Below, piece after piece: positions 1-64,000 of a stretch of 64,000 nt of DNA. The position numbers and the translations under genes were made by a program. Positions within the stretch are counted from its first letter, which is position 1. Every line of letters begins with the position of its first letter. Below the pieces are notes generated by a model that saw nothing but the letters and a program-made list of their open reading frames with translations, searched no databases and was not told the origin of the DNA. The stretch covers positions 248,001-312,000 of the forward strand of contig NZ_JHQL01000003.1 of assembly GCF_000712975.1 (NCBI RefSeq), given 5' to 3'. The stretch comes from Vreelandella neptunia (GTDB lineage Bacteria; Pseudomonadota; Gammaproteobacteria; Pseudomonadales; Halomonadaceae).

Positions 1-1
1 G

Positions 2-316
2 CGTGCAGCGATTGAACCGGATACACTAAATTTGGCAGCTAATGTTTCGTTGAGCGAAGATGATTTGGCCCTTTCCATTGCCCAAGGTGAAGCGGATGTT
101 GGGCTTGGGGTTGAAGCAGCAGCCCATCGTCAACACCTACACTTTATACCGCTAATTGAAGAATCATTTGATTTAGTAATGCATCGGCGAAGTTACTTTG
201 AACCAGCGTTTCAAGCACTTATTTCGTTTACTCGCGAGCAGCGCTTTGTTGATCGAGCAGACGCTTTACAAGGCTATAACGTGAGTGGCTTGGGAGAAGT
301 GTTGTATAACGCCTAA
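2..316 (+). CDS. C-terminal part of a molybdate-type substrate-binding (PBP-like) regulator, 5' truncated by window edge
   Basis: The reading frame is open from base 2, so the gene begins outside the window and only about 104 residues are seen. The text 'AIAQGEADVGLG' followed by a hydrophobic 'LHFIPLIEESFDLVM' stretch resembles the end of the periplasmic-binding-protein-like domain found in helix-turn-helix regulators of the ModE/molybdate-binding type. In that fold these segments form the second lobe of the ligand pocket. The DNA-binding part is not visible, so a stand-alone binding protein remains possible. The stop is followed by about 100 bp of spacer before the next gene. The family call is by recognition of sequence character only. 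Confidence 0.6.
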   Translation, partial: RAAIEPDTLNLAANVSLSEDDLALSIAQGEADVGLGVEAAAHRQHLHFIPLIEESFDLVMHRRSYFEPAFQALISFTREQRFVDRADALQGYNVSGLGEVLYNA

Positions 317-421
317 GTGCCCAGCTACTACCTTGTTTAGCTGCTTTCGCTTGACGATTGTATAAGATGCGCCACACTAAACAGATGCTGTAGATGTATT
401 TATCATCACGAAAAGGAGAGC

Positions 422-988
422 ATGATGAAACAAGCACTAAATGGCAAACGAGTGGCTATTTTGGCTACTAATGGGTTTGAGGAGTCTGAGTTAAGTGTGC
501 CTCGCGCTGCCTTACAAAAAGAGGGTGTTGAGGTACATGTTGTTTCTGTTGACGGTAAAGCTATTCGAGCTTGGGCAGAAACAGACTGGGGCGATACGTA
601 TGAAGCTGACACATCATTAGCTGACGCCAACGAATCTAACTACCATGCGTTGGTACTTCCCGGCGGTTTATTTAATCCTGATGAGCTTAGGCTTAATGAA
701 GATGCGCTTGCCTTTGTTAAAGCTTTCTTTCAAGCGGGCAAACCAGTGGCTGCAATTTGTCACGCCCCCTGGATATTAATTAACGCAGAGTTAGTAAAAG
801 GTCGCAAAATGACCTCTGTACCTAGCGTAGCCCAAGATTTGCGCAATGCTGGTGCTAATTGGGTTGACGAATCTGTCGTTGTGGATAGCGGGTTAGTCAC
901 TAGCCGGACACCAAAAGATCTAGATGCGTTCAACGCTAAACTGCTGGAAGAGCTGCAGGAAGGTCGTCATTCAGGTCAGCACGCTTAA
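422..988 (+). CDS. DJ-1/PfpI family protein (type 1 glutamine amidotransferase-like)
   Basis: This 188-residue cytosolic protein has the DJ-1/PfpI fold. The nucleophile elbow is visible as AAICHAPW (Cys near residue 115), with an upstream Glu in the ESELSVP segment that usually polarises that cysteine. YhbO/YajL-like relatives act in glyoxal/methylglyoxal or carbonyl-stress protection; their deglycase activity is disputed. The start is ATGATG preceded by AAAAGGAGAG. The second ATG (425) has the better spacing, so the start is uncertain by one codon. The stop overlaps the next gene by one base (TAATG), suggesting translational coupling. Confidence 0.85.
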   Translation: MMKQALNGKRVAILATNGFEESELSVPRAALQKEGVEVHVVSVDGKAIRAWAETDWGDTYEADTSLADANESNYHALVLPGGLFNPDELRLNEDALAFVKAFFQAGKPVAAICHAPWILINAELVKGRKMTSVPSVAQDLRNAGANWVDESVVVDSGLVTSRTPKDLDAFNAKLLEELQEGRHSGQHA

Positions 989-2106
989 TGGCGTGGTATC
1001 ACCAGTGGGCAAGCTTTGCCAAAAGGCTTGCCCACGTTATTGCAAAACCGATGAAGCGGGACAGTGGGCATGGGGGGATGATGGTGCATCCTTACCGTGG
1101 CTACGGCTCCCAGCAAGAAGTGTTTGTGATGGGACGTGTGTTTCGCCAGGCCGCGCTAGGCCGTGCGATACCACGTCGAGGTATGTTGCGAGACACCGCC
1201 GATGTTGCTCGGCGTATCTTTCGACGCGGCCTTGCCAATGCCAAAGTAGACATACGCATTGGTGAAAATCAGCTGTGTTTAACCACGGACCGCGATGGCT
1301 ATTTTGATGCCCACTTACCGATTAGCACCGCCTTGCCGGTCGATATTTCCTGGCATCGCGCCGATATCATGGTTCATGCAGACGGCCATTCACCCATCCG
1401 AACTAGTGTTGAAGTTTACGTCCCGCCTCCCGAAGCAGATCTGCTGGTTATCAGTGATATTGATGATACCGTCATGTTTACCGGTGTCGCTGAAAAACTC
1501 AAAATGCTGTACCGCTTGTTTGTCCGTAAACCTCATCGTCGCACGGCTTTCCCCGGGGTGGCATCGCTTTATCAGGCGCTGTATCGAGGGCAAACAGAGA
1601 AAGCTGAACGCCCTATTTTGTATGTTTCCCGAGGACCCTGGGCTATCTATGAGATGCTGGAAACCTTCTTTCAGCTTAACCGTATTCCTGTGGGGCCTAT
1701 TCTATTCCTACGCGAGTGGGGGATTTCTCTGCGCCGCCCCTGGCCACGGCGGGCGGAAGCTCACAAGCGCGATTTAATCGATCGCATGTTAGCGCTCTAT
1801 CACGATATGCCGTGTATTTTGATTGGCGACAGCGGCCAGCACGACCCGGAGGTTTATACTGAGGTGGTAAAAGCCTATCCCACGCGAATAAAAGCTATCT
1901 ATATTCGCCGAGTTGATAAAGATCCTAAACGGGAGCAGGCAATTCAGCGCTTACGCGCTGAACTTGCCCATACCGACTGTGAACTAGTGCTTGCCGCTGA
2001 CAGCATTTTGATTGCTGAGCATGCCCACGCTAAGGGTGACATTTCTGCCAGAGGGTTGCAGGCCGTGCAGCGGGATGTAGAAGCGCATCACAATGAACCC
2101 GAGTAG
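988..2106 (+). CDS. App1-like phosphatase domain protein (DUF2183)
   Basis: A 372-residue protein with the conserved region of the App1/DUF2183 family, named after a yeast phosphatidate phosphatase. The HAD-like nucleophile motif DIDDT lies near residue 156. It is followed by YVSRGPWAIYEMLETF, then FLREWG, and finally IGDSGQHDPEVY near residue 290. The first 100 residues form a beta-rich domain without an obvious signal peptide. Bacterial members are assumed to hydrolyse phosphate esters, possibly phosphatidate, but the substrate is unknown. It is coupled to the DJ-1 gene by a one-base stop/start overlap. The family assignment is solid; the function is inferred. Confidence 0.82.
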   Translation: MAWYHQWASFAKRLAHVIAKPMKRDSGHGGMMVHPYRGYGSQQEVFVMGRVFRQAALGRAIPRRGMLRDTADVARRIFRRGLANAKVDIRIGENQLCLTTDRDGYFDAHLPISTALPVDISWHRADIMVHADGHSPIRTSVEVYVPPPEADLLVISDIDDTVMFTGVAEKLKMLYRLFVRKPHRRTAFPGVASLYQALYRGQTEKAERPILYVSRGPWAIYEMLETFFQLNRIPVGPILFLREWGISLRRPWPRRAEAHKRDLIDRMLALYHDMPCILIGDSGQHDPEVYTEVVKAYPTRIKAIYIRRVDKDPKREQAIQRLRAELAHTDCELVLAADSILIAEHAHAKGDISARGLQAVQRDVEAHHNEPE

Positions 2107-2205
2107 TTAGCTCAATGTGAGTGCGACTGTTTTGTGGCCATGGTAAAACTAAACACTTGTTAATGGGTCGTTAGATTAGGTTCTTCATCAGTGGTGAGTG
2201 TGACC

Positions 2206-2880
2206 ATGTTCATTGTGTTAATCGTGTTGGCGTTGGCGATTTTTATTTTGCCCAATTTATGGGCAAAGTGGGTATTAAAACGCCATACCCGTGGGCGAGA
2301 TGATTACCCTGGCACTGGCGCGGAACTTGCCGAGCATCTTTTGCGTCGTTTAGGTGTTGAAGGCGTGAGCGTTGAGCGTACCGAATTTGGCGATCATTAT
2401 GATCCTGAATCGCGCTGTGTGCGCTTAACCCCCGAGCATTATGATGGCCGTTCGCTCACAGCGGTGACCGTCGCTGCCCACGAGGTTGGGCACGCTATTC
2501 AACACCATGAAGGCTACGCACCCCTGCTAGCCAGAAGCCGCTTGGTTCAAGTAGCGCAAAAGGCAGAAAAGTTGGGTGCTATTTTAATGATGGCCGCGCC
2601 CTTTCTGTTTGTGCTTACCAGGCTGCCTGGTGGGCTGGCAGTGGTCATTGCGATGGCGGTGATCAGCTTTGGCACCGCCGCACTGGTCCATCTAGTGACG
2701 CTACCCGTCGAGTTCGATGCCAGCTTTAACCGCGCGCTGCCGCTGCTGAAAGAGTACGTGCCTCCCTATGACATGCCCGGTGCCCGCCATGTGCTCACCG
2801 CCTGTGCATTTACTTACGTGGCAGCCTCGTTGGCCAGCGTGATGAATCTTGGCCGCTGGCTGGTGATCTTAAGAAGATGA
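2206..2880 (+). CDS. Membrane zinc metallopeptidase, YugP-like
   Basis: About 224 residues. An N-terminal membrane segment (about residues 1-20) is followed by the zinc-binding motif AAHEVGHAIQHH near residue 94, then two hydrophobic segments around GAILMMAAPFLFVL and VVIAMAVISFGTAALVHL, and LPVEFDASFNRA, which likely supplies the third zinc ligand. This order is typical of the YugP neutral zinc peptidase family, whose substrates are unknown. I chose ATG 2206, which starts directly at the hydrophobic segment and has GGTGAG upstream. GTG codons at 2191 and 2194 are alternatives that add five or four residues. Confidence 0.83.
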   Translation: MFIVLIVLALAIFILPNLWAKWVLKRHTRGRDDYPGTGAELAEHLLRRLGVEGVSVERTEFGDHYDPESRCVRLTPEHYDGRSLTAVTVAAHEVGHAIQHHEGYAPLLARSRLVQVAQKAEKLGAILMMAAPFLFVLTRLPGGLAVVIAMAVISFGTAALVHLVTLPVEFDASFNRALPLLKEYVPPYDMPGARHVLTACAFTYVAASLASVMNLGRWLVILRR

Positions 2881-2908
2881 AGGTCTATTGGCTCAACAAC
2901 CGTCAGCA

Positions 2909-3961
2909 CTAGGTTGGCGAACTAATCACGGCGGTGGGCTTATTGGCAATAATGACTGCTCTGCGCGGAGCAGGGTAGCCTTCAATGGTGCGGGTTGGAT
3001 CGTTGGGGTCGAGAAAATCCGCAAGCGACTGATACGTCATCCACTCGGTTGAGCGTTGCTCTTCCAGTGTGGTTACTGCTTCGTCGACCACGCGCACATT
3101 GGTAAAGCCACACCGTGTAAGCCAGTGGCAGAGTGCTTTTGAAGAGGGCAGGAAGTAGACATTAGGCATTGCTGCGTAGCGTTCGCCGGGCACAAACACG
3201 GTTTGCTCATCGCCTTCTACCACCAGTGTTTCCAGCACGAGTTCGCCACCGGGCGCGAGCGCCTCTTTTAACTGCTGTAAGTGCTCAAGAGGTGAAGGGC
3301 GATGGTAGAGCACGCCCATGGAAAATACCGTATCGAAAAAGGCTAGCTTTTCCGGTACATCCCCAATGCCGACTGGCAGAAACTGGGTGCGTCCGCCGTC
3401 GGCTTCACCAACAAAGTGGCGCACTGCTTGAAACTGCCAATAAAAACGTGGTGACGGGTCTATCACCAACACAAAGGACGCCCCTTCACCAGCCATACGC
3501 CAGGCGTGGTAGCCGCTGCCACCACCAACATCCAATACCTTACGGTATTTAAGCGGCGCAAGATGTTGAGCAACTCGTTGCCACTTCCAGTCGGAACGCC
3601 ATTCGGTATCAATCTCAATGCCGCCTAATCGAAAGGGCCCTTTGCGCCAGGGCGAAAGCTTACGCAAAAGGTTAAAGCATTGGCGCTTCTGGCTATCGCT
3701 CAATGCAACATCAATGCTGACTGTATCGCTGGTGAGGTCGACATGGCGTTCCTCTGGCAGTGCAGGCAGTTTGGCAACGGCTTTCTCCCAAGCAGAGAGG
3801 TCGCCGTGGCGCTGCCGGTCTAGCCCGTTTGCCAGCTGTTCTGGCAGTTTGGCAAGCCACGGCGTCAGTGCGGCGTCCTGGCTGGCTTGGTCTAGAAAAG
3901 CTTGGTAAAGCACGCGATGGTCATCGGGTAACAGCGCCACCTTAACCCTCCTTAAAGGCAA
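2909..3961 (-). CDS. cmoB: tRNA U34 carboxymethyltransferase CmoB
   Basis: A 350-residue protein matching CmoB, which transfers a carboxymethyl group from carboxy-SAM to 5-hydroxyuridine at tRNA position 34, giving cmo5U and wider wobble reading. The Rossmann methyltransferase motif is visible as KVLDVGGGSGYHAWRM near residue 143. FDTVFSMGVLYHRPSPLEHL and a CmoB-like KGPFRLGGIEIDTEWRSDWKW segment are also present. It is slightly longer than the E. coli protein (323 residues), mainly at the ends. Its start lies 20 bases inside the end of cmoA, so the two are co-transcribed and probably coupled. Confidence 0.95.
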   Translation of the reverse strand: MPLRRVKVALLPDDHRVLYQAFLDQASQDAALTPWLAKLPEQLANGLDRQRHGDLSAWEKAVAKLPALPEERHVDLTSDTVSIDVALSDSQKRQCFNLLRKLSPWRKGPFRLGGIEIDTEWRSDWKWQRVAQHLAPLKYRKVLDVGGGSGYHAWRMAGEGASFVLVIDPSPRFYWQFQAVRHFVGEADGGRTQFLPVGIGDVPEKLAFFDTVFSMGVLYHRPSPLEHLQQLKEALAPGGELVLETLVVEGDEQTVFVPGERYAAMPNVYFLPSSKALCHWLTRCGFTNVRVVDEAVTTLEEQRSTEWMTYQSLADFLDPNDPTRTIEGYPAPRRAVIIANKPTAVISSPT

Positions 3962-4685
3962 TCAGCGAGGTAAAGTTCAAGTACTGAAACCACGTCATCG
4001 AACGGGGAAAGCCTGCTTGGGCTAAACGGCCATGTAGGGCGTCGAGCGTATCGGGAATCAGCACGTTTTCAAGCGCTGTACGTTTTTGGCTGATTTCCAT
4101 ATCGCTGTAGCCGTTGGCGCGCTTGAAGTCATGGTAGCGCTCAACACGCCAAGCGTTGTCTCGCTCATCGGCATCAATAGTTTTTTCCGACAAAATCAGT
4201 ACGCCGCCAGGCTCAAGGGCATCAAAAAGCCGTTTCAACAGCGCATCGCGGTCAGCGGGTGGCAAAAACTGCAGGGTAAAATTGAGAATAATCATGCCAG
4301 AAGGCACATACTCAAGGGTGCGTATGTCAGCTTCTTCAACCTGCATGGCGTGGTCAGGGCACTCTTCTAAAAACGTTTGCTTGGCCCTGGCCACCATGGC
4401 GGGTGAAAGGTCTACCCCGGTATAGCGAAAGGCATCGGCGGGAAGTGCCCCAGCCAGCGCTAAGCCTGATGCGCCTAGCGAGCAACCTAAATCGTAAACA
4501 TGCGCACCATGACGTAGGTGGCGCTGGGCAATTAAGCTCAACATGCCGAGAATTTGCCCATAACCAGGCACTGAACGGCGGATCATATCAGGGAAGCAGG
4601 CAACAACCTGCTCGTCGAAGGAGAACCTTGCCACCTTATCTAGGGGTGTTGAAAAGATAGCGTCGCGGTAAGATGCATCACTCAT
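3942..4685 (-). CDS. cmoA: Carboxy-S-adenosyl-L-methionine synthase CmoA
   Basis: CmoA makes carboxy-SAM from SAM and prephenate, the donor used by CmoB encoded directly downstream. Motifs seen are FPDMIRRSVPGYGQI, VYDLGCSLGASGLALAG (SAM-binding glycine loop) and MIILNFTLQFLPPADRDALL. The frame is open to 4799, but the residues before MSDASYRD have no counterpart in the family. Starting at 4685 gives 247 residues, the same length as E. coli CmoA. The ribosome-binding site is weak. Divergent from pgi, with the shared promoter region at 4686-4799. Confidence 0.94.
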   Translation of the reverse strand: MSDASYRDAIFSTPLDKVARFSFDEQVVACFPDMIRRSVPGYGQILGMLSLIAQRHLRHGAHVYDLGCSLGASGLALAGALPADAFRYTGVDLSPAMVARAKQTFLEECPDHAMQVEEADIRTLEYVPSGMIILNFTLQFLPPADRDALLKRLFDALEPGGVLILSEKTIDADERDNAWRVERYHDFKRANGYSDMEISQKRTALENVLIPDTLDALHGRLAQAGFPRSMTWFQYLNFTSLIAFKEG

Positions 4686-4799
4686 GGGCAAGCCAGGATT
4701 ATTAATGAGGCTGCGTAGTTTACGCGCCCTTGTAAGACCAGAACAGACCTGTTTATAACAGATTACTGCTGCACGGAATGACGCCACAGGAGAGGGCAT

Positions 4800-6494
4800 A
4801 TGGCTTCAGCAACACGCACGACTCCCGATACGCTACCTGCATGGCAGACGTTGAAGCATCATGCTGAAGCGCTGCGGCACGTCCACTTAAAGAACTTATT
4901 TGGTGATGACGACAGTCGCTGGGTGAATTTTACGCGTCAGGTAGCAGGCCTGACCTTAGACCTATCCAAGCAGCGCTGGGACGACGATACGCTTGAACAT
5001 TTACTCGCACTAGCGCATGAGGCGGGTATGCCAGCAGCAATTGACGCGCTGCTAAGTGGGAAACGGGTCAACGTCAGCGAAAATCGACCAGCGTTACATA
5101 CGGCTTTGCGCTTACCCGCAGATGCCTCCCTTGAAGTAGAAGGCGAAGATGTGGTGGCGTCGGTTCATGACAGCCTTGCCCAGATGGAGTGCTTGGTGCA
5201 GCGGCTGCAGGCGGGCCAGTGGCGCGGTGCAACCGGTAAGCCGATCCGCCATGTGGTGAACCTGGGGGTGGGGGGATCAGATTTAGGCCCACTCATGGTC
5301 ACCCACGCATTAGCGGACTACCGCCCCAAAGGGAGGCATCCGTTGGAGGTACACTTTGCGTCCACCATGGATGGCTCTCAGCTGGCAGATTATTTAAGCC
5401 GTTTTAATCCAGAAACCACGCTGTTCGTTTTATCGTCAAAGTCGTTTACCACCATCGACACGCTTTCCAATGCTAATACGGCTAAAGACTGGCTATTAGG
5501 AAAGCTATCAGCTCACGGTGATCTACCGACCGCTGCGCCATTAAGTGCTGAACTAATTGTTCGTCAGCACTTTATTGGTGTGTCGGCGAGTCCCGAGAAA
5601 ATGAGCGAATGGGGTATTACCTCGGATCATCAGCTGATGTTTTGGGACTGGGTCGGCGGACGCTACTCCTTATGGGGCACTATTGGCCTCCCGATTGCGC
5701 TTGTGGTGGGGATGGATAACTTTCGTGAACTGCTGGCAGGCGCTCATGCCATGGACTGCCACTTCCGCGATGCGCCGATGGAAGATAATCTGCCCGTGTT
5801 GCTGGGACTCGCCGGTATCTGGAACGTTAATTTTCTGGATATCCGCGCCCATTCGATACTGCCTTACGACGGACGTTTAGAATACTTTGCTGCTTATCTT
5901 GAACAGCTAGAGATGGAGTCCAACGGCAAGTCGGTGACCCGCCAAGGTCAGGCGGTGAACTACTCGACCTGCCCGGTGCTGTGGGGGCAGCTAGGCCCTA
6001 ATGCGCAGCATGCCTTTTATCAGCTGCTTCACCAGGGCACCCAGCCGGTGGTTTGCGATTTTATTGCGCCGCTGAAGCGCTATGATGAAGTCGAAGATCC
6101 TGATACCCGCCGTCATCTTAAAGCCCAGCACCGGCTAGCGCTGGCTAACTGTTTTGCCCAATCGCGAGTGTTGATGCTGGGGGATGACGCCCTCGACGAT
6201 GAAGGCCCTCGCCCTGAGCACAAACGTTATCGTGGCAACCAACCTTCTACGACGGTGCTGCTGGATAAGTTAACGCCCTTCACCTTGGGTGCGCTGATTG
6301 CTCTATATGAGCACAAAGTATTTGTTCAGGCGGTCATTTGGGATATCAACCCGTTTGATCAATGGGGGGTAGAGCTGGGTAAGAAAATTGCCACCGATAC
6401 CCAGGCGATTATCGATGGTGAAGGCGATATTTCGCGCATGGATGCCTCCAGCCGTGGCTTGATTGGCGCGTTTTGGGCATCAGAACAGGAGTAA
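4800..6494 (+). CDS. pgi: Glucose-6-phosphate isomerase
   Basis: A 564-residue cytosolic enzyme interconverting glucose 6-phosphate and fructose 6-phosphate. Family signatures are clear: VNLGVGGSDLGPLMV, FVLSSKSFTTIDTL, MESNGKSVTRQGQAVN and the C-terminal FDQWGVELGKKIA, which carries the conserved lysine. The start is supported by AGGAGAGG immediately upstream of ATG 4800. It is about 15 residues longer than the E. coli enzyme. It reads away from cmoA; parE begins 154 bases downstream. Confidence 0.97.
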   Translation: MASATRTTPDTLPAWQTLKHHAEALRHVHLKNLFGDDDSRWVNFTRQVAGLTLDLSKQRWDDDTLEHLLALAHEAGMPAAIDALLSGKRVNVSENRPALHTALRLPADASLEVEGEDVVASVHDSLAQMECLVQRLQAGQWRGATGKPIRHVVNLGVGGSDLGPLMVTHALADYRPKGRHPLEVHFASTMDGSQLADYLSRFNPETTLFVLSSKSFTTIDTLSNANTAKDWLLGKLSAHGDLPTAAPLSAELIVRQHFIGVSASPEKMSEWGITSDHQLMFWDWVGGRYSLWGTIGLPIALVVGMDNFRELLAGAHAMDCHFRDAPMEDNLPVLLGLAGIWNVNFLDIRAHSILPYDGRLEYFAAYLEQLEMESNGKSVTRQGQAVNYSTCPVLWGQLGPNAQHAFYQLLHQGTQPVVCDFIAPLKRYDEVEDPDTRRHLKAQHRLALANCFAQSRVLMLGDDALDDEGPRPEHKRYRGNQPSTTVLLDKLTPFTLGALIALYEHKVFVQAVIWDINPFDQWGVELGKKIATDTQAIIDGEGDISRMDASSRGLIGAFWASEQE

Positions 6495-6564
6495 CGCCTT
6501 ATTCTGATTGTCATGGCTGGATATACAGCTTTTTGCTTTTCCGCTATCCTGTGTTCTTTTGTAA

Positions 6565-8544
<1,980 letters not shown>

Positions 8545-8647
8545 TTACCCCATAGAGAGGTCATCAGCCTCATTGTAACGACCAGAGGCGTGAAGCCAAC
8601 TTGTCAGGCAGACGTTAACAGGCATTATTACAGTGCCATGCTATTTG

Positions 8648-8655
8648 GCCGATAG
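8648..8655 (+). promoter_or_regulatory. Possible FliA (sigma 28) -10 element upstream of the chemoreceptor
   Basis: GCCGATAG at 8648-8655 matches the sigma 28 -10 consensus GCCGATAA at seven of eight bases. TACA lies 15 bases upstream (8629-8632), against the consensus TAAA. The element sits about 65 bases before the chemoreceptor start, a sensible 5' UTR length, and chemoreceptor genes are commonly in the flagellar sigma 28 regulon. Seen by eye only; a chance match is possible. Confidence 0.4.
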
Positions 8656-8719
8656 TTGAATTAGGTAGCTTATTACATACTAAGACGCGTAAAAAACGCT
8701 CATAGACAGGGGAATAGCT

Positions 8720-10687
8720 TTGTTCAACACAATCTCTCGGCAGTTAACGTTGTCTGCAGTGGTGTTAACACTACTAATGGCTGTCAGTATTTACGGCGTG
8801 ATGGCATGGCGTGGCCAGCCGTTAGTGATCGATGCAAGTCAGTCACTGATTGAGCGTACGGGCGGCTCTATCGTGAATGCGCTGAATGGCCAGTTGGCTC
8901 GTGTCGAGGGGAATACCTCGAGCTTAGCGGCGTTGGCCGAGTCGCTTCCTCAAGATGAAGCGATTTACCAGCAAGCACTGCCCAATGTGGTCGATGATAA
9001 TGGCAATATGACAATTGCCGGAGGCGGTATTTGGCCTGAGCCAGGCGCATTTTCGCCGGGTGTCGAGCGCTTCAGCTTTTTCTGGGCACGTAATGCTCAG
9101 GGAGCGTTGGAGTTTCTGGATGATTACAACGCAAGCACTATTGCTCCATACCACGACGAAGCATGGTATAGCAGTGCTCGCGATGCGACGCCAGGACAGT
9201 GCGTTTGGTCTGCCGCGTACCGCGACCCAGCGACAGGGGTCGCCATGGTGACCTGTAGTGTTCCGTATTATATCGATGGCGCTTTTTCAGGTGTAGCCAC
9301 CATTGATATGCAGCTAGGCGGCGTGGCCGAGTTTCTTGCGGAAAATGGCGGTGGTACAGGCGGTTACGCCTTTGTGTTGGATAATGAGCGCAATGTCATT
9401 GACCTACCTGGAGTAGAGCAAGCCTCTGATGAAATGAAAGGTGTAGCTGACGTTGTCCGTGATATGCCCTGGCTTCAGCCTGTTGTTACGGCGATAACTG
9501 CTGGCCGGGAACAAGCGAGTATCGAAAGCGCAGGCGTGTTAGCAGAGCCTGCTGAAGTGCGCTTGTTTGACATGCCACGTACAGGGTGGACGCTTGGGTT
9601 AGTAACGCCTAGCGAGCAAGTCACGGCTTTGGCGCGCACGTTAACACGTGACCTGCTGCTATTTATCGTCCCTTTGCTGGCTCTGTTGCTGGGGCTTGGC
9701 TGGTGGGGTGGTCGTATTTTGCTAGCGCAAATACGCAGTACCACGCGTCAAATCGATCAGCTGGGTCAGGATAACTCGAGTCGAGAGCTAACGATCTATC
9801 GTGAGGATGAGATTGGTGAACTGCGCCGTGCTGTTAATCGATACTCGGAGAAGCTACAGCGGCTATTTGGTGACGTGCGGAGTGTGGCCGATGCCATTGC
9901 CAGCGAATCCACTGAAATAGCGGCAGGCAATACGGAGCTTTCTAGCCGAACAGAACAACAGGCGGCTTCTCTTCAGGAAACGTCATCAACGATGGAAGAG
10001 ATGGCGGCTACGGTGAAGCGTAACGCTGACAATGCTCAAGAGGCCGACCTGCGGGCAAAAGAATCAGCGGATAAAGTAAAACGCGGTGGCCAGCAGGTAT
10101 CGAGGCTGGCGCAATCTATGGAAGCGATCAACGAAAGCTCGGTTGAAGTCGCTTCAATTGTTCAAGTAATCGAAAATATTGCATTTCAAACCAACATATT
10201 AGCGCTGAATGCCTCGGTAGAAGCAGCGCGTGCGGGTGAGCACGGGAGAGGCTTTGCGGTTGTTGCCAGTGAAGTACGTGAGCTTGCCTCGCGCAGTGCT
10301 GCATCGGCCAGGAATATTAATGGGCTGATCAAAACCACGTCTGAGCAGATCGCGACGGGCAGCGGTTATGCTCAAGAGGCTGAATCCGCTATGAAAGAGA
10401 TTGTCGTCGCCATTGAGGAAGTAACAGCACGCATTAGCGAGATCAGCCAAGCTTCCAGCGAACAAACCAACGGCATTGACGAGATTAACCGAGCGGTAAC
10501 GCAGATGGATACGGTGACCCAGCAGAATGCAGGCTTAGTCAGCCAGGCCGCAGGGGCTGCTAATGAACTGTCGTTACAGGCCCAGCGTTTAAAAGGCTTG
10601 CTAGATGAGTTTCACGGCGGTGCGCAGGCGGTATCGCAGGCTCCTGCACTGTCGGATGCGTCGCATGAAAGGTATCAATTAACATAG
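8720..10687 (+). CDS. Methyl-accepting chemotaxis protein with a dCache-like sensor
   Basis: A 655-residue chemoreceptor. TM1 lies at about residues 10-30. The periplasmic sensor (about 35-305) carries the double-Cache character [24 protein letters not shown] followed by GVATIDM. TM2 is at about 312-335, then HAMP and a cytoplasmic signalling hairpin with the universal tip [36 protein letters not shown]. There is no C-terminal NWETF-type pentapeptide, so methylation enzymes are not tethered that way. The TTG start at 8720 has AGGGGAA upstream. The ligand is unknown; dCache receptors often sense amino acids or other small organic compounds. It lies between parE and parC with its own candidate promoter and terminator. 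Confidence 0.93.
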
Positions 10688-10723
10688 CGTGCCATGCTAA
10701 GTGGCCGTGTGTCCGCTTATCAG

Positions 10724-10749
10724 CCGCCCCGACTGGGGCGGTTTTGTTG
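10724..10749 (+). terminator. Rho-independent terminator after the chemoreceptor, inside the parC leader
   Basis: CCGCCCC (10724-10730), a GACT loop, then GGGGCGG (10735-10741), followed by TTTTGTTGTT. The 7-bp GC stem and T-rich tail fit an intrinsic terminator. It ends only about 12-20 bases before the parC ATG, so it lies within any transcript that could reach parC. Confidence 0.8.
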
Positions 10750-10761
10750 TTAAGGTAGGAT

Positions 10762-13017
10762 ATGATCGACATGGATATTCAGGTAGCAGAGGGTGACGTC
10801 GAACGGCTGTCCCTGCGCGATTACACCGAAAAAGCGTACCTCGACTACTCGATGTACGTCATTTTAGACCGTGCTTTGCCCAATATTGGCGATGGCATGA
10901 AACCTGTGCAGCGGCGGATTATTTATGCCATGCGTGAATTGGCGCTGCACGCCAATGCTAAGTACAAAAAATCAGCGCGTACCGTGGGTGATGTGCTGGG
11001 TAAGTTTCACCCCCATGGCGATGGTGCTTGCTATGAAGCGATGGTGCTCATGGCCCAGTCGTTTAGCTATCGCTATCCGCTAGTAGACGGGCAAGGTAAC
11101 TGGGGTAGCCCTGATGACCCTAAATCCTTTGCTGCCATGCGCTACACCGAGGCCAAGCTTTCTAAGTTTGCGGAAGTTCTGCTTAGCGAGCTGGGCCAGG
11201 GTAACGTGGATTGGACGCCGAACTTCGACGGCACAATGCAAGAGCCAGTGGTGCTGCCTGCGCGTCTGCCTCACGTGCTGCTCAACGGCGGCACTGGCAT
11301 TGCGGTCGGCATGGCAACCGATATTCCGCCGCACAACGTGACGGAGGTGGTCGAAGCCACCTGCCATCTGCTGCGCAACCCCGAAGCGACTACCGTCGAC
11401 CTGATGGAGTTCGTACCCGCGCCAGACTTCCCCACCGATGCGGAAATCATCACGCCCAAAGCAGACCTGCGTAAGCTTTATGAGTCTGGACGTGGCTCGG
11501 TCAAACTACGCGCCCGCTATGTACGTGAAGACGCCAATATCGTGATTACCGCCGTGCCTTATCAGGTCAGCGGTGCCAAAGTGTTAGAGCAAATCGCCGC
11601 GCAAATGCAGGCTAAAAAGCTGCCGATGGTTGCTGACTTGCGCGATGAGTCCACCCACGAAGAGCCGACTCGCTTAGTGATTGAGCCGCGTTCAAATCGT
11701 GTGGATGTTGAATCGCTAATGGCGCACCTGTTTGCTACCACGGATCTGGAAAAGAACGTGCGGGTAAACATGAACGTGATCGGCCTAGATGGCCGCCCCC
11801 GTGTGATGCCACTAGCCGATATGCTGAGTGAATGGCTGCGTTTTCGACGTGCCACGGTACGTCGTCGTTTAGAGCACCGCTTAGGCAAGGTCGAAGACCG
11901 ACTGCACATTTTAGAAGGGCTGCTAACGGCTTATCTCAACCTCGACGAAGTGATCCGTATTATTCGTGAAGAGGATGAGCCAAAGTCGGCGCTGATTGCT
12001 GCTTTTGGTCTTTCTGAACGACAAGCTGAAGCAATTCTAGAGCTGCGGCTGCGTCATCTTGCCAAGCTGGAAGAGATGAAAATCCGTGGTGAGCAGGATG
12101 AGCTTGAGAAAGAGCGTAAGTCGCTACAAGGGTTGCTAGGCAGTGAAGCCAAGCTGACCACACTGATTGAAAAAGAGATCCGCGCGGCGGGTAAAGAGCA
12201 TGGTGATGCGCGTCGTTCGCCGCTGGTCGAGCGTGAAGAATCCAAGGCCCTCTCTGAAGTTGAGCTGCTAGGCGCCGATCCGATTACCGTGGTGCTCTCT
12301 GACAAAGGCTGGATTCGTGCAGCAAAAGGCCACGATATTGACCCTGAAGGGCTTTCTTATAAAGCAGGCGATAGCTTCCAGCTAGCGGCGCGCGGTAAAA
12401 CCAATCAACCCTTAGTGCTATTGGATGACACCGGCCGCGCCTACACCTTAGCGGCGCATAATTTGCCCAGCGCCCGAGGCCAAGGTGAGCCCGTCACTGG
12501 GCGGGTCAATGTGGCGGCAGGTGCACGAATGGCGGGGTTAATGCTGGCACCGCCCACCAAACGGTTTGTATTGGCCAGCGACGGTGGCTATGGGTTTGTA
12601 GCCCAGCTTGGCGCTCTGACTGGTAAAAACAAAGCCGGTAAAGCGGTACTCAGCGTACCGAAAGGCTGCAGCGTGATGGCACCTGTGGAAGTGCCGGAAG
12701 GTGAAGGCCTGTGGGTAGCATCGGTGTCCAACGAAGGTAGGTTGCTGCTGTTCCCGCTAGACCAGCTGCCTGAAATGGCTAAAGGTAAAGGCAACAAAAT
12801 GCTCGATATCCCTGGCCCGCGCGCGGCCCGACGGGAAGAGTTTGTGCGCGATATTGCCATTGTGGCAGATAAGAGTGAGCTTATTATTCATGCCGGTAAG
12901 CGTAAGCTAACCCTGAAAGCCGACGATCTCGCGTATTATCGTGGTGAGCGCGGTAGACGAGGCAGCAAATTGCCGCGTGGTTTCCAAAAAGTCGACCGTT
13001 TAGAAGCAGGGGAGTAA
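10762..13017 (+). CDS. parC: DNA topoisomerase IV subunit A
   Basis: A 751-residue breakage-reunion subunit of topoisomerase IV. Conserved features are [31 protein letters not shown], the catalytic tyrosine in [28 protein letters not shown], and a C-terminal beta-pinwheel region. The residue that is Ser80 in E. coli ParC is Gly88 here ([10 protein letters not shown]), while the downstream Glu is kept as Glu92. AAGGTAGGAT precedes ATG 10762; a second ATG at 10771 is possible. The leader contains a terminator-like hairpin. serB follows after 3 bases. Confidence 0.97.
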
Positions 13018-13020
13018 GTC

Positions 13021-14226
13021 ATGGCAACGCGTTATCTGATTCGTGCGACCGGTGTTGCGCGCCCAGGACAGCTGGCTGGCCTGGGTAAGGCACTGGCGGC
13101 AGGGGGCGCTCGTCTGTTGGATATAAATCAAAGCGTGACGTTTGGCATGCTCTCGTTGGAAATGTTGGTGGGGCTTAATCACGACAGTGCTTTGGAAGCC
13201 GCTCTAAGCGAAGCGGGGGATACATTAGGGTTAGACGTACAGGCAATTGTGGTGAGTGGTGAGGATTACCAGCGCTGGAGCGAACAAGCCAGCCAACCAA
13301 GGCTGATTTTAAGCCTACTAGCTCCTAAATTGCCTGCTGGTATATTAGCTGAAGTAGGCGCGCTAACGGCTGAGTTTGGTCTAACCGTTGAGCTGATCCA
13401 TCGCCTTTCAGGCCGTGAAGCGCTTGAAGGAGATGCGCCAGCTAACGGTGCTTGTGTTGAGTGTTGGCTTAGGGGTAGCGATGCGGAGCTAGAGGCCTTG
13501 CGCGAAAAGGCCCTAGCACTGGGCGCTCAGCATGGAGTCGATATTGCTATTCAAGAAGACACTATCTGGCGTCGGCACCGTCGCTTAGTGTGTTTTGATA
13601 TGGACTCGACCTTGATTAAAACCGAGGTAATTGATGAGCTGGCACGTCGTCATGGCGTAGGCGATGAAGTCGCCGACGTAACCGAACGAGCAATGCGTGG
13701 CGAGCTGGATTTTCAAGAGAGCTTCCGCGAGCGTATGAGTAAGTTAGCCGGTTTAGACGAAGCCGTCTTGAAGGAGATCGCCGCTGAGCTGCCGCTAATG
13801 GATGGCGTTGAACGGCTAATGGCGAACTTAAAGCGCTTTGGTTACCGCACCGTGATCCTCTCAGGAGGGTTTACCTACTTCGCCCGTCATCTTCAGGATA
13901 AGCTTGGCTTTGATGAAATCCATGCCAATGAGCTGGTGATCGAAAATGGCAAGGTGACTGGCGAAGTCAAAGAGCCGATTGTTGATGCCCAGCGTAAAGC
14001 CGATCTTTTGGAGCAAATTGCGCTACGGGAAGGCTTTACTTTAGAGCAGACCATTGCCGTCGGCGATGGCGCTAACGATCTGAAGATGCTGGCGAAAGCA
14101 GGGCTAGGTATCGCGTTTCGTGCTAAGCCGGTGGTTCGTGCCCAGGCCCGCCAAGCAATTTCAACGTTGGGGATTGATGCGGTGCTGTATTTGATTGGCT
14201 ATCGCGAAGCAGATCTAATCGACTGA
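13021..14226 (+). CDS. serB: Phosphoserine phosphatase with N-terminal ACT-like region
   Basis: A 401-residue enzyme for the last step of serine synthesis. The C-terminal HAD domain shows the nucleophile motif CFDMDSTLIKTEVIDELA near residue 195, then VILSGGFTYFA and the metal-binding VGDGANDLKMLAKAGLGIA. The first 180 residues form an ACT-type regulatory region, as in the longer SerB proteins of pseudomonads. It starts 3 bases after parC, with GGGGAG in the parC end acting as ribosome-binding site, so it is likely co-transcribed with parC. Confidence 0.95.
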   Translation: MATRYLIRATGVARPGQLAGLGKALAAGGARLLDINQSVTFGMLSLEMLVGLNHDSALEAALSEAGDTLGLDVQAIVVSGEDYQRWSEQASQPRLILSLLAPKLPAGILAEVGALTAEFGLTVELIHRLSGREALEGDAPANGACVECWLRGSDAELEALREKALALGAQHGVDIAIQEDTIWRRHRRLVCFDMDSTLIKTEVIDELARRHGVGDEVADVTERAMRGELDFQESFRERMSKLAGLDEAVLKEIAAELPLMDGVERLMANLKRFGYRTVILSGGFTYFARHLQDKLGFDEIHANELVIENGKVTGEVKEPIVDAQRKADLLEQIALREGFTLEQTIAVGDGANDLKMLAKAGLGIAFRAKPVVRAQARQAISTLGIDAVLYLIGYREADLID

Positions 14227-14246
14227 CGCGCGCTGTCGAGCGAACA

Positions 14247-14268
14247 GGCGGTCATTAGTACCGCCTTT
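14247..14268 (+). terminator. Terminator after serB
   Basis: GGCGGT (14247-14252) pairs with ACCGCC (14260-14265) around a 7-base loop, followed by TTT. It sits 20 bases after the serB stop and before the convergent lipoprotein gene. The T tail is short, so strength is uncertain. Confidence 0.6.
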
Positions 14269-14270
14269 GG

Positions 14271-15104
14271 CTAGTTGTCTGTATGCGTGTTCACACCACC
14301 ATATTCAGCGCGTAGCGCTTCTAGCTTAGCAGTTTCATTTTCGCTGAGCGGTGGTGAATTCCACAGCGGATTACCTTGCACGTCATTTACCCCTTGTAGT
14401 GTTAAGGTAAGTTTTGTGTCGCGAGGAATCTGGTTATTTCCCCAGGGACCGAAACGGTTGGGAGCAAGGCTCCATTGGTCAGTCTCGCCAGGCGCTAAAC
14501 CATCAGCAATCACATAATAAAACGTTTCATCGACCCAGGGTGTTTCGCGGTCCGGACTGGTTAGGACACCATGTAACAATAGTTCTGAAATCACCTGATC
14601 AGAATTATTGGTTACCTGAAGGTCAATGACAGGTTCAAAGGCACCGTAGGGGCTAGTACTAATGTAGTAATCAGCATTTTCAAGACGTACCTGTGCGCGT
14701 TGTTGCTGGTCATATGTTGCATTCGCCTGCTTATTTTCTAGACGATCAAGCGTTTGCAGTGCCTGCTCTCGTTCGCGGGCGCGACGTTCGCGCAGCATTC
14801 TGTCGGCGCGCTCAATAATCTCATCCCCTGTCAGGCCGTGCATATAGGCATTTGCTGATTCGGCCACTTCTGCGGCATTCATACGACGTGCATTGAGTAA
14901 ATCGATGCCGCTGAACGATGACATGGCTATGATCGTCAAGGCTTGATCAAACTCATCGCGCTTGTAGGTAGGGAGAGAATCACGCACTTTCTCAACGGAA
15001 ACAACGGCGGCTGGCATTGAGCTGGTGTCTATTTTGGGGTCTGAGCAACCCGCTATCATCAACGTGGTTAATGACAGTGCCGACAATCTAAGCAGGCTCC
15101 ACAT
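14271..15104 (-). CDS. Putative lipoprotein, DUF6694-like
   Basis: A 277-residue predicted lipoprotein. A hydrophobic leader ends at the lipobox IAGCSDPKIDTSS, with the lipidated Cys at residue 20. The CSDPKIDTS start recalls the DUF6694 lipoprotein family. The middle carries a charged helix rich in Arg, Glu and Gln (about residues 95-140). The C-terminal half is beta-like and contains DLQVTNNSDQVISELLLHG, reminiscent of a domain of secreted proteins that stabilises extracytoplasmic beta sheets. No enzymatic motif was recognised. It is convergent with serB. The function is unknown and family membership is tentative. Confidence 0.6.
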   Translation of the reverse strand: MWSLLRLSALSLTTLMIAGCSDPKIDTSSMPAAVVSVEKVRDSLPTYKRDEFDQALTIIAMSSFSGIDLLNARRMNAAEVAESANAYMHGLTGDEIIERADRMLRERRAREREQALQTLDRLENKQANATYDQQQRAQVRLENADYYISTSPYGAFEPVIDLQVTNNSDQVISELLLHGVLTSPDRETPWVDETFYYVIADGLAPGETDQWSLAPNRFGPWGNNQIPRDTKLTLTLQGVNDVQGNPLWNSPPLSENETAKLEALRAEYGGVNTHTDN

Positions 15105-15193
15105 AGAATTACCTCAAAACAGGCTAACAAAACGCAAGGAGCTTACCGGAAAGTGGCGCTCCTCACTACTGTCTCGCGCCTGTGACATATAAA

Positions 15194-15219
15194 AAGCGCT
15201 GGCGTTTTGGCCAGCGCTT
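15194..15219 (-). terminator. Terminator of the Mrp antiporter operon
   Basis: A perfect 10-bp inverted repeat, AAGCGCTGGC with GCCAGCGCTT, around a 6-base loop. On the minus strand the stem is followed by TTTTTATAT, the U-tract of an intrinsic terminator about 30 bases after the mnhG stop. Confidence 0.85.
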
Positions 15220-15247
15220 AACGATTAAACGGTGTTGCTTCACTCTT

Positions 15248-15634
15248 TCAGCCATGCCCTTTATCAGGGTGGGGTACCGGCTTTTCACCGACTTCTTCTG
15301 AACGCAGTTCTACTGGTTTTCCTTGGGTTTTATCAGCGTGCTTGAGCTGCATATGTAGGCCCGTTTTGGCAAGCAAGTGGGCACTAACTGGCGCAGTGAT
15401 GAATAAAAACAGCGTAATCAGTAGTTCTTGAACATCCGGTTTGCCATCGACGCTCCAAAAGTAGCCCATTGAAGCAACAAGCATGCAGCCTATGCCCAGC
15501 GTGGTGGCCTTGGTAGGGCCATGCAAGCGCATGTAAAAATCTCTTAGGTGGGCAAGGCCCAGTGAGCCAATAAAGACGAAAATGCCGCCTGCCACTAGCA
15601 GCAGTGAAATTAGCGCTTCAACTAAGAATGACAT
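15248..15634 (-). CDS. mnhG: Mrp Na+/H+ antiporter subunit G
   Basis: A 128-residue membrane protein of the MnhG/PhaG family with three hydrophobic segments (about 5-26, 43-60 and 68-90) and the family text LGLAHLRDFYMRLHGPTKATTLG. A charged tail follows. It is the last gene of the operon, 28 bases after mnhF and just before a strong terminator. It is a small structural subunit of the multi-subunit sodium/proton antiporter in the inner membrane. Confidence 0.93.
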   Translation of the reverse strand: MSFLVEALISLLLVAGGIFVFIGSLGLAHLRDFYMRLHGPTKATTLGIGCMLVASMGYFWSVDGKPDVQELLITLFLFITAPVSAHLLAKTGLHMQLKHADKTQGKPVELRSEEVGEKPVPHPDKGHG

Positions 15635-15662
15635 TGGCGCATCTCCTTAACGATTACACGGC

Positions 15663-15932
15663 TCATTCGATAATATCTCCGCGCAAAATGTATTTGCATA
15701 CGGCCACTGTGCTGATGAAACCGAGCATGGCAATTAACAGCGCAGATTCAAAGTACGTCTTGCTGTTGAGCCACAGTCCTAGTAGCACAATGAGCGCAAT
15801 CGAATTGACATACATCGTGTCAAGCGCCAGCACACGGTCTGGTAGGTCTGGGCCAATAGTTAAGCGATAAAGATTCATCAATAATGCCATCACTACCAGC
15901 GTCAAGGTAATCGCGAGTGCAATGCTCAGCAT
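15663..15932 (-). CDS. mnhF: Mrp Na+/H+ antiporter subunit F
   Basis: An 89-residue MnhF-type protein with three transmembrane helices. The family text GPDLPDRVLALDTMYVNSIALIVLLG is clear. Its start overlaps the end of mnhE by 7 bases, so the subunits are probably translated in a coupled way. MnhF is essential for antiport in characterised Mrp systems. Confidence 0.93.
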   Translation of the reverse strand: MLSIALAITLTLVVMALLMNLYRLTIGPDLPDRVLALDTMYVNSIALIVLLGLWLNSKTYFESALLIAMLGFISTVAVCKYILRGDIIE

Positions 15933-16423
15933 TCGTATATCTCCTTCAGCGGACGCTCATAACGCGCGCGTATTTGTTCGATTAGCGCGTCCTCATCGTC
16001 CACATTTAGCGCATGAATAAGCAGTGACTTTCCGTCCATGCGCAAATTGGCTGATACAGTGCCCGGCGTCAGGCTAATGGTGCTGGCGAGCAGCGTAATT
16101 GTGAAGCGCTCTTCAAGCATCAGCGGGTATTCAATAAAGTGAGGCTTAAGTTTACGCCACGGATTAGCGATCAAATACGCAACTTCAAAGTTGGCAATAA
16201 CGATATCGCCCAGTACGCGAAGCGCAAAACGCAGTAGTTTAAGAGGCTTGCCAATACGCGGGCGTGCATCCCAAAAACGATGGGTTAACAACGGAATAAG
16301 GATGGCCAGCGCGCCGCCTAACACAATCTGGCCAAACGCAAAGCTACGCACGAGTAATAGCCATACCAATAGCAGCAGCAGTGACAATACTGGCGTAGGA
16401 AGCCAAGTGCGAGGGGCAATCAT
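15926..16423 (-). CDS. mnhE: Mrp Na+/H+ antiporter subunit E
   Basis: A 165-residue MnhE subunit. It has an N-terminal hydrophobic hairpin, then the signature LLASTISLTPGTVSANLRMDGKSLLIHALN and a soluble C-terminal tail. The start overlaps the mnhD stop in an ATGA arrangement. It helps assemble and stabilise the antiporter complex. Confidence 0.93.
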   Translation of the reverse strand: MIAPRTWLPTPVLSLLLLLVWLLLVRSFAFGQIVLGGALAILIPLLTHRFWDARPRIGKPLKLLRFALRVLGDIVIANFEVAYLIANPWRKLKPHFIEYPLMLEERFTITLLASTISLTPGTVSANLRMDGKSLLIHALNVDDEDALIEQIRARYERPLKEIYEC

Positions 16424-17931
16424 TGGGCGTCTCCAGCATCAGGCAGAAGCGTATTAATTAATAGCTGTGGGTTGGCTAGCTGCTCTCCTGTGGCTTGAGT
16501 GTAGCTACTCACTGGACCTGCAAAGACAACCATTAGCGGTGCCGCACTGAGTAACCACAGCATGCCAACCCACTGATAGCGGGAGAGGGTGCTGCCGCTT
16601 GGGCTACCTCGATGGCTGCGCCAAAATAGCGTAGAACCCGCACGAGAAAGCGCAATCAGCGAGGCAAGACTGGTCAATAGTAGCAGTGGCCAAAGCCACA
16701 AACGTTCTCCACCTTCTGCGGCGTTAAGCATCAATGCTTTTCCTAAGGCACCAGATAATGGCGGTAAGCCTGCCACCGCAATGGCACCGATAAAAAAGGT
16801 AATCGCAAGTGCATTTCCTTGTACTAACGGGCGGCCTTTCACGATACGTGTGCCGGGTTTGCCTCGCTGCAGGCCAATCATTTCTGCCAGCAAAAAGAGC
16901 CCGCCAGTAATTAACGTCGTATGAATAAGATAATAAAGCAGTGCAGATGTCGCCGCTGGAGTGCGCATGCCAATTCCGGCCAGTAACGTGCCTACTGAAA
17001 TAAGCACCAAGTACGCTATTAGCAGACGAAGATCACGGGCGGCCATAACGCCAACGCCAGCTGCCGCTAAGGTTGCTAAGGCTAACCACCATATCCAGGG
17101 CTGCTCTAATGCGACTAAACTTCCCGCTTGATCGCTAAATATCAGTGAATAGACACGTAAAATAGCGTAGATGCCCACTTTCGTCATGATAGCAAATAGC
17201 GCAGCCACAGGGGCTGGCGCGGCGGCATAAGCGCGGGGCAGCCAGAAATAGAGAGGTAAAATAGCGGCTTTTAAACCAAAAACCACTAACAGCATTAACG
17301 CCCCAGCGGTGACTAAACCTTCGCGCTCAGCGGGCAGGCTGGTCAGCTTATGCGCCATGTCGGCCATATTTAGCGTGCCTGTTGCACCGTAAAGAACACC
17401 CACCGCAATTAGAAATAGGGACGATCCCGCTAAATTAAGCACGACATAGTGCACGCTAGCTTGTATACGTGCTTTACCTCCGCCATGCAGCAGTAATGCA
17501 TAAGAGGCAAGAAGCAATACTTCGAAAAAGACGAAGAGGTTAAACAAGTCGCCAGTTAGAAAGGCGCCGTTAATACCGAGCAGTTGCCATTGAAATAGGC
17601 CATGAAAGTTACTGCCTTTTTCATCATCACCGCCGCAGGCAAAAATGACCGCGCCGACCGCTAGAATAGCGGTTACTAGCACCATCAATGCTGACAAGCG
17701 ATCAAGCACCAGCACCACTCCAAACGGTGGCTGCCAATCACCCAGCGCGTAGTAAGTGATCTCACCACTCGCCGCTTGATTGACTAAGGCAATTGAGACA
17801 AATAATAAGAGTACCGAGGCAACAACGCTGACGGCGCGCTTATAGCGTACTAACCCTTGGCGTTGGTAAAGCAATAAGATGCCCGCAACTAACGGTAGCA
17901 CCACAGGCAAAACAATTAGATGCTGAATCAT
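16420..17931 (-). CDS. mnhD: Mrp Na+/H+ antiporter subunit D
   Basis: A 503-residue polytopic protein related to complex I subunit NuoN/NuoM. The conserved proton-channel region includes KAAILPLYFWLPRAYAAAPAPVAALFA, whose lysine and proline residues are diagnostic, and HTTLITGGLFLLAE. MnhD is one of the two large proton-translocating subunits. Both of its gene junctions are ATGA overlaps (with mnhC and mnhE). Confidence 0.95.
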   Translation of the reverse strand: MIQHLIVLPVVLPLVAGILLLYQRQGLVRYKRAVSVVASVLLLFVSIALVNQAASGEITYYALGDWQPPFGVVLVLDRLSALMVLVTAILAVGAVIFACGGDDEKGSNFHGLFQWQLLGINGAFLTGDLFNLFVFFEVLLLASYALLLHGGGKARIQASVHYVVLNLAGSSLFLIAVGVLYGATGTLNMADMAHKLTSLPAEREGLVTAGALMLLVVFGLKAAILPLYFWLPRAYAAAPAPVAALFAIMTKVGIYAILRVYSLIFSDQAGSLVALEQPWIWWLALATLAAAGVGVMAARDLRLLIAYLVLISVGTLLAGIGMRTPAATSALLYYLIHTTLITGGLFLLAEMIGLQRGKPGTRIVKGRPLVQGNALAITFFIGAIAVAGLPPLSGALGKALMLNAAEGGERLWLWPLLLLTSLASLIALSRAGSTLFWRSHRGSPSGSTLSRYQWVGMLWLLSAAPLMVVFAGPVSSYTQATGEQLANPQLLINTLLPDAGDAQ

Positions 17932-18260
17932 TCGCGGTCTTCCTTTTTGCCATCAACATGGTCATTACCTACTTCGCTGCGTGCGCGCATGGCTAGAATG
18001 ACCACAAAGGCGGTCATCGCAAAGCCAATCACAATCGCTGTCAATACCAGTGCTTGGGGTAATGGGTCAGCAACGTTCGCATTTTCATTTACCAGGGCAG
18101 CCCCATCAGTGGTTAAGCCTCCCATCGAAAACAAAAACAGATTGACCGCATAAGAGAGCAGCGTTAGACCGACGACAACGGGGAAGGTACGTCCCCGCAA
18201 GGTTAGATAGAGTCCGCAGGCGGTTAATATGCCCGTTGTAATGGCATAGAGCATTTCCAT
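17928..18260 (-). CDS. mnhC: Mrp Na+/H+ antiporter subunit C
   Basis: A 110-residue NuoK-like subunit with three transmembrane helices. The segment DPLPQALVLTAIVIGFAMTAFVVILAMRA is typical of MnhC, with the conserved 'PQALVLTAIVI' core. It begins at the last base of the mnhA/B stop and overlaps mnhD by 4 bases. Confidence 0.95.
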   Translation of the reverse strand: MEMLYAITTGILTACGLYLTLRGRTFPVVVGLTLLSYAVNLFLFSMGGLTTDGAALVNENANVADPLPQALVLTAIVIGFAMTAFVVILAMRARSEVGNDHVDGKKEDRE

Positions 18261-21091
18261 TAGTAGGACTCCTTATCGTTGGACGTTGTGGAGTCGTCCG
18301 TTGTTTTGGGGTCTGTGACAGGCCGATGGGGAGTAGTAACTTTACCCAGGTTGGCCAGGATCATCAGTGTTGCACCTACAACGGCGAGATAAACACCAAG
18401 ATCAAATAGCAAAGCGGTGGCCAGCTCGAAGGTGCCAATCAGTGGCAGCGTGAAATAACCGAATGATGACGTTAAGAACGGGTAGCCCAACAGCCAGCTG
18501 CCCAGTCCGGTGAGCGTTGCAATGGCTACCCCCACGACGGCTACCGGTTGGAAGGGGAAGTTAAGCCGCTCTTGCGCCCACTCCACACCGCGCGCCATAT
18601 ACAGCAAAATCAGCGCGACAGCGGTAATCAAACCGGCAATAAAACCACCACCAGGTTGATTATGGCCGCGTAAAAAGATAAACGCAGAAACCAGCAACGC
18701 CAGCGGCAGTAAGGTCATTGAGATTGACGTTAAAATAGCCGGATAGCGATCAGGCGACCAAACGCGACCTTCGCCATCGCTGTGAGGGATGAATAGGCGT
18801 AGCCGGTTTAGCAGTTTAAAGATTGCTAAGCCTGCAATGGCTAGCACCGTGATTTCACCGAGCGTATCGAAGCCACGGAAGTCGACTAATATCACGTTGA
18901 CGACGTTGTACCCGCCGCCGCCAGGTTTGCTGTTTTCAACGAAGAACTCAGAAATCGACAGCGTTTCACGTGTCATCACCGCATAGTTAAGGCTAGCCAC
19001 CACCAAGCCCAGCGCCCCTGCCAGCAGCATATCTCGTACATTGCGCTTGGGGCTCGACTCACGCGGTGTTTTTTGGGGCAAGAAAAATAGCGCTAGCATC
19101 AGCAGAATCATGGTGACAACTTCTACCGATAGCTGCGTCAGTGCTAGGTCTGGGGCCGAAAAGCGTGCAAAGGTGAGAGCAACGAATAGGCCTACAACAG
19201 ATAACATTAGTAATGAGATTAACCGATAGCGATGCGTAGCAGCGGTTGCTATACCCCCAAAAATTAGCATACCCGCACCCAGCAAGACGATGCCATCAAT
19301 TGGCTGATTGCCTTTAGCACCAGTTAAATTGCCAGTACTTGCCAAACCGATTACGCCCATCAGTAACGCCGCGAAAAGTAACCAACCCATATAGCGCTGA
19401 AGCGAGTTGCCTTCAAACTTGGTGATCAGTTGCTCGGCACGGTAGCTAAGGGTGACGATAAAACGCTCAAATACGCGGCGGGCATCGACACTAGCAAATG
19501 GCTGCATGAAACGGCGTAGATCGGCGTGGCGCCAATACAGCGCAATGCCCACAATAAAGGCCAGCCCACTCATGATTAAAGGTAGGTTGACGCCATGCCA
19601 AATAGCTAAATGGAAATCAAGTGGTTCTCCCAGCACAGCCTGGGACGCTAACTGTAAAATACCGGTAGCAAAAAAGGCGGGAAATAGTCCGACTAAAACG
19701 CACAGAACCACCAGAATTTCCACGGGTAGGCGCATTAAGTGTGGTGGCTCGTGTGGTGCTTTAGGCGTTGATTCTTTGGCGGGTTTATAAAATACCGCAT
19801 GCACCAAACGCACAGAATAGGCTACCGAAAGAATGCCACCTAACGCTGCTAGCGCAGGAAGTAACCAGCTAAGACCTCCCAGTACCGGGGTAGCTAGCGT
19901 TTCGGTAAAGAACATCTCTTTAGAAAGAAAACCGTTAAAGAGGGGAACGCCAGCCATGGCAGCGGCGGCCAGGGTAGTCAGCAGCGCGGTAACCGGCATG
20001 GCTTTTTTCAAGCCACCTAATTGCTTGAGTTCTCGAGTGCCCGTTTCGTGATCGATAATTCCTGCACTCATAAACAGAGCAGCTTTGAAAGTGGCATGAT
20101 TCAAAATATGAAACAGAGCTGCTAGCACTGCCATTGGGCTGCCGATACCGAGCAGTACGGTAATTAAACCCAAGTGACTCACGGTTGAAAATGCTAAAAT
20201 CCCTTTTAGGTCGGTCTTAAATAACGCAAACCAGGCCCCATAAAGCAGTGTAATAGTCCCTACTAGCGGTACTACCACGCTCCAAAGTTCGCTGCCCGCA
20301 ATGGCGGGATGCAAACGCGCCATTAGGAAAATACCCGCCTTTACCATGGTGGCAGAGTGTAGGTAAGCAGAGACGGGTGTTGGGGCTGCCATGGCATGAG
20401 GTAGCCAAAATTGGAAGGGGAATTGGGCTGATTTGGTAAATGCACCGAGTAGAACCAGACCAAGCATTATCGGATAGCGTGGGTCAGCGACGATTGCAGT
20501 ACCGCTGCTAAGTACGTCATCCATCCGGTAGCTGCCTGCCATATCGCCCAATAGCAATAACCCCGCTAACAGTGCCAAACCACCGGCACCGGTAACGGTA
20601 AGTGCCATGCGGGCACCTTTACGGGCATCGCTCCGGTAAGACCAAAAGCCAATCAATAAAAAAGAGGAAAGACTGGTTAGTTCCCAGAACAACCAGAGTA
20701 AAATAAGGTTGTCTGACATCGAAATACCGACCATCGATGCCATAAACAGCATGAGAAACGCATAAAAGCGTCCAAACGGTTCATCTTTGGCTAGGTAAAA
20801 ATGTGCATACAATAGAATTAGAAGGCCAATGCCAAGAATCAGCAGGTTAAAGAGCAGCGACAGGCCATCTAAACGAAATGCCAGCTCTAGGCCTAATTCG
20901 GGCATCCATGCCGCGTTAAAACGCAGCATTTCACCTTCTAACAGGGTGGGGATTTGCAGCAATGTAAGCAGTAGGGCAACCGCAGGCAGTATGCTTGTCG
21001 CTAGCGAGCACAAAGTGCGGCCGCGTTTGGCACTTAATGCCGGTACCACTACGCCTAGCAAAGGCAGTAAAGCTATCCACAGCAGTGTCAT
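18260..21091 (-). CDS. mnhA: Mrp Na+/H+ antiporter, fused subunits A and B
   Basis: A 943-residue membrane protein. The NuoL-like MrpA part (about 1-650) carries [37 protein letters not shown] and the [17 protein letters not shown] helix. It is followed by an MrpA C-terminal region and, from about residue 765, an MnhB domain with [29 protein letters not shown]. This A-B fusion defines group 2 Mrp operons (six genes, as in Sinorhizobium Pha and Pseudomonas Sha). It is the first gene of the operon; the promoter lies in the 158-bp divergent spacer shared with the sodium channel. Confidence 0.95.
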
Positions 21092-21249
21092 GGGCTTATC
21101 CAGCGCAAAAAATCATAAAACACCAAGGTCGCAATAGGCACCTGAGTGACGGAGATACATCAAGTGAAACAACAGGATATCACTTGTATAGTAAGTGTGT
21201 GGTTTTAGTATAAAGTGTTGCCGTTAACCGTTCAGAGACTCCTTGTTCC

Positions 21250-22167
21250 ATGAGTGAACCATTCAATACCTGGCAAGCCCGCTTCGAAAAACTGCGTAGC
21301 AACAAGCTTTTTGAAGGGGTAGTAATATCAATCATTGTGGTTTCTGCACTAGTGATCGGTGCGAAAACCTATGAGGAAACCTCTCGAATAGAGCAGTGGC
21401 TGCTTTATCTAGATATTGCCGTTACGGTGTTCTTTCTGATTGAGATTTTGATCAGAATGGCAGCCGAGCGCAACTTAGTCAGCTTTTTTAAGAAAGGCTG
21501 GAATGTGTTTGATTTCCTGATCGTGACCGCTAGCCTGATACCGATGGACGACTCGGAGATGGTGCTGCTGGCACGTTTACTGAGGATTTTCCGCGTCTTG
21601 CGCTTGGTGTCGATGATTCCTGAGCTGCAAATGCTGCTGGTGGCTTTGGTGAAGTCCATCCCCAGGATGGGCTATGTTGTACTGTTGATGTTTATTATCT
21701 TTTACATCTACGGCGCTATTGGTAGCTTCCTGTTCCACAATGTTGATGAAAGCCTTTGGGGTAATATTGCCCTCGCCATGTTGACACTGTTTCAAGTAGC
21801 GACATTTGAGAGCTGGGCCACCGCTGTGCTTTATCCCACCATGGAAGTTTATCCCTATGCGTGGATCTATTTCTTAACCTTCATTTTTCTTAATGCATTT
21901 ATTTTTCTCAATATGATGATTGGTATTGTGTTGGACGTCATGCAAAAAGAGAGTGCCCAGCTGGATTTAGATAGCGGTGAAGGTGACTCTGCCCAACTGC
22001 AAGCACTTCGAAGCGACGTGCATACGTTAAAAGCTCAACTTGATCGTATGGAAGCTGCGATGGTTCAAAAAGGCGCCCCAACGACGCTAAACGACCAAGC
22101 CGACCTATCTGAAACAGGGTTGCCTAAAACCGGCTTACCTAGAACCGGCTTACCTAGAACAGAGTAA
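21250..22167 (+). CDS. Bacterial voltage-gated sodium channel (NaChBac/NavAb-type)
   Basis: A 305-residue six-helix ion channel subunit that would assemble as a tetramer. The S4 voltage sensor shows arginines every third residue in [18 protein letters not shown]. The pore loop reads [14 protein letters not shown], so the filter is FESWA, close to the LESWS/LESWA filters of sodium-selective bacterial channels and unlike TVGYG of potassium channels. S6 is ending in [16 protein letters not shown]-terminal coiled coil (about 235-280) follows, as in NaChBac relatives. The tail ends in a 5-residue repeat ([15 protein letters not shown]). It is divergent from the Mrp antiporter operon. Confidence 0.9.
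22111..22164 (+). repeat. 15-bp tandem repeat in the end of the sodium channel gene
   Basis: Units at 22111-22125, 22126-22140 and 22141-22155 plus a partial copy to 22164. The middle two units differ at one base (AAAACCGGCTTACCT and AGAACCGGCTTACCT). The unit is five codons, so the frame is kept and the tail gains LPxTG-like pentapeptides. Confidence 0.85.
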
Positions 22168-22183
22168 CGAAAGGAGCGCTGCC

Positions 22184-23890
22184 ATGATGCTATCTGACCC
22201 CTCTAAAAAATACCGTCCTTTTGTGGCCGTTGACCTGCCCGATCGCCAGTGGCCAAGCCAGCGTATTGAAACGCCACCCATTTGGTGCAGCGTTGACCTG
22301 CGTGATGGCAACCAGTCGTTAATTGACCCGATGGATCAAGAGCGTAAACAGCGCTTGTTTGATCTGTTGCTGAAGACGGGGTTTAAAGAGATTGAGGTTG
22401 GTTTTCCATCAGCGTCGCAAACCGACTTTGACTTTGTCCGTGCGTTAATAGAGCAGGATAAAATCCCTGACGATGTGACCATTCAGGTGCTGACTCAGGC
22501 GCGCCCACACTTAATTGAGCGCACTTTTGAAGCGCTTGAAGGCGCTAAAAACGCTATTGTCCACGTCTATAACGCCACCGATCCGATGTTTCGTCGCGTC
22601 GTGTTTAATGTGGATAAAACGGAGTGTGTTCAGATCGCGGTGGATGCCACAGCACAAATCCGCGATTTGATGGCCGCCAACCCAAACACTAATTGGACCT
22701 TCCAGTACTCGCCGGAGCTGTTTACCACTACCGAAATGGACTTTGCGGTAGAGATTGTCGAAGCGGTGATGGACACGTTTGGGCCGAGCGTTGATAACCG
22801 GATGATCGTTAATTTACCGGCCACCGTCGAAGTCGCCACACCAAATAACTACGCCGACCAAATTGAGTGGTTCTGCCGCCATGTTAAAAAACGCGACACG
22901 TTAATTGTCAGTGTTCATCCCCATAATGATAGGGGAACAGGCGTTGCGGCAGCAGAGCTAACGTTGATGGCCGGAGCTGATCGGGTCGAAGGCACGCTGT
23001 TTGGTAACGGCGAGCGCACTGGCAACGTGGATATCGTCACGCTGGCCATGAACATGTACACCCAAGGTGTTCACCCGAACCTCGACTTTTCTAACATCAC
23101 GCCGGTCATGCGCGAGGTGGAGTACTGTAACCAGCTACCCGTTCATCCACGCCACCCTTACGTGGGCGATCTAGTATTTACCGCGTTCTCTGGCTCGCAC
23201 CAGGATGCCATCAAAAAAGGTATGGCAGACCGTCGCGCCCATCCTGAAGCGCTTTGGGATGTGCCATATCTGCCGATCGACCCGCTGGATGTGGGGCGCA
23301 GTTATGAAGCGGTGATTCGCGTTAACAGCCAGTCAGGCAAAGGCGGTATTTCCTATCTGCTGGAACAAGAGCACGGCATTGAGCTACCGCGCAGGCTCTC
23401 TATCGAGTTTAGCCAAGTGGTACAGGAAGTGGCCGACCGCACTGGGCGTGAAATTACCTCGCAAATGATCTATCAAGCGTTTGCCGATGAGTATCTTGAA
23501 CAGCATTCTCCGCTGGCGCTGATTAGTCATCGCCTCTCTTCTGAGCCGGATAGCCCTAAAGTAGCGCTAGAAGCCGTGTTAGAAAACAGTGGTAATCGAG
23601 AAACGGTGTCCGGTGAAGGCAACGGCCCCCTAGCTGCCTTCGTGAAAGCGTTGGTCGTCAGCGGCCATGATGTGGAAATTATTGACTACCACGAGCATTC
23701 CCGTGGCCAAGGCGCGGATGCTGAAGCAATTGCCTATGTCGAAGTGCGCATTGATGGCAAAGCGGTGTTTGGCGTGGGTACCGACGAGAGCATCACCAGT
23801 GCGTCGATGAAAGGGGTGCTTAGTGCAATTAATCGCCACTACTCTACTCAGCCTGTAGCGGCGAACGTAACAGCGGATACGTTGGGTTAA
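22184..23890 (+). CDS. leuA: 2-isopropylmalate synthase
   Basis: A 568-residue enzyme condensing acetyl-CoA and 2-oxoisovalerate, the first committed step of leucine synthesis. The catalytic TIM barrel shows [57 protein letters not shown]. The C-terminal LeuA dimer/allosteric domain (from about 430) has [11 protein letters not shown] and [19 protein letters not shown] and is the probable leucine-binding region. Its length and start place it in the longer LeuA subgroup. The start is ATGATG after AAAGGAGCG. Only 16 bases separate it from the channel gene; no leader peptide was recognised. Confidence 0.95.
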
Positions 23891-23924
23891 TCCAACAATA
23901 ACCAGCTCGCTGGAGTAGCTGAAA

Positions 23925-25088
23925 ATGCGGCCTTGGCAGCTCATAGCGTTTACCGCAATAGTCATCGCAGGGCTGCTGTCGGCTGCGGCTTCTCATGAAC
24001 CGTTTGATTCCCGACTGGTGCGTCTGGAAGCACAGCAGGCGCTGCCAGCACTTGCGTCTACGCTGGAGCAGGAGTCGCCTGACATCAATGCGCTTTTTCT
24101 CAGCTACGCTGCTGACCAAGCGCTTTGGATGAGTGCCTCGCTGGCAATTTTACGATACGGCGATAGTGCGCGCAGCGCCTTAGTCGACTACGGAGACTCT
24201 CCTCAGTTTCAGGAGGTGCTAGTACGCTTTGGCGCGGATGCAATCTTGCCTGTGGTTTACTTCCGTGATCACGATATTGCTACGCTTCGCGCTCAGCATT
24301 GGCTAGGTGAGCGTTATCAGCAGGTCAGTCGTTGGTGGGACGATGACGATTCAGGATCAGCGAGTGTGAACGAAGGCCAGGCCAATGAAACGGACATAGA
24401 GAAAGCGATAGCACAATTGACACCCTATCGACGAGGTCAGATGGGAGTTGCGCTATTAGCGTCTAACGGCCATGCACTGCTGAACCAGTTTGTGGTCAGT
24501 GAGCAAGGCGATGTTGAGTGGTTACAGGGCGAACGCCTAATCGCAGGGGTTGGGGATTTTTTCACCGGTGGCCTACGTGACCTTGAAAGCCAATGGCGGC
24601 GCGGTGACGACATTGGCGCAAGCGCTGTTGCTTGGGCCGGAGTTGATCTCTTGGTGATGGCTAGCACAGTGAAGGTGCTACGTGCGGGCAAAGCGGCTCG
24701 TAGTGCTCGGTTGGGTAGCCTTGAAGCACAGGGTGCTCGCACTGGTGTGCGTCACGGAATGGTGGCTGCGGGCGGACGCTTCGCTACGCTGCCGCGAATG
24801 GCGAAAGTGGCGGCGGTGGCTACGACTGCCTATGTGGTCGTTCGCCACCCAAGTTTGGTCAGTGCGCTAGGTGCCAACCTAGCGACATGGCTAGGCTGGC
24901 CGGTATGGCTTGGCCAGTTTGTGATTTGGTTGATCGTGCTATTGCCGGTGTTGATCATCGCGCGCTTTTGTTACCGCTGGTTACTTACACCGCTGCTATG
25001 GCTAGTGGTACCACTGGCGCGGCTGTGTATTAAGGCGGCTAACCGTTCACTTGCCAAGCGCAAGGGGCATACGAAGGCTCGGGGTTAA
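23925..25088 (+). CDS. Hypothetical membrane protein
   Basis: 387 residues that I do not recognise. An N-terminal hydrophobic segment (about 5-22, LIAFTAIVIAGLLSAAA) looks like a signal anchor or signal peptide. A helical, largely soluble region follows (about 25-225), with an acidic stretch WWDDDDSGSAS near 135. Then comes an Ala-rich hydrophobic helix near 231-248, a basic Arg/Gly region (250-285), and two strong C-terminal membrane segments (about 322-345 and 350-368) ending in a basic tail. It follows leuA by 34 bases and is convergent with the allophanate hydrolase gene. No catalytic motif was visible. Confidence 0.6.
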   Translation: MRPWQLIAFTAIVIAGLLSAAASHEPFDSRLVRLEAQQALPALASTLEQESPDINALFLSYAADQALWMSASLAILRYGDSARSALVDYGDSPQFQEVLVRFGADAILPVVYFRDHDIATLRAQHWLGERYQQVSRWWDDDDSGSASVNEGQANETDIEKAIAQLTPYRRGQMGVALLASNGHALLNQFVVSEQGDVEWLQGERLIAGVGDFFTGGLRDLESQWRRGDDIGASAVAWAGVDLLVMASTVKVLRAGKAARSARLGSLEAQGARTGVRHGMVAAGGRFATLPRMAKVAAVATTAYVVVRHPSLVSALGANLATWLGWPVWLGQFVIWLIVLLPVLIIARFCYRWLLTPLLWLVVPLARLCIKAANRSLAKRKGHTKARG

Positions 25089-25134
25089 GCAGGCCCGTTG
25101 GCACCATGTGCCTGCATGAACCTGCTAGTCAGCG

Positions 25135-26955
25135 TTATGCTTGGCTCGCCAACCACCCCCGCCAGCCGCCAAACTGAGTGATCTCCTCTGCTTCTCCGCC
25201 TTCATTGAGCGCGCCTGCGGTGCAGATAAAGCCGCATTTCCAGCTGCCGTCGGCAAGTTCTACCTGACCTAAGCCGAGCGGGGCGGGAATACCTGCCAAG
25301 AAGCTACCGAGGGTTTCGATAGGCAGGCGCCAAACCTCCACTTCAATGGCTTGGCCATTGTCATCACGTAGCATTGCAGGGCGTTTAGGGGCCCCTCCCG
25401 CCAGTGCAAACAGTTTATAGCGCGGTGCGCTGTGGGTGACGCTGACCAAGGTGCCGCCCCGCTGGGTCAACTGGTGGTTAAGCGCTAAGCCCTGTAGGTG
25501 TGCACCGCATACCACCAGTTCCATGCTGCCATCTTGGGCGGCGATGGAGAGCTCCGCTAATGGCGGGTGCGGGTGGTCGGTGGCGCCTAACGGCAGCATA
25601 AGGCGCTGTTCAAGGGCGCGAGCGAGGGAGAGTAACTCCAAATCAGCCAATGCTGGACCAAACAGGGTGACGCCAATGGGTAGGCCGCGCTCGCTAAAGC
25701 CGACGGGCACGGCAAGCGCGCTGTAGTCGAGCAAGTTCATAAAGTTGGTCCAGGTGCCCAGGCGCGAGTTTACGCCAATAGGGTCTGCCGCTACCTCTGC
25801 TTTGCTAGGGTGCGTGACGGTCGTGGGGGAAAGCATGACATCCACGTGGCGGATTAACGCGTCGGCTTGGCGTTTGTACTCAGCAAGTTGATAGCGCGCA
25901 TCAAACGCATCCACCGCCAGCGGTGTTGCTCCCCCCTGGGTGATTTGGAAGGTGACGGGATGCACGGCATCGGGGTGGCTCTGCATCAGCTCACGAATCA
26001 CATGATAGCGCTCAGCGACCCAAGGTCCTTCGTAAAGTAAGCGCGCTGCTGCCAATAAGGGTGAACAGTCTAGCTCGACTTTTTCACCGCCAATAGCTTC
26101 CAACTCTGCAATTGCTAGGTGCATACCCTGGGTATACGCAGCATCGGTTTGCCACTGCGCTTCTAGCGGCACGCCAAAGCGGAACGCTGCCGGTGCTTTG
26201 CCATAACGCTTACCGTGAATGGCAAAGTCAACGCGTTTTGACCAGGCGCACTGATCATCATAAGCGGCGGTAATGCCGAGCACGTTGGCCGCATCGTCGG
26301 CGGTAAGCGTAAATAGGCTGATCGTATCCAGAGTGGCGCAGGCGGGCACGACGCCGCGGGTGCTAAGCAGCCCGAGGCTGGGTTTAACACCATAAAGGTT
26401 GTGGAAGCAGGCGGGCACCCGTCCAGAACCGGCCGTGTCGGTGCCCAGTGCAAAGCTGACCATGCCCGCCGCCGTCACCACTGCCGAGCCGCTGCTGGAA
26501 CCACCCGGCACCAAGGTGGGATCAAAGGCATTAGCGGGCGTGCCATAAACCTCCAGCGCCCGCTCGCCCACTAAGCCAGTCGCAAACTGATCTAAGTTAG
26601 TTTTGCCCAAGGGGATAGCGCCTGCAGCGATTAACTGCTGTACCACAAACGCACTTTCTGATGGCGTATAGGCAAATGCTGGGCTGCCTGCTGTTGTCGG
26701 TATATCCGCAAGATCAATGTTGTCTTTAAGCGCAAAAGGGATGCCGTATAGCGGCAATGACTCAGGTGATTCGCCTTCTAGGCGCTGCAGGTAAGGTGCT
26801 AACTGTTCACGGGTTAAACGGGTAATCCAAGCCGCATCGTGGCCATAGACGTCAGCCGCTGCCAGTAATTGATCGATTAGGTCAGACGGCGTTAATTCAC
26901 CGCTGCGATAGGCGGTGTGTAGGCTAGCAATATCGAGTGAAATCGGAAGTGTCAT
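25135..26955 (-). CDS. atzF: Allophanate hydrolase
   Basis: A 606-residue two-domain enzyme that hydrolyses allophanate to ammonia and CO2, the last step of carboxylase-dependent urea or guanidine use. The amidase-signature domain (about 1-450) shows the catalytic Lys in IPFALKDNIDLADIPTTAG and the Ser-cisSer-Ser region in PGGSSSGSAVV, then GTDTAGSGRVPA. The C-terminal AtzF-type domain (about 465-600) is present and ends FGGWRGWL. It is the last gene of the operon and overlaps the preceding unknown gene by ATGA. With the carboxylase and deiminase pair upstream it completes the route to ammonia. Confidence 0.93.
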   Translation of the reverse strand: MTLPISLDIASLHTAYRSGELTPSDLIDQLLAAADVYGHDAAWITRLTREQLAPYLQRLEGESPESLPLYGIPFALKDNIDLADIPTTAGSPAFAYTPSESAFVVQQLIAAGAIPLGKTNLDQFATGLVGERALEVYGTPANAFDPTLVPGGSSSGSAVVTAAGMVSFALGTDTAGSGRVPACFHNLYGVKPSLGLLSTRGVVPACATLDTISLFTLTADDAANVLGITAAYDDQCAWSKRVDFAIHGKRYGKAPAAFRFGVPLEAQWQTDAAYTQGMHLAIAELEAIGGEKVELDCSPLLAAARLLYEGPWVAERYHVIRELMQSHPDAVHPVTFQITQGGATPLAVDAFDARYQLAEYKRQADALIRHVDVMLSPTTVTHPSKAEVAADPIGVNSRLGTWTNFMNLLDYSALAVPVGFSERGLPIGVTLFGPALADLELLSLARALEQRLMLPLGATDHPHPPLAELSIAAQDGSMELVVCGAHLQGLALNHQLTQRGGTLVSVTHSAPRYKLFALAGGAPKRPAMLRDDNGQAIEVEVWRLPIETLGSFLAGIPAPLGLGQVELADGSWKCGFICTAGALNEGGEAEEITQFGGWRGWLASQA

Positions 26956-27683
26956 TGTGGGTTCCTTAATGAGGCTTGTATGACGCGCGAAGGGTGGGGT
27001 AGGTTGATACCGTTGTCATATTTCCAACCTTCTCGCCAAGGCTGCGTAGAAAGCACAACTTGCCAACCCGCCTGGGTGCGCTGTAAGAAGTCAAAACACA
27101 GGCTAGCGCGCCAGCGCAGAGTCTCATCAGCTAAGCGGTTTAAAGGCGTAAACAAGGTATCTGCACGTATGTTTGCAGGGCGTGGAGTAATCGCCATGGC
27201 GTAGTCGCCAAGCTGCAGCCAGCAAAGTTGCCCCCGTTCGTCGGTGCGCACTGTCTCCTTGGGGATGTCGCGAGTAAGCCGTTGCCAGTGCTCCACATAG
27301 CGCCCGGTAGGATGGCTCTCTTCCAGCGTGTCATCGTCAATCCAGCGCAGTAGGCCCACATCCCGCTCTAAGCCAGGGCAAAGGTCCTGATAGCGGTGCC
27401 ACGTACACAGTTCGCCTTCAATCTGGGTAATGCCTGCAAAAGCGCTAAGGCTTGCTAGCCATTCAAGCTGGGCGTGGTCGCATGAGGTTAAGCACGTGAT
27501 GCCCGAAAAATCAGGTAGCGTTGCCGGTAAGCGCAGGTCGGCATGCCAGTACTGGCCCTGCAGCCAGAAAACCCGTGAGATAGTATCGGCCTGTTGGTAG
27601 GGCGACATGGCAGGCTCGGCATATAGCGTTCGCTGCCAAACGCCTCGATAGCGATTGGCAACTGCTGGTAGTGGAGCGCTCAT
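26952..27683 (-). CDS. Unknown protein encoded in the guanidine operon (possible lipocalin-like barrel)
   Basis: 243 residues, no signal peptide and no enzyme motif that I know. Tryptophan- and tyrosine-rich alternating segments such as RYRGVWQRTLY, SRVFWLQGQYWHADLRLP, QIEGELCTWHRY and DDTLEESHPTGRYVEHWQRL suggest a beta-barrel. They faintly recall the Hri1-type calycin fold, which is a guess. Both ends overlap neighbours by ATGA (dioxygenase upstream, atzF downstream), so it is coupled into the operon and expected to act with it. A ligand-binding or substrate-handling role is possible; the function is unknown. Confidence 0.6.
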   Translation of the reverse strand: MSAPLPAVANRYRGVWQRTLYAEPAMSPYQQADTISRVFWLQGQYWHADLRLPATLPDFSGITCLTSCDHAQLEWLASLSAFAGITQIEGELCTWHRYQDLCPGLERDVGLLRWIDDDTLEESHPTGRYVEHWQRLTRDIPKETVRTDERGQLCWLQLGDYAMAITPRPANIRADTLFTPLNRLADETLRWRASLCFDFLQRTQAGWQVVLSTQPWREGWKYDNGINLPHPSRVIQASLRNPQ

Positions 27684-28759
27684 CGCTTTGGCGCCTCGTT
27701 TTGCTGCTCTTTGTGCTTGCCGTGCTGGCCTAGGCTACCGACTTCACGAGCGCCCTCTGGGAGTGTGATGTCGCCTTTTGCTAGACGCTCACGCAGGTAG
27801 CGGAAAGTTTGGATGGTTTGCGCGTAAAGGTGGTCGCCTGCTTTTAGCGACGCATAGTTAGCCTGGCCATGGCGCTTGACTAATGCAGGTAGCGGCGCGA
27901 CCTCAGTATGGTAATCGCAGGCGAAAAACAGCGGAAACGAGTAGCGTTCTTCTTTTACCTTGCGCACCCGGTGGGACGTTGCCACAAACTCTCCATTGCT
28001 CCATATTTCCAGCATATCGCCAATATTCACCACTAAGGCATCCTCGCGAAACGGCACGTCGATCCACTCCCCAGCACCGTTCATCACTTCCAGCCCTGGC
28101 GCCGTGGGTAGCAACAGAGTGAAGCACTCGTAGTCGGTATGCGCGCCAATGCCTTGGGTGTCTTGTGCATCAGGGTTGTAAGGGTAGTGAATCAGGCGCA
28201 GCTGGCTGGGCGGTTTGGTGACATGGCGCAGCAGCTGCTGCTCTTCCAGCCCTAATGCCAGGGCAAAGCCGCCCATTAGTGCGCGGCCCACCTGGTAGAC
28301 GGCATCGTAATAGGCGGCCACTGGCGCTCGGAAACCGTCAAGCGCTGGCCAGGGGTTAGGGCCAAGGAGTGGGGTGCCAGCCACAACGTCGGGATCGTTT
28401 TCGGGTAACTCAAAGGCGAGGTCAAACGCTTCTTTCATGTCGGGTTTTGTGGGGTCAGGAGACTCTTCACCGGGTGGTACATAGCCACGATGGTGATGAT
28501 AATGGCCTATATAGCGCTGCATCTTGGCGTCTGTTGACTGGGCAAAGAAGCGCTTGGCTTGTGTGATCAGCCCATGACGCAGCGAATCATCAATACCGTG
28601 CCCAACCATTTGAAAGAAGCCAACCTCGCGCGCAGCGCGGCCAAGGGCGTTGGCAACGGCTCGACGCGCGGCGGCATTGCCATGCAGTAAAGGGTCAATA
28701 TCGATCACGGGAATGGTTTGGAAGTCGGCTAGGCGCGGATCGGCGGGAAGCGGGCTCAT
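27680..28759 (-). CDS. Isopenicillin N synthase-like Fe(II)/2-oxoglutarate dioxygenase in the guanidine operon
   Basis: 359 residues of the IPNS/2-ODD family. The N-terminal domain starts IPVIDIDPLLHG and has GFFQMVGHGID. The double-stranded beta-helix carries the iron triad: His and Asp in GAHTDYECFTLL (near residue 217) and His in FVATSHRVRKV (near 273). It is followed by the co-substrate-binding Arg-x-Ser in RYSFPLFF. Its gene overlaps the carboxylase (ATGA) and the unknown protein (ATGA). Plant relatives hydroxylate homoarginine and so release guanidine. By analogy this enzyme could liberate guanidine from a substituted guanidine, but the substrate is not shown by sequence. Confidence 0.88.
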   Translation of the reverse strand: MSPLPADPRLADFQTIPVIDIDPLLHGNAAARRAVANALGRAAREVGFFQMVGHGIDDSLRHGLITQAKRFFAQSTDAKMQRYIGHYHHHRGYVPPGEESPDPTKPDMKEAFDLAFELPENDPDVVAGTPLLGPNPWPALDGFRAPVAAYYDAVYQVGRALMGGFALALGLEEQQLLRHVTKPPSQLRLIHYPYNPDAQDTQGIGAHTDYECFTLLLPTAPGLEVMNGAGEWIDVPFREDALVVNIGDMLEIWSNGEFVATSHRVRKVKEERYSFPLFFACDYHTEVAPLPALVKRHGQANYASLKAGDHLYAQTIQTFRYLRERLAKGDITLPEGAREVGSLGQHGKHKEQQNEAPKR

Positions 28760-31700
28760 GAGCTTGCCTCCTTGCTATCAGTGAGCACTACCAGCGGCTG
28801 CCCAGGCGCAACTGAAGCGCCTTCGCTTAGCGGTAGCCTAACCACTCGGCCTGCACAGTGAGAGGTGATCTCCACTTCCATCTTCATAGATTCTACCAGG
28901 GCCACTGCTTGGCCAGCACTGACCTGCTCACCCTCTTGGATAAGCAGTTTCCACAGGCTACCGGTGACAGGGCTTTCTATGCCTAGCTCGTTATCATTTA
29001 ACGCGGTTACCTCGGCACTTTGCGGTGTTTGGTCTTCAAAGGTGAACTGCCCATTGGCGCGCCAATCGGCCATCTCTGCCTGGAAAGCGGCTTCGCGTTT
29101 GCTGCGAAAAGCCTCAATGTCAGCGGCGTTTTTGTCGATATCGGCTTGGTAATCCGCTAAACGGAAGTGAGTCGTTTCAACTGATAGCTCAAAACGCCCG
29201 TGGGGAAAGTCGCGGCGGATTTGTTCAAGCTCGTCGTGGCTGACCTCATAAAAACGCAGCTGGTCAAAAAAGCGCAGAAGCCAAGGATTTTCAAAGTGTG
29301 CTGTTGTGCGGTAGCGGTTCCACATCTGTAGCGTGCGGCCGACAAACTGGTAGCCACCAGGGCCTTCCATGCCATAAACACATAAATACGCGCCGCCAAT
29401 GCCAACAGAGTTTTCTGCTGTCCAGGTGCGGGCGGGGTTGTATTTGGTAGTCACAAGACGCTGGCGAGGATCCAGCGGTGTGGCGACTGGGGCTCCCAGA
29501 TACACGTCGCCCAGGCCCATCACTAGGTAGCGGGCATTGAAAACGATATCGCGCACGGCCTGTTCACTTTCAAGAGCGTTAATGCGGCGAATAAAGTCCA
29601 GGTTGCTGGGGCACCAGGGGGCGTCCGGGCGCACGCTGCGCTGGTATTTATCGATGGCTTCCTGGCAGGAGGGGTCATCCCAGGAGAGGGGTAAATGCAC
29701 CACCCGAGAGGCAACTTCCAGTGACTCCACGTCGACGAGGGCCTGCTCTGCGGTGAGCAGGTGGGCGAGCAACTCATCAAGGCTCAGCTCACGCGGCTCG
29801 TAATGCACTTGCAGCGAACGGATACCGGGGGTTAATTCCCGTAGGCCGGGAAGCGAGTGCTCCTGCAGCCACAGCATCCAGGCATGGACACGAAAGCGCA
29901 GCGCGATATCCAGTTCCATCGCGCCAAACTCGATAAGCAGGAAGTCATCCCCAGCACGACGGTAAACAATCCGTTCACCGGCCTGTTCGGCGGGCACGTC
30001 GCGCAAAACGGAGCTGTCGCGCTCTTCATCAATACACGGTTGGTTTGGCTGAGCAGCAAGTGCTTCAAGCTCGGCGAGCTGGCGATCTTCGAGTGCGCGC
30101 GCCGTGGCAAGGCTTACTGGCACAAAGCGTACTTTGTCACCCGCGCTGAGCTGGCCTAACTTCCAGCGTTCGGCGCGGATTACCGTCGCTGGGCAAACAA
30201 AGCCGCCTAGGGAGGGGCCGTCAGGGCCAAGAATGACCGGCATATCGCCGGTAAAGTCGATGGTGCCAAAGGCGTAAGCGTTGTCGTGAATATTAGAGGG
30301 GTGTAAGCCCGCCTCGCCACCGTCGGCTCTGGCCCACTCGGGACGGGGGCCAATCAGCCGTACGCCTGTGCGGCTGGAGTTATAGTGAACCTCCCAGTGG
30401 TGATCAAAAAAGCGCTCAACATCGTTATCGGTGAAAAAGTCCGGCGCGCCGTGGGGGCCGTAAAGTACGGCTACCTGCCATGTCTTACCGCCGTCTTGAT
30501 CGCCGAAGGTGGGAATTAGCGCCTCTTCCAGCTTAACCGCCGATGTGGGATCAAACGGTGGCAGGTCGAGCATGTCGCCGCTGCGCAAAGCGCGTCCGCC
30601 GTGGCCGCCAAATTGGCCCAGGGTGAAGGTACTGCGCGAGCCCAGGTAGTGGGGGCACTCAATGCCGCCACGTACCAGCAGGTAAGCGCGGGTGCCCGTA
30701 GTGGCTTTGCCTAGTGTCAGGGTAGAACCGGCGGCGATATCTAGCACTTGCCAGAAGGCGACCGTTTGACCATCCAGCGTGGCGGTCATGTGGGCACCCG
30801 TTAGCACAATTTGGCTGGCACGATGAAAGCGCAGCGTCGGGCCGGTCAGGGTGATTTCAAGCCCGGCGGCTTCGACTGGGTTATCCAGCAGGCGGTTGCC
30901 AAGCCGAAACGACCAGTCGTCGAAGGGGCCAGAGGGCGGAACGCCGACATCCCAATGACCCTGTCGACCGGGGAAATCCTGAAGAGTGGTTAACGTGCCG
31001 GGGGCGATAACTTCAATGGCTGGCGGTGCCCAGTCAAGGGTTGTCAGCCAGTGGGTGTCCAGGTCAGCACGCTGAAAACGCTCGGCGCGCAGTACATGGG
31101 CAAGCCAAGTTCGGTTGGTGGTAATGCCGTAAACGCTGGCGTTGTCCAGCGTACCGGCTAACTGGTCGATAGCCGCCTGGCGACTTGAGCCATGAACAAT
31201 AACTTTGGCCAGCATGGGGTCAAAGAGCGCTGAGATTTCCAGCCCAGCTTCCAAGGCGTGGTCGATACGCAAGCCCTCTGCGTGCGGAAAGTTCACCTCG
31301 GTGAGCAGCCCGGCGCTGGGGCGAAAATCATGGGCAGGGTCTTCGGCGTACAAGCGCGCCTGTACCGCGTGACCGTGAGGCGTGAGCTGCTGGGTCAGCG
31401 TGGCAAGCGGGTGAAGTTGATCTGCCCCTAGGCGAACCATCCATTCAACAATATCAATGCCATACACCATCTCTGTCACGCCGTGCTCCACTTGGAGCCG
31501 GGTGTTTACTTCTAGAAAATAGAAGGCCTGGCGCTGGGTGTCGTAGATAAACTCAACGGTGCCGGCACTGCGATAATTAACTGCCTTACCCAACGTGACG
31601 GCGGTAGCGTGTAGTGCGCTGCGCACTGTTTCTGGTAGGTTAGGCGCAGGGCACTCTTCCAGTACCTTTTGATGGCGGCGCTGGGTAGAGCAGTCCCGCT

Positions 31701-32373
31701 CGCCAAGTGCCACTACGCTGCCGTTGCCATCACCGAAGAGCTGTACTTCCAGATGGCGGGCACTAGCAATATAGGCTTCGAGAAACACGCCACCATCGCC
31801 AAAGTTACGCTCGCTCAGGCCTTTTACCGAATCAAAGGCGCGCTCAAGTTCGGCGGGGGTTTGGCATATCTGCATACCAATACCACCACCGCCTGCGGTG
31901 GATTTGAGCATCACAGGATAGCCAATTTGCTCGGCGTTGCTAAGGGCGTCGTCAATGCTTGAGAGCAGCGCTGAGCCGGGTACCAACGGTACTCCAGCCT
32001 GCTTGGCAATGGCGCGGGCTTGGTGCTTTAAACCGAACTGCTCAATCTGCTCCGCGGTAGGGCCTAAAAAGATTAGCCCAGCGGCGTCGCAGGCGGTAAT
32101 AAAACGCGTGTTTTCAGACAGAAAACCATAGCCGGGATGCACCGCTTGGGCACCGCTTTGCTTGGCAATGGCGATCAGCTTGTCGATGTTGAGATAGGTA
32201 TCGCAAGCCGGGCCCGCGCCAAGCGAATAGGCTTCATCGGCCTGGTGGACGTAGGGGGCGTCGCGGTCGGCATCGGCATAAACCACCACGCTGCCAACAT
32301 TCAGTGCTTTTAGCGTGCGTAAAATGCGTGCGGCAATAGCACCGCGATTGGCAATAAGTACTTTGCTAAACAT
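28756..32373 (-). CDS. Biotin-dependent guanidine carboxylase (urea carboxylase family)
   Basis: A 1205-residue enzyme. Biotin carboxylase domain (about 1-450) starts [17 protein letters not shown] and has the ATP-grasp loop [11 protein letters not shown] and [15 protein letters not shown]. The carboxyltransferase region (about 455-1110, KipI/KipA-like) contains [33 protein letters not shown] and [22 protein letters not shown]. The C-terminal biotin carrier has [10 protein letters not shown]. The riboswitch and the deiminase pair argue that guanidine, not urea, is the main substrate. The frame opens at 32424, but MFSKVL at 32373 matches the family. The ribosome-binding site is weak and two hairpins lie just upstream. 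Confidence 0.93.
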   Translation of the reverse strand: [1205 protein letters not shown]

Positions 32374-32395
32374 GTGAGGTTGCCTGCAAACAAGG

Positions 32396-32440
32396 GCGGG
32401 TCGTCCCGCAGGTTGTTTGGCCATCTAGGGTCGTCCCTAG
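32396..32440 (-). repeat. Twin hairpins with identical tetraloops between UAAP2 and the carboxylase
   Basis: Two perfect inverted repeats 15 bases apart. GCGGG/CCCGC (32396-32409) and CTAGGG/CCCTAG (32425-32440) both enclose TCGT on the plus strand, ACGA in the minus-strand transcript. They fill most of the gap before the carboxylase start and lack a U-tract, so they look like RNA-processing or stability elements rather than terminators. Confidence 0.6.
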
Positions 32441-32450
32441 GGCGAGTCGC

Positions 32451-33089
32451 TTACTGCCAAACCAACAGCTCAATGGGCGTGGGGTTGTAGCCGTTGCAGG
32501 GGTTGTTGAGCTGGGGGCAGTTGGAGACCAGCACAATGACATCCATCTCAGCGACCATCTCAACGTATTTGCCTGGTGCGGAGATACCATCTTCAAAGGT
32601 CAGTTTGCCGTCAGCGGTAACGGGCACGTTCATAAAAAAGTTGATGTTGTGAGTGATGTCCCGCTTGGTCAGGCCGTATTCTGGAAAGTTGGCAATGGCC
32701 TGCATCCAGTTGTCTCGGCAGGAGTGCATGTGGCGTTTTTCCAGATCGTAGCGCACGGTATTGCTTTCGCTGGCGCAGGCGCCGCCTAAGGTGTCGTGGC
32801 GACCGCAGGTGTCGGCGGTAATGGTTAGCATGCCTCGCCCTTCGCTCGACATGAGTGTGGTGCCAGCGGTGAGGTAGACCGCACCCTGTTCGCGCACGGT
32901 GTCCATAGCGCTATAGCGCTCGCTGGTATCTTCAGCGCTAAAAAATAGCGTGTCGGCGGCCTGGTTGCCTTCTAGGTCGAGAATGCGCAGGGTTTGGCCG
33001 CGCTTCACGGTACCAATGTAATGGTCGCCTGCGTTGACCGTGGTGCGGGTTAAGGCGTTTTCGGGGCGCAGAGTGCTTTCAATAATCAT
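32451..33089 (-). CDS. Urea-amidolyase-associated protein 2 (carboxyguanidine deiminase subunit)
   Basis: A 212-residue protein of the UAAP2 family (DUF1989-type fold). Family text: [23 protein letters not shown] near the N-terminus, then [36 protein letters not shown] and [24 protein letters not shown]. The conserved Cys and His residues likely bind zinc. With its partner UAAP1 it corresponds to CgdA/CgdB, which hydrolyse carboxyguanidine to allophanate; I do not assign which letter it is. It follows UAAP1 by 14 bases and precedes the carboxylase. Confidence 0.88.
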
Positions 33090-33103
33090 TGGGCGTTTCC
33101 CCT

Positions 33104-33826
33104 CTATAGGCCGAGGTGGTAAAGGCGGTTATTGGCAAAGCCGCGTGCGTTTTCGGGGCGTGACACGTAGCAAGGGTCATCTTCTGTGGGCGGTTCGGCG
33201 GTGCCGAGTGCGATGTCTACACCGCGACGGGGGTAGTTGGCGCTGGGGTCAAGTGGGTGGGGGCAGGTGTGAAGCAGTACCAGCGTGTCCATCTCCATGC
33301 GCAGTGTGACGCGACTACCTGGCTGGCAGTGGCCGCTGATATAGCGCAGTTTTCCCTCATCGTCGCTCTCTACCCGGGAAAAGAGATTAAGGTTGGCGGC
33401 CATATCCCGACGGCCCAGCCCGTACTTGGCGAGTTCTACTAAAAAGGCGTCAAAGCCGGTGCGGGTCCAGTCGTTGTGCGCCTGCTGATAGCTCACCGGT
33501 TGCCAGCCCTTCTTTAACAGATGATGGGGCATTAGGTTACCGCCGACGCTGTCATGCCAACCCAGGCTGTCTTGCGTAATAGAGGCAAAAATACGCCCCA
33601 TATCCGAGTAAAGGCAGTGCCCTTGGGTAAGCTTAAAGGTGTGCTGACACTTCAAGGTGTCGGGCAAATTTAGCCGTTCCAACAGGTTTTCCGGGTTGTA
33701 GCATAAAAGCCCCACGTTACTGTCGGCCTGTTGAGCGGTTAGGGTGAGCGTGGTACCCCGGCGCAGGCGCAGCGACCAGTGATGCCCACCGGGTAAAACA
33801 GTGGTGTAATGAGCGTCGTTCTTCAT
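33104..33826 (-). CDS. Urea-amidolyase-associated protein 1 (carboxyguanidine deiminase subunit)
   Basis: A 240-residue UAAP1-family paralogue of the next gene, with the parallel features [54 protein letters not shown] and [16 protein letters not shown]. The paired paralogues always travel with guanidine/urea carboxylases and are the two subunits of carboxyguanidine deiminase in characterised systems. Its start overlaps the end of the ABC ATPase gene (ATGA), tying transport and catabolism translationally. Confidence 0.88.
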
Positions 33827-34617
33827 AGCAGCGTCTCCTGGGTGTGGGTTTGCAGGCCGCCTTGTTGCAGCGCTTCTTTGAGAGCGGTTGAAGGGCGGTC
33901 TCGGGAGATAGGCAAGTCATAGGTAATCGTGGCACCAAACGCTTCTGGGGCTTGGGGGTCGTGGCGGGTTTTGTCGAATACCCACAGCCGGGTGCCTAGT
34001 TCAAAGGCTTCTTTAAGGTCGTGAGTGATCATAAAAATCGTGAGCTGCTGCTCTTGCCACAAGCGGTTGATGAGCCCGTGCATGTCCTGGCGAATACCTG
34101 GGTCAAGCGCGCCAAAAGGTTCATCGAGTAATAAAATGCGTGGCCGCATCATCAGCGCTTGAGCGATGGCTAAGCGCTGCTGCATACCGCCGGAAAGCTC
34201 GTGGGGGTATTTGTTTAACGCGTGGCTCAGGCCAACTTCGTCGATGCGAGCGCGTGCCTTTTCAATAGCGCGGCGTTTGGCGGCACCAAAGCTTTTACCC
34301 AATAACTTGGCGCTGTGTAGCTCGTCGGCAATCATGACGTTGCCAAGCACGGTGAGATGGGGAAAGACAGAATATTTCTGAAAAACAACGCCTCGGTCGG
34401 GGCCTGGCTCGTTGGGAATGGGCTTATCATCCAGCATTAAGCTGCCCCGCGACGTTGCTTCTGTGCCCAGCAGCATTTTAAGAAAGGTGGTTTTCCCGCA
34501 GCCAGAGGCACCGACCAGGGTGACGAACTCTCCAGGCTCGACGCTAAAATTAAGATTTTCGAGCACCACATGGTTACCGTAGTGCTTCTCTAGCCGTTTG
34601 GCAGCGAGCAGGCTCAT
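33823..34617 (-). CDS. ABC transporter ATPase, guanidine/urea-type importer
   Basis: A 264-residue ATPase of the SsuB/TauB type. Walker A GASGCGKTTFLK (near residue 35), signature LSGGMQQRLAIA, Walker B ILLLDEPFGALDPG and the switch His in MITHDLKEA are all intact. It overlaps the permease gene upstream and the UAAP1 gene downstream, both by ATGA. It would energise import of the guanidine-related substrate captured by the binding protein at 35502-36590. Confidence 0.93.
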   Translation of the reverse strand: MSLLAAKRLEKHYGNHVVLENLNFSVEPGEFVTLVGASGCGKTTFLKMLLGTEATSRGSLMLDDKPIPNEPGPDRGVVFQKYSVFPHLTVLGNVMIADELHSAKLLGKSFGAAKRRAIEKARARIDEVGLSHALNKYPHELSGGMQQRLAIAQALMMRPRILLLDEPFGALDPGIRQDMHGLINRLWQEQQLTIFMITHDLKEAFELGTRLWVFDKTRHDPQAPEAFGATITYDLPISRDRPSTALKEALQQGGLQTHTQETLL

Positions 34618-35441
34618 GATTTATCTCCTTCACCTGCGTGGTACCAGGGAAAGGCTATGCGCGACACCCAGGCCAGCAGTTGGTCAAGCAGAAAGGCCAG
34701 CAGCGTTATCCACGCTACGTAGGGCAGAATGACGTCCATGGAGAGGTAGCGACGGACCAGAAAAATGCGGTAGCCAAGGCCTTCTTGTGCAGCAATCGCT
34801 TCGGCGGCGATCAGAAAGAGCCAGGCGGTGCCCAGCGCCAAGCGGGTCGCGTTGAGCAGGCGCGGCGTCAGCTGAGGCAGTAACACTCTTAACAGCACCT
34901 GCCAGGAACTGGCACCCAGAGTTTGCGCTTTAATTAACTGTTCATCGGGTAGCCGTAAAGCGTGGCCCTGAAGGTCACGAATAAGAAAGGGCGTTACCCC
35001 AATCACGATCAGCGCAATTTTAGCGGCCTCGCCGGTACCAAAGGCAATAAACAGAATGGGCAGGATGGCCATCGGCGGAATCAGTGAGGCGACGGTGACC
35101 AAGGGCGAAAGTTTGGCTCTCACGATGGGTAGACCGCCGTTCAAGATGCCCACAATTAAGCCAATCAACGCACTGATACCAACACCAATCACAATGCGTT
35201 CCAGGCTGGCAAAGGTGTCTGTCCACAGCACAATCTGGCCGGTGCGAACGTTCTCAGCAGTGGCTAAGTGGTAAAAGGAGCTCGCCATCGTTGAAGGCGT
35301 GGGCAGTAGGCGGTCGTTGGGGTTTTCCGCCAGTCTTGCGTTGGAGAGGCTCATATAGAGCATCGCCAGTAGCAAAAAAGGCAGTAAGCCTAAAAGCCAG
35401 CGGCTACCCCGTGAGGGCGTTAGGTTAATTAATCGCTTCAT
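34614..35441 (-). CDS. ABC transporter permease, guanidine/urea-type importer
   Basis: About 275 residues with six predicted membrane segments. The EAA loop that contacts the ATPase is seen as EQLIKAQTLGASSWQVLLRVLLPQLTPRLLNA (about 180-211), of the SsuC/TauC type. ATG 35441 is chosen; the frame also offers GTG at 35453. The gene is 60 bases after the binding protein and overlaps the ATPase gene by ATGA. Confidence 0.92.
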   Translation of the reverse strand: MKRLINLTPSRGSRWLLGLLPFLLLAMLYMSLSNARLAENPNDRLLPTPSTMASSFYHLATAENVRTGQIVLWTDTFASLERIVIGVGISALIGLIVGILNGGLPIVRAKLSPLVTVASLIPPMAILPILFIAFGTGEAAKIALIVIGVTPFLIRDLQGHALRLPDEQLIKAQTLGASSWQVLLRVLLPQLTPRLLNATRLALGTAWLFLIAAEAIAAQEGLGYRIFLVRRYLSMDVILPYVAWITLLAFLLDQLLAWVSRIAFPWYHAGEGDKS

Positions 35442-35501
35442 GGCGGTGTCCACACAAAATGAGAGCGGGGGGAGTGGCGCTCGCCACTCCCATGACGCGT
35501 A

Positions 35502-36590
35502 TTACTGAGCGTCGAGATATGCTTGGGTAAAGCTTGGGTCAAAGCGCAGCTTTACATTGCTCTCATCGCCAAAAGTACCGGCGGGGGTGGTAATGCCGAC
35601 TACACCAGCATTGGGTGCCATATCGCCGAGTAGGCCATGGGTAAAGCTAAACTCGGCTACTCGCTCCATCGTATCGAGCAACTCGGGGCTTTCCATGAGT
35701 TCGATGGCTTGTGCAGGATCGGTATACAGGTATGTGGCCGCAAGCTGTTGCCGGTAGCCTTCGACGTTAGTGCCTGCCGCATCCGCCATGATGGTGAGCG
35801 CATGTTCATCATCAGCTTCAATCAAGCCCATGACTTCATACCAAGCGCCGACTAGTGCATGGCCAAGCGACGGGTTATCCGCCAGGGTTTGGGTGTTGAC
35901 GACCATCATGTCGAGAATCTCCCCAGGAATTTCCGCTGAGGTATACACCACGTGGCTGTCAGGCATGTCAGCAATAGCGCTTAACTGCGGGTTCCAGGCG
36001 GCCACTGCCTCCGTGGTGCTGCTGGAAAACAGCCCCACAATGTCAGCATCTGACGTGTTGACCGTTTCAATGTCGCGTTCGGTAAGGCCGACACTTTCAA
36101 GGGCGCGAGCAAGGAAGTAATGGGAAACGCTAAACTGGACAAGGTTAACCCGGCGACCTTCAATGTCGGCGAGGTCATCGCTGCCTTTTAGCACAATGCC
36201 ATCGTTACCGTTTGAGTAGTCGTTAATAATGAGTGCGGTAGAGTCGACGCCGCTGGCAGAGGGGATCGTCAGTGCGTCCATATTCGTCATCGCACAGCCG
36301 TCAACGTTACCCGAGGTAAATTGATTGATCGACTCGACATAGTCGTTGACTTGCACCACATCGATACTTATGCCGTATTCGTCGGCCCACCTATCCACTA
36401 CGCCTTCAACGTCGGCATAGGCCCAGGGCATCCAGCCGGCATAAATAGACCAGCAAACGCTGAATTCATCGCGCTCTTGAGCCTGGGCGGGCGTGACCGT
36501 CATCGGAGAGGTAAGGCTAGCAGCCAGAAGAGCGGCAGGTAGCGAAGCGAACGGTAAGTTTTTTAGAGAAATACGAGAGAGACGGGTCAT
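35502..36590 (-). CDS. ABC transporter substrate-binding protein, guanidine/urea-type importer
   Basis: A 362-residue periplasmic protein. It has a signal peptide (about 1-37, cleavage near TPAQAQ) and an NMT1/SsuA-like type II binding fold with VCWSIYAGWMPWAYAD, VQVNDYVESINQFTSGNVDGCAMTNMDAL and IEGRRVNLVQFSVSHYFLARALE. Family members are linked to urea carboxylase operons. It is the first gene of the operon: the ribosome-binding site GGAGG is 5 bases from ATG 36590 and the guanidine-I riboswitch lies just upstream. A guanidine ligand is inferred from that context. Confidence 0.9.
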   Translation of the reverse strand: MTRLSRISLKNLPFASLPAALLAASLTSPMTVTPAQAQERDEFSVCWSIYAGWMPWAYADVEGVVDRWADEYGISIDVVQVNDYVESINQFTSGNVDGCAMTNMDALTIPSASGVDSTALIINDYSNGNDGIVLKGSDDLADIEGRRVNLVQFSVSHYFLARALESVGLTERDIETVNTSDADIVGLFSSSTTEAVAAWNPQLSAIADMPDSHVVYTSAEIPGEILDMMVVNTQTLADNPSLGHALVGAWYEVMGLIEADDEHALTIMADAAGTNVEGYRQQLAATYLYTDPAQAIELMESPELLDTMERVAEFSFTHGLLGDMAPNAGVVGITTPAGTFGDESNVKLRFDPSFTQAYLDAQ

Positions 36591-36608
36591 AGAAGCCTCC
36601 AGCGGCTA

Positions 36609-36656
36609 GAAGAAAAACTCGGGGGCGTCGGCGCATGGCTGCACCTTATCCTCCCG
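36609..36656 (-). terminator. Riboswitch expression platform, candidate intrinsic terminator
   Basis: On the minus strand CGGG (36656-36653, inside the conserved riboswitch end) can pair with CCCG (36623-36620). An inner GGTGC (36645-36641) can pair with GCGCC (36634-36630), and TTTTT follows at 36617-36613. Forming this hairpin would consume the conserved GCCCGGGAGG of the aptamer, as expected for a transcriptional switch turned on by guanidine. Pairing was worked out by eye. Confidence 0.5.
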
Positions 36657-36780
36657 GGCTTTTGTCCCGCCGTGTAACCTTGCTTTACCGCTTTCAATCA
36701 GTAAGTGCAAGGTCGATTGCTCTTGGACCAGTCACGTCATCAGGGGCAGAACATTGATGGCGTCGGAACCCTAGCGATCT
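36648..36780 (-). promoter_or_regulatory. Guanidine-I (ykkC) riboswitch
   Basis: Read on the minus strand, the conserved ykkC blocks occur in order: CTAGGGTTCCG (36774-36764), GGTCCAAGAG (36729-36720), a P3 stem formed by ACCTTGC and GCAAGGT, ACGGCGGGAC (36673-36664) and AAAAGCCCGGGAGG (36663-36650). This order and these strings are diagnostic of the guanidine-I class, which turns genes on when guanidine binds. It lies directly upstream of the ABC binding-protein gene and so controls the nine-gene operon down to 25135. Confidence 0.93.
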
Positions 36781-36824
36781 ATTGGAAACTCAATTGTGTG
36801 GCAGCCTACGCAGCCGATACCCCG

Positions 36825-36856
36825 TTTATTACCTATCTACTTTATTACCTATCTAC
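36825..36856. repeat. Perfect 16-bp tandem repeat upstream of the riboswitch
   Basis: TTTATTACCTATCTAC occurs twice in immediate succession (36825-36840 and 36841-36856), followed by a decayed third start TTTGTTACTTATATAT. It sits about 45 bases upstream of the riboswitch, in the AT-rich region that must hold the guanidine operon promoter. Confidence 0.85.
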
Positions 36857-37072
36857 TTTGTTACTTATATATAGAAAGCAAAATTGCGGCCGATTAGGTT
36901 TAATGCTTTTGATTTCATAAAGTTGGCTGGAATTGGTGCTCGCCCTGGCAGTAGGGCTGCCGCGTTAGCTGCTTGGTGATGGTGCGCGTGAGGCGATTAT
37001 TGCACCGATTTAACACGCGTGTGTTTTGTCGTAAGCGCCCTTGCTGGGGGCTATTGGGCGCGAACGTGGGTA
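36857..37072. other. Intergenic stretch between guanidine operon promoter region and epmB
   Basis: This is the remainder of the only gene-free region over 300 bases (36591-37072). Besides the riboswitch and tandem repeat described separately, I see an AT-rich segment to about 36920, then GC-richer sequence with a GCGCCC...GGGCGC inverted repeat (37038-37064) lacking a T-tract. No tRNA, convincing gene or mobile element was found in it. Confidence 0.5.
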
Positions 37073-38095
37073 TCAAAGCGGTGTCTTGCTGGCTCTGCCG
37101 GGCACTTCGCGCACCAAGCGGGGCATTAAGAAGCCGGGCAAGTGTTCAAGCAACTGGTTAACGAGCGTTTTAGCTTCTGAATCGGGAACATCAAAGTGGG
37201 CGGCGCCTTGTACGGGGTCGACCACATGCAGGTAGTAAGGCAGCACCCCCGCGTCAAAAAGGCGCTCAGAGAGTGCTGCCAGGGTGCTAACGTTATCGTT
37301 GATGCCTCGTAGCAACACGCTTTGGTTTAGCAGTGTGACGCCTACCTGCTTTAAGCGAGCACAGGCATCAACGACCGCTTGGTCTATTTCGTTGGGGTGG
37401 TTGATATGCAGTACGACCACTTTTTGTAAGCGGGTGTTTGCGAGCCAATCCAATAACGCGTTATCAACACGGTCCGGTATGACGACGGGTAGCCGCGTAT
37501 GTATGCGCAGCCGCTTAAGATGCACAATACTGTCGAGCTGCTCGACAAGCCACGCTAACTGGCGGTCGCTGGCAGCCAGTGGATCGCCACCAGAGAGTAT
37601 GGCTTCCTGGATAGTGTTGTCGGCTTGCAGATAGTCAAGCGCGGCGTGCCACTGGCTTCTGGAAGGCGAGCTTTCGCTATAGGGAAAGTGGCGACGAAAA
37701 CAGTAGCGGCAGTTAATCGCACAGGCTGGACTGGCGATTAGCAGTACGCGGTTTGCATACTTATGAATCAGCCCTTTCACGGGTTGATGATCAGCTTCTT
37801 CAAGGGGATCAGTAACGTAACCGGGTGGGGTTAGCGTTTCATCGCCAAGGGGTAGCACTTGGCGCAGCAGCGGGTCATCCGGTGCGTTAGGGGGGATACG
37901 CGCCAGATAAGCTTCAGGCACACAGATCTCAAACAGCTGATGGCCTGCATCGGCGCCAGCTAACCACTGATCGCTCAAGCCTAGGCGTTGACAAAGGACA
38001 GCAGGGTCGCGGATTGCTCGGGAAAGCTGCTGTTGCCATGAGGCAGTCGGCTGGCCTGAGGTGTGCTGACCAGCAATAATGATGTTCTCCTGCAA
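37073..38095 (-). CDS. epmB: EF-P beta-lysylation protein EpmB (lysine 2,3-aminomutase family)
   Basis: A radical-SAM, PLP-dependent enzyme of about 340 residues that converts (S)-alpha-lysine to (R)-beta-lysine for EF-P modification. The cluster motif CAINCRYCFRRHFPY, the ILSGGDPLAASD segment, LRIHTRLPVVIP and the C-terminal SKTPL are typical. The frame opens with ATG at 38119, but a TTG at 38095 sits 6 bases after a strong AAGGAGG (38108-38102). I therefore take TTG as the start; it also fits the family length. The gene is divergent from efp. Confidence 0.94.
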   Translation of the reverse strand: MQENIIIAGQHTSGQPTASWQQQLSRAIRDPAVLCQRLGLSDQWLAGADAGHQLFEICVPEAYLARIPPNAPDDPLLRQVLPLGDETLTPPGYVTDPLEEADHQPVKGLIHKYANRVLLIASPACAINCRYCFRRHFPYSESSPSRSQWHAALDYLQADNTIQEAILSGGDPLAASDRQLAWLVEQLDSIVHLKRLRIHTRLPVVIPDRVDNALLDWLANTRLQKVVVLHINHPNEIDQAVVDACARLKQVGVTLLNQSVLLRGINDNVSTLAALSERLFDAGVLPYYLHVVDPVQGAAHFDVPDSEAKTLVNQLLEHLPGFLMPRLVREVPGRASKTPL

Positions 38096-38199
38096 AAAAG
38101 TCCTCCTTCGGGTTATCATGCGCGCACTTATTCAAAGAACGATCTAGCGAAGCGTGGCTTCGCGCATTACGCTACTGAAATAAAACATTGAGAGGCATT

Positions 38200-38766
38200 A
38201 TGGCGAACTATTCTACCAATGAATTCAAAGGCGGTCTGAAAGTAATGCTCGATGGCGACCCCTGCTCAATCGTTGAGAACGAGCTGGTTAAACCAGGTAA
38301 GGGCCAAGCGTTTAACCGCGTTAAGCTGCGTAACCTGATGACCGGTCGTGTCGGTGAGCGGACGTTTAAGTCTGGTGACTCGCTGGAAGGGGCTGATGTC
38401 ATGGATTTAGAGATGGAATATCTCTACACCGATGGTGACATGTGGTATTTCATGAAGACCGATGGTTCCTTCGAGCAGTACGCTGTTGAAAAGAAAGCCT
38501 TGGGTGATACTGCAAAATGGCTTAAGGAGCAGGTGCCTTATATTATTACCCTGTGGAACGATAAGGCGATTTCCGTGACGCCGCCCAACTTCATTGAACT
38601 GGAAGTGGTTGAGACTGACCCAGGTTTGAAAGGTGATACTGCCCAGGGTGGTTCCAAGCCTGCAACGCTGTCATCGGGTGCTGTGGTGCGCGTACCGCTG
38701 TTTATCAATCAGGGCGAAGTGCTGAAAATCGATACGCGCTCTGGTGACTATGTTTCTAGAGCGTAA
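38200..38766 (+). CDS. efp: Translation elongation factor P
   Basis: A 188-residue factor that rescues ribosomes stalled at polyproline. The modified lysine lies at the tip of domain I in [16 protein letters not shown], matching Lys34 of E. coli [35 protein letters not shown] and the C-terminal [13 protein letters not shown] are conserved. ATG 38200 (MANYSTNEF) is chosen, with GAGAGG upstream. It sits between epmB (divergent) and epmA (same strand), so substrate and two modification enzymes are together. A 17-bp triplication covers its last codons. Confidence 0.97.
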
Positions 38767-38802
38767 GTGTTTCTAAAGCATAAGCGTTTCTAGAGCATAA
38801 GC
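38752..38802 (+). repeat. 17-bp tandem triplication over the efp stop codon
   Basis: Three units, 38752-38768, 38769-38785 and 38786-38802, each a version of GTTTCTAGAGCATAAGC with one to three differences. The first contains the last efp codons and the stop, so extra copies lie in the 3' UTR. Confidence 0.85.
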
Positions 38803-38851
38803 GCTGTTTGAATGTCCGGTGGTAAGTTAGCCGCCAACGCAACTGTTTTAT

Positions 38852-38884
38852 AAAGCCACGCGATGACACGCGTGGCTTTATAAC
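38852..38884 (+). terminator. Terminator after efp
   Basis: AAAGCCACGCG (38852-38862) pairs perfectly with CGCGTGGCTTT (38869-38879) around a 6-base loop. The T-rich end is short (CTTTATA). It separates efp from epmA, whose start is 21 bases further, so epmA may be partly read through. Confidence 0.75.
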
Positions 38885-38899
38885 GTTAGGAGAGAGTCA

Positions 38900-39880
38900 A
38901 TGACGGCTAACTGGCAGCCAACGGCAAGTATTGAAACGCTGCGTGAGCGGGCACGCTTAATGGCCGCCGTGCGTGCTTTTTTTGTTGAGCGCGGTGTGCT
39001 GGAGGTAGAAACACCAGTGTTGGGGCAGGGCGGTAGTACCGATGTGCACCTTGTATCGCTTGCTACACTAGCGCGCACCGATAAAGGCCAGCGCAGGCTA
39101 TGGCTGCAAACGTCGCCTGAGTTCCATATGAAACGTTTGTTAGCAGCGGGCAGTGGGCCGATTTTTCAACTTGCTAAGAGTTTCCGCGACGGTGAAATTG
39201 GCAGCCGCCATAATATCGAGTTCACCATGCTTGAGTGGTATCGGCCAGGGTTTTCTTTGGCCGAGCTGATTGACGAAACCACTACCCTGGTTGCCACGAT
39301 ACTGCCGAGCTTTGCAGGCCCGGTGGTATATCATCGTTACCGAGAGCTGTTTCACACCTACTTGTCAGTTGATCCATTCACGACGTCTCTAGATAACTTG
39401 CGTGCTTTAGCCGCAGAGCGTGGCCAAATGCCAGCGCATGCGCTAGCAGATGAGGGTCGTGATACTTGTCTTGACCTGTTAATGAGCATGGTAATTGAGC
39501 CGACGCTTGGTCAAAACGAGTTAAGCGTTGTAGTCGACTACCCTGCCAGCCAAGCCGCTTTGGCGCGCCGCCATCAGGATGCGGACGGCGAGTGGATGGC
39601 CTCTCGTTTTGAGCTTTATCTCAATGGTATTGAGCTGGCAAATGGCTATGATGAGTTGATCGATGCTGAGGAACAGCGGCTGCGGTTCAGCGAAGATAAC
39701 GCCGAGCGCCGCCGTTTGGGGCTGCCTGAAGTGGACTGTGATGAATGTTTGCTGGCGGCACTTGAACACGGAATGCCTGCAAGTGCAGGCGTGGCGCTGG
39801 GAGTGGATCGTCTGATTCAACTGGCGTTAGGCAAAGCACGCCTGGAAGACGTGCTTACCTTTTCAACACCTAATTGCTAG
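38900..39880 (+). CDS. epmA: EF-P--(R)-beta-lysine ligase EpmA
   Basis: A 326-residue class II lysyl-tRNA synthetase-like enzyme that attaches (R)-beta-lysine to EF-P. It lacks the anticodon-binding domain and begins directly with the catalytic core. Motif 2 is seen in FQLAKSFRDGEIGSRHNIEFTMLEWYRPG and motif 3 in GMPASAGVALGVDRLIQLALG. AGGAGAGA precedes ATG 38900. Together with epmB and efp it forms a complete beta-lysylation set. Confidence 0.95.
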   Translation: MTANWQPTASIETLRERARLMAAVRAFFVERGVLEVETPVLGQGGSTDVHLVSLATLARTDKGQRRLWLQTSPEFHMKRLLAAGSGPIFQLAKSFRDGEIGSRHNIEFTMLEWYRPGFSLAELIDETTTLVATILPSFAGPVVYHRYRELFHTYLSVDPFTTSLDNLRALAAERGQMPAHALADEGRDTCLDLLMSMVIEPTLGQNELSVVVDYPASQAALARRHQDADGEWMASRFELYLNGIELANGYDELIDAEEQRLRFSEDNAERRRLGLPEVDCDECLLAALEHGMPASAGVALGVDRLIQLALGKARLEDVLTFSTPNC

Positions 39881-39894
39881 CGGCTGCTTAGCTT

Positions 39895-40728
39895 TTAAGG
39901 CGTTCCCAATGTTTGGCCCATCTGTACGCTGGAGCCGAGCGGGTTATCTTCAAAAGCTACCGGCTTGGCAAAGCACATCACTACCGTGGAACCGAGCTTG
40001 AAACGACCCATTTCGGCACCTTTTTCAAGCGTGATTGGCTGCCCGAAACGCATGCGCTGTGGGTGGCCGGAAAGCGGTGTTACCTGGCCTGACCAGACTG
40101 TCTCGATAGCCGCTACAATCATTGCGCCGACCAATACCATCGCCATCGGGCCGTGCTCGGTATCGAAAATGCACACTAAACGCTCGTTACGAGCAAACAG
40201 CCCTGGCACGTAGTTAGCGGTGGCTTGATTGACTGAGAAGAGCCGCCCTGGCACGTAGATCATTTCCCGCAAGGTACCCGTGAGTGGCATATGTACACGG
40301 TGATAATCACGCGGGGAAAGATAAACGGTCGCAAAACTGCCGCCCATAAACTCTTCCGCTAGCGTGCTGTCGCCTCCCAGTAGGGTTTGGGCAGAAAAGG
40401 TGTGACCTTTCGCCTGCACTAACTGGCCTGCCTGTAAACGACCGAACTGCGACAGCGTGCCATCAGCAGGACTTAACAAGCCTTCACCCAGTGGGCGTGC
40501 GTCGGCTTTTAAGGCCCGGGTGAAAAAGTCGTTAAAGGTGGCGTAGGCAGTGGGGTCGGGTTCCAACGCCTGGCTCATATCCACGTTAAAGCGCTTAATG
40601 AATGCCTTAATTACTCTGTCTTTCACCCATGGGGTATCGCACTGGGCGACCTTGCCTGTCAAGCGCGACAGCGCGTGGTGAGGCAGAGGGTACTGAAGTA
40701 AAGAAAATGCTTTTTGGGATAGAGTCAC
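39895..40728 (-). CDS. psd: Phosphatidylserine decarboxylase
   Basis: An inner-membrane-associated pyruvoyl enzyme making phosphatidylethanolamine. The self-cleavage site is the GST of [12 protein letters not shown] near the C-terminus. [32 protein letters not shown] and [25 protein letters not shown] are strongly conserved. The start is uncertain: GTG 40728 gives MTLSQKAF, close to the family start, while TTG 40749 would overlap sseA by 11 bases. It is probably coupled to sseA. Confidence 0.95.
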
Positions 40729-40738
40729 TGTCGTAGGT

Positions 40739-41581
40739 TCACTTCTCAATCGGTGTGTCGTCGCGGTTGCCCCACTCGCCCCAAGAGCCAGCGTAACCGC
40801 GCATATTAAAGCCTAACGCTTTACCAACAAGCCATGTAAAGCTGCTGCGATGATGACTTTGGCAGTGGGTGGCAATTTCCATCTCGGGTGTCAGGCCGAG
40901 CGCATCTAGCTCGGTGACGAGCTCGGCGTAGTCGCGAATACGTAAAGCGCGGTGGCGATCCATGACGTCAAGCCAGTCCATATTGACTGCGCCTGGTATA
41001 TGGCCAAGGTGCTTGTTATTGCCCCTTTCACCATCGAACTCGCCTTTGGAGCGAGCGTCCCATACGGCGAACTGCTTATCATCAAGCTTTTGCTTGATTT
41101 CGTCACAGGTGATTAGGACCTGTGGGTTTAGAATCTCAGCGTGGTAGTCGCTGGGCGTCGGCGCGACGGCCTCGGAGCTCTCTTCCAGGCCAGCATCTCT
41201 CCACGCATGAATACCACCATTCAAATAGGAGTAGCGGGTATGGCCGATCAACTCCAATGTCCATAGCAGCCGTGCCGCCCAGCCACCGCCTTCATCATCA
41301 TAGGCGACGACGTGAGTGTCGCGAGTAAGACCTAGTGCGCTAAACAGCCGTGAAAGGAACTCAACGGTGGGCACATCGTTAGGCACTGGCCCTTCGCCGC
41401 GCATCAGGTAGCGGAAATCAAGGTAGATGGCGCCCGGTACATGGCCTTGTCGATAACTATCGCCATTCGCTGGAACATCAATAATCAGCAGTTGTGGATC
41501 ATCCAGGTGCTCTTGAAGCTGCTCTGGCTCAACAATCAGCGGCAGGAGATTGGTTTCCGATGAGTGGCTAGCGGTGCTCAT
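40739..41581 (-). CDS. sseA: Two-domain sulfurtransferase (rhodanese)
   Basis: A protein of about 280 residues with two rhodanese domains. The N-terminal domain has [23 protein letters not shown] and is inactive in this family. The C-terminal active site is [14 protein letters not shown]. The CQxHHR loop resembles Azotobacter RhdA and differs from the CGSGVTA loop of mercaptopyruvate sulfurtransferases, so thiosulfate is a likelier sulfur donor. ATG 41581 follows GGGAG and removes 12 unconserved residues. The symbol is used in the broad sense. Confidence 0.87.
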
Positions 41582-41660
41582 TGATAGCTCCCTATCCTTA
41601 ATAATTAACTGGGGCAATTAACTAAAATAATTCACATACAAAGCATGAGGTTAGTAATAG

Positions 41661-42680
41661 TTAAGCATTTAAGCTATCCAGAATGCGCCGATAGCTGGCA
41701 AAACGTTCTGGGTGAATCTTGCCTGCCTCGACAGCTTCAAGTAAAGCGCAGCCCGGCTCATTACGGTGACGGCAATCACGGAAGCGACAGTGTCCGATAA
41801 AGGGGTGAAATTCGATAAACCCTTCGGTGACCTCCTGCTCATCAAGGTGGATCAGGCCAAATTCACGAATGCCGGGGGAGTCAATTAGTTCGCCGTTGGT
41901 CACCTCATCACTGCTCATTGTATAAAGCCGAGCGGTAGTGGTGGTGTGGGTGCCTTTACGCGAGTCTTCTGACAGCGCGCCAATGCGCAAGGTTTCATCA
42001 GGGAGTAGCAGGTCAATCAACGATGATTTGCCAACGCCGCTCTGGCCGACAAACACCGATGTTCGCCCTTCAAGCTGCTGGCGCAGCTCATCTAGCCCCG
42101 TCTCAGTGGCCGTGGTGGTACGAACCACGGTATAGCCTAGGGAGCGGTAGCGCTCAAGCAGTTGCCCTAGCTTGCCGCCATCAGCTGGCAGCAGATCAGT
42201 TTTGTTCAGCACCAGCACGGGGACAATGCCGGTGGCTTCGGCGGCAACCAGATAGCGGTCAATCAGGTTGGGGTGGGGGGCAGGTTCAACAGCAAATACG
42301 ATCAGCAATTGATCGATGTTGGCCGCAACCGGCTTTAACTGGCCCCGCGGGTCTGGGCGCTTAAGCACGCTGTCGCGCTCTTCGCGAGCCACAACCACGC
42401 CAGAACCGTCCTGGCCTGCTCGCCAGATCACCCGGTCGCCAGTGACCAAGCCTTCTAAATTGGCGCGAAGATGGCAACGTACGGGCGTGCCATTGGCATC
42501 GCGCACCTCTAACGTGCGCCCGAAGTGGGCCATTACTCGGCCGGGTTGCTCGGCCCCATATTCGCCTGCGGCAAGTTTTTCAGCGTCTTTCACATCGCGC
42601 TTTTCAGCACGTTGAGCACGTTCCGCCTGGACTTTATCGACTCGCCACTGTTGCTGGCGACTTAATTTACGTTTGCTCAT
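41661..42680 (-). CDS. rsgA: Ribosome small subunit-dependent GTPase RsgA
   Basis: A circularly permuted GTPase of about 339 residues that acts in late 30S maturation. An OB fold comes first (about 45-110), then LVLNKTDLL (G4), FVGQSGVGKSSLIDLL (G1) and DSPGIREF (G3). A C-terminal zinc site follows with CRFRDCRHRNEPGCAL. ATG 42680 (MSKRKLSR) has AGGTGG upstream; a GTG two codons earlier is possible. Divergent from orn. Confidence 0.95.
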   Translation of the reverse strand: MSKRKLSRQQQWRVDKVQAERAQRAEKRDVKDAEKLAAGEYGAEQPGRVMAHFGRTLEVRDANGTPVRCHLRANLEGLVTGDRVIWRAGQDGSGVVVAREERDSVLKRPDPRGQLKPVAANIDQLLIVFAVEPAPHPNLIDRYLVAAEATGIVPVLVLNKTDLLPADGGKLGQLLERYRSLGYTVVRTTTATETGLDELRQQLEGRTSVFVGQSGVGKSSLIDLLLPDETLRIGALSEDSRKGTHTTTTARLYTMSSDEVTNGELIDSPGIREFGLIHLDEQEVTEGFIEFHPFIGHCRFRDCRHRNEPGCALLEAVEAGKIHPERFASYRRILDSLNA

Positions 42681-42826
42681 GACCACCTGATGCTCGGTAC
42701 AATAGTGGCATTGTACCCACCTGGGCAGTCTACTGTCCCGTATCGGGTGCTGGTGATGACAATATAAGCGATACTTTTACTCTAATCGCCCTCTTAAGTG
42801 GCGATACTGGCCAAGGAATGAACGTA

Positions 42827-43420
42827 ATGAGCGAACAAACTACTGCCAACGTTTCCCCGCGAGATGATTTGCTGGTGTGGATAGACCTGGAGATGACCGG
42901 CCTGGACCCCAACAAAGAGCGCATCATCGAGGTGGCCACCCTGATTACCGATGCTGATTTAAACGTCGTAGCGGAAGGCCCTGTGATCGCAGTGAAACAG
43001 CCAGATAGCCAGCTGGCTCAAATGGATGACTGGAATCAAAAGACCCACGGGGAGAGTGGGCTGGTAGCGCGTGTCAAGGCAAGCACTGTGAGCAGTGCCG
43101 AAGCCGAGCAGCAAACGCTCGACTTTCTTCGCCACTACGTGGTGTCAGGCTCGTCGCCCATGTGCGGCAATAGTATTCACCAGGATCGGCGTTTTTTAGA
43201 GCGTGAAATGCCAGCGCTTTGGGCGTTCTTCCATTACCGCAATTTGGACGTGTCGACTGTTAAGGAATTGGCAAAGCGCTGGAATCCAGGCGCCTTGGCA
43301 GGGTTTAAAAAGCAGAATGTCCATCTGGCGATGGATGACATTAAGGAGTCGATTGCTGAATTGGCTCACTATCGCAGCACATTCTTACGCCTCGAAACGG
43401 TAACCGACGAAGAGGAGTAA
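42827..43420 (+). CDS. orn: Oligoribonuclease
   Basis: A DEDDh 3'-5' exonuclease of about 197 residues that degrades 2-5 nt RNAs, including pGpG from cyclic-di-GMP turnover. [27 protein letters not shown] and the C-terminal [11 protein letters not shown] supply the acidic and His residues. AAGGA lies at a good distance from ATG 42827 but only one base from ATG 42818, so the later start is preferred. Convergent with queG. Confidence 0.95.
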
Positions 43421-43421
43421 G

Positions 43422-43473
43422 GTGGTTGCGACGAGCGGTTGAGAAGCGTGGTTAAGAAAAGTGGTTAAGAGGC
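43422..43473. repeat. Four 13-bp tandem units between orn and queG
   Basis: Units at 43422, 43435, 43448 and 43461 follow GTGGTTAAGARRC with decreasing identity toward orn. They fill the whole 44-base gap between the convergent stops and run 9 bases into the end of queG. Confidence 0.75.
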
Positions 43474-44577
43474 GTCAGTAGCAATGTTCGCGCCGCGCTT
43501 GAGGCGCTGCTCCTCAAGCGCCCAAGTAACGTGCTCACGCACTAAACTGCTTGGGTAGGCCCTTCTTGCCCACAAGGCTGCCTCTACCGCGGGACTCCAG
43601 GGCGCATTGCCAAGGCCAACGGCGAGATTGCGCAGCCAGCGTTCATAGCCAATCCGGCGAATCGGGCTACCCGCGGTTTTATCCAAAAACTCATCTTCGC
43701 CCCAGGCAAACAGGCTTATAAGATCAGCGCGGTCAAGGTCATGACGTGGTGCAAAATCACGCTCTTGGGTGGCGCGGGTAAAACGAGTAAAGGGGCACAC
43801 TAGCTGACAGTCGTCGCAGCCATAAATACGGTTGCCCATAGCGCGGCGAAACTCAATCGGTATGGCTCCATGTAACTCTATGGTGAGGTAGGAGATACAC
43901 TTGCGGGAGTCAACGACTTTGTCGTCCACAATGGCACCCGTTGGACAAGCGCTGCGGCAAGCGCTACAGCTGCCACAGTGTTCCTGAGTAAATGGTGCAT
44001 CGATAGGAAGCGGCAAGTCGGTATACAGCTCGCCGAGAAAAAATAGCGAACCCGCCTTGGGGTTAAGTAGCATCGCGTTTTTTCCAAACCAACCCAGGCC
44101 CGCTTTTTGTGCTAAAGCACGCTCCATAACAGGCGCAGAGTCGACAAACGCACGATAACCAAACGCGCCGACTTCTTGCTCGATCTGTTTAGCCAGCTGC
44201 GCCAATCGTTTGCGCATTAATTTATGATAATCGCGACCTAGGGCGTAGCGTGAGACATAGGCAAGATTAGGCCTGCCAAGCACTTTTGCGCTTTCTACGT
44301 CAGCGGGCAGGTAGTCTAAACGCACGCTGATTACCCGCTGGGTGCCGGGCTCAAGCTCTTCTGGACGGGTACGTTTAGTACCATGCTTCGCCATAAAGCC
44401 CATTTCACCGTGATAGCCCTTCGCAAGCCAATTGTTCAGGTGTGCTTCATGATCAGCTAGCTGGGTGTCTGTGATGCCTACTTGCTGAAAACCAAGCTCA
44501 CGGCCCCAGGTTTTGATTAGCTCCGCAAGGCGCGTTAGGTCATCATTAGACAGTGAAAAGGTGGTAGAACTTTGCAT
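43465..44577 (-). CDS. queG: Epoxyqueuosine reductase
   Basis: A 370-residue cobalamin and 4Fe-4S enzyme for the last step of queuosine synthesis in tRNA. Two ferredoxin-like cluster motifs are visible, CGSCSACRSACPTGAI and CDDCQLVCPFTR. Upstream is RVISVRLDYLP and GRDYHKLMRKRL. A C-terminal HEAT-like stretch follows. It is divergent from nnr, sharing a spacer of 94 bases, as in many gammaproteobacteria. Confidence 0.95.
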   Translation of the reverse strand: MQSSTTFSLSNDDLTRLAELIKTWGRELGFQQVGITDTQLADHEAHLNNWLAKGYHGEMGFMAKHGTKRTRPEELEPGTQRVISVRLDYLPADVESAKVLGRPNLAYVSRYALGRDYHKLMRKRLAQLAKQIEQEVGAFGYRAFVDSAPVMERALAQKAGLGWFGKNAMLLNPKAGSLFFLGELYTDLPLPIDAPFTQEHCGSCSACRSACPTGAIVDDKVVDSRKCISYLTIELHGAIPIEFRRAMGNRIYGCDDCQLVCPFTRFTRATQERDFAPRHDLDRADLISLFAWGEDEFLDKTAGSPIRRIGYERWLRNLAVGLGNAPWSPAVEAALWARRAYPSSLVREHVTWALEEQRLKRGANIATDAS

Positions 44578-44671
44578 GGTAAATCAACGTTAGCGCGTTA
44601 AGCGCGCTATGCTAACGCATAAGTGGTTATCAACACACTATCGCCTACCGTAACTAGATTAAGGAGAGATC

Positions 44672-46162
44672 GTGCCCACGTTAAGTACTTCCTCGCTACG
44701 CCCCCTTTATACCGCGGCTCAAGTGCGTGAACTTGATCGGCGTACGATTGCCGGTGGCATTGAAAGTTTTGCCTTAATGCAGCGAGCAGCCTCCAGTGCC
44801 TGGCACAGCTTTCGTTCTCGTTGGCCGCAGGCGCGAAGTGTGACGGTGCTTTGCGGTAGCGGCAATAATGGTGGTGATGGCCACGTGCTTGCGGCACTTG
44901 CGATGCAGTCCGGACTTAAAGTGCAGCGCATTTCGCTTAGGCCTTTAGGCACGTTAACTGGTGATGTTGCACGTGCTGCTGAACTCGCGTCAGCGGCGGG
45001 CGTTGGCTTTGATGAGTGGCAGCCAAGCACCACACTGGTGGGCGAGGTGATTGTCGATGCACTACTGGGTACTGGGCTATCAGGTGACGTTGCCGGAGAA
45101 ATAAGGCAAGTGATTGAAGCGATCAATGCGTCGCATCAGCCCGTGTTGGCGCTGGATATTCCCTCTGGAATCTCGGCAGATACAGGGGCAGTGATGGGGT
45201 TAGCTGTTGCGGCAGCCTGCACGGTGACGTTTATAGGCGACAAAATTGGCCTGCACACGGGTGATGCGCCTGCCTATACGGGCGAAATTGATTTTCGTCC
45301 GCTAGGTGTTAAAGCCCAGGCCTTTTTTGATATTCCACCAACCGCCTGGCGTTTAAATGATGAGCTGCTTGCTGAGGCTTTTGCACCCCGCTCGCGTATT
45401 AGCCATAAAGGTGACTTAGGGCATGTGCTGGTAATGGGGGGGGCACCAGGGTTTGGTGGCGCTGCCTTGCTGGCTTCGCAAGCTGCTGCGCGCTTAGGGG
45501 CCGGTAAGGTAAGTTTGGCAACCGCACCCGAGCATGTGGTCGCAAGTTTAGTCCGTTGCCCAGAGGTGATGGCTCATGGTGTTCGTGGCGGAGCTGACGC
45601 GAGCCTGTTACCCGCTGCGGATGTGGTGGTAGTAGGACCTGGCCTTGGGCAAGATGCTTGGGGGCAGGCGATATTACAACAGGCCTTGCAATCAGATGTA
45701 CCGTTGATCGTTGATGCGGATGCGTTAAATCTGTTGGCCAGCCGCTGGCCCGATGTTCGCCGTGATAATTGGGTGTTAACACCGCACCCCGGTGAGGCGG
45801 CTCGGTTGCTAGGCTGCTCCGTTGCGGATATTCAAGCGGATCGTCCTGCGGCTGTCCGTGCACTTCAGCGGGCCCGAGGCGGCGTTGTGATCTTAAAAGG
45901 TGCGGGCAGCTTGGTGGCTGGCCCCAGTGGACTTGTGGTGTGCCCATACGGCAACCCTGGTATGGCTAGCGGTGGCATGGGGGACGTGCTGAGCGGCATG
46001 CTGGGCACTCTGGTTGCTCAGAGCGATAGTGTAGAGCGCGGCACATGGCTTGGAGTGATGGTGCATGCACAAGCAGGTGATGAAGCGGTTAAAACAGCGG
46101 GTGAACGTGGCCTGCTGGCAAGCGATCTGGCATCCTATGCACGAGTCTTAATTAACCCGTGA
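44672..46162 (+). CDS. nnr: Bifunctional NAD(P)H-hydrate epimerase/dehydratase
   Basis: A 496-residue repair enzyme. The N-terminal YjeF epimerase domain has LCGSGNNGGDGHVLA and DALLGTGLSGDV. The C-terminal ADP-dependent dehydratase has RISHKGDLGHVLVMGGAPGFGGAALLA, VLTPHPGEAARLLG and GNPGMASGGMGDVLSGMLG. The start is GTG at 44672 with AAGGAGAG upstream. Its TGA overlaps a GTG that could open tsaE. Confidence 0.95.
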   Translation: MPTLSTSSLRPLYTAAQVRELDRRTIAGGIESFALMQRAASSAWHSFRSRWPQARSVTVLCGSGNNGGDGHVLAALAMQSGLKVQRISLRPLGTLTGDVARAAELASAAGVGFDEWQPSTTLVGEVIVDALLGTGLSGDVAGEIRQVIEAINASHQPVLALDIPSGISADTGAVMGLAVAAACTVTFIGDKIGLHTGDAPAYTGEIDFRPLGVKAQAFFDIPPTAWRLNDELLAEAFAPRSRISHKGDLGHVLVMGGAPGFGGAALLASQAAARLGAGKVSLATAPEHVVASLVRCPEVMAHGVRGGADASLLPAADVVVVGPGLGQDAWGQAILQQALQSDVPLIVDADALNLLASRWPDVRRDNWVLTPHPGEAARLLGCSVADIQADRPAAVRALQRARGGVVILKGAGSLVAGPSGLVVCPYGNPGMASGGMGDVLSGMLGTLVAQSDSVERGTWLGVMVHAQAGDEAVKTAGERGLLASDLASYARVLINP

Positions 46163-46173
46163 AGGCGGCCTAC

Positions 46174-46671
46174 ATGCAAGTGCAATTGAATGATGAAGTG
46201 GCCCACGTTGCTTTTGGTGAGGCATTGGGGGAAGCGCTGAAAGGCCACGGGCGTGTTTATTTGGAAGGCGACTTAGGCGCAGGTAAAACAACACTGACAC
46301 GCGGTATATTGCGCGCTTATGGTTACCAGGGAGCGGTTAAAAGCCCTACCTATACGTTGGTAGAGCCCTATGAGTTAGGTGCGCAACGCATTTATCATTT
46401 AGATCTGTATCGTTTAGCAGACCCAGAAGAGCTTGAGTTTATTGGTGGGCGAGACGTGCTTGCCGATGAAGCGCTGTGTTTAATTGAGTGGCCGAGCCGA
46501 GGTCAAGGGTGGCTTCCTGCGCCTGATGTTCGAGTAACGCTAGAGGTGGATGATCCTGGGCGCTTAGTAACGCTAACCGCAGAAACCAGCTTGGGTGAAC
46601 GGGTAATAAGCGAGTTGGTTGATAAGCGGTGCAACGAGCAGCTCGACAGTGGTGGAATTCGATGGCAATAA
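46174..46671 (+). CDS. tsaE: tRNA threonylcarbamoyladenosine biosynthesis ATPase TsaE
   Basis: A P-loop protein of about 165 residues needed for t6A37 synthesis. Walker A is GDLGAGKTTLTRG, followed by KSPTYTLVEPYE and HLDLYRLADPEELEF. ATG 46174 with AAGGCGG upstream is preferred; a GTG at 46159 overlapping nnr is the alternative. The end overlaps amiB by 10 bases, an arrangement (tsaE-amiB-mutL) common in gammaproteobacteria. Confidence 0.95.
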   Translation: MQVQLNDEVAHVAFGEALGEALKGHGRVYLEGDLGAGKTTLTRGILRAYGYQGAVKSPTYTLVEPYELGAQRIYHLDLYRLADPEELEFIGGRDVLADEALCLIEWPSRGQGWLPAPDVRVTLEVDDPGRLVTLTAETSLGERVISELVDKRCNEQLDSGGIRWQ

Positions 46672-48170
46672 AAAGCGTACTCAGCTACTTGGCACGCAGC
46701 GTGTCGGTTGGCGTTGTTATTATGGCGGCGGGTGCTTCAGTGCTGCAGGCGGCAACGGTAGAAAGTATGCGGCTATGGTCAGCCCCAGATCATGCGCGTT
46801 TGGTGTTTGACCTTACGGCAGCGGCGAACGCCAATGTGTTCTCTCTTGAGAACCCGTCGCGGTTAGTGATTGATCTTGATGACAGCTACTTAGATACCGA
46901 TGTGTCAACACTTCCCTTGAACGGTAGCGCTATCGACGAAGTGCGCACCGGTGTACGTGATGGCGGCGGCTTGAGAGTCGTATTAGAGCTTAATCGTCAG
47001 ATATCTCCACGTCACTTTACGTTACCTCCTAATGACCAATATGGGCATCGTTTAGTGGTTGACCTTGAATATCCTGGTGAGAGTGCGGTTGAAAATCCGA
47101 TTGACCCTATAGAGGCGATGATTCGTGATCAAGAAATACTCGCCCAACGAGCAAATACACAGGCACAAGCTCAGTCTCAGGCGCAGTCCGAGCCCCAGCC
47201 CCAGGAGCAAGTAACGAGACCATCGCAAGCTCCCCAGGAGTCGGCCGTTGAGGTTCAGCCTGCCCAGCCACATCCGCGGCGGGATATCATTATCGCGATT
47301 GATGCAGGGCACGGCGGTGAAGACCCTGGAGCTATTGGCCCGGCAGGAACACGAGAAAAAGACGTTGTATTAGAAATTTCGCGACGTTTAGCAGCAGAAG
47401 TGAATGGTACCCATGGCTTCAAGGCAGTTCTCATTCGCGACGGCGATTACTATCTTGGGCTTCGCCAGCGTACGCAGCTAGCCCGTGAACAGAAGGCTGA
47501 CTTTTTTGTGTCGATTCACGCCGATGCCTTTACCAGTCCGCGGCCTCAAGGAAGCTCTGTTTATGCGCTTTCCCAGCGAGGAGCAACGTCTGAAACGGCT
47601 CAATGGCTTGCTGATAGTGAAAACCGTTCGGATCTGATCGGTGGTGTCGACGGTAATCTCTCCCTGCGCGATAAAGATCAAGTGCTGCGCGGTGTGCTGC
47701 TGGACCTCACAATGACGGCGACGTTAAACGATTCGTTATCGATCGGTGGGCAGGTGCTTGATCAATTAGGGCGTATCAATCGTCTCCATAAATCTCGTGT
47801 TGAACAGGCTGGGTTTATGGTGCTGAAATCGCCTGATATTCCGTCGCTACTTATTGAAGTTGGCTTTATTTCTAATCCCGATGAAGAGCGTCGCTTACGT
47901 GATCCGGTGCATCAGCGTGGGTTATCAACGGCCATTTTTAATGGTTTGCGTGATCACTTTGAGCGAAACCCTCCGCCTGCAAGCCTACTGGCGTGGCAGC
48001 GTGACAATCAGCGTCGCCCAAGCGGAAATGAATACCGTATTCAATCAGGAGATACGCTGTCAGCGATTGCGGTACGTCACGGTGTGCCAGTGAACCAGCT
48101 CAAACAGGCCAATGATATTAACGGTGACGTTATTCGTGTCGGTCAGGTGTTACGCATTCCGCGTTCATAA
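46662..48170 (+). CDS. amiB: N-acetylmuramoyl-L-alanine amidase with AMIN and LysM domains
   Basis: A periplasmic septal peptidoglycan amidase of about 502 residues. The signal peptide ends near LQAATV (about residue 27). The AMIN domain (about 28-135) has RLVFDLTA and SRLVIDLDD. A Gln-rich low-complexity linker (about 165-185, alternating Gln with Ala, Ser or Pro) leads to the amidase_3 domain from about 207 with IDAGHGGEDPGAIGP and IEVGFISNPDEE. A LysM lies at the C-terminus (456-500). ATG 46662 matches the signal peptide. Confidence 0.94.
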   Translation: MAIKSVLSYLARSVSVGVVIMAAGASVLQAATVESMRLWSAPDHARLVFDLTAAANANVFSLENPSRLVIDLDDSYLDTDVSTLPLNGSAIDEVRTGVRDGGGLRVVLELNRQISPRHFTLPPNDQYGHRLVVDLEYPGESAVENPIDPIEAMIRDQEILAQRANTQAQAQSQAQSEPQPQEQVTRPSQAPQESAVEVQPAQPHPRRDIIIAIDAGHGGEDPGAIGPAGTREKDVVLEISRRLAAEVNGTHGFKAVLIRDGDYYLGLRQRTQLAREQKADFFVSIHADAFTSPRPQGSSVYALSQRGATSETAQWLADSENRSDLIGGVDGNLSLRDKDQVLRGVLLDLTMTATLNDSLSIGGQVLDQLGRINRLHKSRVEQAGFMVLKSPDIPSLLIEVGFISNPDEERRLRDPVHQRGLSTAIFNGLRDHFERNPPPASLLAWQRDNQRRPSGNEYRIQSGDTLSAIAVRHGVPVNQLKQANDINGDVIRVGQVLRIPRS

Positions 48171-48191
48171 TCATAAGTCCCGAGGTGACGG

Positions 48192-50138
48192 TTGTCTGAA
48201 TTGATCTCTTCGCCAACGCGTATTCATGTGCTTGATCCCCGGTTGGCAAACCAAATCGCCGCGGGGGAAGTGGTTGAGCGCCCTTCTTCAGTAACGAAAG
48301 AGCTGATTGAGAATGCTATTGATGCTGGCAGTCAGCGCATTGAAGTGGAGATAGAGCAAGGTGGCGCACGGCTTATTAAAGTACGTGATGATGGTATTGG
48401 CATTGGCGAACAAGACTTACCCCTAGCGCTTGCTCGCCACGCGACCAGCAAAATCAATAGTCTTGAAGATCTAGAGGGCGTGAGTTCACTGGGGTTTCGA
48501 GGCGAAGCGTTGGCTTCGATCAGCTCGGTCTCGCGGCTGGAGCTAATCTCTAATGCGGAAGATGACCCCCGCCAAGGGTGGCGAGTGACTGCTGAGGGGC
48601 GTGGTATGGAGGCGCGAGTGACGCCTGCACCTCACCCACGGGGTACCAGCGTTTCAGTACGGGATCTGTTTTTTAACACGCCCGCACGGCGCAAATTTTT
48701 ACGTACCGAAAAAACAGAATTTGCCCATGTTGAAGAGGCTTTTCGTCGCCAGGCGTTATCTCGTTACGATGTCGCCTGGGTGCTACGTCATAACCAGAAG
48801 GTGATTCACCAGCTACCGCCGGGTGTGACACCAGCCGCACGCGAGCGGCGTATTGCTTCTCTACTAGGTAAAAACTTTATTGAGCATGCCCGTTATATTG
48901 AGCGAGAAGCGGGTGGGTTACGTATTAGTGGTTGGGTCGGCTTGCCCACACACTCTCGCTCCCAGGCGGATCAGCAATACTTTTTTGTGAATGGCCGTGT
49001 GGTGCGCGATCGTTTAGTCGCCCATGCGGTGCGTCAGGCTTATCGTGATGTGTTGTATAACGGGCGTCATCCAGTGTTTGTGCTTTACCTGGAACTTGAT
49101 CCTGATGTCGTCGACGTCAACGTGCACCCAACCAAGCATGAAGTGCGCTTTCGCGATGGCCGTATGGTGCACGATTTTCTTTACTCTAGTTTGCACCACT
49201 GTCTGGCGTCTTCTAAACCAAATGACGGTGAGCAAGAAGTGGGCCAGGGTCAGCCTACAGAGCCAACTGCTGAACCAGCCGATGAAGTGAGCGTGTCTGA
49301 GGCGAAAGGCCAAGGTCAAGCGCCACCCCCCCGTTGGCAGCAGCAAGGCATGGCGCTATCAGACTCCCCTGATCGGCATCCGGGGGGCGAGCGAGTGCGC
49401 CGTTTTATGCAAGGCTATCAAGCGTTACATCCTGATCATGAGGAGACACTATTAACGCCGCAGCCAAGGGGACCTGGCGTTATTTCCTCACCAAAGGCCA
49501 CGGAGGTGCGTGAGGCGCCGTTGGCAATGCCAGAGCATGATGCTACTGCGGCACCTCCATTGGGCTTTGCGCTAGGGCAGTTGCACGGTGTTTATATTTT
49601 GGCGCAAAACGCCCAGGGGTTGGTGCTCGTAGACATGCATGCTGCTCACGAGCGAATTGTTTATGAGCGCATGAAGAGCCAACTGGCCGCAGCTAACGGA
49701 ATTGATACACAGCCGTTGCTGGTGCCTGTTTCCCTGGCTGCCAGCCGCACCGAAGTGGCAACGGCTGAAAGCGAGCGCGACGCCATTGCCCAGCTTGGCG
49801 TTGAGCTAGATGTGGCGGGCCCGGAAACCTTGCTAGTTCGTCAATTACCAGCCCTATTGGCTCAGGCAGATCCAGAAGCCCTGATACGTCAAATGCTAGA
49901 AGAACTCTCGCGCTATGGGCGAACTCATCAAGTCGAGGCACGTATACATGAATTGCTATCAACCATGGCGTGTCATGGTAGCGTGCGCGCTAACAGGCGT
50001 TTAACTATCGATGAAATGAATGCGCTGTTACGCGATATGGAGCGCACTGAGCGAAGCGACCAGTGCAACCATGGCCGCCCAACGTGGACACAAATGAGCA
50101 TGAAAGCACTCGACCGCCTATTCTTACGTGGGCAATAG
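48192..50138 (+). CDS. mutL: DNA mismatch repair protein MutL
   Basis: A 648-residue mismatch-repair coordinator. The GHKL ATPase domain carries [22 protein letters not shown] and [15 protein letters not shown] long disordered linker (about 340-450) follows. The C-terminal domain contains [12 protein letters not shown] (from residue 481), which keeps every acidic and His position of the endonuclease motif DQHA(X)2E(X)4E except Gln to Met. The start is TTG at 48192, 6 bases after GAGGTG. The stop is 57 bases before miaA. Confidence 0.96.
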
Positions 50139-50195
50139 TGGTGTGGTCAGTGAAGACGCGGCCAGAAAATACAAACAAAGGAGTGCTGAAAGCAA

Positions 50196-51134
50196 ATGGT
50201 TGACACACGCCCCTGGGCGATTTTTTTAATGGGGCCAACGGCAGCCGGCAAAACTGATACGGCGATAGCGCTACATGAGCGATTGGGGCATGAGCTGATT
50301 AGCGTAGACTCTGCGATGGTGTATCGCGGGATGAATATTGGTAGTGCTAAGCCGAGTGCGGCTGAGTTAGCGCGTGCACCGCATCGTTTGATTGATATTC
50401 GCGATCCAAGTGAGCCTTATTCTGCCGCCGATTTCCGTGAAGATGCGTTGCAGGAGATGCGGCAAATCAGCGCGGCCGGCAGCGTGCCATTATTGGTCGG
50501 TGGGACGATGCTCTATTTCAAACGGCTGGTGGAAGGCGTAGCCAACTTGCCCTCCGCCGACGCCGATATACGCCAACAGCTGGACGCTATCAGACAAGAT
50601 GAAGGGCTAGCGGCGTTGCATCGTATGCTGGCTGACGTGGATAGTGTGTCTGCGCAGCGGATTCATCCAAACGACCCGCAACGCCTTATGCGCGCGCTTG
50701 AAGTTTATTATGCAAGTGGCCGACCGATGAGTGAGCTGTGGGCAGAACAGCAGCCAGAAACCTTTCCCTGGCGGGTGATGTCGATAGCGTTAGCGCCTAG
50801 CGATCGCCACTGGTTACACAGTCGTATTGCTGTGCGTTTCAAAACAATGTTAGCTGAAGGCTTGATAGATGAGGTTGCCGCCCTCAAACAACGCCCTGAT
50901 GTTCATCTTGGCTTGCCAGCAATGAAGAGTGTTGGCTATCGTCAAGTATGGGAATACTTAGACGGCGTTTACGACGAAAGCGAGTTAGTCGAACGAGGTG
51001 TGATAGCAACGCGTCAACTCGCTAAGCGTCAGCTTACTTGGTTACGAAGTTGGCCATCACTAACATGGGTAGACTCGCAGCAGCCCAACGTGTTGGATAA
51101 GGTGCTGAAATTCGTGCGTGAAAGCGGTGCTTAG
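50196..51134 (+). CDS. miaA: tRNA dimethylallyltransferase MiaA
   Basis: A 312-residue enzyme that prenylates A37 of tRNAs reading UNN codons. Walker [47 protein letters not shown] and [14 protein letters not shown] are conserved. AAAGGAGTG precedes ATG 50196. It is followed by hfq after 151 bases. Confidence 0.96.
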
Positions 51135-51285
51135 CGTAAGATAGTGATTTCGTAAGCAAGTGTTTTCGAGTGGCCGGCTGGCTCTTTTGACAACGCCAAG
51201 CCTTTCGGGCAACAAGATTGCGGCGTAGCACCAGTAGGGCGCGCCATTTATAACCAACCCCAACGACAGTTTTAGGGAGAGCAAC

Positions 51286-51534
51286 ATGTCCAAAGGGCAG
51301 TCCCTTCAAGACCCGTACCTGAACATTTTGCGCAAGGAGCGCATTCCGGTCTCTATTTTCCTGGTGAACGGCATTAAATTGCAGGGCCAGATTGAATCAT
51401 TTGACCAGTTTGTCATTTTGTTGCGCAATACCGTCAGTCAGATGGTTTATAAACACGCTATTTCCACGGTAGTGCCTTCGCGCAATGTGCGCTTACCGGT
51501 ACAAGATCCAGCCGCGCCTGATGCGGACATCTAA
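51286..51534 (+). CDS. hfq: RNA chaperone Hfq
   Basis: An 82-residue Sm-like hexameric RNA chaperone pairing small RNAs with mRNAs. Sm1 is seen in [34 protein letters not shown] and Sm2 in [13 protein letters not shown]. The C-terminal tail is short and acidic, as in Pseudomonas. AGGGAGAG precedes ATG 51286. Confidence 0.97.
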
Positions 51535-51570
51535 CACCGCTGGATAGCTTGAGAGTCCACGAGGTATTGA

Positions 51571-52881
51571 TTGTTTTTTGAACGCCCAGATGCCGGTGAA
51601 ACGGCAGTACTTGTTCACGTTGATTTTCATGCTGAACAAGCACGTGAAGACCCGGGTGAGTTTTTGGAGCTCGTGCGCTCTGCTGGTGCAGAGCCCGCGA
51701 CGCTACTCACTGCTAGCCGACAACGCCCTGATTCCCGTACGTTTATTGGGTCAGGCAAGTTGGAAGAGCTGCGAGCATTGCTCGCAGCTCACCAAGCAGA
51801 ACTGGTGATCTTCAACCATAGTTTAAGCCCTTCCCAAGAGCGTAATCTTGAGCATGAGCTTAAGTGTCGAGTACTTGATCGCACAGGTCTAATACTTGAT
51901 ATTTTTGCACAGCGGGCACGAACCCATGAGGGTAAGCTGCAGGTAGAGCTTGCTCAGCTTGAATATATGTCTACTCGCTTAGTGCGAGGGTGGACACACT
52001 TAGAACGTCAAAAAGGCGGAATTGGCTTGCGTGGTCCTGGCGAAACACAGCTAGAAACCGACCGCCGCTTGTTACGTGGACGCATCAAGTCAATTCACAA
52101 GCGGCTGGACAAAGTACGCAGCCAGCGTGACCAGAATCGTCGCGCCCGTTCACGCGCTGAAATCCACAGCGTTTCATTAGTTGGTTACACCAATGCCGGT
52201 AAATCGACGCTGTTTAACGCGCTTACTGATGCCAAGGTATATGCTGCTGACCAGTTGTTTGCCACACTTGACCCCACCCTTCGTCGTCTCGAAGTCGAAG
52301 ACGTAGGGCCGGTGGTGATGGCTGATACGGTAGGCTTTATTCGTCACTTACCGCATAAGCTCGTCGAAGCCTTTCGGGCAACACTTCAAGAGGCTGCAGA
52401 AGCATCATTGCTGGTGCATGTAATTGATGCCGCGGATCCTGATCGCGACGCCAACGTTGAGCAAGTTGATCGTGTGCTTAAAGAGATAGGCGCTGATAGT
52501 GTGCCAGTTCTCAAAGTCATGAATAAAATCGACCGGCTAGATAGTGCGCCACGTATTGAGCGCGATGGTCATGGTGTCCCTGAAGTAGTATGGCTTTCTG
52601 CTCAGCAGGGGCAGGGGCTTGATTTGCTGCATGAGGCGCTAACCGAGCGGCTAGCCAATGATGTTATTAGCTTCTCGCTAACACTGACGCCAGAGCAAGG
52701 TAAGCTTCGTGCCGGTTTGCATGAGCTGAACGCAGTGCGTAGAGAGTATTTTGATGAGCAAGGGCAGTCTGTTTTAGATGTGCGCTTGCCCAGACGTGAT
52801 TTTAATCAGCTCATGGCCCAACTTGGTGAGCGTGCCAACACTTATTTACCCGTCGCATTACGTGAAATAAATGAATGGTAG
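51571..52881 (+). CDS. hflX: GTPase HflX
   Basis: A 436-residue ribosome-splitting GTPase. The N-terminal HflX domain carries GSGKLEELRALL and the helical region RGPGETQLETDRRLLRGRI (near 155). The G domain shows GYTNAGKSTLFNAL, DTVGFIRHLP and MNKIDR. TTG 51571 with GAGGT upstream is taken as the start. The hfq-hflX-hflK-hflC order is typical. Confidence 0.95.
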   Translation: MFFERPDAGETAVLVHVDFHAEQAREDPGEFLELVRSAGAEPATLLTASRQRPDSRTFIGSGKLEELRALLAAHQAELVIFNHSLSPSQERNLEHELKCRVLDRTGLILDIFAQRARTHEGKLQVELAQLEYMSTRLVRGWTHLERQKGGIGLRGPGETQLETDRRLLRGRIKSIHKRLDKVRSQRDQNRRARSRAEIHSVSLVGYTNAGKSTLFNALTDAKVYAADQLFATLDPTLRRLEVEDVGPVVMADTVGFIRHLPHKLVEAFRATLQEAAEASLLVHVIDAADPDRDANVEQVDRVLKEIGADSVPVLKVMNKIDRLDSAPRIERDGHGVPEVVWLSAQQGQGLDLLHEALTERLANDVISFSLTLTPEQGKLRAGLHELNAVRREYFDEQGQSVLDVRLPRRDFNQLMAQLGERANTYLPVALREINEW

Positions 52882-53014
52882 CTAACCAGGCTGCTAGGCG
52901 TATGTGAACTTGGGTAGAAGTATGGTACAAGATTTATATAGCAATAATATGAAAAGCACCGGCCTTGCTAACCGTAAGGCTAAGTGCAGGTGAACACCTT
53001 AGTGGAGAAGACGT

Positions 53015-54274
53015 ATGGCCTGGAATGAGCCTGGTGGTGGCAACCAGCACGACCCCTGGAGTGGTGGTGGCCGACGTGGCAGTAATAACGGCGGTGACCG
53101 CGGCGGCAATAATGGTGGAGGTAATAATGGTGGCAACAATCAAGGTCCTCCCGACCTTGACGAGGCACTAAAAAAATTCCAAGACAAGCTAAACGGAATG
53201 CTAGGTGGTAGTGGCAAGAAAGGCAGTGGCGGTAACGGGAGTGGTAAGAGCGGTGGCGGTAAGCCTCGTAATTCTCTTGCGCTTCCTGGTCTACTGGTCA
53301 TTGTTGCCTTGGCTATTTGGGCCGCTTCTGGTTTCTACTTAGTCGATCAGTCCGAGCGTGGTGTTGTGCTACGCTTCGGCGAGTATCAGGGCATCGTAGA
53401 TCCTGGTCTACAGTGGAACCCACCGCTGATCGATGATGTGCGTATGGTAAACGTGACCCGCGTGCGGTCAGTTTCTCAAACGCAGTCAATGCTGACGCGA
53501 GATGAAAACATCGTTGAAGTGGAAATTTCTGCGCAGTACCAGGTGGCTAATCCTCGTGACTTCGTCTTAAACGTGCGTGATCCAGCGCTTTCCATCGAAA
53601 ATGCATTGGACTCTGCTTTGCGTCACGTTGTCGGCGGTACGGATATGATCGATATCTTGACCTCTGGGCGTGAGATTCTGGGTAGTTCTGTTGCAAGCCG
53701 ACTTCAATCTTATCTGGATGCTTACGGTGCTGGTATTCGTTTGCAGACAATTAACATTGAGTCCACGTCAGCGCCTGCGCCCGTTATTGATGCGTTCGAT
53801 GATGTTATTCGTGCACGTGAAGATCGTCAGCGTACGATCAACGAAGGGATGGCCTACGCCAATGCCATTATTCCTGCGGCACAAGGTCAAGCGCAGCGTG
53901 TCGTTGAGCAGGGCCAAGGTTATCGGGAGTCGGTTGTCGCTGAAGCGCAAGGTCAAGCTAACCGCTTTACCGCATTGCTAACCGAGTATCGCAATGCGCC
54001 TGACATCATGCGTGAGCGTATGTACCTAGATGCGATTGAAGATGTCTTTGGAAAAACGCCCAAAGTATTGCTGGATGTAAGTGAAAATGCTCCTTTGATG
54101 TATTTGCCACTGGACCAAATGCGTGGCGAAAGCTCGGGTAGCGATAACGCTTCTTCCAATACGGGCAGTAGCGGTGAATCAATCGATCCGCGGGTGTTGG
54201 ACTCATTGCGGGGAAACCAAGGTAGTTCTTCATCCTCGTCATCCAGTAATCCTATCCGCAGGGAGGGCCGCTAA
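53015..54274 (+). CDS. hflK: FtsH protease modulator HflK
   Basis: A 419-residue inner-membrane SPFH protein forming the HflKC cage around FtsH. A long N-terminal Gly/Asn/Ser-rich cytoplasmic tail (about 1-85, with runs of GGNN and GSGGNGSGKSGG) precedes one membrane helix (about 90-110). The SPFH domain follows with DQSERGVVLRFGEYQGIVDPGLQWNPP, then a coiled coil ending in a Ser-rich tail. ATG 53015 follows GGAGAAG. It is joined to hflC without a gap. Confidence 0.95.
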   Translation: MAWNEPGGGNQHDPWSGGGRRGSNNGGDRGGNNGGGNNGGNNQGPPDLDEALKKFQDKLNGMLGGSGKKGSGGNGSGKSGGGKPRNSLALPGLLVIVALAIWAASGFYLVDQSERGVVLRFGEYQGIVDPGLQWNPPLIDDVRMVNVTRVRSVSQTQSMLTRDENIVEVEISAQYQVANPRDFVLNVRDPALSIENALDSALRHVVGGTDMIDILTSGREILGSSVASRLQSYLDAYGAGIRLQTINIESTSAPAPVIDAFDDVIRAREDRQRTINEGMAYANAIIPAAQGQAQRVVEQGQGYRESVVAEAQGQANRFTALLTEYRNAPDIMRERMYLDAIEDVFGKTPKVLLDVSENAPLMYLPLDQMRGESSGSDNASSNTGSSGESIDPRVLDSLRGNQGSSSSSSSSNPIRREGR

Positions 54275-55159
54275 ATGATTAATAATCGATCCCTTCTAAT
54301 CGTAGGTGGCTTGGCCGCTGTGGCTTGGCTGGCTAGTAATAGCTTGTATGTAGTCGATGAGACTCAGCGCGCCGTAAAGCTACGCTTTGGTGAAGTCATT
54401 GAGGAGAACATTCAGCCAGGGCTGCATGTTAAAATCCCAATCGCTCAAACGATTCGTAAATTTGATACGCGTTTGCTGACGCTTGACACTGATACTAGCC
54501 GCTATCTAACGCTTGAGCAGAAAGCGGTTATTGTGGACTCCTACGTTAAGTGGCAGGTGATTAACCCCACGCGTTACTACGAGGCCACTGCGGGTGACGA
54601 ATTAATGGCGATTCGCCTAATTCAACCGCGTGTAGATGAAAGCTTACGTAACGAGTTTGGTCGCTTGAATCTTCAGGAAATTATCGCTGAGCGCCGCGAT
54701 GACCTGATGACAGGACCAACTGCAGAGCTTGATGAGCTGATGCGCGATGAGCTGGGTGTTGCAATTCGTGACATTCGTATCAAGCGTATCGACTTACCAG
54801 AAGATGTATCGGCAGCGGTATTCGAGCGGATGCGTTCTGAGCGTGAACGTGAAGCTCGGGAGTGGCGCGCTCAGGGGCAGGAAGAGGCCGAGCGTATTCG
54901 TGCTAATGCTGATCGTCGCCGTCAAGTACTGCTTGCCCAGGCTAATGAGCGTTCTGAAACATTGCGTGGTGAAGGTGATGCAGAAGCGGCAGCGATTTTC
55001 TCACAGGCCTATGGACAGGATCAGGAATTCTTCGCCTTCTGGCGCAGCTTGAACGCATACCGTGAAAGCTTCGCAGGCGATAACAACCTGTTGGTGCTGG
55101 AACCAGATAGTGATTTCTTCCGCTATCTACGCAGTGCAGCCCCTGGCAACGCTGAGTAA
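54275..55159 (+). CDS. hflC: FtsH protease modulator HflC
   Basis: A 294-residue partner of HflK. N-terminal membrane segment (about 5-22), SPFH domain with VVDETQRAVKLRFGEVIEENIQPGLHVKIP and a long coiled coil with MRSEREREAREWRAQGQEEAERIRANADR. The start follows the hflK stop directly, with AGGGAGG inside the hflK end. Two tandem terminator hairpins follow the gene. Confidence 0.95.
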   Translation: MINNRSLLIVGGLAAVAWLASNSLYVVDETQRAVKLRFGEVIEENIQPGLHVKIPIAQTIRKFDTRLLTLDTDTSRYLTLEQKAVIVDSYVKWQVINPTRYYEATAGDELMAIRLIQPRVDESLRNEFGRLNLQEIIAERRDDLMTGPTAELDELMRDELGVAIRDIRIKRIDLPEDVSAAVFERMRSEREREAREWRAQGQEEAERIRANADRRRQVLLAQANERSETLRGEGDAEAAAIFSQAYGQDQEFFAFWRSLNAYRESFAGDNNLLVLEPDSDFFRYLRSAAPGNAE

Positions 55160-55172
55160 TTATTGCGTTTAG

Positions 55173-55206
55173 CCCCGCTAGGTTATGCAATCTCAGCGGG
55201 GTTTAT
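55173..55206 (+). terminator. First terminator after hflC
   Basis: CCCCGCT (55173-55179) pairs with AGCGGGG (55195-55201) around a 15-base loop, followed by TTTAT. It lies 14 bases after the hflC stop. Confidence 0.65.
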
Positions 55207-55236
55207 CTGGCGCACAAACGTGATAGACTTAATTAA

Positions 55237-55258
55237 CCGGGCGTCGCCCGGTTTTTTT
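55237..55258 (+). terminator. Second, strong terminator between hflC and hisZ
   Basis: CCGGGC (55237-55242), a 3-base loop, GCCCGG (55246-55251), then seven T. This is a textbook intrinsic terminator separating the hfq-hfl operon from hisZ-purA. Confidence 0.9.
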
Positions 55259-55353
55259 GTGGCCCTTATTTCGCTAGCGCTTGTCTATGAACGCCTAAAA
55301 CGCGTCATAAGGTAGCTGCGTTTGGGCCTTCATTGTCTCGCAGGATTGTTCAC

Positions 55354-57842
<2,489 letters not shown>

Positions 57843-57904
57843 ACCAGTAGTATTCCACGACTAATTAGTGTGATGGTTAGTGGCTGAAGCTATTAAGTGA
57901 TTGA

Positions 57905-57935
57905 AAAAAGGGGCGATTAGATCGCCCCTTTTTCT
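57905..57935 (+). terminator. Terminator after purA
   Basis: AAAAAGGGGCGAT pairs with ATCGCCCCTTTTT around TAG, a 13-bp near-perfect stem with T-rich end and A-rich start, so it can act in both directions. It also serves the convergent cobO gene. Confidence 0.88.
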
Positions 57936-57973
57936 TTAAAGCAAGTTCTTTAAAGCAAGTTCTTTAAAGCAAG
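57932..57973. repeat. 14-bp tandem triplication after purA
   Basis: TTCTTTAAAGCAAG occurs three times without change at 57932, 57946 and 57960, starting inside the terminator T-tract and ending 11 bases before the cobO stop. Confidence 0.9.
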
Positions 57974-57983
57974 CATATTAAAA

Positions 57984-58583
57984 CTAAAAATCGATACCAC
58001 GACGAGCCTGTAAGCCATTGTTGAAAGCGTGACGTACTTCTTGCATTTCTGTCACTGTGTCGGCCATTGCTACTAAATCTCGATGTGCATTGCGTCCGGT
58101 AATAATTACTGTTTGTTCCTGTGGGCGGTTGATCAATGCTTGTTTAACTGTATCAATATCTAAGTAGCCGAATTTCAACATATAGGTAATTTCATCTAGT
58201 ACCACTAAATACGTGTCTGGATCAGCGAGCATTTTTTCAGCCTCTTGCCACACTTTTTGGCAAGCTTGGGTATCTGCCTCGCGGTTTTGAGTGTCCCAGG
58301 TAAAGCCTGTTGCCATAATGGCAACGCTTAGGTTGGCATCATCTTCAAGTCGGTTGCGTTCCCCGCACTCCCACAGCCCCTTAATAAACTGCACGACACC
58401 AACCTTATACCCATAGCCAAGCGAGCGGGTGACAGTGCCCCACGCGGCGGTGGTCTTGCCTTTGCCATTTCCCGTGTTTATCAATAACAGCCCACGTTGT
58501 TCAGTGGCGTTGGCAACTTTCTCGTCAACTCGGGCTTTCAGTTTTTCCATCGACGCTTTGTGACGTGCATCGCGATCGCTCAT
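57984..58583 (-). CDS. cobO: Corrinoid adenosyltransferase (CobO/BtuR type)
   Basis: A 199-residue enzyme attaching adenosyl to cob(I)alamin or cob(I)yrinate diamide. The P-loop GNGKGKTTAAWGTVTRSLGYG is near residue 38, followed by VQFIKGLWECGER and VVLDEITYMLKFGYLD. It stands alone here, without other cobalamin genes or a B12 riboswitch, so it may serve cobinamide/B12 salvage. It is divergent from yajQ across 223 bases in which I see no clear element. Confidence 0.93.
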   Translation of the reverse strand: MSDRDARHKASMEKLKARVDEKVANATEQRGLLLINTGNGKGKTTAAWGTVTRSLGYGYKVGVVQFIKGLWECGERNRLEDDANLSVAIMATGFTWDTQNREADTQACQKVWQEAEKMLADPDTYLVVLDEITYMLKFGYLDIDTVKQALINRPQEQTVIITGRNAHRDLVAMADTVTEMQEVRHAFNNGLQARRGIDF

Positions 58584-58806
58584 GGTATGTACCCATTGGC
58601 AAGTGATTAATTCAGTGGCGGTTAGGGTAATTCATCCGGCGTCAATTTAACATTGCCAAAGATAAGGTTTGTATAGTTATTGAGAGGTATTGTTAAGCTT
58701 TTGGGTGTCGATATTGGAGTTGATGAGTCACATTATTTAAGAGAATTGGCCGGTTGGGGTCTAGCTGCTCTAGAATAGTGGGTCATGTCTTACCAGGAAA
58801 ATTGCC

Positions 58807-59292
58807 ATGCCCTCATTTGATATTGTGTCAGAGTTTGATCAGCACGAAGCGTCCAACGCTGTCGATCAGGCAAACCGTGAAGTGCAAACACGTTTTGATT
58901 TTAAAGGCGTCGATGCCAGCTTTACCCTCGAGGGTGAAAAGGTTCAGCTTGAAGCGCAGGTGGATTTTCAGCTTCAGCAAATGATCGACGTATTGCGCAA
59001 CCGCCTAATCGCCCGTGGTATTGATGCCCGCTGTATGGATATTCAAGACCCAGTGTTATCTGGAGTGAAGGCTCGTCAGGAAATCATCCTTAAGCAGGGG
59101 CTCGACCAAGCTGAAGCCAAAGATGTGGTTAAGCGTATCAAAGCCAGTAAGCTAAAGGTACAGGCTCAAATTCAGGGTGAAAAAGTACGCGTTACGGGTA
59201 AAAAACGCGACGATTTACAGAGCGTGATGGCGCTTTTACGTGGCGAAGAGGGGCCTGAATTACCGCTACAGTTCGATAACTTCCGTGATTAA
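58807..59292 (+). CDS. yajQ: YajQ family cyclic-di-GMP/nucleotide-binding protein
   Basis: A 161-residue protein with two ferredoxin-like folds. MPSFDIVSEFDQHEASNAVDQANREVQTRFDFKG and the C-terminal ITGKKRDDLQ-like VTGKKRDDLQSVMALLRG with LPLQFDNFRD are family hallmarks. Xanthomonas and Pseudomonas homologues bind cyclic-di-GMP; the role here is unknown. Single gene, start at ATG 58807. Confidence 0.95.
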   Translation: MPSFDIVSEFDQHEASNAVDQANREVQTRFDFKGVDASFTLEGEKVQLEAQVDFQLQQMIDVLRNRLIARGIDARCMDIQDPVLSGVKARQEIILKQGLDQAEAKDVVKRIKASKLKVQAQIQGEKVRVTGKKRDDLQSVMALLRGEEGPELPLQFDNFRD

Positions 59293-59376
59293 TTACCACG
59301 TTAGATAGTAAGGCGATGGAGCAGCATTAGACGCTGCCCCATCAAATAATTTATAAGCTTACAGGAGTCACGCACT

Positions 59377-62007
59377 ATGTCTGATCCGCAGCCGGTTTAT
59401 TTAAGCGACTACCAGCCGCCCGCCTACCAAGTTACCCATACCGAGCTGACGTTTGATCTTGACCCTGCAGCAACCCGCGTGAAAGCACGCCTGCATATAG
59501 AGCGTCATTCCAGCGCTGATTCACAGGCGCCGCTAGTACTTAACGGTGAACAACTGACGCTAATATCAGTCGCTATTGATGGTAACTCTTTGCCTGATGC
59601 TGCGTATCAGCTAACAGATGAGGTGCTGCACATAGCAGATGTGCCAGAGGCTTTCATGCTGGAGAGTGAGGTGGAAATTGCTCCCAGCAGCAACACGGCA
59701 CTGGAAGGGCTATACCAATCTAACGGCATGTATTGCACCCAATGCGAAGCAGAAGGCTTTCGGAGAATTACTTACTACCCCGATCGTCCTGATGTGATGG
59801 CCACCTTTAAAGTAACGGTGATTGGCAATGCCACCAGTGAGCCAGTGCTGCTCGCTAATGGTAACCCTATTAACCAAGGTGTATTAGAAAATGGCCGCCA
59901 CTTTGCGATATGGGAAGACCCGCACCCGAAACCTTGCTATCTGTTCGCGTTGGTCGCCGGTAATCTGCATAAGGTGGAAGACTCTTTTGAAACTGTGAGC
60001 GGCCGCAATGTGACGCTACAGCTGTGGGTTGAGCAAGAAAACCTAGACAAAACCGAGCATGCTATGGCCTCTCTCAAGCGTGCCATGGCATGGGACGAAC
60101 AGGTTTATGGGCGTGAATACGATCTTGACCTGTTTATGATTGTGGCGGTGAATGACTTCAATATGGGGGCAATGGAAAATAAAGGACTTAATATATTTAA
60201 TTCCGCCGCAGTACTAACCCATCCCAATACCGCCACCGACGCCACCTTCCAAAATGTGGAGGGGATTGTTGCCCATGAATACTTCCATAACTGGTCGGGC
60301 AATCGAGTGACTTGTCGCGATTGGTTCCAGCTCTCTTTAAAAGAGGGTTTTACGGTCTTTCGTGACCAGTGTTTTTCCGCCGATACTAATTCAGCTCCCG
60401 TTAAACGCATTCAAGATGTCTCGTTTTTCCGCACGGCCCAGTTTGCCGAAGATGCAGGGCCAACGGCACATCCTATCCGACCAGACCACTTTATTGAAAT
60501 TACCAACTTCTACACCCTGACGATTTATGAAAAAGGGGCAGAGGTTGTGCGTATGCTGCGTAATTTACTGGGTTGGGAAGACTTCCGTCGCGGCTCAGAT
60601 CTTTATTTTGAGCGTTTTGATGGGCAGGCAGTCACCATAGAAGACTTTGTGGGCTGTATGGCCGAAGTATCTGGCGCGGATCTTAACCAATTTATGCGTT
60701 GGTACTCCCAGGCAGGCACCCCTGAAATCGATGCGCACGGCGAGTACGATTACGCTCATGCGGAGTATCATCTCACTCTGCGCCAGCGTACCCCCGCCAC
60801 CCCTGGGCAGCCAGAAAAACTGCCACTACATATTCCTGTGCGTATGGGGCTAGTGGGTACCAAGTCAGGTCAGGACCTGACATTAACGTTGTCAGGTGAA
60901 AAGCTGGGCAAAGATGCTGTAATTCATCTCACTGACGATGAGCAAACGTTTGTCTTTACTGACGTTGCTGAAGCACCGGTTCCTTCACTGCTACGCGATT
61001 TTTCGGCACCTGTAAAACTGCATTTTCCCTATTCACGTGAAGATCTTGCGTTTTTACTGACTCATGATAGCGATGGCTTTAACCGTTGGGATGCGGGGCA
61101 GCGGCTTGCCATGCTGGCGCTAGATGATCTGATCGCTGCGCATCGTAATGGTGTTGAAAAGGTCATGGATACTCGCGTTGTTGAAGCATTTAGAACGCTG
61201 CTTACCGGTGCTATGAGCGATAAAGCGGTGCTTGCTGAAATGCTAACGCTACCCTCTGAAGCTTACATCGCCGAGCAGCAACCCATCGTTGATGTGGATG
61301 CGATCCATGCCGCTCGCGAATTTGTGCGACAGTCCTTGGCGGTTGCGCTTCGTGATGAATTTGTCGCCGTGTATAAAGCGAATCAAAGCGATGAGCCTTA
61401 TGCGCCAACGCCTGAACAGATTGCCCAGCGTAGCCTCAAAAATATCGCCTTAACCTATTTAATGGCGATTGAGGACGAAGAGGGCATTGCGTTTTGTGAA
61501 ACGCAGTTTGCTGCGGAACATAACATGACCGATGTTCGCCATGCGCTGACGTTGTTGGTGCATAGCGACCGTGATGATATAGCGTCTCCTGCATTGAAAG
61601 CATTTGGCGAAAAATGGGCACACGATCCGCTGGTTATGGATCAGTGGTTTACCATACAGGTTTCACGCCCGCAGTCTGATGTTCTCGATCGTGTTCAGTA
61701 TTTAATGCAGCATCCCGCATTTTCAATCAAGAATCCTAATAAAGTGCGCGCGCTGATAGGCGCATTTGCCCAAAATCGGGTTAATTTCCATCGCTTAGAC
61801 GGTAAGGGATACGCACTGTTAGCTGATGTGGTTATCGAGCTAAATCGTTTAAATCCTGAAATAGCTGCACGTCTAGTAACACCATTGACACGGTGGCAGC
61901 GTTTTGACGAAGAGCGTCAACAGTTAATGCGTGATGAACTTGTACGTATTAAGCAAGAGCCGCTATCGTCTAATGTGTTTGAAGTTGTTGAGAAAGCGCT
62001 GGCATAA
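59377..62007 (+). CDS. pepN: Aminopeptidase N
   Basis: An 876-residue M1-family zinc aminopeptidase. The exopeptidase motif is MGAMENKGLNIFN; the zinc site is VAHEYFHNWSGNRVTCRDWFQLSLKEG (HExxH-x18-E). The proton-donor Tyr lies in NFYTLTIYEKGAEVVRML. The C-terminal superhelical domain is complete. ACAGGAG precedes ATG 59377. The lipid kinase gene follows after about 40 bases. Confidence 0.97.
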   Translation: MSDPQPVYLSDYQPPAYQVTHTELTFDLDPAATRVKARLHIERHSSADSQAPLVLNGEQLTLISVAIDGNSLPDAAYQLTDEVLHIADVPEAFMLESEVEIAPSSNTALEGLYQSNGMYCTQCEAEGFRRITYYPDRPDVMATFKVTVIGNATSEPVLLANGNPINQGVLENGRHFAIWEDPHPKPCYLFALVAGNLHKVEDSFETVSGRNVTLQLWVEQENLDKTEHAMASLKRAMAWDEQVYGREYDLDLFMIVAVNDFNMGAMENKGLNIFNSAAVLTHPNTATDATFQNVEGIVAHEYFHNWSGNRVTCRDWFQLSLKEGFTVFRDQCFSADTNSAPVKRIQDVSFFRTAQFAEDAGPTAHPIRPDHFIEITNFYTLTIYEKGAEVVRMLRNLLGWEDFRRGSDLYFERFDGQAVTIEDFVGCMAEVSGADLNQFMRWYSQAGTPEIDAHGEYDYAHAEYHLTLRQRTPATPGQPEKLPLHIPVRMGLVGTKSGQDLTLTLSGEKLGKDAVIHLTDDEQTFVFTDVAEAPVPSLLRDFSAPVKLHFPYSREDLAFLLTHDSDGFNRWDAGQRLAMLALDDLIAAHRNGVEKVMDTRVVEAFRTLLTGAMSDKAVLAEMLTLPSEAYIAEQQPIVDVDAIHAAREFVRQSLAVALRDEFVAVYKANQSDEPYAPTPEQIAQRSLKNIALTYLMAIEDEEGIAFCETQFAAEHNMTDVRHALTLLVHSDRDDIASPALKAFGEKWAHDPLVMDQWFTIQVSRPQSDVLDRVQYLMQHPAFSIKNPNKVRALIGAFAQNRVNFHRLDGKGYALLADVVIELNRLNPEIAARLVTPLTRWQRFDEERQQLMRDELVRIKQEPLSSNVFEVVEKALA

Positions 62008-62046
62008 GATATACCAGTGAATAAACCATGGAGAGGGAAGGCGCCG

Positions 62047-63006
62047 GTGACAGAGATACAGCAGCACTATTTACTGATTATTAACGGTAAGTCTGCCGGT
62101 AACCCGGCGCTGCGTGACGCTGTTGAACAGCAGCGTAAGGCAGGGATGCCGATTACCGTACGTTCGACTTGGGAAGGGGGCGACGCCGCTGACTTTGCTG
62201 CCCAGTCGGTTGAGCTGGGCGCTACGCGGGTGATTGCCTGTGGCGGCGATGGAACCGTTAATGAAGTGGTGAACGGGCTAATGCGGATCGCCCATGATCG
62301 GCGTCCTGCACTAGGCATTGTGCCGTTAGGCAGTGCCAATGATTTTGCTACTTCTCTTGGCTTGCCGTTAGAGCCAGGGCCAGCGCTCGAAGCCGCCGGG
62401 CGTTTGTCATCCTCGCCGATAGATGTGGTCAGAATAACCGCTCAATCAGCTACTGAAGAAGCCATCAGCTATTATATCAATATGTTGACCGGTGGTTTTG
62501 GCGCTGAAATAACGTCATCGACTCCCAAAACGCTGAAGCGCATGTTGGGTGGAGGTGCCTATTCCTTGATGGGAGCGCTAAAAGCTTGGCGGCACCGAAG
62601 CTATCGCGGCACGTTGTCTTGGGGTGATCAGCAGCAAGAAGCCTCCCTTTTACTTCTTGCACTAGGTAATGGGCGTCAGTCGGGTGGTGGGCAAGTATTA
62701 GCGCCAAGAGCCAAGCTCGACGATGGTCGTTTCGATGTGCTGCTAGTCAAGGATTTTTCATCGGCGGCCGAACTGCCAACCTTGTTAAATGAGCTGCAGC
62801 AATTCCCATCTGAAGGGCGCTTTGTGCGCTACTTTACCGCCAACCAGCTATCTGTAACGACCCAGCCAGATGATGAGCCTTGGCCGTTAACCTTAGATGG
62901 AGAGGCGCGTCGTTATGAACGCTTTTGCGTCGAAGTAGTGCCGCTTGCCCTAAAGGTGCTGTTGCCAGAAGGGTGTTTGCTACTGACGGCTAATGATCGC
63001 CACTAA
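62047..63006 (+). CDS. yegS: YegS-like lipid kinase (diacylglycerol kinase catalytic domain)
   Basis: A protein of about 319 residues with LLIINGKSAGNPALRDAV, the nucleotide-binding ACGGDGTVNEVVNGLM and GIVPLGSANDFATSLGLP, plus GNGRQSGGGQVLAP in the C-terminal domain. YegS of E. coli phosphorylates phosphatidylglycerol in vitro. The frame opens at GTG 62017, but GTG 62047 follows GAGAGGG and gives the family N-terminus, so I use it. Confidence 0.9.
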   Translation: MTEIQQHYLLIINGKSAGNPALRDAVEQQRKAGMPITVRSTWEGGDAADFAAQSVELGATRVIACGGDGTVNEVVNGLMRIAHDRRPALGIVPLGSANDFATSLGLPLEPGPALEAAGRLSSSPIDVVRITAQSATEEAISYYINMLTGGFGAEITSSTPKTLKRMLGGGAYSLMGALKAWRHRSYRGTLSWGDQQQEASLLLLALGNGRQSGGGQVLAPRAKLDDGRFDVLLVKDFSSAAELPTLLNELQQFPSEGRFVRYFTANQLSVTTQPDDEPWPLTLDGEARRYERFCVEVVPLALKVLLPEGCLLLTANDRH

Positions 63007-63044
63007 TTATGTATTATATGAATCGCTATTAAGGAGAAAATCCA

Positions 63045-63779
63045 ATGGGAAATCGCTTTTGGATGCCGCTACTGGCCAGTCTCGCGCTTCTGCTAAGCGC
63101 CTGCGGCGACACCCAGGAAGATACCGCTGTAAATGAAGAGAACACCTCTAGTAGCGACGTTGATGCTCAACAGGCATCATCTGAAGACGGCAGCGAAGCG
63201 GCGGATGACGCGGCTAGTACTGAGGATACCGAAGATGATATTGAAGCGCGTCAAGCGGCAGAGGAGTTAGAAGAAGCGGAGGCACTGAGAGATGACGAAA
63301 ATAATGCATCGGAAACCTCAGTTTCGCCCAATAATGATGAGATGGAAGCAGGTGAAGATACGCTTGCAGCTGATCCAGAAGATGCACTCGATGAAGCCAG
63401 TGCCATGCCTGGTGAAACCACCCGTTCAGATGTCGATGATGTTATTGCTGAAACCGAGCGTCGCTTTGAAGAAGCTCAGCGTCGCTTAGATGAGCAGTTT
63501 AAAGAAGTAGAGCAGCAAACACCGGCCTTGGAACCAATGGATGGCGACGCTCCCACCCCAAGTTGGGAAACGGAGTCCAGCTTACCTGGTACGTCTGAGT
63601 TAGATGATAATTTAGAAGCCACCGACGTAGATGCGCTGATCGAAGACACTGAGCGTCGTTTTGAAGAAGCGCAAAAGCGTTTAGAAGAGCAGTTTGAGGC
63701 CCTAGAGCGTGAACGGCCGGTAAGTGAGAGTATGAACAGTGCGGGTGAGGAGCAAGCAGCTGAGCGCGTTCAGGAATAA
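63045..63779 (+). CDS. Acidic lipoprotein with duplicated coiled-coil segment
   Basis: 244 residues, unknown family. The signal peptide ends at the lipobox LLSACGD (Cys 21). The mature part is very acidic and low in complexity. It contains an internal duplication: DVDDVIAETERRFEEAQRRLDEQF (about 127-150) and DVDALIEDTERRFEEAQKRLEEQF (about 200-223), each predicted as a charged coiled coil. No enzymatic motif. AAGGAGAAA precedes ATG 63045. It is followed by a bidirectional terminator. A structural or envelope role is plausible, but nothing in sequence proves it. Confidence 0.65.
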   Translation: MGNRFWMPLLASLALLLSACGDTQEDTAVNEENTSSSDVDAQQASSEDGSEAADDAASTEDTEDDIEARQAAEELEEAEALRDDENNASETSVSPNNDEMEAGEDTLAADPEDALDEASAMPGETTRSDVDDVIAETERRFEEAQRRLDEQFKEVEQQTPALEPMDGDAPTPSWETESSLPGTSELDDNLEATDVDALIEDTERRFEEAQKRLEEQFEALERERPVSESMNSAGEEQAAERVQE

Positions 63780-63788
63780 TGTGCTTAT

Positions 63789-63826
63789 ATCACCAGTAAA
63801 GACAGACATCATCAGTAAAGACAAAT
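63789..63826. repeat. 19-bp direct repeat after the acidic lipoprotein gene
   Basis: ATCACCAGTAAAGACAGAC (63789-63807) is followed at once by ATCATCAGTAAAGACAAAT (63808-63826), with 16 of 19 bases equal. It ends at the terminator stem. Confidence 0.75.
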
Positions 63827-63850
63827 AAGGCCCGCTTTTGAGCGGGCCTT
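63827..63850. terminator. Bidirectional terminator between lipoprotein and cold-shock genes
   Basis: AAGGCCCGCT pairs perfectly with AGCGGGCCTT around TTTG. GTTGTATT follows on the plus strand and TTATTTGTC on the minus strand; it lies between two convergent genes. Confidence 0.85.
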
Positions 63851-63867
63851 GTTGTATTCCTCTGGTA

Positions 63868-64000
63868 TTAGACCGGACGAATGTTAGAAGCCTGAAGGCC
63901 TTTTTTACCCTGAGTTACTTCAAAGCTGACTTTTTGACCGTCTTGCAGGGTCTTGAAGCCTTCAGCTTGAATTTCGGAGAAGTGGGCAAACAGATCGTCA
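63868..64000 (-). CDS. Cold-shock protein (CspA family), 5' part outside the window
   Basis: The last 44 residues of a small OB-fold nucleic-acid-binding protein, read on the minus strand. [10 protein letters not shown] contains the RNP-2 type motif, and the end [20 protein letters not shown] is typical of CspA-family C-termini. RNP-1 and the start are beyond base 64000. Which paralogue it is cannot be told. Confidence 0.9.

Follow-up and report, generated by a model that had tools for sequence, protein, structure and literature searches.

The closest described relative of the operon analysed here is the gca/mgdH operon of V. boliviensis LC1, published in 2025 as a system for methylguanidine and guanidine (PMC12508155). 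According to the available text of that report, guanidine and methylguanidine both support growth of the strain and strongly raise the levels of the operon proteins, with no knock-out described. The dioxygenase and the hypothetical protein of the operon were tested there and correspond to MgdH and MgdL: MgdH acts on methylguanidine by oxidising its methyl group and also takes N,N-dimethylguanidine, and MgdL has no action on the dimethyl intermediates. The guanidine-I riboswitch of this operon binds guanidine with an apparent KD of 44 µM and does not bind methylguanidine, and its guanidine-II RNA binds guanidine and methylguanidine about equally (apparent KD 93 and 83 µM), a property also known from other guanidine-II RNAs (PMC5486947, available text). 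In enterobacterial operons for guanidine (Raoultella, Erwinia and Klebsiella), a guanidine-I riboswitch likewise precedes the importer and Cgd genes and a guanidine-II riboswitch precedes the carboxylase and allophanate hydrolase genes; unlike the operon studied here, they come with no mention of mgdH or mgdL in the accessible part of the source (PMC12186494).

The window, a stretch of 64,000 nucleotides from Vreelandella neptunia, carries nine co-directed minus-strand ORFs (25135-36590) downstream of a guanidine-I riboswitch matched by the Rfam model, bearing out the nine-gene guanidine operon proposed in a preliminary description made from the sequence alone. V. boliviensis LC1 is another species, with protein identities of 69% for MgdL and 85-96% for the other eight products, and its operon (L004) agrees with that of the window in all nine genes and their order: guanidine-I precedes the genes, guanidine-II separates cgdB from gca, mgdHL stand after gca and before atzF, and MgdL D49/R51 and the Gca signature residues are shared. 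The operon is thus the known system for methylguanidine and guanidine, and this nitrogen-assimilation operon is almost certainly orthologous to the published one. For V. boliviensis, experiments established the reactions of MgdH and MgdL, the affinities of the riboswitches, growth and the induction of the proteins; for the window, all of these would follow by orthology. The ORF coordinates give 4-base overlaps at five of the eight gene junctions, in line with the earlier statement that most are ATGA overlaps. The seven genes named earlier are present, and mgdH (28759-27680) and mgdL (27683-26952) have to be added to the list; the proposed substrate, guanidine rather than urea, is likewise retained and extended by methylguanidine, following the V. 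boliviensis experiments (PMC12508155, available text).

All nine genes lie on the minus strand. The ABC importer consists of a substrate-binding protein (36590-35502; TIGR03427, 484.9 bits, cut-off 333.9; 88% identity to V. boliviensis), a permease (35453-34614; PF00528, 96%) and an ATPase (34617-33823; PF00005, 95%). Next come two DUF1989 subunits of a carboxyguanidine deiminase, UAAP1 (33826-33104; TIGR03425, 293.6 bits, cut-off 205.95; 94%) and UAAP2 (33089-32451; TIGR03424, 337.3 bits, cut-off 284.7; 96%); being adjacent and both above the NCBIfam cut-offs, they were assigned as CgdAB, cgdA and cgdB being named by position. The guanidine carboxylase gene gca (32373-28756; TIGR02712, 1795.4 bits) is followed by mgdH and mgdL, and the allophanate hydrolase gene atzF (26955-25135; TIGR02713, 717.7 bits, cut-off 511.05; 88%) closes the row. 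AtzF is encoded by a separate gene; in the urea amidolyase of K. lactis, allophanate hydrolase is fused to the carboxylase.

MgdH, a 2OG/Fe(II) dioxygenase (PF14226, PF03171) assigned as methylguanidine hydroxylase by orthology, is syntenic with the V. boliviensis enzyme and 85% identical to it over residues 1-351. It contains H207-x-D209...H263 and R272-x-S274, which we take to be its functional motifs. Its best PDB sequence match belongs to the ethylene-forming enzyme family of 2OG dioxygenases (9ovh, labelled 2-oxoglutarate-dependent ethylene/succinate-forming enzyme, E 1.5e-58); unlike for ethylene-forming enzymes, ethylene formation is not reported for V. boliviensis MgdH in the available text (PMC12508155). 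MgdL, a 'hypothetical' protein assigned as N-(hydroxymethyl)guanidine lyase in the same way, is the lowest-conserved member of the operon, its 69% identity holding over residues 1-219, and matches no family of Pfam or NCBIfam at E <= 0.001. On the beta-barrel fold expected of MgdL, the PDB search gave weak, partly lipocalin-like matches, the best being a lipocalin-family protein at E 5.3e-3 and none at or below 1e-3, and an AlphaFold2 model from 12 sequences reached a mean pLDDT of only 59.9.

The guanidine-I aptamer at the operon head (36785-36649, minus strand) matches the full RF00442 covariance model, positions 1-107, with 82.2 bits (E 4e-13) against a gathering score of 63, confirming the riboswitch first proposed from the conserved blocks of the leader. 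The 3.80 Mb genome contains no other match to this model at E <= 0.001. The aptamer match is longer than in V. boliviensis (137 vs 122 nt), the difference lying within a variable hairpin, and the conserved blocks align with those of five relatives, V. boliviensis among them. A predicted intrinsic terminator (36610-36659, minus strand) would form the OFF structure: its hairpin (-21.4 kcal/mol, z -2.57; equal stability in 5 of 200 shuffles) has GCCCGGGAG in common with the 3' end of the aptamer. In all 12 leaders folded, a hairpin of the terminator type overlaps the aptamer, and a hairpin followed by a run of at least four U lies at the same position, with a weaker stem in four of them (-15.7 to -16.3). 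A simple terminator scan called no terminator at the leader hairpin, probably because the stem is interrupted. Guanidine bound to the aptamer would block terminator formation and switch on the whole transcript, as is also suggested for V. boliviensis (PMC12508155, available text). The promoter scan found no sigma-70-like promoter in 36560-37075, and no sigma-54-like site lies near the operon start; the window holds 17 matches to the sigma-54 pattern, a number reached by 100 of 100 shuffles.

A second riboswitch, overlooked in the preliminary description, which had correctly placed guanidine-I at the operon head, lies between cgdB and gca, just ahead of the carboxylase gene. This guanidine-II element (32440-32396, minus strand; RF01068, 40 bits, cut-off 32) has two hairpins with ACGA loops, is likewise the only match to its model in the genome at E <= 0.001, and is letter-identical to that of V. 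boliviensis in both hairpins, with a slightly different linker. The region 32373-32445 has a folding z of -3.28. With the mechanical ORF start at 32424, the second hairpin would fall inside the coding sequence; we take the ATG at 32373, behind GCAGG (32387-32383), as the probable start of gca. A candidate expression platform (32383-32412, minus strand) would comprise CCUGC (32412-32408), which overlaps hairpin P2 and could pair with this Shine-Dalgarno sequence. All 12 loci compared contain yCUGC (6 CC, 6 UC) together with GCAGG; in the predicted minimum-energy folds around the riboswitch this pairing, and with it the block of the ribosome site, is absent. Ligand binding would free the gca ribosome site, a switching mode also put forward in the available text on V. 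boliviensis (PMC12508155).

Automatic annotation would make this a urea carboxylase or urea amidolyase operon, as the NCBIfam names of TIGR02712 ('urea carboxylase') and of the binding protein ('putative urea ABC transporter') imply, and Gca does belong to the same multidomain biotin carboxylase family as the K. lactis urea amidolyase (PDB 3va7, 5i8i; 1143.5 bits). Guanidine carboxylases, however, require Asp at the two positions corresponding to 1330 and 1584 of the K. lactis enzyme (PMC11410670, available text). With this numbering taken from the offset between the two PDB chains, Gca D706 aligns with Asn 1330 and D956 with Asp 1584, so that Gca has both residues of a guanidine carboxylase and lacks the Asn that marks urea carboxylases. 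The Asp706 signature and the two guanidine riboswitches lead us to reject urea as substrate; the presence of MgdH and MgdL in the operon and the induction and growth of V. boliviensis also speak against it. The urea reading is therefore extremely improbable, guanidine as the carboxylase substrate is supported by the sequence, and the earlier warning that the urea carboxylase annotation misleads was justified by D706/D956 and by the covariance-model match of guanidine-I. Within a guanidine operon, MgdH and MgdL of the window might still serve mainly another N-alkylguanidine, with methylguanidine as a side substrate: MgdL is just 69% identical to the tested enzyme, V. boliviensis MgdH also accepts N,N-dimethylguanidine, and relatives of both proteins occur beside a different importer type, so these folds may serve other substrates. 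The D49/R51 catalytic pair of MgdL does not decide the matter, because it is conserved in every one of the 31 family members compared, irrespective of their neighbours. The 85% identity of MgdH, the unchanged operon context and the inactivity of V. boliviensis MgdL on dimethyl intermediates (PMC12508155, available text) nevertheless make this very unlikely, and methylguanidine is kept as the presumed main substrate.

The selectivity of the two V. boliviensis riboswitches might also suggest that guanidine-II is a dedicated methylguanidine sensor that arrived with mgdHL. A survey of 275 family genomes, in which the RNA searches ran with stricter filters that lose weak matches, gave 53 guanidine-I operons, 50 of which are followed by a guanidine-II element at a distance of 4.2-4.7 kb; 49 of these elements score above the family cut-off and one (G135) below it. 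MgdL was tallied throughout and MgdH in selected regions: mgdL lies further down the same contig in 23 of the 50 two-riboswitch operons, and in one more the arrangement is split over contigs. In five inspected operons without mgdL, mgdH is absent too, and guanidine-II is nevertheless present in four, one below the cut-off. No downstream guanidine-II was found in the remaining three genomes; all pathway genes are present in one region (G139), and guanidine-I is near a contig end in the other two (G017 and G250). These counts, and the methylguanidine binding of guanidine-II RNAs elsewhere, make a dedicated sensor unlikely, though somewhat less so than the two readings above, and the survey gave no support for guanidine-II having been added together with mgdHL. 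The two-riboswitch layout appears commoner than mgdL, an observation new to this study, and the comparison suggests that mgdHL occupies two different positions. At locus L014 several genes align in pieces only, and locus L003 is a short contig.

In the proposed pathway, the ABC importer would bring in guanidine or methylguanidine, and MgdH, using 2-oxoglutarate, O2 and Fe(II), would hydroxylate methylguanidine at its methyl group. MgdL would split the resulting hemiaminal into guanidine and formaldehyde, Gca would carboxylate guanidine at the cost of ATP, the two Cgd subunits would remove one ammonia, and AtzF would convert allophanate to ammonia and CO2. Formaldehyde may be cleared by a glutathione-dependent dehydrogenase and an esterase encoded elsewhere: genes for an S-(hydroxymethyl)glutathione dehydrogenase (716.6 bits) and an S-formylglutathione hydrolase (432.1 bits) adjoin each other in the same genome (C4:322522-324546).

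Relatives of MgdL that keep its catalytic residues were found in two further gene sets, of which no description was found in the limited collection of literature searched. In gene set (a), present in 7 of 275 family genomes including V. boliviensis (L061, pair at 9487-7686), a second MgdH-like/MgdL-like pair (41-43% and 29-36% identity to the window proteins, respectively) has a PotD-like ABC importer as its neighbour, and the 16 kb read contains no Rfam riboswitch. Gene set (b) is a guanidine-I-headed row in four genomes of the same class as the window, with a reduced form in a fifth. It comprises an MgdL relative, a membrane fatty-acid-desaturase-like protein, short-chain dehydrogenases, EamA, creatininase and isochorismatase, and has no MgdH neighbour. 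MgdH-like genes occur elsewhere in two genomes of this type (G687, 57% identity; G1003, 40%) and none was found in the other three (G769, G515 and G381). Locus L122 has one short-chain dehydrogenase, not two; L115 gave no matches for the binding protein, dehydrogenases, creatininase or isochorismatase; and L121 and L122 are without a metallo-beta-lactamase-fold gene. Of 17 outside loci, three (L113, L114 and L128) lack both an MgdH neighbour and a guanidine riboswitch within the sequence read; L113 does contain an importer and EamA-, creatininase- and UAAP1-like genes, and at L128 the locus search returned no lyase match. Four loci (L117, L118, L119 and L125) have no Rfam riboswitch, yet have MgdH-like neighbours. 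A tentative reading, somewhat more doubtful than probable, is that MgdL represents one branch of a wider hemiaminal lyase family, each member acting with a different oxygenase and N-alkyl substrate; in gene set (b), the desaturase-like protein could be a hydroxylase, with release of guanidine sensed by the riboswitch.

In summary, the annotation as a 'urea carboxylase' operon that includes one 'hypothetical protein' gives way here to a guanidine/methylguanidine assimilation operon with two RNA switches. The survey suggests that MgdL-type lyases also occur in other guanidine-linked gene sets. Should these relatives act on other substrates, enzymatic cleavage of stable hemiaminals following N-dealkylation would be a general strategy and not an isolated case.

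Two RNA families, guanidine-I (36785-36649, minus strand) and guanidine-II (32440-32396, minus strand), are detected in the whole window by cmscan at gathering thresholds, each giving one match at E <= 0.001 across the 3.80-Mb genome. Downstream of guanidine-I lie nine genes, all in the same direction, encoding the importer (binding protein, permease and ATPase), CgdA, CgdB, Gca, MgdH, MgdL and AtzF. The guanidine-I riboswitch ahead of a nine-gene operon, as proposed in the preliminary description, is real, and most junctions are overlaps: five of the eight are 4-base overlaps, with gaps of 48, 14 and 77 bases at the others. The 77-base gap contains guanidine-II, and the gca ORF as listed begins at 32424, within this riboswitch. 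The more likely start is 32373: counted from there, the Biotin_carb_N and TIGR02712 models begin at residue 1 or 2, and a GCAGG sits 9 bases ahead of it. Two tandem copies of AAAGTAGATAGGTAAT (36828-36859), immediately upstream of guanidine-I, represent a possible regulator site.

The same operon has been described in Vreelandella boliviensis LC1 (PMC12508155), whose genome provided one of the 12 loci retrieved with the window MgdL. The proteins of the two operons share, in gene order, 88, 96, 95, 94, 96, 86, 85, 69 and 88% identity, and both riboswitches are positioned as in the window. In V. boliviensis, MgdH hydroxylates methylguanidine with a KM of 0.16 mM and a kcat of 19.6 per s. Its partner MgdL, which needs Asp49 and Arg51, accelerates the splitting of N-(hydroxymethyl)guanidine. 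Guanidine-I binds guanidine at 44 uM and does not bind methylguanidine in the tested range, guanidine-II has similar affinities for guanidine (93 uM) and methylguanidine (83 uM), and strain LC1 grows on either compound with the operon proteins strongly raised (PMC12508155). Both D49 and R51 are present in the window MgdL. The earlier reading as a guanidine operon is right at its core, and a more complete account of the system has already been published.

The carboxylase had been assigned guanidine rather than urea as substrate. PMC11410670 gives Asp at Kluyveromyces lactis positions 1584 and 1330 as the criterion for guanidine carboxylases. With the K. lactis numbering derived from how far chain 3va7 is offset from 5i8i, the 1584 column corresponds to Asp956 of the window carboxylase, and the 1330 column, where the K. 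lactis chain has Asn, to Asp706 in the alignment; this pair fits guanidine, not urea, as the probable substrate. Asp occupies both columns in all 28 Gca homologues found among 39 loci, the other 11 of which gave no aligned sequence.

A terminator-like hairpin with a U5 run behind it, predicted at -21.4 kcal/mol (z -2.57; 5 of 200 shuffles equally stable), uses as its 5' arm the segment that closes the guanidine-I aptamer at its 3' end (GCCCGGGAG). This overlap occurs in all 12 leaders folded, those of the window and of L004 (V. boliviensis) to L014, although four of them have a weaker stem, and switching would involve sharing of this segment between aptamer and terminator. Beside P2 of guanidine-II, a CCUGC or UCUGC could pair with the GCAGG ahead of gca in 12 of 12 loci; the sequence change is one-sided and minimum-energy folds give other pairings, so that this pairing is weak evidence for a putative guanidine-II switch. 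Both putative mechanisms are consistent with those proposed in PMC12508155.

Among 275 family genomes, 53 have guanidine-I, 95 have guanidine-II (above cut-off in 88) and 27 have MgdL (24 close, at 46-100% identity, two with distant paralogues only and one marginal). Guanidine-II lies 4.2-4.7 kb downstream of guanidine-I in 50 of the 53 guanidine-I genomes, and MgdL is found further along the same contig in 23 of these 50 pairs, with one more case (G243) on another contig. When 12 operon regions were fetched and searched, mgdH and mgdL occurred together in seven (L080-L086) and neither occurred in five (L087-L091). The mgdHL genes lie between gca and atzF in L080, L085, L086 and the MgdL-locus relatives with all three genes intact, and after atzF in L081-L084. 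The mgdHL pair thus resembles a cassette added to an operon that often has two riboswitches in its absence, and from the counts we infer that mgdHL joined the two-riboswitch operon. Separately, 44 of the 275 genomes carry guanidine-II (E <= 0.001) without any guanidine-I. In L007 (10865-16787) and L009 (10682-16783), about 6 kb separates mgdL from atzF; judged from sequence, this interval encodes a GntR-type regulator together with an ABC importer of the oligopeptide type. The MgdL at L011 (10001-10771) has an ATKSS-type amino-acid repeat inserted near residue 26, and several genes of the Halomonas olivaria TYRC17 operon copy (L014) align only piecewise, reflecting broken frames or assembly errors.

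Beyond the family, the MgdL profile matches 7 of 369 class genomes and 15 of 398 phylum genomes, with G000 and G251 counted in both, and loci were fetched for the 17 other genomes. An MgdH-like gene lies near the lyase in nine of these loci (L112, L117-L119, L123-L127); cgd or gca genes accompany it in seven of them, whereas L118 and L125 have only binding-protein genes in the stretch, and guanidine riboswitches score above cut-off in L112, L123, L124, L126 and L127. Salinisphaera and Vreelandella have been named as genera having extended mgdHL operons (PMC12508155), and these loci suggest a wider spread. At L118 (3457-8642), the MgdL relative is adjoined by a tandem pair of MgdH-like genes and by two genes for binding proteins. 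At L113 (7130-16510), similarity to EamA, an ABC importer, creatininase and UAAP1 marks the genes after the MgdL relative, and neither an MgdH-like gene nor an Rfam riboswitch was found in that stretch.

MgdL relatives also occur in two other gene settings. In seven of the 275 family genomes (L061-L067), including V. boliviensis LC1 (L061, 9487-7686; assigned by contig coordinates), a distant MgdL (29-36% identical to that of the window) directly adjoins a second MgdH-like protein and genes like PotA and PotD, accompanied in four by a PhyH-type dioxygenase. The second MgdH-like protein is 41-43% identical to MgdH (three aligned) and is split over two frames in L065, and the second MgdL-like proteins retain the catalytic Asp and Arg. 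No Rfam family reached cut-off in these seven loci, and the window genome, with its single MgdL, showed no such second pair. The other setting, in L116 and L120-L122, is a guanidine-I-headed, same-strand row of a binding protein, a fatty-acid-desaturase-like protein, two short-chain dehydrogenases (one in L122), EamA, creatininase, isochorismatase and the MgdL relative, which permease and ATPase genes adjoin in L120-L122. L115 has a reduced form (guanidine-I, desaturase-like gene, MgdL relative and EamA), and a metallo-beta-lactamase-fold gene is present as well in L115, L116 and L120. These genes were named by Pfam for eight L120 and two L116 proteins and otherwise by similarity; none of the five stretches contains an MgdH-like gene.

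D49, R51, W40, Q42, W95, E122, Y129, E131 and W133 are kept in all 31 MgdL-family sequences aligned. The MgdL relatives of both settings may clear hemiaminals made by other oxygenases. The value of the finding beyond the known operon lies in the MgdL family.
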